NCBI GenBank assembly: GCA_016190925.1
Contig: JACPPQ010000152.1
Coordinates: 1 to 40,620 of the forward strand
Origin: Chloroflexota bacterium
GTDB taxonomy: Bacteria; Chloroflexota; Dehalococcoidia; Dehalococcoidales; JACPPQ01
Direction of reading: 5' to 3'
DNA: 40,620 nt
Part shown: piece by piece, positions 1 to 40,620 of the stretch
How the letters are laid out: each line of letters starts with the position of its first letter
Numbering within the stretch: position 1 is the stretch's first letter
The notes under the pieces: generated by a model
Told to the model about the DNA's origin: nothing
Database searches by the model: none
Seen by the model: only the letters and a program-made list of their open reading frames with translations
Made by a program: the position numbers and the translations under genes

Positions 1-50
1 CGGAGGGTGACAGTTTCGCGGGAGGCTCAGCGAGCACGCACCGTCCGAGC

Positions 51-80
51 TTGACACTGTCTGAGGGTAGCTGGTAGAAT
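51..80 (+). promoter_or_regulatory. Promoter of the rplU-rpmA-rpmE operon
   Basis: TTGACA at 51-56 and TAGAAT at 75-80 are separated by 18 bases, a near-consensus sigma-70 type promoter. Transcription would start near 87, leaving a leader of only about 16 nt that carries AGGAGG at 91-96. The short leader supports placing the rplU start codon at 103, since no coding sequence can lie further upstream. Confidence 0.65.
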
Positions 81-102
81 ACATAGGTTCAGGAGGTCTA
101 CG

Positions 103-423
103 ATTTACGCTATATTTGAAACCGGTGGGAAACAATACGGGGTTACTCCCGGCCAGATAATCGATGTCGATTTACTGGACGTGCCTAAGAGCGACAAAGT
201 TGAACTGGACAGGGTGTTGCTCGTTGCTGACGGAGATAAGGTGACCACTGGTACTCCTGTTGTCGCAGGAGCAAAAGTGGTGGCTACTTCTCTGGGGGAT
301 TTGAGAGACAAGAAAATCATTGTCTTCAAGTTCAAGTCCAAGAACCGCTACAGCAAGAAAAATGGGCATCGTCAGTCTCACACCAGAATCGTTATCGATA
401 AGATTGTAGGGCCGGAATCCTAG
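103..423 (+). CDS. rplU: 50S ribosomal protein L21 (AUU start)
   Basis: L21 binds 23S rRNA in the large ribosomal subunit. The reading frame from 103 gives a 106-residue protein starting (M)[17 protein letters not shown], the usual L21 N-terminus, and it ends with the basic [17 protein letters not shown] segment typical of the family. Only ATT is available at the expected start position: it lies 6 nt after a perfect AGGAGG (91-96). The first in-frame GTG, at 181, would delete the conserved N-terminal 26 residues, and no ATG/GTG/TTG occurs upstream in frame. An AUU start is therefore inferred, as known for infC in other bacteria. The gene leads an operon with rpmA, whose start follows 14 nt after the stop. 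The identity is certain; the start codon is likely. Confidence 0.93.
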
Positions 424-437
424 AGAGGTGATTGGAA

Positions 438-692
438 GTGGCGCATAAGAAGGGTGCCGGTAGTAGCCGGAATGGCCGTGACAGCAAACCCAAGATGCTT
501 GGGGTCAAAAGGTATGCCGGAGAAGCGGTGAGCGCCGGTACTATTATTGTCAGGCAGCGGGGCACTAAAATTCACCCGGGCAGCAACGTGGGCCTTGGGC
601 GGGATTATACCATCTTTGCTCTAATCGATGGCGTCGTTAAATTCGAGCCTACCAGCGGTGACAAGAGAAAGGTAAGCGTTTACGCTCTATAG
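438..692 (+). CDS. rpmA: 50S ribosomal protein L27
   Basis: L27 lies near the peptidyl-transferase centre of the 50S subunit. The 84-residue product from GTG 438 begins [16 protein letters not shown], the diagnostic L27 N-terminus, and continues with the conserved [28 protein letters not shown] core. An in-frame TTG at 432 would add two residues that the family lacks; GAGAGGTG at 423-430 is well spaced for 438. There is no cleavable N-terminal extension of the type seen in Firmicutes. It is co-transcribed with rplU and ends 2 nt before rpmE. Confidence 0.96.
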
Positions 693-694
693 CT

Positions 695-901
695 ATGAAA
701 GAAAAAATTCATCCCAAGTACTATGCGGATGCACAGGTGACATGTGCTTGTGGCAATGTGTTTACTACCGGCTCCACCAGAAAGATGCTGAAGGTTGAGG
801 CGTGTAGCAAGTGCCACGCATTCTTCACCGGGGAGCGCAGAGTGCTGGATACAGGTGGAAGGGTTGCGCGGTTTAAGAAGCGTTTCAAGCTCGAAGGTTA
901 A
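695..901 (+). CDS. rpmE: 50S ribosomal protein L31, zinc-binding form
   Basis: This 68-residue protein begins [10 protein letters not shown] and holds the four zinc-ligand cysteines of C+ type L31 at residues 17, 19, 37 and 40 (CAC and CSKC). It ends in the basic [13 protein letters not shown] tail. The start ATG lies 2 nt after the rpmA stop, so translation is probably coupled. A strong hairpin terminator follows at 926-955, which makes this the last gene of the ribosomal operon. Confidence 0.96.
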
Positions 902-925
902 AATCCGGTGAAATTTGAGGCGGTG

Positions 926-955
926 GGAGCGGTTCCTATATACCGCTCCTTTTTT
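926..955 (+). terminator. Rho-independent terminator after rpmE
   Basis: GGAGCGGT at 926-933 pairs perfectly with ACCGCTCC at 942-949 across an 8-nt loop and is followed by a run of six T. It lies 25 nt beyond the rpmE stop and separates the ribosomal operon from the DUF1385 gene. Confidence 0.88.
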
Positions 956-1021
956 GTTATCAGGGATTGTGATGGGAAACGTTTTTGGTTTTAATGCCGG
1001 ATTTAGGAAGAGCGTAAATCT

Positions 1022-1981
1022 ATGAAAATGAAGGCTCTGTTTGTCGCCACATTAAAATGGGCAATTATGGCAGACAGGTTTTATTATGGCGGGCAGGCGG
1101 TTATCGAAGGGGTGATGATGCGAGGCCGGAAGGCCGTGGTGACTGCGGTGCGACGCCCCAGCGGCGGCATTGTATTCAACACCCAGCCGCTCTCTCCCCT
1201 GTACACCGGTCGTCTGCGGAAGACTCCCTTTGTGCGGGGCATCATTGTGCTGATTGAGGCACTGGTGCTGGGCTTCAGAGCGATTTTCTACTCGGCGAAT
1301 GTTTCACTGGAAGAGGAAGAAGAGGAGATTTCCGGGGGTTGGGTCTGGCTGATGGTCATCGCTTCTCTGGGCGTCGTTGTTGCGCTGTTCTTTATCGTGC
1401 CTCTTTTCCTTGCGCGCCTGCTGGATGCCTACCTCCGGTCATCGCTGGCATTCAACCTGGTCGAGGGGGGCATTCGGGCAGTTATCTTCATAATTTACCT
1501 GTGGGTGATAGGTATGATTCCCAGCATAAGACGGGTGTTCGCCTATCACGGCGCTGAACACAAGACCATCAATGCCTTTGAAGATAACGTTCCCCTTGAG
1601 GTAGAGGAAGTCAGGAAGCATGGCAAAGCCCACGTGCGCTGCGGCACCAGCTTTATCTTCGTGGTGCTGGTCATAGCTATCCTTGTCTTCGCTGTGCTGG
1701 GGCGTCCCTCTTTGTGGTTGATGGGATTGTACCGCATTGTCCTCATTCCGGTTATCGCTGCCATAGGCTATGAAGTGATATACTTCGGAGCAAGACATGC
1801 CGATAGCGCCCTGGTGAGGGCGCTCCTGTCTCCTGGAATGTGGCTTCAGGGTATGACCACCAGAGAGCCGGATGAGGGCCAGCTTGAGGTTGGCATGGAA
1901 GCCTTGAAGAAAACCCTGGAAGTCGACCGGGCTGAGGCGGAAGCCAAGTCTTTGCCGTCCATCACTTCCACCTCCGCCTGA
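1022..1981 (+). CDS. DUF1385 family multi-spanning membrane protein
   Basis: The product has 319 residues. YYGGQAVIEGVMMRGRKAV near the N-terminus and FAYHGAEHKTINAFE in the middle are the signature motifs of DUF1385, a family of unknown function often found beside rpmE and prfA. Hydrophobic segments around VWLMVIASLGVVVALFFIVPLF, AVIFIIYLWVIGMIP and FIFVVLVIAILVFAVLG predict at least three membrane helices; an acidic EEEEEE run precedes the first. Family members usually begin close to the YYGGQ motif, so the ATG at 1067 is an alternative start, but only the ATG at 1022 has a plausible upstream AGGAAGAG. It ends 3 nt before hisI, which is read in the opposite direction. The biochemical role is not known. 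Confidence 0.9.
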   Translation: MKMKALFVATLKWAIMADRFYYGGQAVIEGVMMRGRKAVVTAVRRPSGGIVFNTQPLSPLYTGRLRKTPFVRGIIVLIEALVLGFRAIFYSANVSLEEEEEEISGGWVWLMVIASLGVVVALFFIVPLFLARLLDAYLRSSLAFNLVEGGIRAVIFIIYLWVIGMIPSIRRVFAYHGAEHKTINAFEDNVPLEVEEVRKHGKAHVRCGTSFIFVVLVIAILVFAVLGRPSLWLMGLYRIVLIPVIAAIGYEVIYFGARHADSALVRALLSPGMWLQGMTTREPDEGQLEVGMEALKKTLEVDRAEAEAKSLPSITSTSA

Positions 1982-1984
1982 GGC

Positions 1985-2314
1985 TTATTCGATATCTTTC
2001 CTGGTTAACTGCTGGAAGAAGCATGTTTTGTTGCCGGTGTGGCATACCGGCCCAGCCGGTTTCCCCTTCATCAGTATGGTATCGCCGTCACAGTCGAGCC
2101 ACACTTCCTGCACCTTGATGATATTTCCCGAAGTAGCCCCCTTGTGCCACAGCTCCTGGCGACTTCGACTGTAGAACCACGCCTCGCCGCTGGATATAGT
2201 CAGGCGTAGCGCTTCCTCATTGACGTAGGCCAGCATGAGCACCTCGCCGGTGTCCGCGTCCTGGGCTATTGCCGGAATTAGTCCTTGTTCATTATATTTC
2301 AGGTCTTTTATCAA
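1985..2314 (-). CDS. hisI: Phosphoribosyl-AMP cyclohydrolase
   Basis: HisI opens the purine ring of phosphoribosyl-AMP, the third step of histidine synthesis. The 109-residue protein contains [36 protein letters not shown] and the metal-binding DCDGD segment, followed by HTGNKTCFF, all in the family order. The length fits a stand-alone HisI without the HisE pyrophosphohydrolase domain. The start is TTG, preceded by AAGGAACG. It is the second histidine gene after hisA, 192 nt further along the same strand; the gap holds repeat-like DNA. Confidence 0.94.
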
Positions 2315-2339
2315 ATCTTCGTTCCTTTTTGGTCTTTAT

Positions 2340-2500
2340 TCCCGTCCCAACAAGTCGTTGCGAGTCTTTCAGCCGACCTGCCCGCCGTACAAGACTTTGG
2401 CAGGCGGGAGGACGAAGCAATCTCACGGAATGCCAGCGAATGACGGGCCGCCCTCAGTTTTCAGGCACATGGGATTTCTTTGCTGCGCGCTCGTAATCGC
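2340..2500. repeat. Repeat-like intergenic segment between hisA and hisI
   Basis: This stretch contains CCTGCCCGCCGTAC...TTTGGCAGGCGGGA, an imperfect inverted repeat around 2378-2410, followed by a tract that on the minus strand reads GAGATTGCTTCGTCC. A similar GAGATTG tract occurs at 7628-7634 in the dnaN-moaC gap. No convincing ORF is present; it looks like a degraded dispersed repeat. Confidence 0.35.
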
Positions 2501-2506
2501 GTTTGT

Positions 2507-3223
2507 CTAGCTATCGATGGTTGCCAGCGCCTGCTTCAGGTTTATATCCCCAGTATAAAGCGCTTTTCCGATTATTGCCCCCTCCACACCCAGCTGCTTC
2601 AAAACCTTGAGGTGGGCCGGCGATGATATGCCGCCGGCGGCTATCACCGGCAGCTTGACTGATTCCATGAACTCGGAAATGGCGGTAAAGTTGGGCTCCG
2701 TAAGAGTGCCATCACGAGTAATATCGGTATAGATGAACCGTTTAACCCCCAGCCGCGCCATCTCATGTGCCAGGTCTGTCCCTTTGAGGGCGGTTTCCCG
2801 GTTCCAGCCGCGGGTTGACACAAGTCCTTCACGGGTATCGATGCTCACCACGATGGCATTGCCGTGCCTGCGGCACATCTCCTGCACCAGTTCCGGGTTT
2901 TCCACGGCGGCCGTTCCCAAGACCACCCGTTCCACCCCGGCCTTGAGCAGTTCTGTGACAGATTGCGCGCTGCGAATCCCTCCGCCCACCTGTGTCGGGA
3001 CCAGTACGGAGTGGGCGATTTCGGTAATTATCCTCAGGTTGCGCAACTCTCCGGCGACGGCGCCGTCCAGGTCGACGATGTGAATGCGCGGAGCTCCCAT
3101 CGAGTACCATTTCAGGGCTGCATCCACCGGGTCGTCCGAAAACACTGTTTCCTGGCGGTAGTCGCCCTGGTACAGGCGGACACATTTGCCGTTTTTAATG
3201 TCTACGGCCGGAATTATCTCTAT
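2507..3223 (-). CDS. hisA: HisA, ProFAR isomerase (AUA start)
   Basis: HisA isomerises the aminoaldose ProFAR to the aminoketose PRFAR in histidine synthesis. The 238-residue product from 3223 begins (M)EIIPAVDIKNGKCVRLYQGDY, which includes the first catalytic aspartate of the beta/alpha barrel, and later has YTDITRDGTL with the second catalytic Asp, plus the phosphate-binding GGGIRS and AAGGIS loops. The expected start codon is ATA at 3221-3223, 8 nt after AAAGG. Upstream the frame reaches a TAA with no ATG, GTG or TTG in between. The next candidate, near 3145, would remove the first barrel strand and the catalytic Asp. An AUA start, or a base error there, is inferred. Confidence 0.92.
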   Translation of the reverse strand: MEIIPAVDIKNGKCVRLYQGDYRQETVFSDDPVDAALKWYSMGAPRIHIVDLDGAVAGELRNLRIITEIAHSVLVPTQVGGGIRSAQSVTELLKAGVERVVLGTAAVENPELVQEMCRRHGNAIVVSIDTREGLVSTRGWNRETALKGTDLAHEMARLGVKRFIYTDITRDGTLTEPNFTAISEFMESVKLPVIAAGGISSPAHLKVLKQLGVEGAIIGKALYTGDINLKQALATIDS

Positions 3224-3278
3224 TTGTTTTACCTTTCTGCGTGTACCGGATAGTTATTAAATGAACAGTTCATAAGGA

Positions 3279-3635
3279 CTACACATCTCTTATTACAGCT
3301 TTATCAAGTAACTCCCGTAGACCCGATACCTTTTCAACATATCGCCATCGCCAAGAACTTGGAAGGTCTATGCGAATCGGCTCAATTGACAAAAAGGGAC
3401 CGCTAAATTTAAATGCCCATTTTGTGAAATCGCTATCACGGCTCTCCTGTTCCTCATAACCTTTATAGGAGAGATAGCCCAAAATCGCTCGTTTATGGTA
3501 GATGTAAGCTCTATCACCGTTGTTTGTAGAAAGCGGTTTCTTGCCAAGAAACAACCAATAAGGTTCTTCACTTGGTAAATTTTTAATTTCATCCAAGGGT
3601 ATTTTACGCTCTACCAGTTTTACAATAATATCCAT
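3279..3635 (-). CDS. Hypothetical protein, possible PUA/EVE-like fold
   Basis: This 118-residue protein is encoded in DNA that is clearly more AT-rich than hisA and the carboxyltransferase on either side, suggesting acquisition. It starts MDIIVKLVERKIPLDEIKNL and contains EPYWLFLGKKPLS, GDRAYIYHKRAILGYLSYKGYEE and a Trp-rich segment near the C-terminus (SSWRWRYVEKVSGL). The pattern of an aromatic PYWLF strand followed by an AxILGYLS strand recalls PUA-like folds of the EVE/ASCH type, which bind modified bases, but this is a weak resemblance. No function is assigned. It ends 55 nt upstream of hisA and starts 8 nt after the end of the carboxyltransferase gene. Confidence 0.55.
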   Translation of the reverse strand: MDIIVKLVERKIPLDEIKNLPSEEPYWLFLGKKPLSTNNGDRAYIYHKRAILGYLSYKGYEEQESRDSDFTKWAFKFSGPFLSIEPIRIDLPSSWRWRYVEKVSGLRELLDKAVIRDV

Positions 3636-3643
3636 GTTGTGTC

Positions 3644-5215
3644 TTAAAGGTTAATGTTGGAATACTTTCTCCACGGTTTGGCGCTGAATGCCCTGTTGTT
3701 CTTGTTCTTGTCCCAGAGGAAGTCCAGCGCCTTGTTGATAATTGCCCGGGTATCACCGGGCATGATTATTTCATCTATGCATCCGCGCTTGGCCCCGAAA
3801 TACGGGTTCTCGTAGAGTTCGCTGTATTCCTTTATCCTTTGCTGTGCCGTCTCTTTCGGGTTGGGCGAGTTCTTAATCTCTCTGGCGAAAATGACGCTGG
3901 CGGCAGTCTCCGCGCCGACGATGGTAACGCGCGCCGTCGGCCAGGCAAAGACCAGGTCGGCGCCTATGCCCTTGTCCAGCATGCCGTAGTGTGCGCCGGC
4001 GTATGATTTTCTTACCATAACCGAAATAAGGGGAATGGTGGCATCGGCCCAGGCAAAGAGCATCTTGGCTCCATGCCGCAGAATGCCCCGGTGGTCCTGG
4101 TCGGAGCCAATCATGTACCCCGGGCAGTCCGCCAGCGCAATCACCGGTATATTGAAAAGGTCGCAGGTCCTGACGAACCTCGCCCCCTTGTCAGCGGCGT
4201 CAATGTCTATCACTCCGGATGCCCACGCCGGTTGGTTCGCCCAGATACCCACAGGGCGGCCGTTGAACCGGGCAAAGCCGGTGATGACGCTCTTGGCATG
4301 GTATTTCAATGTTTCAAGGAAGTAGCCATCATCGACTATGGCGTTGATGACTTTGAACATATCGTAGGGCTTGTTCGGCTCGTCCGGGATGAGGGTGTCC
4401 AGCTCCGGGCATTTGCGCATCGGGTCGTCTTTGGTCGCTGTAATGGGCGGCATCTCGCGGTTGTTGGACGGGAAAAGGGCAAGCAGCGCCCTGGCTTTGT
4501 TCAGTGCATCCTTGTCATCCTCGGCTACTATGTGGGTCTGCCCGGATTTCACCGCATGTGCCTTCCAGCCTGACAGGTCTTCAAGAGAAATTTCCTCTCC
4601 GAGCTGTGTCTTGACGAAGGCTGGTCCGGCAATTCCCATGAAGCCGGTCTTCCGGGTCTGTATGATGAAGTCCTGCATGATGGGGTGGTACGCCTGCCCG
4701 CCGAGACAGGGACCCAATAGCACGGCTATCTGCGGGACAATTCCAGATGCCTCGATTTGGGTGCGGAACAGGTTGCCGTAGGTCTCGAGGGTGTCCATTC
4801 CCTCCTGGAGTCGGGCGCCGCCGGAATCGTTCAGGCCGATGACCGGGCATCCCATTTCCCTGGCAAGCTCTATGATACGGATTTCTTTCAGACCATGATG
4901 CTCGCCGAAGGTGCCTGCCATAGCCATGAAGTCCTCGGAAAAGGCGCAGACCACCCTGCCGTTGACCTTGCCGTAGCCGGTCACTACGCCTTCCGCCGGG
5001 ATGTCTACTTTGTCCATGCCGAAGAGGGTGGTCCTGTTCTTGTCGAATATGCCTATTTCGGTGAAAGTGCCGGGGTCGAAGAAGTATTCGATTCTCTCGC
5101 GGGCGGTCCACTGTCCGCCCTTGTGGCGCTTTTCGATAGCCTCAGGGCCTCCCATCTCAAGTATCTTTGCCCGCTTTTGCTTGTATTCTGCAATCAGTTC
5201 CTCAGTCGTTGCCAT
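3644..5215 (-). CDS. Acyl-CoA carboxylase carboxyltransferase (beta) subunit
   Basis: The 523-residue protein belongs to the family of propionyl-CoA carboxylase beta, methylmalonyl-CoA decarboxylase alpha and the transcarboxylase 12S subunit, which move a carboxyl group between biotin and an acyl-CoA. Both crotonase-like halves are present. The N-half has RIEYFFDPGTFTEIG, NDSGGARLQEGMDTL and GPCLGGQAYHPIMQDFI. The C-half has GFARFNGRPVGIWANQP, CDLFNIPVIALADCPGYMIG and SYAGAHYGM, where the usual Gly-Gly of the second oxyanion hole reads Ala-Gly. No biotin carboxylase or biotin carrier gene is adjacent, so partners must lie elsewhere. A GAGAAAGGAAAGGTGAAGG tract precedes ATG 5215. Substrate is not deducible; propionyl/methylmalonyl-CoA would link it to the mutase genes further along. 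Confidence 0.88.
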   Translation of the reverse strand: MATTEELIAEYKQKRAKILEMGGPEAIEKRHKGGQWTARERIEYFFDPGTFTEIGIFDKNRTTLFGMDKVDIPAEGVVTGYGKVNGRVVCAFSEDFMAMAGTFGEHHGLKEIRIIELAREMGCPVIGLNDSGGARLQEGMDTLETYGNLFRTQIEASGIVPQIAVLLGPCLGGQAYHPIMQDFIIQTRKTGFMGIAGPAFVKTQLGEEISLEDLSGWKAHAVKSGQTHIVAEDDKDALNKARALLALFPSNNREMPPITATKDDPMRKCPELDTLIPDEPNKPYDMFKVINAIVDDGYFLETLKYHAKSVITGFARFNGRPVGIWANQPAWASGVIDIDAADKGARFVRTCDLFNIPVIALADCPGYMIGSDQDHRGILRHGAKMLFAWADATIPLISVMVRKSYAGAHYGMLDKGIGADLVFAWPTARVTIVGAETAASVIFAREIKNSPNPKETAQQRIKEYSELYENPYFGAKRGCIDEIIMPGDTRAIINKALDFLWDKNKNNRAFSAKPWRKYSNINL

Positions 5216-5371
5216 CCTTCACCTTTCCTTTCTCAGATTTGCGGCTTGCCAGTCTGTTTCCGGTAGGATTTGGAATGTGTTGACGGAGTTTGCACCAGCG
5301 CCAAGCCAGCATGAATTATATCATTAATTGGCAGGAAAAGGAAAACGAACGGAGCATGCTAACTAAGTGTA

Positions 5372-5628
5372 TAGTGAGCAGCCTCCCGCGAAACGTTCGA
5401 AATCCCCCTCAAATCGAGGCTGTCCGATGGTTTATTTTGAGGAGGCTAATGACGAGAACCCGTCCCCGCCCCACCTGGATTCCAGCCTTCGCTGGAATGA
5501 CAAATCTAATGATTTTCTTGTTTTCGGACAGTCTCGAAGCTGGGGGTTTTTTCCCCTCTTTGGCAAAGAGAGACTAAGGGAGATTTCGGCCGTTTTGTTG
5601 AGTTTGCGGGACGCTGTAGTGAGCAGCC
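5372..5628. mobile_element. MITE-like element with terminal inverted repeats
   Basis: TCCCGCGAAAC at 5384-5394 is matched by GTTTGCGGGA at 5602-5611, whose reverse complement is TCCCGCAAAC. The 12-bp sequence TAGTGAGCAGCC occurs immediately outside the left end (5372-5383) and 5 nt beyond the right end (5617-5628), like a target duplication. Inside are dispersed-repeat fragments, including TGGATTCCAGCCTTCGCTGG followed by AATGACA. No coding capacity is seen. The rest of the 539-nt gap between the carboxyltransferase and the hemerythrin-like gene holds nothing else recognisable. Confidence 0.5.
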
Positions 5629-5754
5629 AGCTTTTAGTATATAATTAGAATAGAGATAGTGAGAAAATAAGTTCGAGCTGGTTGGTGCGCTATCCTGGTG
5701 AACTATCGGAGGAAGGAGTACTGGGTAGGGGAAAACCGGAGGGAGGTGGCGGAA

Positions 5755-6228
5755 ATGGCGGATGGAATGTTGAACCTCAAGGGAGAACACGAGGCGCTGA
5801 GGGCTTACCTGAGACAGATGGAGGGGTGGCATGACGGCATCGATGGTGCGCTGGAAAGCTCACCTGAAGAGCGGCTTGTCCTGGTCAGGGAAAAGATATC
5901 GAACCTGTACTACGGACTTGTTCACCTCAAGGACGGGTCCGACGAACATATCCGAAAGGACAGGAACCTTCTGTATACCCACCTGGACAAGAGCGTGGTT
6001 GAGGCTCTGGAGCAGCAACACAGGGACATCCACCGGGCGTTGGAGCTCTCTATCAGGACCATAGAAGAGGCAATCCCCCAAAAAGCGGACATCGACCATC
6101 TCAGGGCCTGCGCAACGATTGTGAAAGAATCTTTTTTCAGTGTCCTCAAGCCGGCACTGGAGCACATGGCTGCAGAAGACAAGTGGATAGATGTTCTGGC
6201 AAACCGGAAGGCTGCCGCTCAGCAGTAG
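5755..6228 (+). CDS. Hemerythrin-like HHE domain protein
   Basis: The 157-residue protein from ATG 5755 is an all-alpha protein with the His/carboxylate spacing of HHE cation-binding domains: His12 in GEHEALR, His65 and Asp69 in DEHIRKDRNLLY, His89 and His93 in EQQHRDIH, and His137 with Glu141 in LEHMAAED. Such domains hold a di-iron centre that binds oxygen or nitric oxide, or senses iron. The start at 5755 is preferred because GGGAGG (5741-5746) lies 8 nt upstream; an in-frame GTG at 5698 would add 19 residues that do not look conserved. It stands alone, upstream of the convergent dnaN. The ligand set is inferred from motif spacing only. Confidence 0.75.
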   Translation: MADGMLNLKGEHEALRAYLRQMEGWHDGIDGALESSPEERLVLVREKISNLYYGLVHLKDGSDEHIRKDRNLLYTHLDKSVVEALEQQHRDIHRALELSIRTIEEAIPQKADIDHLRACATIVKESFFSVLKPALEHMAAEDKWIDVLANRKAAAQQ

Positions 6229-6325
6229 ATTGCCAGGCTGTTTATGAAGATGTGCTGAGGGGTCCATGCCTATCTTACTATGCCTGAACCAATGCACTGG
6301 ATTTCTCTTATCAGCCTGTCCTGTG

Positions 6326-7459
6326 TTACCACTGGACAAACATGGGCATGACAACGTGAATGTACTTTTCGTTACCGACGGGGCGGATAACGCCCGGGCT
6401 GGAGGGATTGGTAGTCTCCAGGGCTACCTGCTGCTCGCGCAGAATGCCGAGCACGTCGGTGAGATACTTGCCGTTGAAAGCAATCTTGGCTGCCTCTCCC
6501 TCTACGGTGGCATCGATAGTGCCTTCATCGTCGCCCACTTCCTCTGAGCGTGCCGAGATTTTCACTTTGCCCGGGGCCACCTCGCCGCCCGGCGTTACCT
6601 CCAGACGGACTATGCCGCTGCCGTCGCGGGCAAAGATAGAGGCCATCTTGGACGCCCTGGAGAATTCGGCTACATCCACCACCGTGCGGGTGGCATAGCT
6701 CTTGGGAATGAGCTGCTCATATCTGGGGAAGCTGCCCTGGACCAGCTGGGATACCAGCTCGGTGTCCTTCAGCCGGAACAGCGCCTGGCTCTTGACGGTG
6801 TTTACCGTGACCTCTACCGGCTCCTCCTGGTCCACCATGAGCCGGTTCAACTCGCCGAGGGTGCGGGCAGGGACAATGACCTCGGACTTCTCTTTGACGG
6901 CCACGGCCAGGGGCAGCTTGTAGACGGCCAGCCTGAAACCATCGGCAGCGGCAAGCGTCAGAGTGTCACCCTCAAAGAGCGCGTTAATACCGGTGAGCAC
7001 CGGACGGGACTCCTCGGTGGCGGCGGCAAAAACGACGCGGGTAATTCCCTGGCGAAGTTCATCCACATCAACCTTGGTGGTTACGCCATCACCCAGCCTG
7101 GGCACCGGAGGAAAGTCCTTGGCATCAACCCCGCTAACGCGCGCCTCGAAACGGGCGCACTTCAAGCTCAGCGTCTTGGTCTGAGGAGAAAGGCTGAAGT
7201 CAATCTTCTCATTAGGTAAAGAACTTACGAAATCGGTGAGGAGCTTGGCCGGGACAGTAATTTCGCCCTCTTCATCCACCTTGGCGCCAATCCAGCAACT
7301 GATGGCCATCTCCAGATTGGTAGCCACCAGTTTGAGTCGACCCTGGTCGGTAGACAGGAGGACATTGTTGGTAATAGGAAGGGTAGTCCGCGTGGCAACC
7401 GCTCTTCCAACTACGTTAAGCCCGCGGTTCAGGTTTTCCTGAAGACAAGAGAGTTTCAT
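6326..7459 (-). CDS. dnaN: DNA polymerase III beta subunit (sliding clamp)
   Basis: The clamp encircles DNA and tethers the replicative polymerase. The 377-residue length and three-domain layout fit. Family features include MKLSCLQENLNRGLNVVGRAV at the N-terminus, LPITNNVLL, SGVDAKDFPPVP at the end of domain I, SRPVLTGINALFEGDTLTLAAADGFRLA in domain II, and the terminal YIHVVMPMFVQW. A GGGGGTG tract sits just before ATG 7459. Unusually, it is not next to dnaA, recF or gyrB inside this window; the neighbours are a hemerythrin-like gene and a repeat. Confidence 0.97.
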   Translation of the reverse strand: MKLSCLQENLNRGLNVVGRAVATRTTLPITNNVLLSTDQGRLKLVATNLEMAISCWIGAKVDEEGEITVPAKLLTDFVSSLPNEKIDFSLSPQTKTLSLKCARFEARVSGVDAKDFPPVPRLGDGVTTKVDVDELRQGITRVVFAAATEESRPVLTGINALFEGDTLTLAAADGFRLAVYKLPLAVAVKEKSEVIVPARTLGELNRLMVDQEEPVEVTVNTVKSQALFRLKDTELVSQLVQGSFPRYEQLIPKSYATRTVVDVAEFSRASKMASIFARDGSGIVRLEVTPGGEVAPGKVKISARSEEVGDDEGTIDATVEGEAAKIAFNGKYLTDVLGILREQQVALETTNPSSPGVIRPVGNEKYIHVVMPMFVQW

Positions 7460-7522
7460 CTAGCACCCCCAAATTTTAATGAAAATTACTACGTGCCTTA
7501 TGTTAATAATGACCAAACAATG

Positions 7523-7674
7523 TAGTCATCGCAAGGAGTCCGGCACAGGCAAACAACGTGCCTGTATATCGAAGCGCATTGTGGCACGCAGGCGTGGCAA
7601 TCACAACCTCTGTCCAAAGCTGTTCTGTGAGATTGTTTTGCCCCGCCAAAGGCGGGCGGGTTTCGCAATGACAA
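7523..7674. repeat. Dispersed palindromic repeat between dnaN and the moaC fusion
   Basis: GTCATCGCAAGGAG near 7525 and TTTCGCAATGAC near 7663-7674 form imperfect inverted ends. The body includes GGCAATCACAACCTCTGTCC, TGTGAGATTG and the hairpin CCCGCCAAAGGCGGGCGGG. No ORF with coding character is seen here. It resembles the non-coding palindromic repeats often scattered between genes in such genomes. Confidence 0.5.
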
Positions 7675-7756
7675 GTCCATATTATTTTAGGCTGTTAGTA
7701 ATTCCCTGCGCTCCTGGCGCAGGCTAGTGCAAATAAGTATATACCAACTTGAGGTT

Positions 7757-8668
7757 CTACTCAAGTGCAATCGTCCCGCTTTTTCCGCCGCTCTTTCTGG
7801 ACAGGCGAATTTCTTCGAGCCTCATACCCCGGTCGACCGCCTTGCACATATCATAGATGGTCAGTCCCGCAATGGCAACTGCGGTTAGCGCTTCCATTTC
7901 AACCCCGGTCTTGCCCGTGCTTTTCACCGCAGCAACAATTTCCACGGCGCTGTCAGCCTTATGCAAGACAAAATCGACCTTGGCCTCGGAGATTTGGATA
8001 GGGTGGCACAGAGGAATCAGAAAGGGTGTCTGCTTGGCCGCCATGATTCCGGCAATCCGGGCTACGGCGAGAACGTCCCCTTTGGGCATCCCCCCTTTGC
8101 TTATCATCTCGAAGGTCGAAGGCTGCATCCTGACCAGACCTTTTGCAACCGCTTCCCGCAGAGTGTCCGGCTTTTCTCCGATGTCCACCATGCGGGCACG
8201 GCCTGCCTCGTCCAGGTGGGTCAATTCCTTCTTCACCGGAACCCCGGACGTTTCCTTCTCCGCCGAGGGCGCAACCGCAGCAGCTTCAACTCGACCTGCC
8301 AATCCAAAAGCCAGCTCATGCGCATCCTTGTGAAAGGGACTGGTATTGCGGTAAGCCCACTCCCACCTGACCTTACGCTGTTTAACGGCCTGGTCAAGCT
8401 TCTCCCACAGGTCGACATTGGCTTTCCTCTGCCATCCCTGGGTCATACAGCCGAAGAGATACTGGCTGTCAGTGTGAACAACGACCTCCGAGTTTTGTGG
8501 AGTCTTGAGGATGCCTTCGAGGGCGGCGGTGATTTCCATGCGGTTGCTGGTGGTGTTTTTGGCGGTGCCGGAAAAGAGGTTTTTTTTACCGTCCTCAACG
8601 ATAACAACGCCCCAGCCACCCTGCCCCAGCCCCGGGTTATAGGCGCCGTCAGTATAGAGCTCAATCAA
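7757..8668 (-). CDS. moaC: Ribonuclease H / MoaC fusion protein
   Basis: Two domains are joined in one frame. Residues 1-125 are RNase HI-like: YTDGAYNPG (Asp7), MEITAALEG (Glu45) and HTDSQYLFG (Asp67) give three catalytic carboxylates. The usual GHxGH loop is absent and the fourth position reads DAHELA, placing His where most enzymes have Asp. Residues about 148-303 are MoaC, cyclic pyranopterin monophosphate synthase, the second step of molybdenum-cofactor synthesis: [29 protein letters not shown] and [12 protein letters not shown] are intact. The TTG at 8668 lies 2 nt after the moaA stop and follows AGGTAGGGGG; the longer frame from 8746 would overlap moaA by 76 nt. Translational coupling with moaA is likely. 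Confidence 0.88.
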
Positions 8669-8670
8669 GT

Positions 8671-9654
8671 CTATCCCCCTACCTGAGAGAACGGGCGGTC
8701 TTTGGGCACTCGACCTTCTGACAGATGATGTTGGAGAGGCTTGCAAGCAGCAGCTTTTTCGATAAGGAGCTTCAACTCCTCCGATGATATGCCGCTGCGC
8801 AGGGGTTTTCGCAGGTCTATCTCATTCTCGGACAGCAGGCATGGCCGCAGTTTGCCATCGGAGGTAAGCCGCAGACGGTTGCACTGGAAGCAGAAATGTT
8901 CGGTGACCGGCGTAATGAAGCCCACTGTGCCCTTCGCGCCGGGAAAGCGGAAGTACTTCGCCGGGCCATTGCCGACCCCAGCCTGGCAGGGTTCAAGCTG
9001 CCCCAATGTTTCGATATTCTTCCTCATATCGTTCACGGACACAAAAGATGCAGCACTCGCACCGTCACCGAAGGGCATATGTTCGATAAACCGGATATGC
9101 CATTCATCGTCAATGGTTTTGGCGGCAAAATCGATAAGCTCATCATCGTTCATGCCAGCCATGACCACCACGTTAATCTTTACAGGTTTAAGCCCGGCGG
9201 ACTTCGCTGCCTTAATACCTTCCAGGACATCGGCAACACCGTATGCGCCACGCGTAATGGACCTGAAGCGTTCATCTTTGAGAGTGTCCAGGCTGACATT
9301 CACTCGACGCAAACCGGCCGATTTCAGCTCGGTGGCATAGCGGGCAAGGAGTATGCCATTGGTGGTCATGGAAATGTCATCGATTGCCTCTATGCCTGCC
9401 AGCATGCGGACCAGTTCCGGCAGTCCCAGTCGTACCAGGGGTTCGCCGCCGGTGAGCCTGACCTTGTTTATGCCTGCTGCTGCGGCCGCTTTAGCTACGG
9501 TATAAATCTCCTCGTAGGTGAGGATGTCCGCATGGGGCATGGGATGGATGCCATCGAGGGGCATACAGTAGGCGCAGCGCAGGTTACAGCGGTCGGTCAC
9601 GGAGATACGCAGGTAGTTGATGGGACGCTGGAAAGAGTCAGAAAGTCCGGTCAT
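8671..9654 (-). CDS. moaA: GTP 3',8-cyclase, radical SAM enzyme
   Basis: MoaA converts GTP to the cyclic precursor that MoaC turns into cPMP. The 327-residue protein has the radical-SAM cluster motif Cys23-x3-Cys27-x2-Cys30 (CNLRCAYC), the SAM-binding GGEPLVR segment, and the second MoaA-specific cluster ligands Cys255, Cys258 and Cys272. The C-terminus ends in Gly-Gly, which is needed for activity in MoaA. Its ATG overlaps the rdgB stop in an ATGA junction, and its stop is 2 nt before the RNase H/MoaC start, so all three are in one operon. Confidence 0.96.
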
Positions 9655-10256
9655 GTCTGCTTACAACCTCCGAGCTTCTGAATCGCCCGAGGCACCTGCA
9701 TGGCTGCCCGCGCCCGGTGGCTGATACGGTTCTTAATTTCCAGAGGTAGCTCTGCCATAGTCTTATCGAACTCGGGGAGATAGAAAAGAGGGTCGTAGCC
9801 GAAGCCCTGTTCACCCCTCGGCTCAAAGGTGATAAAACCTCCGCACTCCCCCCGACAATATTCTACCACACCGTCAGGGGCAGCGACAGCGATGACGCAT
9901 TTGAAAGAGGCGGTGCGTTTTTCCCAGGGCACATCTTTCAATCGGGCCAAGAGGTAATTGCACCTATCACTGTCCGAGGCGTTTTCACCGGCGTATCTGG
10001 CAGATATGACTCCCGGCTCACCGTCCAAAGCGTCGACCCACAGCCCAGAATCATCGGCCAGTGTCAGTAGTCCGCTCTCGGCGGCAAGTATCGTAGCCTT
10101 CAACCTGGCATTCTCTTCTAGGCTCTTCCCCACCTCGGCTACCGCGGTACTGATTCCCTTCTCAGCCATTGTTACCAGCTTACAGGGAACGTCCACGAGC
10201 AGGCTCTTGTATTCGCGCACCTTGCCTTGATTATTGGTAGCCAGGAGGAGCTTCAT
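9651..10256 (-). CDS. rdgB: dITP/XTP pyrophosphatase (RdgB/HAM1)
   Basis: This house-cleaning enzyme hydrolyses non-canonical purine nucleoside triphosphates. The 201-residue protein starts MKLLLATNNQGKVREY, the family substrate-binding start, and has SLEENARLKA, LADDSGLWVDALDGEPGVISARYAG and GEQGFGYDPLFYLPEFDKTMAEL in family order, ending with ISHRARA. It sits 31 nt after fbp and overlaps moaA by 4 nt. No strong ribosome binding site is visible before its ATG. Confidence 0.95.
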   Translation of the reverse strand: MKLLLATNNQGKVREYKSLLVDVPCKLVTMAEKGISTAVAEVGKSLEENARLKATILAAESGLLTLADDSGLWVDALDGEPGVISARYAGENASDSDRCNYLLARLKDVPWEKRTASFKCVIAVAAPDGVVEYCRGECGGFITFEPRGEQGFGYDPLFYLPEFDKTMAELPLEIKNRISHRARAAMQVPRAIQKLGGCKQT

Positions 10257-10287
10257 TTTTAAGCTTTCAGCAGTCAGCTATCAGGCA

Positions 10288-11382
10288 TTATATCTTCTTG
10301 AACCGGGTCTTCAGTTTCTCTGCCACCTGGGGCATGGTGGTATACTCCATCTCATCCAGCGGCAGACGATGAGGCTCAAAGGGCCCGTGGTAGCGCATGT
10401 AATCGGCCACCTGGTTGGCCTTCTCGCGCGCCAGGTCAAAGGACTTATCAGCAAACATATCGCGCGGCCCGACCAGCTTTCCACTCGAAAGCTGGAAACC
10501 GGCTGCCGTGACCCTGGGCGGCCCGTCGAAGCGGCTGGGCGTGCTATCCGGAATGGAAACCGGCATAAGCGGCCCGTGGTGCGAGCCCCTCATCCATCCC
10601 TCGACCAGATGCGGAGTTGTGAACGGCTCCAGGACTTCTCCCACCGCCGGAAATGCTCCCTGACAGCGGACAATGCATACCGGGTCGTCTTTGCCAACAT
10701 ACCGTCCGGCAATGAGCGAGAGTTTCTGAGTGGAAGACACCGCCGCTATTTCATTGGCGGAGCGGCTGTAGACGGCTTTGACCGCGTATCTGCTCGGAGC
10801 GCCGATGAAGACCAGCAGGTCATAGATTTCTTCCGGGGCATTGAGCACTATTTTCTTGCTTTCCTTGACATCATGTACCTCGAAGGAAAAGCCACTGTGC
10901 ATGGTGGGAGCGATAACCAGGCCGATGGTGTTAAACGGGTCGGCAAACATTTTATAGAGTGGCAGGTTCCAACCCCCGGCTGAGGTCTTATCAGCCATGA
11001 AAACGATAACCGGCTCAGCCACCCTCTCCTCAAACTCCATCTCGGCCACCCCAGGCCCCATCCCTTTGACATTACCTGAAAAGGAATCTGCCAGAAGGTC
11101 CTGCCCTGCACCGTAAAGCTTTAGCTTCCTGGCAAGCTTGGTGCACTGGACAAAAGTGTCCCAGGCAAGTTTGTGGATTTTCCTATTTTCTTCGCCGTGT
11201 TCGTGGGTCATTATCAATTCCAGGTCATCGCCGCACTTGGTCACATGGTAATCGATGAGCAAACCTTCCTTCTTGGCCTTTGCCAGAAGCTCATTGGCTC
11301 TGGAGCAGATATCGGGATGGGACTCGGAATGCCCCACATAGCCTCCGATGTCCGCCTTGATTACGCTCAATGTGATTTTCAA
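10288..11382 (-). CDS. fbp: Bifunctional fructose-1,6-bisphosphate aldolase/phosphatase
   Basis: The 364-residue product matches the archaeal-type (class V) enzyme that both condenses triose phosphates and dephosphorylates FBP, the gluconeogenic path in many archaea and deep-branching anaerobes. It starts MKITLSVIKADIGGYVGHSESHPDI and has YHVTKCGDDLELIMTH, the substrate loop FMADKTSAGGWNLPLYKMFADPFNT and a C-terminal PFEPHRLPLDEMEYT. The start is TTG at 11382, 6 nt after AAGGAGG. It lies 36 nt downstream of cobO and 31 nt upstream of rdgB on the same strand, hence probably one operon. The single-enzyme route points to gluconeogenic growth on organic acids. Confidence 0.94.
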   Translation of the reverse strand: MKITLSVIKADIGGYVGHSESHPDICSRANELLAKAKKEGLLIDYHVTKCGDDLELIMTHEHGEENRKIHKLAWDTFVQCTKLARKLKLYGAGQDLLADSFSGNVKGMGPGVAEMEFEERVAEPVIVFMADKTSAGGWNLPLYKMFADPFNTIGLVIAPTMHSGFSFEVHDVKESKKIVLNAPEEIYDLLVFIGAPSRYAVKAVYSRSANEIAAVSSTQKLSLIAGRYVGKDDPVCIVRCQGAFPAVGEVLEPFTTPHLVEGWMRGSHHGPLMPVSIPDSTPSRFDGPPRVTAAGFQLSSGKLVGPRDMFADKSFDLAREKANQVADYMRYHGPFEPHRLPLDEMEYTTMPQVAEKLKTRFKKI

Positions 11383-11418
11383 AGTATCCCTCCTTCAGTT
11401 TTTGGCAATAGCGCAGTT

Positions 11419-12015
11419 CTAATATTCGATTCCTTTTCGCGCTTTTATCCCCTTATCGAAAGGATGCTTTACCTTCCGCACCTCGGTGACCAGGTCCGCC
11501 AGCTCAACCAGCTTGTCCGGCGCGTAACGTCCGGTAAAGATAAGCTCGACCTTCTGCGGCTTCTCCTCGACCAGCTTGACCACATCCTCAACTTCTATCA
11601 GATTCCAGGAGGTGGCAACGTTCACCTCATCCATTACCACGAGGTCATATTTCCCACTCATGACCGCCTCGCGAGCGGCATCCAGAGCCAGTTTCGCCTG
11701 CTCCTTCTCCTCCTGCTTGACTTTATGCGGATTACAGAAAGATGTAAGGCCATACTTGGCGACAGTTACGTTCGGCAGCGTAGGCAGTGTGGCAAATTCC
11801 CCGTAGGGATAATCGCCCTTCATGAAGAAGACGATGAAAACACGCAGCCCCTGACCTGCCGCGCGGAGCACTGTGCCCAGGGCAGCCGTAGTCTTCCCCT
11901 TGCCATCGCCGGTGAAAATCTGGACCAGTCCCCGTTCGAAGGGTTGAGAGGAGGGTTTGAATTCTGATAGTTTTTTGCCCAATAAGCCCCCAACAGGTGT
12001 GTATAGCCGAGGCAT
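11419..12015 (-). CDS. cobO: Cob(I)yrinic acid a,c-diamide adenosyltransferase (CobO/BtuR type)
   Basis: The enzyme attaches the adenosyl group to cobalt in making coenzyme B12, the cofactor of the acyl-CoA mutase encoded near 31-33 kb. The P-loop GLVQIFTGDGKGKTTAALGT, then GLRVFIVFFMKGDYPYGEF, DLVVMDEVNVA and VELIFTGRYAPDKLVELADLVTEV, are characteristic. The start is uncertain: ATG 12015 is used here, GTG 12051 lengthens it by 12 residues, and TTG 11982 has a GGGGG tract 4 nt upstream and would also fit the family length. It is first in the cobO-fbp-rdgB-moaA-moaC run and is preceded by a structured leader at 12085-12202. A small inverted repeat, TGTTAG/CTAACA, spans 12030-12050. Confidence 0.92.
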   Translation of the reverse strand: MPRLYTPVGGLLGKKLSEFKPSSQPFERGLVQIFTGDGKGKTTAALGTVLRAAGQGLRVFIVFFMKGDYPYGEFATLPTLPNVTVAKYGLTSFCNPHKVKQEEKEQAKLALDAAREAVMSGKYDLVVMDEVNVATSWNLIEVEDVVKLVEEKPQKVELIFTGRYAPDKLVELADLVTEVRKVKHPFDKGIKARKGIEY

Positions 12016-12084
12016 GAGTGTAGCTATCTTGTTAGTGTAGCAATCTAACACGATGATGTCAAGAAGGCGAATTGCGGAACAAAA

Positions 12085-12202
12085 TACCGGGGTGGATATG
12101 GCGCAAAAGAGATTGGCGCTCCCGAAACGGGATGAAGCCTGACGCCCCAGCCTTTTTCATTCTCTGAAGCTGGTACTTGAGCCGCGCTCCACCACCCCGG
12201 TA
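12085..12202 (-). ncRNA. Candidate structured leader RNA of the cobO operon
   Basis: An 11-bp perfect inverted repeat (CCACCCCGGTA at 12192-12202, TACCGGGGTGG at 12085-12095) closes a 118-nt region, extended inward by GCGC/GCGC (12184-12187 with 12101-12104). Inside are two hairpins: CCAGC/GCTGG at 12147-12173, with an inner TTCA/TGAA pairing, and GGCG/CGCC at 12115-12146 enclosing TCCCG-AAA-CGGGA. The minus-strand promoter at 12208-12216 would start transcription right at the outer helix, and the first possible cobO start lies 33 nt beyond. It does not match the cobalamin riboswitch motifs I know. The strand is inferred from the promoter. Confidence 0.5.
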
Positions 12203-12207
12203 GTAAT

Positions 12208-12216
12208 ATTATACCA
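12208..12216 (-). promoter_or_regulatory. Extended -10 promoter for the cobO operon
   Basis: On the minus strand the sequence reads TGGTATAAT, a perfect -10 with the extended TGn element, which can replace a -35 box; no good -35 is visible. The predicted start is near 12201, at the outer helix of the leader RNA. The same TGGTATAAT occurs before the toxin-antitoxin pair near 21000. Confidence 0.55.
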
Positions 12217-12266
12217 CTAATATAATCGGCAGTTGTCGCGGCCAGACATTCTGATAGCTTTACGTA

Positions 12267-12295
12267 TTGACAAGACGGAACTCGAGGGTTTACAT
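12267..12295 (+). promoter_or_regulatory. Promoter of the CorA-like gene
   Basis: TTGACA at 12267-12272 and TTACAT at 12290-12295 are separated by 17 bases. The start would fall near 12302, leaving about 40 nt before the chosen ATG 12342. Because this TTG belongs to the -35 box, it cannot be the start codon of the gene. Confidence 0.6.
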
Positions 12296-12341
12296 TTCTA
12301 CTGTTAAAATAATCATGACCAGTGTGAGTACGGAGGTCTGC

Positions 12342-13247
12342 ATGAGTGAAGAGGTCCGCCCCAATTCCAGGGACAGCGAGGTCCCGCCTGAAGCCAGCGG
12401 GAAGGGCGAGCGACTGTCTTTCAATGACCTGGCCTCATTTTCGAAAGCGGTGAAAACCGCAATGGGAGTAGTCTTAGATTTCGAGTCCATCATCACGCTG
12501 ACCACTAACTTCCTTGAGTCAACGGAGGAATACCTGATTCTGAACATAGTGGAGCGCGACGCCGTGGAACACAACAATCTGCTTTTCCTGGCAAGGGACT
12601 ACGCCTTTCTCTACTCAAAGAAGCCGCTACCACCGGAAGTTTACAAACCTTTCGAAGAAATCATCCCCCGGTCCTATGGCAGGGGCACCGTTCTTGCCTT
12701 CATTATACTTGAAAGGGTGCTTGACAGTTACAAACAGCATCTCGAATCCCTGGTTAATTCGCACAAAGCGCTGGAACAGGGGTTCGATTCAGAGAAATAT
12801 CGCGAGTTGACCATTGAATTCGAGCGGCTTGAAGACCGGCTGGAAGAGTTCCATGACCTGCTTCTCAGGCTCGAGGAAAGAAGTCACAAACAGGTGCAAA
12901 CCAAGTATATCTCCTTTGACTATCGGGTGCTGATGGCGGAAAGCGCCAGTACAGGGGGCAGGTGCAGACGCAGGTTCAGCATGTTGAGAGGACTGCAGCG
13001 TGACCACGAGCTTCAGGTTACTTCAGAGTTGAACAAGAGGCTTGAGAAACTCAACGATGTGGTGAAACGGCTTACCGCGCTCACCGTCATTCTGATGCTA
13101 CCCACGCTTATCGCCGCCCACTACGGGATGAACTTCACCTATATGCCGGAGCTACGCATGCCCTGGACATACCCGGCAGTCATAGTTTCCCAACTGGTGC
13201 TTATCATCACAGGCATAGTCATATTCAGGAAAATCGGGTGGCTCTAA
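12342..13247 (+). CDS. CorA-like divalent cation transporter
   Basis: The 301-residue protein has a long helical N-terminal region rich in charged residues (coiled coil around KALEQGFDSEKYRELTIEF and RLEDRLEEFHDLLLRLEERS) followed by two C-terminal membrane helices, LTVILMLPTLIAAHYGMNF and YPAVIVSQLVLIITGIVIF. The YGMNF motif at the end of the first helix is the selectivity signature of CorA magnesium/cobalt channels. The cytoplasmic domain is divergent from well-known CorA. ATG 12342 is chosen because GGAGG lies 5 nt upstream. It diverges from cobO; whether it carries Mg or Co cannot be told, though cobalt would fit a B12-dependent neighbour. Confidence 0.82.
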   Translation: MSEEVRPNSRDSEVPPEASGKGERLSFNDLASFSKAVKTAMGVVLDFESIITLTTNFLESTEEYLILNIVERDAVEHNNLLFLARDYAFLYSKKPLPPEVYKPFEEIIPRSYGRGTVLAFIILERVLDSYKQHLESLVNSHKALEQGFDSEKYRELTIEFERLEDRLEEFHDLLLRLEERSHKQVQTKYISFDYRVLMAESASTGGRCRRRFSMLRGLQRDHELQVTSELNKRLEKLNDVVKRLTALTVILMLPTLIAAHYGMNFTYMPELRMPWTYPAVIVSQLVLIITGIVIFRKIGWL

Positions 13248-13255
13248 ACACCAGC

Positions 13256-15919
13256 CTATTTCTTCAACAGCTTGAGGAAGGTGGTGTCTCTACCAAATAT
13301 CAAAGCCAGCAGCCAGTCCTGGACTATCCTGATGCGGTTATAGTTGCCGGTGACCAGTAAAAGGTAAGCGCCGACCCACACCAGCCGCGCCAGAAAACCG
13401 TATAGCCGCAGGCCGTGAAAGCGGAGCATAGCCCTGGAAGCACCCAGAGAGATAATCTCCGCTGTATTGGAATAGTGATAACTCCTCTTATCCCTGCCCC
13501 GGATTTCCGCAAGGATGTTGTGGGCAACCACTTTGGCCTGGCGCACTGCTATGTGTGCCCGTGGTGGCACAGGCCTGCCTGAGTCCGGCGTTTTAAAATG
13601 GGCGCAATCACCAACGGCATACACCCCGGGAACCCCGGGCACCTCCATGTGCTTGTTAACTACAACCCGGCCAATGTTATCCCTGTTCACAGGAAGAGCT
13701 GCTATCTGTGGATTAGCCACCACCCCGGTTACCCAGATAAGGGTGCCGGCCGGAATGATTTCGTTGCCGTTGAGCTCGACGCGGTCATGCCAGACCCGTG
13801 TAATCTGCGACCTCAACCTCACCTCAATCCCCATGCGCTGAAGCGACCTCATGGCATAGGCGCCGAGACTGGTGTGCAATTCAGCCATAATCTTGGATTC
13901 AGCTTCAACCAGAACAATTCGCACATTATCGGGGGCTATTGCCCTGTGAAACTTTATCAGGCTCCTGTGGATGAAGTCCCTCAGTTCGGTCACCAGCTGG
14001 ATGCCGGTATAGCCAGCACCGGAGATAATGAAAGTGACCAGTTGCCTCTGCCGTTCGGGGTTTTTCTCCATGCTGGCCTGTTCGAATACCTCGATGATAT
14101 GGTTTCTGAGCACCATCGAGTCGTAGATGGTTTTCAAAGTGAAGATGTTTCCGCCATCCTTTTGCACGGCATCCAGGTGCCGCGTATCAGCTACACTGCC
14201 CAGCGCCATGACCAGATAATCGAAGTCAAAGGTGCCACCGCTGGTGGTTACTTTTCGCTCTTTAAGGTCTATTTGTTGAACAGTTGCTTGCACAAAATTA
14301 AATCTGTCCCTCCAGTTCAGCCTCCTGATAGGATAGGCTACGTGCCGCGTCTCTATCACTCCCATGGCAACCTCATGTAAAAGGGGGGAAAAGAGAAAGA
14401 AGTTTTCATCACTTATCATGGTGGTTTCGACATTCTCATTACGATTTAGAGAGGGGACCAGTCGCCGCAGCACATAGGTCCCGCCAAACCCGCTGCCCAG
14501 TATCAGGACCTTCCTTCCACCCACATGAAGACGTTTTGGTCTCGTAGTCTCTTCTTTGCGAAACAGGCCTCTCAAACCTTCCGTAGCCAGCGCCATAGCA
14601 AGCCTGCTCAGAGAAAGCGGGTTAAGGGCCATCCATGCCATGCTCCTGTACCTGTAGTTGCCGGTGAGCATGCCCCACACCGCTCTGGTGAAAGGCTGCG
14701 GACCTCGCGCATTGTTCTGCTCGTCACCAATAAGACGGTGTTGTGCCAGAAAGAAGTTGCGGGAATTTTTGGCCTTATCATTTATGCCGAACAATATCCG
14801 CCCCCACCGGTTATCCCGCTCGATACTGTTGCAAAACGGCTTATAATGATGCTCGAAATCCTGGCGGGATATGCCGTGGGAGACTGCCGTGCGGGCAGCC
14901 TGGCGGGCGGTCAACAGGGAGGAGCCGATGCCATCCTTATACAACCTGGTGACTGCGGCATCGCCGACAGCGACAAAGCGGTCTGCGTAGTAGTTGCGAG
15001 CAGCGCTAACCGCCGCCCTGGAGCGGCAGCCGCAGACACGCTCATAGCGCTCCGGCAGCATGCTCTTGACGATATCCTGGTTTAAGAAGTCCATAACAGA
15101 GACGGGACGTTCCTTTCCGCTGCTGAGTACCGAAACGCTCATAAAGGGTCCCTTGGGTACCAGCGTGCCGAAAACCATTCCCGAATGGGGAAGAAAAAAG
15201 GCATGCGCCGAGTTACCCAGGAGCGCCTGCACCTCGGCGGTCCCGACATAAAGCTCATCCTGGGCCAGCGCCTGCGTTCGCGGAGGAACATAATTGACCC
15301 CATCGACCTGGACAGGCTTGGAATTTACCCCCGATGCCAGCACCACCAGGTCGTGCTCAAGCTTTTGGCCTTCAACCTCTATCGCCGCCTCTTCGCCACC
15401 AAAGACACGGGATACCATCTTACCTTCCACCCTTGCTCCGCGTTTCTCGGCCTCACCCAGAAGCCAGCCGTCGAAGCTAACAGGTTTGTCATAGTGTGAT
15501 ATCCGAGGACCGCAGCCACGATAGACGCTGGCAATAGTGAGACCTTTCTCAGGATTATTGATGCTGATTGAGATGTAGGGGCTGTGGACGGCATAGTTTT
15601 CCACTTTGCTCTGGATTATCTCCTCAGGCACTTTCAGGCCAAGCTCACCCAGGTTACGAAGCAGAGACATGGAGAGGATTCCGGCGCAGCCCTTGCATCC
15701 CTTTGGGCCAAGTTCGCAGAAATTGCGCTGCTGGTAGATGGTGATGTCCGGCCGGATACCTCTTTCGGCGGCGTAGCGGAGGAGGTAGAGCGCAAAAAAG
15801 CTTCCCGCAGGGCCGCCGCCAATGATGGCAACCTTCGAGCCGTTTCCCAGTTTAGTCATATTTTTGTCCATGTCTAATTCACGAAACGCATATGCTCCAA
15901 TATTATCATAGTAGCTCAT
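13256..15919 (-). CDS. Two-flavoprotein fusion: geranylgeranyl-reductase-like plus NDH-2-like
   Basis: One 887-residue frame joins two complete FAD enzymes. Residues about 28-400 carry an FAD fold with VAIIGGGPAGS (34-39), a Cys cluster (68, 75, 78 in ELGPKGCKGCAG context) and DRFVAVGDAAVTRLYKDGIGSS at 314-334, as in geranylgeranyl reductases. Residues about 470-887 resemble type-2 NADH dehydrogenase: VLILGSGFGG (475-480), FLFSPLLHEVAMG, a second nucleotide fold FIISGAGYTGIQL (634-639), GVYAVGDCAHF, and a hydrophobic C-terminal anchor (LARLVWVGAYLLLVTGN). A tandem AATGAGCTAC duplication overlaps the start, and no strong ribosome binding site is seen; ATG 15871 is an alternative. The gene follows a UbiE-like methyltransferase on the same strand, suggesting a role with membrane isoprenoids or quinones. 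Confidence 0.85.
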   Translation of the reverse strand: MSYYDNIGAYAFRELDMDKNMTKLGNGSKVAIIGGGPAGSFFALYLLRYAAERGIRPDITIYQQRNFCELGPKGCKGCAGILSMSLLRNLGELGLKVPEEIIQSKVENYAVHSPYISISINNPEKGLTIASVYRGCGPRISHYDKPVSFDGWLLGEAEKRGARVEGKMVSRVFGGEEAAIEVEGQKLEHDLVVLASGVNSKPVQVDGVNYVPPRTQALAQDELYVGTAEVQALLGNSAHAFFLPHSGMVFGTLVPKGPFMSVSVLSSGKERPVSVMDFLNQDIVKSMLPERYERVCGCRSRAAVSAARNYYADRFVAVGDAAVTRLYKDGIGSSLLTARQAARTAVSHGISRQDFEHHYKPFCNSIERDNRWGRILFGINDKAKNSRNFFLAQHRLIGDEQNNARGPQPFTRAVWGMLTGNYRYRSMAWMALNPLSLSRLAMALATEGLRGLFRKEETTRPKRLHVGGRKVLILGSGFGGTYVLRRLVPSLNRNENVETTMISDENFFLFSPLLHEVAMGVIETRHVAYPIRRLNWRDRFNFVQATVQQIDLKERKVTTSGGTFDFDYLVMALGSVADTRHLDAVQKDGGNIFTLKTIYDSMVLRNHIIEVFEQASMEKNPERQRQLVTFIISGAGYTGIQLVTELRDFIHRSLIKFHRAIAPDNVRIVLVEAESKIMAELHTSLGAYAMRSLQRMGIEVRLRSQITRVWHDRVELNGNEIIPAGTLIWVTGVVANPQIAALPVNRDNIGRVVVNKHMEVPGVPGVYAVGDCAHFKTPDSGRPVPPRAHIAVRQAKVVAHNILAEIRGRDKRSYHYSNTAEIISLGASRAMLRFHGLRLYGFLARLVWVGAYLLLVTGNYNRIRIVQDWLLALIFGRDTTFLKLLKK

Positions 15920-16082
15920 TGTAGCTCATTGGAGCGTAAGATTGCCAGTAGAGGGGAGTTTTGCATAAGAATCAGCGTGAAGTTGACAGCCACGACAGCC
16001 GGTGAAGTTGTTTGTTCAGAAGAACAAGAAAGGCTAATGAAATCGAACACGAGGAAGCGGTTAGACGAAGCCGATTTAGCTA

Positions 16083-16739
16083 TTACCGATGTCCGACTGC
16101 AATATAGACCATGCCGCCATATAGTTCGGTCACGGAAGTATTCGCTAAATAATTGCTTATGGACTCCCAGGGATGGCGGGATGCCAGTTCCATTGAAACT
16201 CCGAACGGACGCGTCAAGAAAACAAGCAACGGTGCGAGGTGAACAAACCGGTTGGAGGGCATCTTGAAGTCCGCTATTACCCACCGCTTCCCGGGAGCCA
16301 GGGAACGGGCACCACTCTTTATAATCTTGTCAAAATCAGGCGCAAGTGTGATAGCGAAGGTCGATAGTATGCCTCCCACCCCGTTCGGGAACTGGAATGA
16401 CGCCGCATCGCTTTGCACCAGCTCAACATTCGACCAACGGTTTTCCTCTACCCGCTTTCTGGCCTGTGACAGCATTGCATCTGTGATGTCCACTCCGATT
16501 ATTTTCCCGTTAGGGCCAACCGCCTGCTGAAGCAGCGGGAAGTTCCCGCCGGTGCCACACCCTATTTCCACCACCGTATCTCCGGGGTGCAGGTTCAATG
16601 CCAGAACAGCCTTTTCACGGTATGCCTGGAGTCTGAAACCAATCAGGTAGTACAGGTTTGCTGTAAAATTATATCGCCTGGCCCTTCTGCGGTAGAGGTG
16701 GATTACGCTTTCTTTCTCTACACGAAATGACTTGCTCAT
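16083..16739 (-). CDS. Class I SAM-dependent methyltransferase, UbiE-like
   Basis: The 218-residue protein has the SAM-binding motif VVEIGCGTGGNFPLL, an acidic residue after motif II (GKIIGVDITDAMLSQARKR), and a motif-IV region QSDAASFQFPNGVGGILSTFAITLAPDFDKII. RRRARRYNFTANLYYLIGF near the N-terminus resembles the RYD segment of UbiE/COQ5 quinone methyltransferases. GAGGTAGACA precedes ATG 16739. The flavoprotein fusion follows 163 nt downstream on the same strand, with no clear terminator between. The substrate is unknown; a quinone or prenyl lipid is an inference from the neighbour. Confidence 0.82.
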   Translation of the reverse strand: MSKSFRVEKESVIHLYRRRARRYNFTANLYYLIGFRLQAYREKAVLALNLHPGDTVVEIGCGTGGNFPLLQQAVGPNGKIIGVDITDAMLSQARKRVEENRWSNVELVQSDAASFQFPNGVGGILSTFAITLAPDFDKIIKSGARSLAPGKRWVIADFKMPSNRFVHLAPLLVFLTRPFGVSMELASRHPWESISNYLANTSVTELYGGMVYIAVGHR

Positions 16740-16862
16740 TGTCTACCTCGTTTCATCGGGCACATCATGTCCTCTCATGCTTATCGTTGAAGAAACAAAA
16801 GCCCTCACCGACAGTCATAAGCAACTCGCATTTTATGGCCGAAGATTCAGCTTGCTACAGTT

Positions 16863-17063
16863 CTAGTCCTTGACATACTTGGCAGGGTTGGCGTCAAAGG
16901 TTTTCTTGCAGCCGGGGGCGCAGAAATAGTAGGTCTTGCCTTTGTACTCTGATTTTGCCGGGGCAGTCGCGGGGTCTACATCCATACCGCAAACAAGGTC
17001 TTTTACTTTGGTCCCACTGCCCGCGGGCGTTTGTTCTTTCTTGCCTCTACTGAAAAATCCCAT
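16863..17063 (-). CDS. YHS domain protein
   Basis: This 66-residue protein has the short YHS metal-binding module: KVKDLVCGMDVDPATAP followed by YKGKTYYFCAPGCKKTFDANPAKYV, with cysteines at 25, 48 and 52. YHS domains occur in copper and heavy-metal resistance proteins, often fused to CopA-type ATPases; here the module is free-standing. AAGGAGGAAGATT precedes its ATG. It lies 45 nt downstream of csoR in the same direction, so the two are probably co-transcribed and metal-regulated. Confidence 0.9.
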   Translation of the reverse strand: MGFFSRGKKEQTPAGSGTKVKDLVCGMDVDPATAPAKSEYKGKTYYFCAPGCKKTFDANPAKYVKD

Positions 17064-17108
17064 AATCTTCCTCCTTATATTTTTTCGGCCGGCTACCGGC
17101 CTGCCGTC

Positions 17109-17387
17109 CTATTTCCTGGCATACCTTTCGACCACTTCTATTAGTTCATTGACATATTCGTCACTGCGTTCGTTCCGCGTCAGGGCGTCTTTGACACAGC
17201 CTTGAATATGGTCTTTGAGAATGATAGCCGCTACTTTGTGCGTTGCGGCAATTATGGATGAAAGCTGGTTCATCACATCGACACAGTACTTGTCTTCTTC
17301 AACCATTTTCTGGATGCCTTTAAGCTGCCCTTCCATTTTCCTCAAGCGCAGCAGGATTTCTTTCTTGTCTTCTATATAAGAGGGCAT
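17109..17387 (-). CDS. csoR: Copper-sensing repressor, CsoR family
   Basis: The 92-residue all-helical protein (from ATG 17387) has the Cu(I)-binding triad of CsoR at Cys35 (KYCVDV), His60 and Cys64 (KDHIQGC), with RLRKMEGQLKGIQKMVEE as the conserved first helix. Copper binding releases CsoR from DNA. The start is set by GGAGGTGGGTG directly upstream; a longer frame to 17450 would run through the operator and promoter. A palindrome at 17412-17428 lies between its own promoter and its start, implying autoregulation. It diverges from the small membrane protein and copA genes, which carry the same palindrome. Confidence 0.92.
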   Translation of the reverse strand: MPSYIEDKKEILLRLRKMEGQLKGIQKMVEEDKYCVDVMNQLSSIIAATHKVAAIILKDHIQGCVKDALTRNERSDEYVNELIEVVERYARK

Positions 17388-17411
17388 CACCCACCTCCGT
17401 ATTTCTTGGTT

Positions 17412-17428
17412 ATGCCCTATGGGGGCAT
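17412..17428. promoter_or_regulatory. CsoR operator copy 1 (csoR side)
   Basis: ATGCCCTATGGGGGCAT is a 17-bp near-perfect palindrome with the GC-rich core typical of CsoR-family sites. It sits 7 nt downstream of the csoR -10 box, where a bound repressor would block transcription. It differs from copy 2 only at two central bases. Confidence 0.8.
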
Positions 17429-17435
17429 CAGAGAT

Positions 17436-17464
17436 ATTATATAAGACCAAAAGGTGAAAGTCAA
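17436..17464 (-). promoter_or_regulatory. Promoter of csoR
   Basis: On the minus strand TTGACT (17464-17459) and a perfect TATAAT (17441-17436) are 17 bases apart. The operator begins 7 nt beyond the -10 box. Confidence 0.8.
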
Positions 17465-17560
17465 CGGTCAGTTCAATTTTGGGGAGTGCTGAAAAGGTCG
17501 TCTGAGGCTATCCGAAAATAGCGAATGGCACGTTGAAATAACGTTTTCGGCCTGCTTAAT

Positions 17561-17698
17561 GTCATTCCCGTCCGCCTGAGGCGGAGAATCCAGGTGAGGT
17601 AGGTAGGCAGGTAGGTTGGATTTTGGGACTGCCTGCTTGCCTTCTCTGACTTGCTCGCTGTACGAAACTTCGGCGGGTGGGTCAACTCCGAGAATGAC
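17561..17698. repeat. Dispersed GTCATTC...GAATGAC repeat element
   Basis: The stretch begins GTCATTCCCGTCCGCCTGAG and ends CGAGAATGACAAA, so the ends GTCATTC (17561-17567) and GAATGAC (17692-17698) are inverted repeats about 138 bp apart. The first 20 bases recur at 33385-33404. The element fills most of the 400-nt gap between the csoR promoter and the promoter of the small membrane gene; no coding sequence is seen. Confidence 0.55.
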
Positions 17699-17750
17699 AA
17701 AACGTTTTACTTTATGGGGCAGCCTCGGTTAAGTTTTTGTTAAAAGGCAC

Positions 17751-17780
17751 TTGACATTGGGGGAGCACATGTTATATAGT
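17751..17780 (+). promoter_or_regulatory. Promoter of the small membrane protein/copA unit
   Basis: TTGACA at 17751-17756 is followed by TATATA after 16 bases (17773-17778) or TATAGT after 18 (17775-17780). The second CsoR palindrome starts 9 nt further on. Confidence 0.7.
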
Positions 17781-17789
17781 ACTGGCTAG

Positions 17790-17806
17790 ATGCCCACTGG
17801 GGGCAT
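17790..17806. promoter_or_regulatory. CsoR operator copy 2 (copA side)
   Basis: ATGCCCACTGGGGGCAT matches copy 1 at 15 of 17 positions and lies at the same place relative to its promoter, just past the -10 box. The shared consensus is ATGCCCnnTGGGGGCAT. Confidence 0.8.
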
Positions 17807-17874
17807 GAGGGATGATTGCTCAACAACAAAAGTTTTTGCGCTGAACAATAATTTATTGAAGAGAGAGGTGCGCC

Positions 17875-18063
17875 ATGGTTGAATTCCTGCAAAGCTATGG
17901 AATATGGATATTTTTCGGGCTAATGTTCTTGCTGATGCTCCGCAGTCACGCGCATGGCGGAGGCGGGTGCTGCGGCGGCCATCAGCATGACTCGGTTCCG
18001 GAGGCGAAAACTGAAGAGGAAAATCAAACTTCGTCCGGCAAACGTAGCTCTGGATGCCATTGA
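17875..18063 (+). CDS. Small His/Cys-rich single-span membrane protein
   Basis: The 62-residue protein has one hydrophobic helix (residues about 3-22, YGIWIFFGLMFLLML) followed by a metal-binding-like segment RSHAHGGGGCCGGHQH and an acidic, polar tail ending GCH. GAGAGAGGTG gives a good ribosome binding site. It is the first gene after the copper-type promoter and operator and lies 121 nt before copA. Small membrane proteins of this style occur with copper genes and may hand metal to the ATPase; this is inferred from composition and place. Confidence 0.78.
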   Translation: MVEFLQSYGIWIFFGLMFLLMLRSHAHGGGGCCGGHQHDSVPEAKTEEENQTSSGKRSSGCH

Positions 18064-18184
18064 CAGAGGACAGAAGTCAGAAGTCAGACGCACAGGTGGA
18101 TTGAATTTGGGTGGAGGTCTACTGACTTGAGCGGCGCTGGTTATCAAAAAATCGGAGTATAATAGAACTTATCGGGAGCATGCT

Positions 18185-20752
18185 ATGGCAGATAAAAGTT
18201 CAAAGAAAACATCGCTATCGCTCGGCATAGGCGGCATGACCTGCGCTTCCTGCGCGGTCAACGTGGAGACGGCACTCAAGGGCGTGCCAGGAGTCAAGAA
18301 CGCAGTGGTCAATCTGGGCACAGAGAAAGCCCTGGTGGACTACGACCCGTCCAGGGCATCGCTTGCCGAAATGAAAAAGGCAGTGGATGACATCGGGTAC
18401 AGCGCAGTATTGAACACCACCACGCTCCAGGTCACCGGCATGACCTGCGCTTCCTGCGTCGAGCACGTCGAAAAGGCCGTTGGAGATCTGCCCGGCGTGG
18501 CCAAGGTTGTGGTGAACCTGGCCCTGGGGAAAGCACAGATTGAATATGCCCCGGAAATCACCTCCGTAACCCAGATAAAGAAGGCCATACAGGAAGCAGG
18601 CTACGGGGCGGTAGAAATCGCCGAGGGACAGGAGGCGCTGGACCGGGAGAAAGAGGCCCGCCAGCGCGAGATTCGCCGCCAGCTTACCAATCTTATTATC
18701 TCCGGCACGCTGGGGACACTGGTGATGATAGGTATGCTCCAGCCTTACTGGATTTTCCCCCTGTTCGTCCCGGAGTGGCTGAACAACAAGGTGGTGCTGT
18801 TCTTTCTGACCACCCCCATCGTCCTCGGCCCCGGCCGGCAGTTCTTCGTCAATAGCTGGAACGGGCTGAAGCGCGGACTGACCGATATGAACCTGCTTTA
18901 TGCCACGGGTATCGGTGCAGCTTACGGCATTGCCATCGTAAACACGTTCTGGCCGGATGCCGGCTTCGGCGGCAAAGAGGCCACCTTCTATGAGGCAGCG
19001 GCGCTGCTCACCGCTTTCATTATCCTGGGCAGATACCTCGAGGCAGTAACCAGGGGCCGCACCTCCGAGGCTATCCGCAGACTGATGAAGCTACAGCCCA
19101 AGCGGGCGCGGGTAATCAAAGACGGTCAGGAAGTGGAAATCTCTGCCGAAGAGGTGCAGATAGATGACATCCTGGCGGTGCGGCCCGGCGAGGCTATCCC
19201 TGTCGATGGAGTTGTGGTTGAAGGGTACTCATCGGTCGACCAGTCCATGATTACCGGCGAGAGCATCCCGGTAGAGAAAAAGTCTGGCGATGAGGTCATC
19301 GGCGCTACCATGAACAAGACCGGCGCCTTCAAGTTCCGGGCGACCCGCGTGGGCAAGGATACCGCCCTGTCCCAGATTATCAAGCTGGTGGAAAATGCCC
19401 AGACTACCAAGGCCCCGATACAGAGGATTGCCGATATAGTGGCAGGGAAATTCATCCTGGGCGTCCACGCCCTTGCCCTGGCAACGTTCCTGTTCTGGTT
19501 CTTTGTGGGCTTCGGGCTGTGGTTCACCCCGGAGAGCAGCCTTTTGCTCACCCCCTATCAGTTGACCGCTATCGGCGCTTTCGGGTTTTCCTTGCTGGTC
19601 TCGGTGACGGTGCTGGTCATTTCCTGCCCGTGCGCCGTGGGGCTGGCAACACCGAGCGCCATCATGGCGGGGTCTGGCAAGGGAGCGGAGTACGGCATCC
19701 TTTTCAAGGGCGCGGACGCCATCGAGGCCAGCTCGAAATTGCAGGTTATCATCTTCGATAAAACGGGCACCTTGACCAAAGGCGAACCCTCCGTTACCGA
19801 TGTGGTTGCGACTGAGGGCCTGACACAAAATGAAGTCCTGCGGCTGGCGGGTGTTGCCGAAAAGAACTCGGAACACCCCCTCGGCGAAGCCATAGTACAA
19901 GGCGCAAAAGAACGGGGGCTCAAGCTAGAGGATGCTAAAGACTTCAATGCCATACCCGGCCACGGCGTGGAGGTGCAGCTCGATGGGCGCAGCATCTTAC
20001 TGGGCAACCGGAAGCTCATGGCGGAGCGTAATATCCCCCTGAACGGACTGACGCCGGAGGCGGAACGACTGGAGGGCGAGGGCAAGACGGCCATGTTCGT
20101 CGCCTTCAACGGAAAGCCTGCGGGAATCGTCGCGGTAGCCGATACCCTGAAAGAGACCTCCGCGCAGGCGGTCGCGGAGCTTCACCGCATGGGCCTGAAG
20201 GTGGCGATGATTACCGGAGACAACCGCCGCACCGCTGAGGCTATCGCAAAGCAGGTGGGCATCGACCGCGTGCTGGCGGAGGTGCTTCCGGAGAACAAGG
20301 CTAACGAGGTGAAGAAGCTCCAGTCTGAAGGTCTCAAAGTAGCGATGGTCGGCGACGGCATCAACGATGCGCCCGCGCTGGCACAGGCCGACGTGGGGAT
20401 TGCCATCGGCTCCGGCACCGATGTTGCCAAGGAGACCGGCCAGGTCATCCTCATCAAGGACGACCTTCTGGATGTGGTGGCCGGAATACAGGTGGGGCGG
20501 GCTACCATTCGCAAGGTGAAGGAGAACCTGGTGTGGGCCTTCGCCTACAACACGCTGGCTATTCCGCTGGGTATGGGATTGCTTTACCCCTTCTTCGGAA
20601 AGGTGGTCAGCCCCGAGCTGGCGGCCCTCTTGATGGCTACCAGTTCGCTGTCGGTTACCCTGAATACGCTGAGGATGCGCGGGTTTGTGCCAGCCATCCG
20701 CCGTCGCGGACAAGCGCCGGCATTGCGGACGCAGCCCGTACAGGCAAGCTAA
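18185..20752 (+). CDS. copA: Copper-exporting P1B-type ATPase
   Basis: The 855-residue protein pumps Cu(I) out of the cytoplasm. Two N-terminal heavy-metal-associated domains each carry GMTCASC (Cys20/Cys23 and Cys88/Cys91). The actuator domain has [12 protein letters not shown], the transmembrane metal site is CPC at 481-483 ([13 protein letters not shown]), the phosphorylation motif [10 protein letters not shown] has Asp525, and SEHPLGEAI and [11 protein letters not shown] complete the nucleotide domain. Eight membrane helices are expected. A TATAAT at 18158-18163 may give a second internal promoter; GGGAG precedes ATG 18185. It is under the CsoR-type operator at 17790 together with the upstream small gene. 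Confidence 0.96.
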
Positions 20753-20765
20753 TGGAGATGTTACG

Positions 20766-20966
20766 ATGAAAAATGTTGGACTTATAAGCGCAATTATCTA
20801 TACCAGCGTATCCGTGATTGCCAGCGGACTATTCCTTCTTGCCACGCTATCCGGCAAGTATACCGTGATAGAACGCGCGGGCGGAGCGGCCTGGGTGTTT
20901 CTGCTCTCCATGATTATCCTCATGCCCCTCGTGACACCGATGGTGAAGAAGAGATTGCAGGGGTAG
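20766..20966 (+). CDS. Small two-helix membrane protein downstream of copA
   Basis: The 66-residue protein MKNVGLISAIIYTSVSVIAS... has two hydrophobic helices (about 5-26 and 41-58) and a basic C-terminus (MVKKRLQG). It starts 14 nt after the copA stop with GGAG in front, so it is co-transcribed. I recognise no family. It may assist the pump or be a general membrane protein. Confidence 0.7.
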   Translation: MKNVGLISAIIYTSVSVIASGLFLLATLSGKYTVIERAGGAAWVFLLSMIILMPLVTPMVKKRLQG

Positions 20967-20997
20967 GTGCTCATACTATGCCTTGTTACCGAGGTTT

Positions 20998-21006
20998 TGG
21001 TATAAT
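20998..21006 (+). promoter_or_regulatory. Extended -10 promoter of the toxin-antitoxin pair
   Basis: TGGTATAAT is a perfect -10 with TGn extension, 36 nt before the antitoxin ATG; no good -35 box is seen. Confidence 0.5.
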
Positions 21007-21042
21007 CAGGGTGTCTGCAAATAAGCTTGAAAGGTGCAGGGG

Positions 21043-21249
21043 ATGAGCGCGGCTAAACAGGAGTTAAAAAAAGTTGTTGGTGAATTCTCTGAAGACGAGA
21101 GCCGTATACTGCTAAGATTTGCCGAGTGGCTTAAAGAACAGGGAGAAGAACTTACCGGCAAAGAGCTTGCCATATTGCGCAGAGGGGAAAAGCAGGTTCG
21201 GGAGGGGGAATTCGTATGGTGGCGAGACGTCAAGAGAACCGATGTTTAG
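21043..21249 (+). CDS. Putative antitoxin of a RelBE-like pair
   Basis: The 68-residue product MSAAKQELKKVVGEFSEDESRILLRFAEWLKEQGEELT... is charged and helical, with a C-terminal segment EGEFVWWRDVKRTDV that could wrap the toxin. It is assigned from position: its last codons overlap the start of a RelE-family reading frame (21242), the usual antitoxin-toxin coupling. The ATG at 21043 follows AGGTGCAGGGG. DNA binding by the N-terminal part is not evident from a motif. Confidence 0.65.
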   Translation: MSAAKQELKKVVGEFSEDESRILLRFAEWLKEQGEELTGKELAILRRGEKQVREGEFVWWRDVKRTDV

Positions 21250-21500
21250 AGTCGCCCTTTCGAAGGAAGCTCTCAAGTACTACAACAGAGTTAGCGTAGT
21301 CAACCGCCGCCAGGCTGGACAGGTGCTTTGCCAGTTTAGAATCTGAGCCTCTTAAAAGTTCAAACATCAAATCTCTCAAAGGAATGGCCGGTAAATATCG
21401 GTATAGAGTAGGAAGCCTCAGGGTGATTTACGAGGTTGATAATGCAAACAGTACTGTGTACGTAATTGCCATCCTGCCCCGTGGACAGGCGTACAAGTAG
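21242..21500 (+). pseudogene. RelE-family mRNA interferase toxin, frameshifted
   Basis: ATG 21242 opens MFRVALSKEALKYYNRVSVVNRR, then the frame stops at TGA 21344-21346 after 34 codons. The following frame (+1) carries the rest of a RelE toxin: RLDRCFASLESEPL, SLKGMAGKYRYRVGSLRVIYEVD and VYVIAILPRGQAYK to the TAG at 21498. One extra base within CGCCGCC near 21306-21312 explains the break; removing it gives a normal toxin of about 85 residues. RelE toxins cut mRNA in the ribosome. The disruption may be a real inactivation or a sequencing/assembly error. Confidence 0.8.
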
Positions 21501-21768
21501 CTTGTTGCAGTTGGGTCCGTACTTCATGACATGGTTTCGTGGTTTCATAGCGTTAAACCATTTTACCACTTGTATTGCTTCGCTTTCTCGCTTCTACCCC
21601 TTACCCTGATTTCTGCCATAATCAGATATTCAATTTCATTGACGTTTCACAGAGGCCAAGTAAATTGCATGTGCTCTTTAACATTGGTATACTGTCAAAA
21701 GTAAGTGATGGCTCACTTACGGATTGCTTGCGCTATCCCAGCGAATACATTTGGAAAGGGAGTAGAAA

Positions 21769-22710
21769 ATGATTGCATTACTCTTTATCGGTATAATCGC
21801 CCTTATCGTTGGACTCGTTTGGCGGGCAACTAAGGAAAATCGGGAGGATCCCAAAGCTAGACTTGAGGCTAACATTATCAGTATTGTCGGGGTCGTTCTA
21901 ATTGTCGCAAGTCTCATCTTCGGTTCATTTACGACTGTCCCCGCGGGTAATCGTGGGGTGGTCATCCGGTTCGGTGCGGTGACGGGCGCTATCCTTGATG
22001 AAGGCCTCCAAACGAAAATACCATTCCTCGATTCGGTGGTGGTCATGTCGGTTCAGACCCAAAAATATGAAACCGCTGCTGCCTCAGCATCCCTTGACCT
22101 TCAAGACGTCAACACTACCATTGCCCTCAACTGGCGTTTGGAACCAGGCAAAGCCGCCGAGGTTTACCGGACGCTGGGACTGGATTTCATCAACAGGATC
22201 GCCGCTCCCGCCGTCCAAGAGACCATTAAGCAGGTCACTGCCAGATACAATGCGGAAGACCTAATCCTGAAACGTGAGCAGGTCAAAGGTGAGATTCAGG
22301 AGAACCTATCGAATCGGCTTTTACAGCGCGGCATTGTCACTGAGACGGTATCAATAACGGAGTTCAAGTTCAGCACAACATTCATTGCCGCCATTGAATC
22401 TAAGGTAGCAGCGGAACAGGCGGTACGCGAGGCCACGAACAAGCTGCAGCGTGTCAAAGTTGAAGCTGAACAGGCAGAAGCCCAGGCCAAGGGAGAAGCA
22501 TCTGCTCGAATCGCAAAGGCACAAGGCGAAGCTGAATACATTCGGGTTGTTACCGGCGCTCAGGTTGCCGCTAACAAAGCTATTGCGGAATCTCTAACAC
22601 CTCAAGTGCTGCAATATATCTTGATAGACAGACTCGGAGAAGATATCAAAGTTATGGTGATACCTTCGGGTCAGGGTCTCGACCTTGTACTTCCTGATAT
22701 TAAGCCGTGA
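21769..22710 (+). CDS. SPFH/prohibitin-family membrane protein
   Basis: The 313-residue protein has two N-terminal hydrophobic segments (about 2-18 and 36-55) and then an SPFH domain: TTVPAGNRGVVIRFGAVTGAILDEGLQTKIPFLDSVVVMSVQTQKYE, DVNTTIALNWRLEPGKA and NAEDLILKREQVKGEIQENLSNRL. A long Ala/Glu/Lys coiled coil (KVEAEQAEAQAKGEASARIAKAQGEAEYIR) follows, as in prohibitins and HflK/HflC. Such proteins form large rings in the inner membrane and modulate proteases. GGAAAGGGAG precedes ATG 21769. No FtsH or NfeD partner is adjacent; the 268-nt upstream gap has no gene. Confidence 0.88.
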   Translation: MIALLFIGIIALIVGLVWRATKENREDPKARLEANIISIVGVVLIVASLIFGSFTTVPAGNRGVVIRFGAVTGAILDEGLQTKIPFLDSVVVMSVQTQKYETAAASASLDLQDVNTTIALNWRLEPGKAAEVYRTLGLDFINRIAAPAVQETIKQVTARYNAEDLILKREQVKGEIQENLSNRLLQRGIVTETVSITEFKFSTTFIAAIESKVAAEQAVREATNKLQRVKVEAEQAEAQAKGEASARIAKAQGEAEYIRVVTGAQVAANKAIAESLTPQVLQYILIDRLGEDIKVMVIPSGQGLDLVLPDIKP

Positions 22711-23122
22711 AATACGAACGATTAGCCGTGCTATCCTTGTTCAGGGCTGCTGCACCATGAGCATTACCGTAGCTGCAACTATGACAATGAAACGTACGCA
22801 TGGAAGGGCAAACATTCCGATGTTCGTTCAATGACACTCAAGTTTTTAGCCGCTTTAATTATTCTTAGTACTTCTTTACTATCTTTCTTGAAAAACATTA
22901 TTAATTATGAAATCTTCAAAATAGCCTCAACTTTACATAACCGGCGAAAAAAATCAAATATACCCTTGCTTCCCAAAATAGCTTCAGGTAGACATAACTC
23001 TAAAACAATTATTCGTAGCTAATCAGCTTTGATTCGTTTCTCGTAAAAAAGCACATTGCTGGAGAGTTTTGTCGCAATGGGTTTCCTGAACTTGCTTGCC
23101 CTCCGGCTACCGGCTTCTTTCC
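22711..23122. other. Non-coding gap without recognised features
   Basis: This 412-nt stretch separates the SPFH gene from the convergent OYE-type gene. Around 22830-23020 it is AT-rich and open for 63 codons on the plus strand, but it has no ribosome binding site and no recognisable protein. No tRNA, terminator or repeat could be identified. Confidence 0.5.
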
Positions 23123-25063
23123 TTAAACAATCCTTCCTATCTCCGCCCCTTCGCGGATGGCATCCATGGCGTCCCTTGGCTCCGCGCAGTCGCCTATCCT
23201 GTATATCTCCGGGACAGTGCCTTTAAGCTGCTCGAAGAGCGCGTTCTCAGGTTTTGCGCCCACCGCCAGCACCACGGTGTCCGCCTTCAGAAAAGCAGTC
23301 TCTTGCTCGAAGTCGATGTACACGCCGGTTTCTCTTATCTCTCGCACACGCGCCTGGGTATATATGTAGACGCCGTCTTCAATTAGTCTGTCTCTCAAGG
23401 CAAGATATACCCAGTGGATGATGGCCTGTCCGCTCCCGTGCTGTCGCAGACCTGACCGGGCGACTATCGAGACCTTCTTTCCCTGTTCTGCCAGCAAGAT
23501 TGCTGCTTCCATTGCCCTGTATTTTCCCCCGACCACTACCACGGTCTTGCCCACTTTGGCCTTCCCCACGAAGACGTCCACTGCCTGCACCACGTTCTTG
23601 TTGTTTACGCCGGGCACGTCCAGGATGGCAGGCTTCGCGCCGGTAGCTACCACCACGGCATCCGGCTTATTTTCCGCTACAAACTGGCGCGTCACCGGCT
23701 TGTTGAGAATGACCTTTACACCGGCCTTCTCCAGGCTACGGCTCAAGTCCCTGGCCACGCTGGCAAAGGCTTCCTTTTGAGGCTCCAGCGACGCAATGTT
23801 CCACTGGCCGCCTAATTTGCTGTCGGCCTCATACAGGGAAACCTTGTGGCCCCGCTCTGCCAGGACTCTGGCAGCCTCCATGCCGGCAAGTCCGCCCCCT
23901 ATGACCATAATTCGCTTTGGGGAGGCCGCCGGTTTCAGGATAAACTCCTTCTCCCGCAGAACCGCGGGGTTAACGGTGCACGAGATGCCGCCATGCGCAG
24001 ATTTCATCGATTTTATCATGCAGCCCATGCAGTAAATGCAGCGCCGGATTTCATCGGTACGCCCTTCCCTGGCCTTGTTCGGTAGTTCGGGGTCGGTCAA
24101 AAAAGGCCTGCCCATTGCCACGAAGTCTGCTTTCCCTTCCCGCAAAATATTTTCCGCAAGGGCGAGGTCGCCTATCTTTCCCACTGCTATCACAGGAACG
24201 GTTGCGACCTTTCTTATCTCTTCTGCGAGGTGAACATTAAGTCCGTCAGGAAACAGATAGTTGGGGATACCCCACTTGTAGCTCTCCCACTGTCCGGCTG
24301 AGACGTGTAACGCGTCTGTTCCTGCTTTAACCAGAAGCGGAGCTACTTGTTTGCTGTCCTCGATGGTGATACCGCCATCGAGATAATCAGCGCCGCTCAG
24401 CCTGAAGCTGATAGGGAAGTCAGTGCCCACTTTCTGTCTTACTCTCTGGATAACCTCGCACGCAAACCTGGCTCTTTTCTCCACGGTCCCCCCGTATTCA
24501 TCCTGTCTTCTGTTATCCAGGGGAGACAGGAAGGATGAGATTAAGTCACCGTGGCAGCCGTGGATTTCAATAATGTCAAGTCCGGCATCCTTTAGCCTCC
24601 GGGCTCCCTCGGCGAAGGCTTCAACCACACGCTCGATGTCCTCTTTGGTCGCTTCCCTGGGGGCTTTTCCGCTGCCTACCCAGGGAATTGCGGATGGTCC
24701 CAAGGCTACTATATGGGGGTCGGTACTGCCGGTTAAGACTTTGCCTCCATGCTCCAGCTGCCAGCCAATCTTGGCCCCATGCCTGTGCACGGCGTCGGCC
24801 AGTCTTCTGAGAGGAGCGATAAACTTGTCATCATATATCGCGGGAATTGTTGAGCGGGAACTCTCTTTCAGGATAGAGGCTGTTTGTCCCAATATTAGTC
24901 CCACTCCTCCCTTCGCTCTTTCAACATAATAATCTATCATTCGGTCGTTTATGCTGCCGTCTTCATTGTGAGCGTGAGTGCCCATTGGAGCCATTAGCAG
25001 CCTGTTTCTGATTTCTACTTTGCCTATTCTGCCCGGTTGAAACAATTTCACAAATTGCCCCAC
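23123..25063 (-). CDS. Old-yellow-enzyme/2,4-dienoyl-CoA reductase type flavo-FeS enzyme
   Basis: The 646-residue protein has the FadH-like three-part layout. Residues 1-350 form the FMN barrel (KLFQPGRIGKVEIRNRLLMAPMGT, EIHGCHGDLISSFLSPLDNRR with the His-x-x-His pair, ADFVAMGRPFLTDPELPNK). A cysteine cluster RRCIYCMGC with a later Cys holds a 4Fe-4S centre; the spacing Cys-x2-Cys-x2-Cys is one residue shorter than in E. coli FadH. Then come an FAD fold (RIMVIGGGLAGMEAARVLAERG) and an NAD(P)H fold (TVVVVGGKYRAMEAAILL). Such enzymes reduce C=C bonds of enones or dienoyl-CoAs. GTG 25063 follows AGGAGATTTCAG. It lies 90 nt after dctM on the same strand, so it probably acts on what the TRAP system imports. 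Confidence 0.9.
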   Translation of the reverse strand: MGQFVKLFQPGRIGKVEIRNRLLMAPMGTHAHNEDGSINDRMIDYYVERAKGGVGLILGQTASILKESSRSTIPAIYDDKFIAPLRRLADAVHRHGAKIGWQLEHGGKVLTGSTDPHIVALGPSAIPWVGSGKAPREATKEDIERVVEAFAEGARRLKDAGLDIIEIHGCHGDLISSFLSPLDNRRQDEYGGTVEKRARFACEVIQRVRQKVGTDFPISFRLSGADYLDGGITIEDSKQVAPLLVKAGTDALHVSAGQWESYKWGIPNYLFPDGLNVHLAEEIRKVATVPVIAVGKIGDLALAENILREGKADFVAMGRPFLTDPELPNKAREGRTDEIRRCIYCMGCMIKSMKSAHGGISCTVNPAVLREKEFILKPAASPKRIMVIGGGLAGMEAARVLAERGHKVSLYEADSKLGGQWNIASLEPQKEAFASVARDLSRSLEKAGVKVILNKPVTRQFVAENKPDAVVVATGAKPAILDVPGVNNKNVVQAVDVFVGKAKVGKTVVVVGGKYRAMEAAILLAEQGKKVSIVARSGLRQHGSGQAIIHWVYLALRDRLIEDGVYIYTQARVREIRETGVYIDFEQETAFLKADTVVLAVGAKPENALFEQLKGTVPEIYRIGDCAEPRDAMDAIREGAEIGRIV

Positions 25064-25153
25064 CTGAAATCTCCTTAAATAAAACTGACCTTTGGTTGTA
25101 ATGAGTAAATGATGATGCTCTTTTTGAAGTTCATACCCGCTGGTGGCGAAAGA

Positions 25154-26443
25154 CTACCATGCCGCGTTGGGAAGGAAGAGGGCTATTTGAGGGAAGATGA
25201 TAAGGAACGTAACGTTGACCGCTTGTATCAGAAGGAACGGGGCTGCGCCTCTGAAAATATCCATGACTGAAACATCCGTAACAACACTGGCAACGCCAAA
25301 AACTGTTATGCCCATGGGTGGCGTAATAAGCCCCACTTCTGTCATCTGTACTACAATGACGCCGAACCATATTGGGTCGAACCCCAGAGCTACCACCGCT
25401 GGAAATACTGCCGGTAGCGTTAATATCATCATCCCCAGGGCATCGATGAAACATCCCAGTAGCAGGTACAGTCCGAGTATCCCTATAAATATCACCATCC
25501 GGGAAACTTGCAAACTCAAAATCCATTTAGTTATGCCCTCCGGAAAACCGGCATAGGCCAGAAACCGGGCAAATATAAGGCTGGCAAAAATTATAGTAAA
25601 TATCATTGATGTTGATAGAATGGTCTCAAGGGCTGCATGCTGCGCCCGTGAAAGTGTCATACGGCGGGCTATAGCACACAGGAGAAACGCAGCCAGAGCG
25701 CCTATTGCGGCAGCTTCCGTGGGAGTGGCAATGCCAAAATAGATGCTGCCCATTATGGCAAGCACGATTACGGGCACCCCCAAGGCATATTTCTCTTCCA
25801 GGAATATGCCCCATCTCATGGCTTCCTTTCGCATGATGGGCTTTTCACGCATCCTGCAGTAGCCAATCAAATACAGCACAAACAGAAAAGCCGTGAAAAA
25901 ACCGGGAAGGAAACCTGCCAGAAGCATCTTGCCAACGGGTTGCTCCGTAAGAATGGCATACACTACCAGGCTTATGCTTGGCGGTATCATCGTTGCCAGG
26001 GTCCCCGCTGCGGACACAAGTCCTGTAGCCAACTTTGCGGTATAGCCGTACTTTCTCATCTCCGGTACGGCTATTTTCCCCATCAAGGTGGCGGTTGCCA
26101 GCGTGGAGCCTGAAGTAGCAGCCATCGCTGTGCAGGCGGCTACCGTGGCTATGGGTAGCCCGGCCTTCAAACGGCCCAGTACCTGGTGGCCGATTCTGAA
26201 AAGGGCTTCCGTTGAGCCGCCATAATAGGCGAATGCCCCGAGCAACAGGAACATCGGCAGGACACTGAGACTGTAGCTTGCCGTGCTCGAATACGGCATC
26301 ATCCCCACCAGTCCTGCTGCTGGCGTCCACCCGGTAAGAACCAGAAGTCCGATAAATCCGGCGATGCCCACAGCCGCAGCAATAGGCACACCCAATATCA
26401 CGAAAATTATGACCAGGACAAAGGCCAGAGTGCCAATTAGCAC
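25154..26443 (-). CDS. dctM: TRAP transporter large membrane subunit
   Basis: The 429-residue protein has about twelve hydrophobic helices. It shows TRAP DctM traits: ILGVPIAAAVGIAGFIGLL near the start, AACTAMAATSGSTLATATLMGKIAVPEMRKYGY, GTLATMIPPSISLVVYAILTEQPVGKM, TPTEAAAIGALAAFLL and TEVGLITPPMGITVFGVASV. It is the ion-coupled translocation subunit. GTG 26443 begins 3 nt after the dctQ stop with AAAGGA in front, so the two are translationally coupled. The substrate is typically a carboxylate. Confidence 0.94.
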   Translation of the reverse strand: MLIGTLAFVLVIIFVILGVPIAAAVGIAGFIGLLVLTGWTPAAGLVGMMPYSSTASYSLSVLPMFLLLGAFAYYGGSTEALFRIGHQVLGRLKAGLPIATVAACTAMAATSGSTLATATLMGKIAVPEMRKYGYTAKLATGLVSAAGTLATMIPPSISLVVYAILTEQPVGKMLLAGFLPGFFTAFLFVLYLIGYCRMREKPIMRKEAMRWGIFLEEKYALGVPVIVLAIMGSIYFGIATPTEAAAIGALAAFLLCAIARRMTLSRAQHAALETILSTSMIFTIIFASLIFARFLAYAGFPEGITKWILSLQVSRMVIFIGILGLYLLLGCFIDALGMMILTLPAVFPAVVALGFDPIWFGVIVVQMTEVGLITPPMGITVFGVASVVTDVSVMDIFRGAAPFLLIQAVNVTFLIIFPQIALFLPNAAW

Positions 26444-26446
26444 GGT

Positions 26447-26941
26447 TTATCCTTTCGCTGAACTCGGCAGGGAAATGAGTTGCAAAAACAGGCGAACACA
26501 TATCATGAGGCTGCCAAGGGGAATCATTATTGTGGAAGGCCAGGTTGGATATCCGGCTGCGGTTTTGTCACCGATGGCTATGTTTTGCTGGGCATACGCC
26601 CAACCATACCAAAAAACCATACCAAAAAAGAACAGACTCGCGAGCAGAGCTATGACCAGAATACTTAATTGCCATCGTCCGTGTAGATGCTCCACGAGCA
26701 AGCCTACTTTTAGATGCTTGCCCATTTTCTGGGTATAGGCCAGGCCCAGGAACACAATCGCCGGGATAGCTAACTCGGTCAGGTCCAGAGTGGCGCCGAA
26801 TGGTTTATGCAGTAGATACCTTAACAACGTAGTGACAACCGTGAAGAACATAAGTGCAATAGCTACCCATCCGCCCACCACCCCGAATATCAGTTCAAGC
26901 CGTGAATACAGGTTCTGAAAAGTTGTAGCCAGGCGCCTCAT
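26447..26941 (-). CDS. dctQ: TRAP transporter small membrane subunit
   Basis: The 164-residue protein has four membrane helices (VVGGWVAIALMFFTVVTTLLRYLL, LTELAIPAIVFLGLAYTQKMGKHLKV, LSILVIALLASLFFFGMVFWYGWAY, TIMIPLGSLMICVRLFLQLI) with the DctQ layout and the conserved MGKHLKV turn after helix 2. It partners DctM in the membrane. The gene is 245 nt from dctP; the gap holds a palindromic repeat. Confidence 0.92.
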   Translation of the reverse strand: MRRLATTFQNLYSRLELIFGVVGGWVAIALMFFTVVTTLLRYLLHKPFGATLDLTELAIPAIVFLGLAYTQKMGKHLKVGLLVEHLHGRWQLSILVIALLASLFFFGMVFWYGWAYAQQNIAIGDKTAAGYPTWPSTIMIPLGSLMICVRLFLQLISLPSSAKG

Positions 26942-27042
26942 TTGCGCATACCTATCCCTTCCTTGGTAGCGTTAACTCGCCACTGATGATAAACCAGGAG
27001 CCGTCCCCTTTCGCGCGTTGTCTTGACGTTATCCGAGAATAA

Positions 27043-27184
27043 GGCTGCCCGAAAATGCTATTCTTGAATCCGCCTGAGGCGGACGCCTCTGAAGGGCAAT
27101 TGAAGAATCCGTATCTTCGAGCATAAGACACGGATTCTTCGTCCGCCCGGAATAGCAATTCGCTTTGCTGTTTTTGGATAGCCC
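27043..27184. repeat. Palindromic repeat between dctP and dctQ
   Basis: GGCTGCCCGAAAATGCTATTC at the left end and GAATAGCA...TTTTTGGATAGCC at the right are imperfect inverted ends about 142 bp apart; inner parts include TCCGCCTGAGGCGGA, a perfect hairpin. Similar TATCCGAAAATAGCGAAT sequence occurs near 17510. It could fold into a large hairpin inside the TRAP transcript and lower dctQM expression relative to dctP, which is an inference. Confidence 0.55.
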
Positions 27185-27186
27185 CG

Positions 27187-28389
27187 CTATTTCATCATAC
27201 GAGAGCGTGCTTCCTCAGGCGTCACCTTTGCCAGTTCTTTGACACGGTTTAACAGGTCTTTCTTCACCTGAGAAGTGCCTATCCATGTATCCCATACACC
27301 CTGTGCCTGGTCTTCAAGCTTCTGCCTGCTCGCAGGGTCGAATTTGAGGATTTGTACCTTTTCCTTTGCTGCCGTTCCTGCGAAATCTTTATCGGATATT
27401 GCGTACGCATTGTCAATTTGATACTTGTAGGCTTCGCCATAGCTTGAGGTTATTGCTTTCTTGTACTCACCCGGCAGGGAGTCCCATTCTGATTTCTTCA
27501 TCAGGAATATGGCAGAGCCTACGGTGCCAAAGTCAATACCCTCGCTCCAGTATTTTCCCACCTGGAACAGCCCGTATGAAATAGCCCCGTAGTCCGCGAA
27601 AATCAGCGCATCTATGACGCCACGCTCAAATGACGGGAAAATTTCTGCGCCGGCCAGCATCACGGCTGATGCGCCGAATTTCTCAAGAACCTGTCCCTGC
27701 TCCTTGGTTGCCCGGAAGATTTTGCCTTTCAGGTCTTCCACCTTTGTCATAGGCGCCTTGGAAACTATTTGATAAGATGGCAGAGTCATATTAAAGAAAT
27801 ACGTTGCTCCCCATTGTGCCAGTTCATCTTGAAGAGGCTTGAACTCCGAGTACAATGCGCTGGCAATGTAGGCCAGCCTCCATTTGTTCTCATGTCCAGG
27901 TAAGAAGGGGAGGTCAAATACGGTGCTTAGCGGCAGCTTGCCGGGAACTTCCGAGGCCGTCAAGTACGCTGCCTGGAATAGACCTGCCTTCAGCCCATCA
28001 AGCTCCTGTTTTGCGGGGGCTAGCTGCTCCGCGTAATAAATCTTAATCTGGAACTTGCCGCCGGTCTTCTGGGCAACCAGTTCGGACATTTTTTCCATGC
28101 CTTCCATGGAAGTCCTGCGTTGACCTCTGCCGGACAGTTTCCAGGTGATTTCAGGAAGCGCTTTAGCTGCCGGTGTCGCAGTCGGAGTTGGCTTTGGCGC
28201 AGGGGCCGGGGCTGGTGCCGCAGTTGTGGCGGGCTTCGGCGCGGGCGCCGGGGTGGCTGTAGGAGTCGGCTTTGGAGCCGGCGCTGGCGCTGAGGGGCCG
28301 CAACTTAACACTGGTAACACTAGCATAAAGACCAGAATAGAACCAAGGATAACGTGTAGCATCGGTAGCCTTCTTTTTCCGATTTTCAT
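27187..28389 (-). CDS. dctP: TRAP transporter solute-binding lipoprotein
   Basis: The 400-residue protein begins with a lipoprotein signal: basic start, hydrophobic helix and lipobox VLSC with Cys30. A Pro/Ala/Thr-rich linker follows (residues about 31-80, with repeats of APAPKPTPTA), tethering the binding domain to the membrane. The DctP domain shows SELVAQKTGGKFQIKIYYAEQLAPAKQELDGLKAGLFQAAYL, KGKIFRATKEQGQVLEKFGASAVMLAGAEIFPSFERGVIDALIFADYG, as in TAXI/DctP-type binding proteins for organic acids. GGAGG lies 5 nt before ATG 28389 and a strong promoter is at 28484-28512. It heads the dctP-dctQ-dctM-OYE set. Confidence 0.94.
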   Translation of the reverse strand: MKIGKRRLPMLHVILGSILVFMLVLPVLSCGPSAPAPAPKPTPTATPAPAPKPATTAAPAPAPAPKPTPTATPAAKALPEITWKLSGRGQRRTSMEGMEKMSELVAQKTGGKFQIKIYYAEQLAPAKQELDGLKAGLFQAAYLTASEVPGKLPLSTVFDLPFLPGHENKWRLAYIASALYSEFKPLQDELAQWGATYFFNMTLPSYQIVSKAPMTKVEDLKGKIFRATKEQGQVLEKFGASAVMLAGAEIFPSFERGVIDALIFADYGAISYGLFQVGKYWSEGIDFGTVGSAIFLMKKSEWDSLPGEYKKAITSSYGEAYKYQIDNAYAISDKDFAGTAAKEKVQILKFDPASRQKLEDQAQGVWDTWIGTSQVKKDLLNRVKELAKVTPEEARSRMMK

Positions 28390-28483
28390 TTTTGCCTCCT
28401 TACAAAGTCATTTGCATTAGCCTGCATACGAATGTCACTCATATTTTGATGCCATCCACCTCCCCAAAAGCGAACGTTGAACC

Positions 28484-28512
28484 AATATATCACTAGTCTG
28501 GTCGCATGTCAA
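28484..28512 (-). promoter_or_regulatory. Promoter of the dctP operon
   Basis: On the minus strand TTGACA (28512-28507) and TATATT (28489-28484) are 17 bases apart. The start falls about 90 nt before the dctP ATG. The -35 box lies 16 nt from the left end of the insertion sequence. Confidence 0.78.
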
Positions 28513-28603
28513 TATCTTGTAAGCGTCGGTTCAGCAAAGTCATGGTTGACGGCAATATGGGCATGGTGTATCCTTCTAGCAAAGATAGTTAGGAGGTATG
28601 CCT

Positions 28604-28984
28604 ATGGTCGCACAATTGAAAGGGAGATTATACAAGGATTTAATAAAATTTACACCAAGTCGAATTGCTCTGCTAATAGCTCCTGTGCTTGCGCTCTTAA
28701 GTATTACATTCGGGAATATATCAGAATCTTTCCAAGAAATAGTATCATCCAATCAAACAATCCAGAAAATTCAGGAGGTCACTAAGATGCCAGGATGGTT
28801 TGTCTTTTGGGTATTACTTCCCCTAGCTGTGGCAGTGTTCGCATATCTGTGGGTAAAAGCTGGCAAAGAAGATAACTCAGAGCAATTATTAGCTGATATG
28901 AACAAGACATTGAAGGCAATAGCACGTAAATTAGGAGTAACAGATGATGACTATACAGAACGTTCAACAAAACCAAAATCCTAG
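28604..28984 (+). CDS. Two-helix membrane protein inside the insertion sequence
   Basis: The 126-residue protein from ATG 28604 (AGGAGG 7 nt upstream; ATG 28598 is too close) has hydrophobic helices at about residues 20-40 (SRIALLIAPVLALLSITFG) and 64-86 (WFVFWVLLPLAVAVFAYLWV), then a charged helical tail (LLADMNKTLKAIARKLGVTDDDY). Its last 41 nt overlap the transposase start, so the two are translationally coupled. I recognise no family. It may be a passenger gene, or a regulator of transposition held at the membrane. Confidence 0.7.
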   Translation: MVAQLKGRLYKDLIKFTPSRIALLIAPVLALLSITFGNISESFQEIVSSNQTIQKIQEVTKMPGWFVFWVLLPLAVAVFAYLWVKAGKEDNSEQLLADMNKTLKAIARKLGVTDDDYTERSTKPKS

Positions 28985-29918
28985 TCATTGCCCGAATTGT
29001 GAATCCGACCATATTGTGAAATACGGGACTTACGAAGGCGTGCAACGTTATTTCTGCAAAGTCTGTAAGCGGAAGTTTGTACCAAATAGGGCGTTACCCA
29101 AAATGAAAACCCCTTCCAATGTGGTAGCGTCGGCTTTAAGTGGTTACTTTGGCGGTATGCCTCTCGATGCCATTCAGAGACATCTACAGCAGCAGTATGG
29201 CGTGTATATGTCCGAGATGGGTATCTATAACTGGATTGTTCGTTTTGCAGGCCAAGCCGTGAAGCAGGCGAAGGAATTCAAACCTGTTACTGGTGATACG
29301 TGGGTAGCAGATGAAACTGTTATAAAGGTCGGGGGTAAGAACGTTTGGTTCTTTGACGTAATAGACCAAGACAGTCGCTACCTACTGGCTTCACGAATTG
29401 CTCTTTCCAGAAATATCAAAGAGACTGCGCTTGTTATGAAGGAAGCACAAAGGGTAGCGGGCAAGTCACCCAAACGTATCCTAACAGATGGTATGACTGC
29501 ATATCCTGATGGTATTGAAGGTGTCTTTGGAGCGGATACAAAGCACCAACTAGGGACTCCGTTTAGCGTTCTGAGTAGTGGCGAAAGCACGGCTATTGTC
29601 GAACGCTTCCACGGAACTATGAAGGATAGAACAAACGTCATTCGTGGCTTTAAGAACATGGAACACGCCAACCTACTCACCGATGCTTGGCTTGTCCACT
29701 ACAACTTTTTCAAAGAACACGAATCGCTAGGCAATATACCACCTGCACAAGCTATGAAAACGCCTGTACCGCTTAAGGATTGGGTAGGCGTAATTCAAGC
29801 CACGAATAAAGCGATGGTAAGCGCAAAGGCTTGCGCCAATGTTACGGAAAACAGGCCAATAAGAATCACCCCGAAGATGCCACGAATAACGCCCAAGTTT
29901 AAGAGGTTGCCTAAATGA
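28944..29918 (+). CDS. DDE transposase with N-terminal zinc ribbon, IS6/IS240-like
   Basis: The 324-residue protein starts with a zinc ribbon (Cys16-x2-Cys19 and Cys38-x2-Cys41 around KYGTYEGVQRYF), then a helical DNA-binding part, then an RNase-H-like catalytic core: TWVADETVIKVGGKNVWFFDVID (Asp123), RILTDGMTAYP (Asp182) and TAIVERFHGTMKDRTNVIRGF (Glu220). The W-x-x-DET-x-IKV-x-GK motif is that of the IS6/IS240 group. AGGAG lies 6 nt before ATG 28944. It appears intact and could be active. Confidence 0.9.
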   Translation: MMTIQNVQQNQNPSHCPNCESDHIVKYGTYEGVQRYFCKVCKRKFVPNRALPKMKTPSNVVASALSGYFGGMPLDAIQRHLQQQYGVYMSEMGIYNWIVRFAGQAVKQAKEFKPVTGDTWVADETVIKVGGKNVWFFDVIDQDSRYLLASRIALSRNIKETALVMKEAQRVAGKSPKRILTDGMTAYPDGIEGVFGADTKHQLGTPFSVLSSGESTAIVERFHGTMKDRTNVIRGFKNMEHANLLTDAWLVHYNFFKEHESLGNIPPAQAMKTPVPLKDWVGVIQATNKAMVSAKACANVTENRPIRITPKMPRITPKFKRLPK

Positions 29919-29957
29919 AATCAACCACGATTATACTGAACCTTTTCGGAAGCCCTG

Positions 29958-29986
29958 TTGACACTGAATTTTGGCAGTGGTATTCT
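29958..29986 (+). promoter_or_regulatory. Promoter of the M29-like/mutase operon
   Basis: TTGACA at 29958-29963 and TATTCT at 29981-29986 are 17 bases apart, beginning 16 nt beyond the right end of the insertion sequence. About 100 nt of leader precede ATG 30095. Confidence 0.65.
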
Positions 29987-30094
29987 ATCCCAAGTCTTGT
30001 AACCAGGTCAATTAGCGGGAGGCTGAGACTGCTTTAAGCTTGTGAGTGTAAAGTTAATCTTTTTATCCGAATCATTTGCAGGAAGGAGAGCAAG

Positions 30095-31144
30095 ATGAAG
30101 TTTGCTAACAGATTATCCCCCGCCCTGGCCCACATGTGCGCCGGAGCGCTGACCAGGAAGTTTGTTCAACCTAAACCCGGCGAGCAGGTGATGATTCTGG
30201 CAGATTCTGAATCGGATGCGGACTTTGTTCATGCACTGGCGGCAACTATGACCAGCCACGGCGCTGAGCCAACGGTGGTGATAATACCCCCCACTTTTAT
30301 GGAAGATGGTGACAGACCTCTCACACGGATAGCCCTTGAGGCGCTAAAGGCCACCGATATATACATAGCGTTTGCGGCTACCACATCTCTTGCCGTCCAC
30401 AGCGAGGAGATTACGGAGGCTACCCTCGGCAGGACAAGACAAAAGAATATGAGAATGCTCCTTATCGGAGGGCGATATAACTCCGGTCTGTATGGCAATG
30501 CGTGGCAATATATGCTGGAAGCTTTGAACCATGATTACGAGAAGGTAGCGGAATGGTGCAGAAAATTCTGCGGGCATATAAACGGCAAAAAGAAGATACG
30601 GGTAACCAGTAAGGAGGGCAGTGACTTCACCGCTTCGCTGGAGGGCATAACCTATCGCCCTGAATGTGGTTTCGCAAGGGAACCCGGCGAAATAGGCGGA
30701 GTGCCCGGGGGAGAGGTGTGGGGAGGACCGGCGGAGTTTACCTGCGAAGGTGTGATTGCGATAGATGGCCCTATAGCCTATGTGGCGCATAAACCGAAGC
30801 TGAGTCAGCCCGTCCTGGTGACCATGAAAAAGGGCAGGGCAGTGGACATCAAGGGTGGTGAAGAGGCCGATGCGCTCAAAAGATGGATGGACAAATATGA
30901 AAATGCTGATGTCCTGGCAGAGCTCTCCCTGGCAACCAATCCTTTCTTGAAACCCACTGGAGAAGTTAATATCATAGATAAGAGGGTCCTGGGCACCATG
31001 CATGTCGCCTTTGGTGAAAATAAGTTTCAAATCTGGCCCCGTGGCACTGTCTGGAGTCCGGTGCATGCGGACATGGTGCTGTTAAAGCCTTCATGCTGGG
31101 TTGATGATGTCCAGCTCCTTGACAACGGTGTTCCCGTAGTCTAA
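30095..31144 (+). CDS. M29 aminopeptidase / NicX-like metalloenzyme
   Basis: The 349-residue protein resembles the M29 peptidase fold, which also includes the ring-cleaving 2,5-dihydroxypyridine dioxygenase NicX. It has KPGEQVMILADSESDADFVHALAATMTSHGAEP at the N-terminus, then FTASLEGI, a Glu in GGEVWGGPAEFTCEGVIAIDG, LGTMHVAFGEN and VHADMVLLKPS, giving the His...His-x-Asp metal ligands expected near the C-terminus. AAGGAGAGCAAG precedes the ATG. It is the first gene after the promoter at 29958 and is followed 25 nt later by the mutase large subunit, so a catabolic hydrolase acting on the same compound is more likely than a general peptidase. Dioxygenase chemistry is unlikely in an anaerobe. 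Confidence 0.72.
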   Translation: MKFANRLSPALAHMCAGALTRKFVQPKPGEQVMILADSESDADFVHALAATMTSHGAEPTVVIIPPTFMEDGDRPLTRIALEALKATDIYIAFAATTSLAVHSEEITEATLGRTRQKNMRMLLIGGRYNSGLYGNAWQYMLEALNHDYEKVAEWCRKFCGHINGKKKIRVTSKEGSDFTASLEGITYRPECGFAREPGEIGGVPGGEVWGGPAEFTCEGVIAIDGPIAYVAHKPKLSQPVLVTMKKGRAVDIKGGEEADALKRWMDKYENADVLAELSLATNPFLKPTGEVNIIDKRVLGTMHVAFGENKFQIWPRGTVWSPVHADMVLLKPSCWVDDVQLLDNGVPVV

Positions 31145-31169
31145 GCTACTGGCAGCCAAGGAGGAGAAT

Positions 31170-32867
31170 ATGTTTGAAAAAGCGAAGATAGATGAACTGA
31201 AGACCGATATCAAGAAATGGGAAAAGGAGAACTCTGCCAGACTCCGAACCCTTCGCAAACCGGTTGAGGAATTTGCCACCGAGTCCGGCATTCCGGTGAA
31301 GACGGTATATACCCCTGCCGACCTGAGCGATAAGGGGTTTGACTATTCGAAGGACCTCGGTCTTCCCGGACAGTACCCTTTCACCAGGGGTGTCTCTCCG
31401 AGCATGTACCGTGAAAAACTATGGCACAGCTCGATATACTCCGGGTATCCCACACCGGAGGAATGCAACGATTTATGGAAAACCATTGTTGCCGGTGGCG
31501 GAAGGGAAATCTTCATTGCGTTCGATTTACCCACTCAGCTGGGAATTGACCCGGATAACAAGAGGGCGGAGGGAGAGGTGGGCAGAGTCGGCGTTTCGTT
31601 GTCATCGCTCAAAGACTGGGAGATTGGGTTCGATGGGATTGACCTCAGAAAGATCTCGCTGTCGGTGAACCTTAATGCGCCGGGAATCATAGCAATAGCC
31701 ACTCACCTGACCCTGGCAAAGCAGCGCGGGCTTGATTTGGCGGAAATCGAAGGCACTTGCCAGAATGACATCCTGAAAGAATATACGGCCAGGGGAAATT
31801 TCATCTATGCTCCTAAACACGGCGTACGCCTGGTGGGTGATACGCTGGCCTACTGTGCGGGGCGCAGTCCGCTTTACCGCCCTATCCAGATATGCGGGAT
31901 GCACTTCGGGGATAGCGGTGTGCCGCCGGTCCGCGAGGTAGCGCTGGCATTGTGCGATGCTATTGCTTACTATGATGATGCCACAAAAAAGGGGATAAAC
32001 ATCGATGACATCGCCCCTGGTGTCAGCTTTCTCATGTGCACGGAGTATGATAGCTTCTTCGACCAGATAGCCGCGCTCAGGGCTATGAGAAAGCTCTATG
32101 CCAGAATCTTGAAAGAACGCTATGGAGCTAAGAAACCGGAATCATTGATGGCCCATTTCTTCGGAGGACAGGGAGGAAAAACATATACCAGGCAGCAGTA
32201 CCTGAATAACATCGGCAGAATAACCCTCTCCGTCCTTGCCGGAGCGCTGGCCGGATGCGAACGCATCGTGGTGTCCGCCTATGATGAGCAGTTCGGCATA
32301 CCCACGAAGGATGCGATGCTTACCACCGCGAGAATCCAGAACATATTATCCTATGAGACCGGCGTGCCGGATACCGTCGACCCGCTGGGCGGTTCCTATT
32401 TCGTCGAGTCTCTGACACTGGAATCCGAGGAGAAAATCGAGAAAGAATTAGATGAAATCATGAAGAACGGTGGGGCAATAGCGTGCATTGAGAGCGGCTA
32501 TATCCAGGCTATGCTTGCCAGAGATGGATACAAATGGATTAAGGACAGGCAGGAAGGTAAAGTGCCATGGGTGGGAGTGAATCTGTTTACCACGGAAGAG
32601 GAAGATAAGCCGTTAAAGGTGTACCGCGCTAATCCGGCCACTGAAAGCCAGCGCAGGGAAGCTGTGCGAGAACTCAGGAAGAAACGCGATAATCAGAAGG
32701 TTAACAGAGCCCTGGATGAAATCAAAGCTACAGCGGCGTTGCCGCCGACAAAAGAGAATAGCCTGATGCCTTCCGTAATGGAGGCGGTTGGCGTTTATGC
32801 CACGGTAGGGGAAATATGTGATGCGCTGAGAAGCGTTTGGGGTGAGTGGAGAGAGCCCGGGGTCTAA
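31170..32867 (+). CDS. B12-dependent acyl-CoA mutase, large subunit (divergent)
   Basis: The 565-residue protein matches the substrate-binding barrel domain of methylmalonyl-CoA mutase: YPFTRG (69-74), FIAFDLPTQLG, GTCQNDILKEYTARG (Gln198, Arg208), ICGMHFGDSG (His245), and DTVDPLGGSYFVESLT. Ungapped comparison with the Propionibacterium enzyme from memory shows Ser76 in place of the key Tyr89, GGQGG (332-336) in place of the QTSG loop, and SAYDEQFGIP in place of NSxDEAxALP. Arg207 and His244 equivalents are kept. The substrate is therefore probably a related but different acyl-CoA, perhaps with a second carboxylate. GGAGGAGAAT precedes ATG. Its B12 domain is the separate next gene, as in isobutyryl- and 2-hydroxyisobutyryl-CoA mutases. 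Confidence 0.92.
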   Translation: MFEKAKIDELKTDIKKWEKENSARLRTLRKPVEEFATESGIPVKTVYTPADLSDKGFDYSKDLGLPGQYPFTRGVSPSMYREKLWHSSIYSGYPTPEECNDLWKTIVAGGGREIFIAFDLPTQLGIDPDNKRAEGEVGRVGVSLSSLKDWEIGFDGIDLRKISLSVNLNAPGIIAIATHLTLAKQRGLDLAEIEGTCQNDILKEYTARGNFIYAPKHGVRLVGDTLAYCAGRSPLYRPIQICGMHFGDSGVPPVREVALALCDAIAYYDDATKKGINIDDIAPGVSFLMCTEYDSFFDQIAALRAMRKLYARILKERYGAKKPESLMAHFFGGQGGKTYTRQQYLNNIGRITLSVLAGALAGCERIVVSAYDEQFGIPTKDAMLTTARIQNILSYETGVPDTVDPLGGSYFVESLTLESEEKIEKELDEIMKNGGAIACIESGYIQAMLARDGYKWIKDRQEGKVPWVGVNLFTTEEEDKPLKVYRANPATESQRREAVRELRKKRDNQKVNRALDEIKATAALPPTKENSLMPSVMEAVGVYATVGEICDALRSVWGEWREPGV

Positions 32868-32885
32868 GCTAAAGAGGAGAAACAA

Positions 32886-33299
32886 ATGGGAAAACCAATA
32901 AAAGTCCTGTTGACCAAGGTGGGACTGGACGGCCATAACTGGGGTGTTCTGGCCGTTGCCTCCGCGCTTCGAGATGCCGGTATGGAGGTGATATACCTCG
33001 GCCGTCATAGAACACCGGAGGAGGTTGCCGCGGTTGCAATTCAGGAGGACGTGGACATCGTTGGTTTAAGCTCGCTTGCCGATGGTCACCGCGTGTTAGC
33101 GCCGCGGGTGGTTTCCTTGCTCCGCGAAAAGGGCTCGGATATCCCGGTGATACTGGGAGGATTCATTCAGCCGGAAGATGTTCCGGAGCTTAAGAGCAAG
33201 GGAGTCGCGGAGATTTTCGGCATACATTCGAAGTTTGGAAATATAGTTGCTTATATCCGCAGCAATGTCGAAAGCAGGCGTGCACAGACTGCACCTTAG
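32886..33299 (+). CDS. B12-dependent acyl-CoA mutase, small cobalamin-binding subunit
   Basis: The 137-residue protein is a complete B12-binding Rossmann domain: KVLLTKVGLDGHNWGVLAVASALRDAGMEVIYLG carries the Asp-x-His-x-x-Gly motif whose His ligates cobalt, followed by VGLSSLADGHRVL and VILGGFIQPEDVPELKSKGVAEIFG. In most relatives the latter parts read SSLSGAH and GGGIIP. It starts 18 nt after the large subunit stop with GAGGAGAAACAA in front, so the two are made together. It needs adenosylcobalamin, which the cobO product earlier in the window could supply. Confidence 0.95.
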   Translation: MGKPIKVLLTKVGLDGHNWGVLAVASALRDAGMEVIYLGRHRTPEEVAAVAIQEDVDIVGLSSLADGHRVLAPRVVSLLREKGSDIPVILGGFIQPEDVPELKSKGVAEIFGIHSKFGNIVAYIRSNVESRRAQTAP

Positions 33300-33384
33300 T
33301 GCGTAGTTATAACCACTATATAAAAAATCGAGGATGTCCGAAATGTCGGCGTTATGAACAGAGTATTCCTCCCTTCTGTAAAAT

Positions 33385-33467
33385 GTCATTCCCGTCCGCC
33401 TGAGGCGGAGGAATCCAAGGGGTTGGGATAAGGTAAGTTCTGGATTCTGGCCTTCGCCAGAAAGACA
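33385..33467. repeat. Dispersed GTCATTCCCG repeat downstream of the mutase genes
   Basis: GTCATTCCCGTCCGCCTGAG at 33385-33404 repeats the start of the element at 17561, and the stretch ends GCCAGAAAGACAAA. The rest of the gap (33300-33550) shows no gene. Confidence 0.5.
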
Positions 33468-33550
33468 AAAACCTCAACTTTTTGCTTTGAATAATTCCAA
33501 CATATTTCCGAGACAGGATAACAGTCTAGCCTCTACAAGGAGAATCCACG

Positions 33551-35524
33551 ATGAAATTAGAAAAGCTGTTTGAACCCGGGAAGATTGGGACACTGGACTT
33601 AAAAAACAGAATTGTCATGCCCGCTATGACTACCAACCTCGGTGACAATTCTGGACTGGTGAACACCCGGACGGTGGAGTATTACAGTGAGCGGGACAGA
33701 CCGAATGTCGGGTTAGTTGTCATAGAGGCAACCAACGTTGGTCCTGGCGGCAGGATGTTTGCCCTTCAACTGCGCATAGATGGCGATGACTGCCTCCCTG
33801 GCCTGACCAGGCTGGCTTCGGCCATAAACAAGGCCGGCGCTAAGAGCGCCATTCAGTTGAGTCATGGAGGAAGGAAAGCCAGGCGAGAATTCAATAAGGG
33901 CGCTCAGCCTGTTGCTCCATCGAGCATCACTGCCTTCCATTATGATACACCGAGAGAACTGACGCTTGAAGAGATTGATAACATTTTGGAAGCCTTTGCT
34001 GATGGGGCAAGAAAAGCGCAGGAAGCTGGATTTCACGCTGTGGAGCTTCATGCGGCCCATGGTTACCTGATTCATAATTTCCTGTCGCCTTTAACTAACA
34101 AACGAACCGACCGCTATGGCGGCGACCTTGAAAGCAGGCTCAGGTTCGTCGGTGACATATACAGGCGAATACGGGCAAGGGTGGGAGATGACTATCCCCT
34201 TATCATCAGAATCAACGCCGACGATTATATCAAGGGAGGCATAACCCTCGGCGATGCTCAGCAGATGGCGGTGCTGTTGGAGGAAATCGGCTTTAACGCA
34301 ATCAGTATTCTGGCAGGTTATGCCGCCTCATCGGAAGAAGGATACATAGCTCAAATGGCGCCTTCGGGAGTCTTTCCCATGGCATTCCCCAGAGGCGGTT
34401 TCGTTTACCTGGGAGAAGGCATCAAAAAATGCGTCAGGGTCCCGGTAATCACCTGCGGCAGAATCAACGAACCTCAGCTTGCTGAACGGGTGCTGGAAGA
34501 GGGGAAGGCGGATTTCGTAGCCATCGGCAGAGGACTTCTGGCGGATGCCGAGTTTGTGACCAAGTCATTCGAAGAAAGATTCGCGGATATACGGAAATGT
34601 GTGGCTTGCAGGACCTGCATGTCGGCCATATATGCCGGTTCTCCCGTGAGATGCGCGGTAAACGCTGAGGTGGGCAAAGAGAAAGAATTCAGGATAAAGC
34701 CGTCGAAGAGACAGAGAAAAGTCCTGGTTGTGGGGGGTGGTCCTGCGGGAATGGAAGCAGCGAGGGTCGCCGCCCTCAGGGGACATGAGGTAGTGCTCTG
34801 CGAAAGCAATTACAGACTGGGAGGCAACCTGGTTCCCGCGGCAGCGGTATCTTTCAAGAAGGAGTTGCTGGAGTTGCTAACGTATTTGTCGGGCCAGGTC
34901 CAAAAGCTCAAGGTAGACATCAGACCGGGCACGAAGGTCGACATAAAATTCATAAAATCGATTAAGCCGGATGTTGTGGTCCTGGCTACCGGGGCTAAGT
35001 CCATTCTCCCGGATATCCACGGAATCCGGAGAAAAAATGTTGCCACCGCAGTCAATGTGCTGGAACGCAGGCAGGAGACCGGCCTGAATCCAATAGTTGT
35101 TGGCGGCGGCATGGTGGGATGCGAAACGGCGGTCTTTTTGGCGCAAAGCGGCCGACGTGTGACACTGGTTTCCAGGCGTAATACTGACTTCTCCGAGTCA
35201 AGCGGCCTGGCGCCCGATATGGAGGCATTCTTGAGGAAATGGCTTCTCTTTGAGCTGTGGCCTGAGCTTGGTATTAAGGTAATTGGCAATTCGACCTTCA
35301 AAGCGGTGACGGAAGAAGGTCTAATTGTGACAGACAGGGCTTCAAATGATAAACTGATAAGGGGAGACACTGTGGTGTTCGCACTCGGCCTAAGCCCTGT
35401 TAAAGACCTTGCAGAGTCGCTAAAACCGATGGGGATAGAATATTACGAGGTGGGAGATTGTGTCAAGCCTCGCCAGATTGTAGATGCCATTGCGGAGGGA
35501 GCAGCTATAGGATGCAGGATATAG
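33551..35524 (+). CDS. Second OYE/2,4-dienoyl-CoA reductase type flavo-FeS enzyme
   Basis: The 657-residue protein is a distant paralog of the enzyme at 23123-25063. It has the FMN barrel (KLFEPGKIGTLDLKNRIVMPAMTT, ELHAAHGYLIHNFLSPLTNKRTDRYGG with the His-x-x-His pair, ADFVAIGRGLLADAEF), the cysteine cluster RKCVACRTC with a Cys 12 residues later, an FAD fold (KVLVVGGGPAGMEAARVAALRG) and an NAD(P)H fold (NPIVVGGGMVGCETAVFLAQSG). Compared with the first copy the barrel has SHGGRKARREF rather than EHGGKVL, so the substrate may differ. ACAAGGAG precedes ATG. Reduction or re-oxidation of an unsaturated acyl-CoA in the same pathway as the mutase is the natural guess. Confidence 0.9.
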   Translation: MKLEKLFEPGKIGTLDLKNRIVMPAMTTNLGDNSGLVNTRTVEYYSERDRPNVGLVVIEATNVGPGGRMFALQLRIDGDDCLPGLTRLASAINKAGAKSAIQLSHGGRKARREFNKGAQPVAPSSITAFHYDTPRELTLEEIDNILEAFADGARKAQEAGFHAVELHAAHGYLIHNFLSPLTNKRTDRYGGDLESRLRFVGDIYRRIRARVGDDYPLIIRINADDYIKGGITLGDAQQMAVLLEEIGFNAISILAGYAASSEEGYIAQMAPSGVFPMAFPRGGFVYLGEGIKKCVRVPVITCGRINEPQLAERVLEEGKADFVAIGRGLLADAEFVTKSFEERFADIRKCVACRTCMSAIYAGSPVRCAVNAEVGKEKEFRIKPSKRQRKVLVVGGGPAGMEAARVAALRGHEVVLCESNYRLGGNLVPAAAVSFKKELLELLTYLSGQVQKLKVDIRPGTKVDIKFIKSIKPDVVVLATGAKSILPDIHGIRRKNVATAVNVLERRQETGLNPIVVGGGMVGCETAVFLAQSGRRVTLVSRRNTDFSESSGLAPDMEAFLRKWLLFELWPELGIKVIGNSTFKAVTEEGLIVTDRASNDKLIRGDTVVFALGLSPVKDLAESLKPMGIEYYEVGDCVKPRQIVDAIAEGAAIGCRI

Positions 35525-35583
35525 AAGGCCAACTATCCATGATTCTCTTATTTGCCGTCTCATAATAATGGCTTATATATCAA

Positions 35584-35651
35584 CCATTCCGGCGAAAGCC
35601 GGAATCCAGCCACGCCTTCTCCGTCTGGATTCCGAATCAAATTCGGAATGG
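35584..35651. repeat. Palindromic CCATTCCGG...CGGAATGG repeat
   Basis: CCATTCCGG at 35584 and CGGAATGG at 35644-35651 are inverted ends 68 bp apart; the inside has the hairpin TTCCGGCGAAAGCCGGAA and the short palindrome ATTCCGAATCAAATTCGGAAT. It belongs to the same general class as the other dispersed repeats. It lies in the gap between the OYE-type and molybdenum genes; TTGAAA (35724) and TAATTA (35747) 17 bases apart may be a weak promoter after it. Confidence 0.5.
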
Positions 35652-35800
35652 ACAACCTGGAAAGAGCGCATTTTTTATCACTCATATATGACGCAGCGAG
35701 CAATAGGTAATTGTTCAGTAAATTTGAAAGACTAGATTCAAGACACTAATTACCGTTGTTTTCTTTGTTGTAGATTTCTTAATTGTTCAAGGAGGGGATG

Positions 35801-38032
35801 ATGGGGAGAAGCTCTGGTTCAAGCAGGCCTGACAGGGAAGAAAAGGTAGTCCCAACGCTCTGTTCCAGCCATTGCGGCGGCTCCTGCCTGCTCAGGGTCC
35901 ACGTGAAGGACGGGGTCATTACCAGAATAGAGACCGACGATAGCAACGAGCCCCAGCTAAGGGGTTGCATGAGGGGGCGGGCCTACCGCCAGCGGGTGTA
36001 TGCCCCTGACAGAGTCCTTTACCCGCTAAAGCGAATAGGGGAACGGGGTGAAGGCAAATTCCAGCGAATCTCCTGGGATGAAGCCCTTACCACCGTAGCC
36101 AGCGAGCTCAAGCGTGTCAGGGATACCTACGGGCCGGCTTCAATCATGTTAGCAGCGATGGGGGGAGACGTCACCATGCTTCACCGGGCGCACCTTGTCG
36201 ATAGGCTGCTCTCTATGGCTGGCGGCTACACTCACACGTCCGGCATAACCTCCTTCGGGCAGGGCATGTTCTCATCCATAGCCACCTATGGCACTCTCTA
36301 TGCCAGCAACGACCGGGCTGACCTCCTCAATTCCCGCTTGATAATACTATGGGGGTTCGACCCGGCAAAGAGCGTCAACGGCACCAACACTGCCTGGTAT
36401 CTGGCCCGGGCCAGAGAGAAGGGCACCAGAATCATTTCCGTCGACCAGGTGTTCAGTGATTCTGCGGCTACCCTTGTGTCCGCCTCTGGCGGATGGATTC
36501 CTATAAAGCCCGCAACCGATACCGCCATGTTGCTGGCAATGGCCTACGTAATAATCACAGAAGGCCTTCAGGACCAGGCTTTTCTGGACAAATATACTTT
36601 CGGCTTCGATAAATATAAAGATTATCTCTTGGGCAAAGAAGACGGTATACCCAAAACACCGCAATGGGCTGAAAGCATCACCGGCGTTTCTGCGGAGACC
36701 ATCGCTAACCTGGCACGTGAGTATGCTACCACTAAACCGGCAGCCTTGCTGTCTGGTATCGCGCCCGGCCGGACCACATGCGGGGAGATGCATCATCGCG
36801 CTGCGTCAGTACTGGCTGCAATAACCGGTAATGTTGGCATTCCTGGCGGTGACGCCGCCGGCAGAGCCTGGGAGTCATTCCTGGGTGGTTTGCCTTATAA
36901 AATCAGTCCGACCAGGACCGGCATGCCTACCGCCAAAAACCCGGTGGACGAAGGCTTTCCCTTATCGAAGAACCACCTGCCGGCTTATAGTGGCCCCTGG
37001 GTGCCCTACTCCAGGGTGGCCGATGCCCTTATCAAAGGCAAGGCAGGCGGTTACTATGCCGATTATAAGCTGCTGTTCATGGTGAACGTAAACTTTCTCA
37101 ATGCCATGCCCAACATCAACAAGGTAGTTGAAGCCTTGAAGAAGCCGGAGTTCACCATGGTCATGGAGCAGTTTATGACGCCTACCGTCAAGTTCGCTGA
37201 CATTGTGCTCCCGGTATGCACCTATATGGAGAGGAATGACTTCACTGCCGGTGCCCAGACATATTTCTACGGGTTTCAGAATAAGGCTATCGAGCCGTTA
37301 GGTGAATCCAAATCTCACCTCGATATTTGCACGGCCCTGGCTGAAAAGCTGGGAATATCGGACTACAATGACAAGACAGAGGACTACTGGCTGCGGCATC
37401 TTGCGCAAAAGGCCGAGATTCCGGATTATGAGCGGTTCAAGAAGGATTGTGTCTATCACATCGAGACTGATGAACCCTACGTGGCTTTCAAGGAGCAGAT
37501 TGACGACCCGGAACATCACCCTTTCCGCACGCCGTCCGGCAAGATTGAGATATACTCCCAGGTGATGGCGGAGTGGAACAATCCCAGGCTTCCGCCGATT
37601 CCAAAGTGGATTGACTCCATTGAAATTCCTGGCGACCCACTGTCGGAGAAATTTCCCCTTCAGCTGATTACCTCGCACGGCAAGCGCCGCGCCCTGGGCC
37701 AGTTTGAAACCCTCCCGTGGCTCAAAGAGCTTGTGCCGCAAGAGGTGTGGCTCAATCCCGCCGATGCCCGCGCCCGGGGCATCAAAGACGGCGATATGGT
37801 TCAAGCATTCAACGGACGGGGTGTAGTGATGCTGCCGGCAAAGGTGACTCCCCGGATAATGCCGGGCGTAGTGCAGATTGAGTCTGGCGCATGGTACAAC
37901 CCGGATGGGAAAGGCGTAGACCGGGGGGGCAACTCGAACGTGCTGACAACTGACGAACCGTCTCTCGCCGGCAATTTCTCTTACAACAACTGCCTTGTCG
38001 AAGTTAAAAAGGTTGAGGGTCAGGTCGATTAG
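35801..38032 (+). CDS. Molybdopterin oxidoreductase, DMSO reductase family
   Basis: The 743-residue catalytic subunit has the N-terminal 4Fe-4S ligands Cys21, Cys25, Cys29 and Cys56 (LCSSHCGGSC and GCMRGR), then YAPDRVLYPLKRIGERGEGKFQRISWDEAL, the bis-MGD binding domains (LIILWGFDPAKSVNG, LPVCTYMERND) and the C-terminal barrel (PLQLITSHGKRR, VWLNPADARARGIKDGDMVQAFNGRG). The Mo ligand is probably Ser151 by comparison with DmsA. No twin-arginine signal and no iron-sulfur or membrane subunit gene nearby: a single-subunit cytoplasmic enzyme is suggested. ATG 35801 is chosen for its distance from GGAGG. It might hydroxylate, dehydroxylate or transhydroxylate the substrate; the reaction is unknown. 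Confidence 0.88.
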   Translation: MGRSSGSSRPDREEKVVPTLCSSHCGGSCLLRVHVKDGVITRIETDDSNEPQLRGCMRGRAYRQRVYAPDRVLYPLKRIGERGEGKFQRISWDEALTTVASELKRVRDTYGPASIMLAAMGGDVTMLHRAHLVDRLLSMAGGYTHTSGITSFGQGMFSSIATYGTLYASNDRADLLNSRLIILWGFDPAKSVNGTNTAWYLARAREKGTRIISVDQVFSDSAATLVSASGGWIPIKPATDTAMLLAMAYVIITEGLQDQAFLDKYTFGFDKYKDYLLGKEDGIPKTPQWAESITGVSAETIANLAREYATTKPAALLSGIAPGRTTCGEMHHRAASVLAAITGNVGIPGGDAAGRAWESFLGGLPYKISPTRTGMPTAKNPVDEGFPLSKNHLPAYSGPWVPYSRVADALIKGKAGGYYADYKLLFMVNVNFLNAMPNINKVVEALKKPEFTMVMEQFMTPTVKFADIVLPVCTYMERNDFTAGAQTYFYGFQNKAIEPLGESKSHLDICTALAEKLGISDYNDKTEDYWLRHLAQKAEIPDYERFKKDCVYHIETDEPYVAFKEQIDDPEHHPFRTPSGKIEIYSQVMAEWNNPRLPPIPKWIDSIEIPGDPLSEKFPLQLITSHGKRRALGQFETLPWLKELVPQEVWLNPADARARGIKDGDMVQAFNGRGVVMLPAKVTPRIMPGVVQIESGAWYNPDGKGVDRGGNSNVLTTDEPSLAGNFSYNNCLVEVKKVEGQVD

Positions 38033-38087
38033 CTGCACTGCTGAGGAACCCGGGAAGCTGGGAGATGTTCAAGTCGGAGGAAACGAA

Positions 38088-38525
38088 ATGGGAGAGAACT
38101 TGCCATTAAAGCTGGACCACATTGGAATGCTGGTCCGGGATGTAGACAAGGCATCTGAATTTTATTCATTGTTGGGTATGGGGCCGTTTGAACCTCTCCA
38201 CGCCAAGCTGTTGAATAGGTACATATACGGCAAGCCTGTTAACTATATCCAGAACAAGGTAAAAATTGGGCGAATGGGGCAAATTGAACTTGAGCTTATT
38301 CAACCTGATGAGCGGGACTCAATAAAGATGGAGTTTTTGAATAGTAAAGGCGAGGGCATCAACCATGTTTGCTTTGCTGTTGAAGACCTTAAAAGGGAAA
38401 CTGCTGCGCTGGTTGGGAAGGGTTGCAAGGTTATCTCGCAAGGGGACTTTTCAAGCGGCGGCGGCTTCGTCATGTTGGATGCAAGCCAAATCGGTGGTAT
38501 TCTCATCGAGTTAATCAAGTGGTGA
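38088..38525 (+). CDS. VOC-fold protein, methylmalonyl-CoA epimerase-like
   Basis: The 145-residue protein from ATG 38088 (GGAGG 7 nt upstream) has two beta-alpha-beta-beta-beta modules. LDHIGMLVRDVDKASEFYSLLG gives metal ligand His11, GQIELELIQP supplies Glu67 or Glu69, INHVCFAVEDL gives His93 and ILIELIKW gives Glu141. This is the ligand pattern of methylmalonyl-CoA epimerase, where the second ligand is Gln. It follows the molybdenum gene by 55 nt. An epimerase for the mutase substrate or product would fit the cluster, but other VOC lyases cannot be excluded. Confidence 0.82.
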   Translation: MGENLPLKLDHIGMLVRDVDKASEFYSLLGMGPFEPLHAKLLNRYIYGKPVNYIQNKVKIGRMGQIELELIQPDERDSIKMEFLNSKGEGINHVCFAVEDLKRETAALVGKGCKVISQGDFSSGGGFVMLDASQIGGILIELIKW

Positions 38526-38587
38526 CGAAAGTCTCTTCGTGAACCAGAGATATTTCCTTTCTTTGGAGTTAGAAGGAGTCTGCAAAC

Positions 38588-39523
38588 ATGGAGTACCGCA
38601 GGCTTGGAAAGTCCGGCCTGAAAGTATCAGAGATTGGTCTCGGCACCAATTCCTTCGGTGACAAGACCGATGAACAAACGGCCATTAAAATAGTAAATTC
38701 CGCGTTTGAATTGGGCGTAAACTTTATCGATACCTCGTATGGCTACGCTCAAGGACGCTCCGAGGAAATAGTAGGCAAGGCAGTGAAGGGCAAGCGTTCA
38801 GAGGTGGTCGTTGCTACCAAGTTCGGCTTCCCGGGAAGAGTGGGCCCCAGGGAACAAGGAGGCTCACGCAGCTACATGATGAGGACAGTGGACGTTAGCC
38901 TCAGGCGTCTCAATACTGACTACATTGACCTGTACTATCTTCATTATCCCGATACGCAGACTCCAATTCTGGAAACTCTCCGTGCTATGGACGACCTCGT
39001 ACGAGCCGGGAAGGTGTGCTACATCGGGTGCTCTAACCACGTTGCCTGGCAACTCTGTGAAGCCCTGTGGACTTCCAGACTGCACAATCTGGAGTCCTTT
39101 ATCGTGGTAGAATCAAGGTACAACTTGCTTGACAGGGACATCGAAAAGGAACTGGTCCCTTGTTGCCAGAACTATGGCGTTGGAGTCATCCCCTGGGGCC
39201 CGCTGGCTGCTGGATTTCTGACCGGCAAATACCGCAGTGTCCGGGATATATCCAAAGATGCGCGTCTTTTGAATCCGGCTTCGTCTTACCGTGATGTCGC
39301 GACCGAAGCGAACTTCGATAAGCTGGCAAAACTGAGGGGTTTTGCAGATGCGCGTGGCCATGGCGTTGGAGAACTTGCCATTGCATGGTTGCTCTCCCAT
39401 CCGTGGCTGGGTTCGGTTATTGCCGGCGCTACAAGCACCGAGCAGGTATCATACAATGCGGCTGCCACTGCCTGGAAGTTGACTTCAGAAGACCTCCGTC
39501 AGCTAGATGAAATACTGGCATAA
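38588..39523 (+). CDS. Aldo/keto reductase
   Basis: The 311-residue protein is an NADPH-dependent aldo/keto reductase of the YajO/Kv-beta type. It starts MEYRRLGKSGLKVSEIGLGTN and has the catalytic residues Asp48 (NFIDTS), Tyr53 (YGYAQGRSE), Lys78 (VATKFGF) and His119 (YYLHYPD), with the cofactor-binding VIAGATSTEQV near the C-terminus. AAGGAG precedes its ATG, 62 nt after the VOC gene. It would interconvert an aldehyde or ketone and an alcohol in the pathway; the substrate is unknown. Confidence 0.93.
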   Translation: MEYRRLGKSGLKVSEIGLGTNSFGDKTDEQTAIKIVNSAFELGVNFIDTSYGYAQGRSEEIVGKAVKGKRSEVVVATKFGFPGRVGPREQGGSRSYMMRTVDVSLRRLNTDYIDLYYLHYPDTQTPILETLRAMDDLVRAGKVCYIGCSNHVAWQLCEALWTSRLHNLESFIVVESRYNLLDRDIEKELVPCCQNYGVGVIPWGPLAAGFLTGKYRSVRDISKDARLLNPASSYRDVATEANFDKLAKLRGFADARGHGVGELAIAWLLSHPWLGSVIAGATSTEQVSYNAAATAWKLTSEDLRQLDEILA

Positions 39524-39686
39524 GGCTGGCGACGAGGAACTGAAACATGCCTGATTGTGCTCCTCTTCAGGGTGATGTGCCGTCCTAAGAAATCCCTCTT
39601 TCGGTTCAAAGATGGGGGATACTCACGCCTTCCTGGTACCTTCTCTGGCAGACAGACTTTAAGCAAAATCTCAGTTAAAGGACTGG

Positions 39687-40607
39687 TTATCCCGGTACAG
39701 CTCGATTATGGTACTTCAGGGGTCTGTTGTGCAGGAAACTCTCTATCGAGTTAATTTCCTTTATGTCCGGTAATTCCTGATTCAGGAAGCGGGTAAGGCA
39801 ACCCATATCGGAGAAGCGGGCGGAAAGAATAACGTTGAATCGTCCTGTGGACCCTGAGACAAGGTACACTGACGGGTTCTTCAGTATCTCACCTATAACC
39901 GGGCCGATATATTGGTTGGTTGCGGTAAGCCCGATGGTGGCCCAAACCTGGCCGTGAAAGATGTCCGGATTGGGCATTACCTGTATCTTAATCGCCTGGT
40001 TTTGAAGCATAGTCTTAATGCGTTTGCGTATGGTGCTTACGCTACTGCTGCCGATTTTGCTTTTTAGCTCTTCCGGAGTTACTGAGGCATCTTGCTCTAG
40101 AATACCGATGATGGCCCGGTCTAATTCATCTATTTTTGGACGCGATGTCGCGGCTGCCTGGCCAGGCCAGTAGTAATTGTAATATTTGCGGGGGCTGGTC
40201 AATATCATGGTCTCGGTACTGACGATGCCGTTTATGGCGGCTAGTTCGGTATTCACGAAGTTGGTCAATTTATCGATATCCTCAAACTGGACGGCAATCA
40301 CGAAATCGTAAGAGCCCAAACTGTAGGCCACGAAATAAATCGATGGACTTTCAACCAGTTCACGCGCCACGCTACGCAGAGACCTGAGGTCTACCTTTAT
40401 TCCTATCTTTGCCCATGCGCTGTAACCCAGCAGCACCGGATTACGCAGGGCCACTTTCTTGATTGTTCTATCTTCCATCATCGAATTGATGCGCCTGTGT
40501 ATTGTCCTCTCGCTTACGCTAAAAGCCCGCGCCAGGTCTGCCTTGTTGACCACTCCGCGCTGTAGTTCGTTCAATAACTGCAGGTCCAGCTGGTTCATGT
40601 CGGTCAC
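39687..40607 (-). CDS. Double-module Lrp/AsnC-family transcriptional regulator
   Basis: The 306-residue protein is two Lrp/AsnC units in tandem. Residues 1-150: a winged-helix (LDLQLLNELQRGVVNKADLARAFSVSERTIHRRINSM) and an RAM ligand-binding domain. Residues about 165-306: a second helix-turn-helix (IDELDRAIIGILEQDASVTPEELKSKIGSSSVSTIRKRIKTM) and RAM-like part (WATIGLTATNQYIGPVIGEILKNPSVYLVSGSTGRFNVIL). Normal Lrp proteins have about 150 residues. It starts at GTG 40607 after GGAAG (or ATG 40598). It converges with the aldo/keto reductase gene and is the likely regulator of the cluster, possibly responding to an organic acid. The 163-nt gap before it holds nothing recognised. Confidence 0.88.
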   Translation of the reverse strand: MTDMNQLDLQLLNELQRGVVNKADLARAFSVSERTIHRRINSMMEDRTIKKVALRNPVLLGYSAWAKIGIKVDLRSLRSVARELVESPSIYFVAYSLGSYDFVIAVQFEDIDKLTNFVNTELAAINGIVSTETMILTSPRKYYNYYWPGQAAATSRPKIDELDRAIIGILEQDASVTPEELKSKIGSSSVSTIRKRIKTMLQNQAIKIQVMPNPDIFHGQVWATIGLTATNQYIGPVIGEILKNPSVYLVSGSTGRFNVILSARFSDMGCLTRFLNQELPDIKEINSIESFLHNRPLKYHNRAVPG

Positions 40608-40620
40608 TATTCTTCCTTTC

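Follow-up and report, generated by a model that had tools for sequence, protein, structure and literature searches.

Riboswitches of the SAM-I/SAM-IV clan are laid out around a closing helix, and the loop of their first hairpin pairs with the linker that follows a later hairpin. Bacterial Y RNAs (YrlA) are stand-alone RNAs with paired ends and a patchy distribution. Rare orphan structured RNAs of bacteria, backed by covariation and with no function assigned, have also been described (e.g., PMC2864571, PMC11109978). Three motifs from Chloroflexi were met among them: Chloroflexi-1, pan, and rdhA (PMC2864571, PMC11109978).

Here we consider an element at positions 12085–12216 of a window from a Chloroflexota bacterium, the window being the whole stretch of DNA that was analysed (40,620 nt). 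We regard it with good confidence as an independent small-RNA gene of the minus strand, with its own −10 box and a folded transcript. Its layout is similar to that of the SAM-I/SAM-IV clan in the closing helix and the loop-linker pairing. However, unlike the clan, it gives no Rfam match at E ≤ 10, is an independent gene with no constant gene downstream, and has another conserved core. Like 6S RNA (RF00013), it is an independent small RNA gene whose ends are paired in a closing helix, but it is shorter, contains several helices and a likely pseudoknot without the open-promoter-like rod, and does not match RF00013. With YrlA it shares the patchy distribution, the stand-alone position and the paired ends; in contrast to YrlA, it has no visible tRNA-like domain, and a Pfam scan of the neighbour proteins shows no TROVE/Ro60 gene. 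The likeness to the orphan RNAs of comparative genomics is that of a covariation-supported bacterial RNA. The Chloroflexi-1 and pan motifs are both in Rfam, which gives no match to the element, and the rdhA motif is a reductive-dehalogenase leader, unlike the element. Nothing matching the element was found in the literature searched.

Rfam 15 returns no match to the element at gathering score and none at E ≤ 10. The sequence-only reading had seen here an unassigned structured RNA with none of the known cobalamin riboswitch boxes, and on this result the element is neither a cobalamin riboswitch nor a member of another known riboswitch class, and keeps its unassigned status. Searches for tRNA and tmRNA (ARAGORN, Rfam) do not match the element either, and Rfam on the homologs tested yields chance hits only, none of them credible. 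A 5S-like resemblance on the plus strand was rejected, the real 5S being located elsewhere.

The ends of the element are marked by a perfect 11-bp inverted repeat, TACCGGGGTGG (12085–12095) and CCACCCCGGTA (12192–12202), spanning 118 nt, as had been noticed from the letters. Of 300 dinucleotide shuffles of the intergenic region (290 bp), 3 contain a perfect repeat of 11 bp or more, and several further 11-bp repeats occur elsewhere in the window; taken alone, the repeat is only moderately unusual. The fold of the element is stable on both strands (z of −3.5 on the plus and −3.7 on the minus strand), with no shuffle equally stable. It contains no long ORF, which bears out the earlier exclusion of a coding function. 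Just outside the repeat, on the minus strand, lies an extended −10 box, TGG-TATAAT (12208–12216; TATAAT at 12213–12208, TGG at 12216–12214), which is conserved among the homologs. The box is 6 nt upstream of P1 of the model (12201), and the predicted +1 is also 12201, at the foot of the closing helix, in agreement with the start proposed before. Across the homolog loci there is neither a conserved robust −35 box nor a conserved intrinsic terminator.

Homologs, covariance models and covariation together delineate a stand-alone structured RNA of about 118 nt (12085–12202, minus strand). The 5′ strand of P1 (12190–12202) pairs with its 3′ strand (12085–12098), and here covariation is seen: of the five outer pairs in the model, four have two-sided changes. 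P2 is formed by GCGC at 12184–12187 and GCGC at 12101–12104, again with covariation; its third pair is A-U, G-C, C-G or U-G across the homologs. The alignment and covariation also define the P3 hairpin (12136–12182), whose 3′ side carries the conserved GGGGCGUCAGG and whose loop is AGAGA, and the P4 hairpin UCCCG-UUU-CGGGA (12120–12132), which is followed by the conserved GCGCC. RNAalifold on an unfitted MAFFT alignment of five sequences gives 33 pairs, five of them with compensatory changes. In the 7-sequence alignment A5, which is fitted to the covariance model, 96.0% of cells are paired, against 87.1% in shuffled alignments and 35–50% in slid structures, two-sided changes occur at 10 of 33 pairs, and none of 500 shuffles reaches any of five covariation measures. 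The P1 of the most distant homolog, G844, reads UGAGCGGU/ACCGCUCA versus GCCGGGGU/ACCCCGGC, with most outer pairs exchanged and all still paired. Compensatory base changes, as expected of a structured noncoding RNA, are thus found across the homologs, and covariation supports the four predicted helices P1–P4. The covarying pairs that the sequence-only reading had proposed to look for are present, though among homologs outside cobO loci.

The loop of P3 (12161–12165, AGAGA) and the linker between P4 and P2 (12108–12112, UCUCU) likely form a pseudoknot, as the loop-linker pairing test suggests, although this is not proven. The consensus of the loop is GAGGU (GAGA here) and that of the linker is ACCUC (UCUC here). 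In the pseudoknot core 31 of 35 cells pair over seven manually aligned sequences, one pair showing a two-sided change (A-U here for G-C) and one being G-U, and the loop-linker pairing score is equalled by 11 of 5000 composition shuffles. Single-sequence MFE folds, which cannot represent a pseudoknot, depart somewhat from the consensus in the inner pairings.

Six homologs were found by DNA and covariance-model searches: five come from the same class, the sixth from a different class of Chloroflexota. Among the 393 genomes of the class, the DNA search gives near full-length matches of 74–77% in G175, G196 and G199 and a partial match of 81% in G212, which the covariance model extends to full length; each of these four genomes belongs to a different family. 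Blocks common to the aligned homologs are GGTGGTGGAGC, CAAGT-CCAGG-TC-GAGGTTGA, GGGGCGTCAGG, CGGGAGCGCC and CATATCCACCCCGGC. Covariance model R1 adds G275 (87 bits), where P1 is decayed and the −10 box is absent, and covariance models add G844 from the other class of the phylum (44 bits), where TATAAT stands at the same spacing. The element is carried by 6 of 393 genomes of the class, by 2 of 400 of the phylum, our own among the latter, and by 1 of 396 genomes from G844's class; because only a small number of candidates was scored for each genome in the large searches, divergent members may be missing from these counts. Each carrier has one copy. In a set of 41 genomes around G212, the only carriers are G212 and G175, and a complete genome of the same order as ours (G044, 1.36 Mb) gives no homolog at E ≤ 10. 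A seventh match reported in the class (L160, G354) lies inside ribosomal-protein genes and was set aside as chance.

The −10 box is the part of the flanks that the homologs share. TATAAT or TACAAT stands 6–7 nt before P1 in six of the seven loci, own included. Pairwise identity averages 0.27 and 0.23 upstream of the box and 0.26–0.28 downstream of the RNA; in the box itself it is 0.50, a value that the one locus with 7-nt spacing lowers because the comparison is ungapped. Homology, as judged from these loci, is confined to the −10 box and the RNA, with flanks at random identity.

The neighbour genes differ at all loci, and no neighbour gene is shared. At our locus the element lies between cobO and corA; elsewhere it adjoins a cutA/anthranilate-synthase-like region, a SNF2 helicase gene, a pRiA4b ORF3-like gene, a lipoprotein-like ORF and others. 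In G196 the neighbours are UPF0261 and a truncated rsmH, and the first gene downstream, DUF5679, is convergent and hence cannot be controlled by a leader. In G212 a second promoter-like site separates the RNA from mutL. At most loci the annotated gene that comes next has the orientation of the RNA, so that read-through is possible; with DUF5679 convergent in G196, however, co-orientation is not universal and does not count as evidence for a leader. For corA, one close relative with upstream sequence was available, and it has no similar stretch and no model match. Comparison of the loci thus reveals a conserved putative promoter box at fixed spacing and a conserved fold with no fixed gene context.

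Some of these loci have features of their own. In G196 (L283, 4973–5598) the homolog is next to the DUF5679 gene and to an rsmH that is short of about 170 residues at its N terminus, which suggests that this locus is a rearrangement breakpoint. Near the G199 locus there is a long near-perfect inverted repeat (L152, 53–165), to which Rfam assigns spurious microRNA-precursor matches.

The sequence-only reading had placed the element in front of the cobO-fbp-rdgB-moaA-moaC operon as a leader. A leader or riboswitch that acts in cis, is transcribed from the distal −10 box and senses a B12 or Moco intermediate would fit an element that is upstream of cobO and co-oriented with it, since a transcript reading on from this box would contain the element, and the closing helix with the pairing of the first-hairpin loop to a later linker does resemble riboswitch aptamers. 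We nevertheless consider this very improbable. A promoter-like site of the cobO operon, TTGACA-N17-TACACT with TG before the −10 (12034–12062, minus strand), is located downstream of the element and outside the RNA, and a promoter-like site of the divergent corA, TTGACA-N18-TACATT, occupies 12267–12296 on the plus strand. Hence, the element sits between two promoter-like sites, one for each neighbour. The pattern TTGACA-N16–18-TNNNCT, formulated after the loci had been inspected, precedes cobO at 19 of 30 loci of the order (18 of 29 relatives and our own), versus a shuffle mean of 0.16, most commonly as TTGACATGGCTGGG..TTGTTAAACT. The nearest cobO relatives of our genome are Dehalococcoidales MAGs, and the element is absent from all cobO loci of relatives that were searched (0 of 29 by genome search, 0 of 23 by contig search, the two sets overlapping).

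One detail of that reading is mistaken. Relatives have GGGGCTTCATTG as the start context of cobO, and its counterpart at our locus is GGGGGCTTATTG; the start of cobO is therefore most likely TTG at 11982, and not GTG at 12051, which had been taken as the first possible start 33 nt on and falls within the cobO promoter-like site. The 5′-UTR placement before a regulated gene that marks riboswitches is not what the sequence offers: a promoter-like site intervenes, and the downstream genes of the homologs are heterogeneous or convergent. The proposed sensing of B12 or Moco intermediates meets the same difficulty, with homologs beside unrelated genes and once before a convergent one, and Rfam gives no riboswitch match. 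A cis role for cobO is therefore unlikely, and the operon is presumably a chance neighbour of the RNA gene.

Several observations around cobO and its operon stand apart from the RNA. The conserved promoter signature of cobO, TTGACATGGCTGGG..GGTTGTTAAACT (12034–12062 in the window), recurs across the order (19 of 30 cobO loci among L038–L067), and its spacer is conserved too; the latter may be a regulator site. At one relative's locus (L064, G106) a stretch reading as a tRNA-Leu gene is directly before cobO, at the position of the relatives' promoter. In the window, a single minus-strand ORF (7760–8746) encodes an unusual fusion of an RNase H domain (residues 29–130) with MoaC (186–321), and an 887-aa ORF (13256–15919, minus strand) combines an N-terminal FAD-dependent oxidoreductase-like half with a type-II NADH dehydrogenase-like half.

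A mobile or selfish MITE-like element, with TA-flanked inverted repeats and no RNA function, is in our view very improbable. The patchy distribution in unrelated contexts, the terminal inverted repeats ending in TA, and the G275 homolog with its decayed P1 and missing −10 box are of the kind such an element would leave. However, it is in single copy in every genome, the P1 of G844 is mostly different in sequence yet paired, and constraint acts on the internal helices as well as on the −10 box; the plasmids, phages and fetched viral loci searched contain no match. A highly diverged housekeeping RNA (6S, SRP, RNase P, tmRNA, 5S or Y RNA) can hardly be credited: length and closing helix are loosely similar, and the 6S (RF00013) and small SRP RNA (RF00169) models find nothing in our own 87%-complete genome, but neither model matches the element, the Rfam and 5S results speak against it, the family is too rare and is missing from the complete genome of the same order, and the SRP domain IV motif is absent from the element sequence, as is from the alignment the tRNA-like T-loop that would mark a Y RNA.

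We suggest the following course of events for the independent RNA gene. Transcription of the RNA, as the promoter box predicts, would begin from the sigma-70 extended −10 box at the first base of P1. In the transcript P1 and P2 would enclose the P3 hairpin, an optional variable hairpin and the P4 hairpin, while the P4–P2 linker is probably paired with the P3 loop. The 3′ end of the RNA is presumably discrete and located at P1′ or beyond it. It would then act in trans via its three-dimensional fold, either with a protein or small-molecule partner or through a catalytic core. Action through the fold rather than by antisense pairing is most likely, because the conserved positions fall in helices and junctions, and a long unpaired stretch that could serve as an antisense seed is not evident; the rarity of the RNA family makes such trans action something that we infer. 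More tentatively, we put forward as one possibility that these stand-alone pseudoknotted RNAs form a class not described before, spread horizontally or widely lost in Chloroflexota, whose conserved core would be a protein scaffold, a trans ligand sensor or a ribozyme with no likeness to known families.

Last, the model supplies a precise sequence and a predicted 5′ end for the RNA and removes the lead of a B12/Moco leader as false. What emerges is a new RNA family supported by covariation, with a putative promoter box and a probable pseudoknot, of a general kind that is already known. Few noncoding RNAs of Chloroflexota are found in the literature searched, and among rare, single-copy, highly structured RNAs without a shared neighbour some have proved to have unusual functions.

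Follow-up and report, generated by a model that had tools for sequence, protein, structure and literature searches.

The stretch of DNA analysed here (the window, 40,620 nucleotides of a Chloroflexota contig) carries at 13256-15919 an open reading frame of 887 codons with zero internal stops, which lies on the minus strand, a correction to the earlier record. The preliminary description of this locus proposed that two complete flavoenzyme modules, one resembling geranylgeranyl reductases (GGRs) and the other NDH-2, are joined in this one chain, and this is confirmed by the open frame, by the domain matches and by the 27 fused sequences described below. Pfam and NCBIfam assign residues 470-795 of the window protein to Pyr_redox_2 and residues 30-344 to the GGR superfamily, and show a trace of NDH2_C at 824-878; residues ~28-450 form the GGR-superfamily FAD domain and residues 469-878 the NDH-2-like one. 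The features of the protein are the following:

13256..15919, minus strand: putative two-flavin fusion protein of 887 aa (open frame; 25 fused sequences align end to end)
14555..15919, minus strand: N-terminal GGR-superfamily-like FAD module, residues 1-455, with a core at ~28-345 and a helical tail to ~453 (TIGR02032 match, AF2, fold)
15686..15697, minus strand: CxxC (C75, C78), aligning with the catalytic-Cys segment of GGRs (alignment)
15155..15172, minus strand: FGTLVP (250-255), equivalent of the GGR motif YxWxFP with the Trp replaced (alignment with GGRs)
15026..15034, minus strand: CxC (C296, C298), conserved across the N-half family (alignment)
14519..14560, minus strand: inter-module linker, ~residues 454-467 (low pLDDT; varies among homologues)
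13256..14554, minus strand: C-terminal NDH-2-like FAD/NADH module, residues 456-887 (Pyr_redox_2 E 4e-45; 4nwz profile; fold)
13997..14020, minus strand: second Rossmann motif GAGYTGIQ, with Q641 in place of NDH-2 E172 (alignment; PMC5299459)
13538..13558, minus strand: AHIAVRQ (788-794) in place of the NDH-2 quinone motif AQxAxQ (alignment; PMC5299459)
13286..13450, minus strand: NDH2_C-like C-terminal segment, residues 824-878, with probable membrane-associating helices (20.7 bits, cutoff 27.7; helices predicted at 842-855 and 859-875)

Given that homologues begin near residue 17-21 of the window protein in the end-to-end alignment, translation may in fact begin at an internal ATG and leave the first residues untranslated. 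The AF2 model of the full-length protein has a pLDDT of 83.9 and a pTM of 0.64, and does not fix the mutual placement of the halves.

The search for homologues covered 60 relatives and, at the level of order, class and phylum, 156, 393 and 400 genomes, respectively, together with a scan of genome contigs; outside Chloroflexota, the coverage consisted of one pattern scan of genome contigs and of a plasmid collection. The fusion was found in 26 further sequences (27 with the window), with 44-68% identity to the window protein over the aligned set, and 25 of the 27 could be aligned end to end. Nearly all of them belong to the same Chloroflexota order or class, where they are spread over many families, and one comes from a different Chloroflexota class (G656, L145). 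A contig labelled as Acidobacteria (L019) also carries the fusion, and since this copy is nested inside the clade of the order on the tree, the label is doubtful and the contig is probably mis-assigned. The plasmid collection gave by tblastn half-matches only and no full fusion, and no description of this fusion was found in the literature searched.

It is clear that the fusion is genuine and conserved, and that it joins two known families. The assembly is a draft of metagenome type in 178 contigs, in which two genes could have been joined by an assembly artefact or by a stop missed at 14500-14620; nonetheless, the same architecture and continuous frame occur in 26 sequences from other assemblies, which excludes this explanation without recourse to reads and leaves it with practically no probability. 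In five genomes (G193, G200, G192, G164, and G199) the halves are encoded by two adjacent genes in the same order, and the two called ORFs overlap in G200 and G164. Separate genes in relatives had been considered as an observation that would speak against the fusion; these do occur, but they are adjacent and are expected around a genuine fusion, and the fusion therefore stands. In the tree of the N-half, five changes of the fused state are required and the split copies branch from within the fused ones, a pattern that agrees with a single fusion or a few, followed by fissions. The adjacent split genes in the five relatives also support a functional link between the halves.

NDH-2 is usually regarded as a respiratory quinone reductase. 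The C-half of the window protein has a profile match to the NDH-2 of Caldalkalibacillus (4nwz) with an E-value of 6.6e-73, a fold match to NDH-2 with a TM of 0.91 by target length, and two dinucleotide-binding motifs, GSGFGG and GAGYTG, for FAD and NADH, respectively. Its C-terminal helices are predicted at 842-855 and 859-875, and NDH2_C (PF22366) scores 20.7 bits versus a cutoff of 27.7. The proposal of an NDH-2-like half with a NADH motif and C-terminal helices is upheld. The sequence matches of the window protein in the PDB are confined to this half, with NDH-2s ranking first. When compared with NDH-2 (PDB 4nwz and 5na1), the module is alike in its fold, in the two Rossmann motifs, in the predicted C-terminal helices and in the LHE pair near the flavin, and unlike it in having Gln for E172, AHxAVRQ for AQxAxQ, and a second flavoenzyme at the N-terminus.

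In a survey of 1762 NDH-2s, the proton-relay residue Glu172 was present in 97% and replaced by Gln in the rest, while the quinone motifs AQxAxQ (62%), AQxAxR (15%), and APxAxQ (10%) together covered ~87% of the sequences (PMC5299459). Thirty-five NDH-2-like proteins that are partnered with the N-half family, i.e., fused to it, adjacent to it, or (in three cases) encoded near it, were compared with 17 unpartnered NDH-2 homologues from Chloroflexota. Gln occupies the position of E172 in all 35 partnered copies and Glu in all 17 unpartnered ones, and the AH-type quinone motif (AHxxVRQ) is found in 35/35 versus 0/17. The partnered set forms a single branch of the C-half tree, with a support of 100/99. 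The separate NDH-2 paralogue of the same genome (L080) has kept the Glu and has the motif GQVAVRQ. The altered residues of the quinone site are the strongest clue that the acceptor of the partnered module may have changed.

The N-half was modelled by AF2 with a pLDDT of 91.6. TIGR02032 is matched by all 35 N-half homologues scanned (best E 1e-14), the window protein itself scoring 37-40 bits, below the curated cutoff of 158.8. The alignment by hhalign of the N-half profile with 17 GGR-family proteins of the order has a probability of 99.6 and an E-value of 3e-24 over 302 columns. The fold matches in the PDB are led by the GGR of S. acidocaldarius (4opt), with FixC (7koe_C) second, followed by halogenases and KMO, whereas a library of viral folds was uninformative; given that TM is about 0.6, the N-half is a distinct and divergent member of the GGR superfamily. 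Cys47 of the S. acidocaldarius enzyme is the active-site cysteine, and the catalytic-Cys segment of GGRs aligns with GCxxCAG of the N-half, where the equivalence to C75 or C78 is ambiguous. The cysteines C75, C78, C296, and C298 are present in every sequence of the 35-member alignment and in nearly all of the wider N-half family. The substrate motif YxWxFP reads FGTLVP, and its Trp, which is retained by the true GGRs of the same order, is absent from every N-half. In relation to the GGR superfamily (TIGR02032; S. acidocaldarius 3atq/4opt; MenJ, ChlP/BchP), the likeness therefore lies in the nearly full-length profile match, the FAD fold, the Cys at the catalytic segment and the Pro of the substrate motif, and the difference in the low score, the lost Trp, the additional CxxC/CxC set, the long helical tail and the NADH module that the fusion protein brings with it.

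It had been noted that the first half looks like an isoprenoid reductase. Membership of the GGR superfamily is sustained by the hhalign result, but since the assignment is made at the level of the superfamily and the Trp of the substrate motif is missing, this enzymatic label is suggested rather than established. The genome of the window has a separate true GGR (195 bits). As a gauge of redundancy, a true GGR above the cutoff is present in 114 of the 156 genomes of the order; three fusion-positive genomes (G003, G011, and G090), which are incomplete, have no true GGR match at E 1e-35. The physiological electron donor is uncertain for many enzymes of the GGR superfamily. The motifs tested revealed no second NAD-binding Rossmann domain or NAD(P)H site in the N-half, and for this reason it probably needs an outside reductant, by analogy with GGRs.

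These properties point to a NADH-dependent oxidoreductase, peripheral to the membrane, in which electrons would pass from the C-terminal flavin to the FAD of the N-half and from there to a hydrophobic substrate borne by the membrane, a reading to which we give roughly even chances. Hydride from NADH would enter at the FAD of the NDH-2-like half, given that only this half has a NADH-binding Rossmann domain. The electrons would then move to the FAD of the GGR-like half, instead of or besides a quinone at the canonical site. Transfer between two bound flavins is the most economical reading of halves that are fused or adjacent and of a quinone site that is altered, and may be judged as probable as not. 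The N-half flavin would finally reduce its substrate, for which the most plausible target is a C=C bond in an isoprenoid, a quinone or a related lipid; by homology, the isoprenoids or quinones of the membrane are the default substrate class. The preliminary description had traced the electrons from NADH through the C-terminal flavin to the reduction of a side chain. The passage from flavin to flavin has become more plausible with the clade-specific loss of the quinone-site residues, but the substrate is a guess, and so is the reduction of a prenyl or quinone side chain. A self-sufficient enzyme that uses NADH to reduce prenyl or quinone side chains, in which the acceptor site of NDH-2 was re-tooled and the GGR-like half works without an external donor, is a tentative and rather doubtful proposal. 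Against the flavin-to-flavin reading count the score of the N-half (40 versus 158.8 bits), the loss of the Trp, the separate true GGR in the genome, the AF2 model, which does not fix the placement of the halves and hence the distance between the flavins, and the occurrence of the E-to-Q replacement in ~3% of published NDH-2s. If the proposal of a self-sufficient reductase holds, the fused NDH-2 module would replace the external donor otherwise needed by GGRs in Chloroflexota of the Dehalococcoidales type, and if the NDH-2 half has lost the canonical quinone-site residues, the fusion would illustrate how an NDH-2 can be co-opted to serve a different enzyme as its reductase module. The fusion is also a testable handle on the lipid and quinone chemistry of largely uncultured Chloroflexota.

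Electrons could also flow in the reverse direction, with the GGR-like half oxidizing a reduced carrier or a lipid and the NDH-2-like half passing the electrons to a quinone or to NAD+. The model for this is FixC/ETF-quinone oxidoreductase, which oxidizes a reduced carrier, and the second place of FixC among the fold matches, weak matches to FixC models, and the NDH-2 fold and C-terminal helices kept by the C-half all agree with it. Nonetheless, FixC is the weaker match in sequence, the profile match to true GGRs extends over nearly the full length of the N-half, the quinone site no longer has its canonical residues, and the clustering of neighbours, not all of which are annotated, identified no etf or ferredoxin gene recurring beside the fusions, which makes this direction unlikely. 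It is similarly improbable that the fusion is a scaffold for independent halves, with the C-half acting as a NADH:quinone oxidoreductase with an unusual quinone site and the N-half being fed by another donor: the N-half family also has members that stand by themselves, carry a cNMP-binding domain or adjoin a GGR-like paralogue, and Arg at the last motif position (15%) and the E-to-Q replacement (3%) are known among NDH-2s (PMC5299459), but the change of the quinone site is uniform and confined to the clade partnered with the N-half (AH 35/35 versus 0/17). A monooxygenase of PHBH type or a halogenase fed by the NADH module is very unlikely, since the fold, although common to halogenases, KMO and squalene epoxidase, comes here without the DG-motif Asp of hydroxylases, with GGR as the top curated-family and fold match, and in an order with probable obligate anaerobes (Dehalococcoides-like genomes).

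The neighbourhood of the gene points to no particular substrate, which counts against the preferred flavin-to-flavin reading. Clustering of the neighbours revealed no gene family recurring beside the fusion. The methyltransferase at 16083-16739 (minus strand), which had been put forward as UbiE-like and as a clue to the pathway, is a generic class I enzyme that scores 64 bits versus the UbiE cutoff of 216 and lies far below every UbiE/MenG cutoff; its best match is an arsenite methyltransferase, likewise below cutoff. Given that it belongs to no conserved cluster and that its adjacency to the fusion is not conserved, this clue was abandoned. Two other genes of the window look composite. The one at 7757-8746 (minus strand) may be a fusion of RNase H with MoaC, given its matches to RNase HI at residues 27-131 (below cutoff) and to MoaC at 172-325, and that at 23123-25063 (minus strand) combines an FMN domain of old-yellow-enzyme type with Pyr_redox_2, a second two-flavin architecture of the familiar enoate-reductase type.

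As a quinone marker, UbiA (PF01040) was uninformative, being present in 134 of the 156 genomes. A protein of ~510 aa with a MenA-like C-terminal part, and an N-terminal part that is PNPOx-like by eye, is found in full length in 7/14 fusion-positive genomes versus 2/142 of the remaining genomes in the order (Fisher p 3e-7; p about 0.006 when permuted within families, with family sizes counted by hand). The genome of the window has a copy of this prenyltransferase fusion on contig C151 (L151:7143-8681, plus strand), and in G003 it is adjoined by a genuine MenG (215 bits versus 158). The association counts in favour of the preferred reading and suggests a link to menaquinone-making lineages, but half of the fusion-positive genomes are without the protein, and it may instead track a respiratory lifestyle. 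The order includes closed genomes of 1.4-2.1 Mb with 19-50 reductive-dehalogenase matches each, from which it is probably Dehalococcoidales, in the class Dehalococcoidia.

Elsewhere in Chloroflexota, relatives of the N-half either stand by themselves or have another partner, be it a cNMP-binding domain, an adjacent GGR-like paralogue or a fused NmrA/DUF2867 module. This unnamed GGR-like family shares with the fusion protein the N-half and its CxxC/CxC set and differs in the partner, which is the cNMP-binding domain, the GGR-like paralogue or the NmrA/DUF2867 module. Two loci (L064:5309-10284 and L065:6386-11010) contain a cluster of an MBL-fold protein, a GGR-like/cNMP protein, a K+ channel with TrkA domains and an NDH-2-like protein; the last of these shows the same AH/Gln signature in L064, and G141 holds two copies of the cluster. 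GGR-like genes are found as tandem pairs in L136, L138, L141, L142, and L143, where one member mostly has the CxxC/CxC set and its partner is without it. At L140:1155-4019 (plus strand), a protein of 955 aa joins an NmrA-like/DUF2867 module to one that is GGR-like and belongs to the N-half family.
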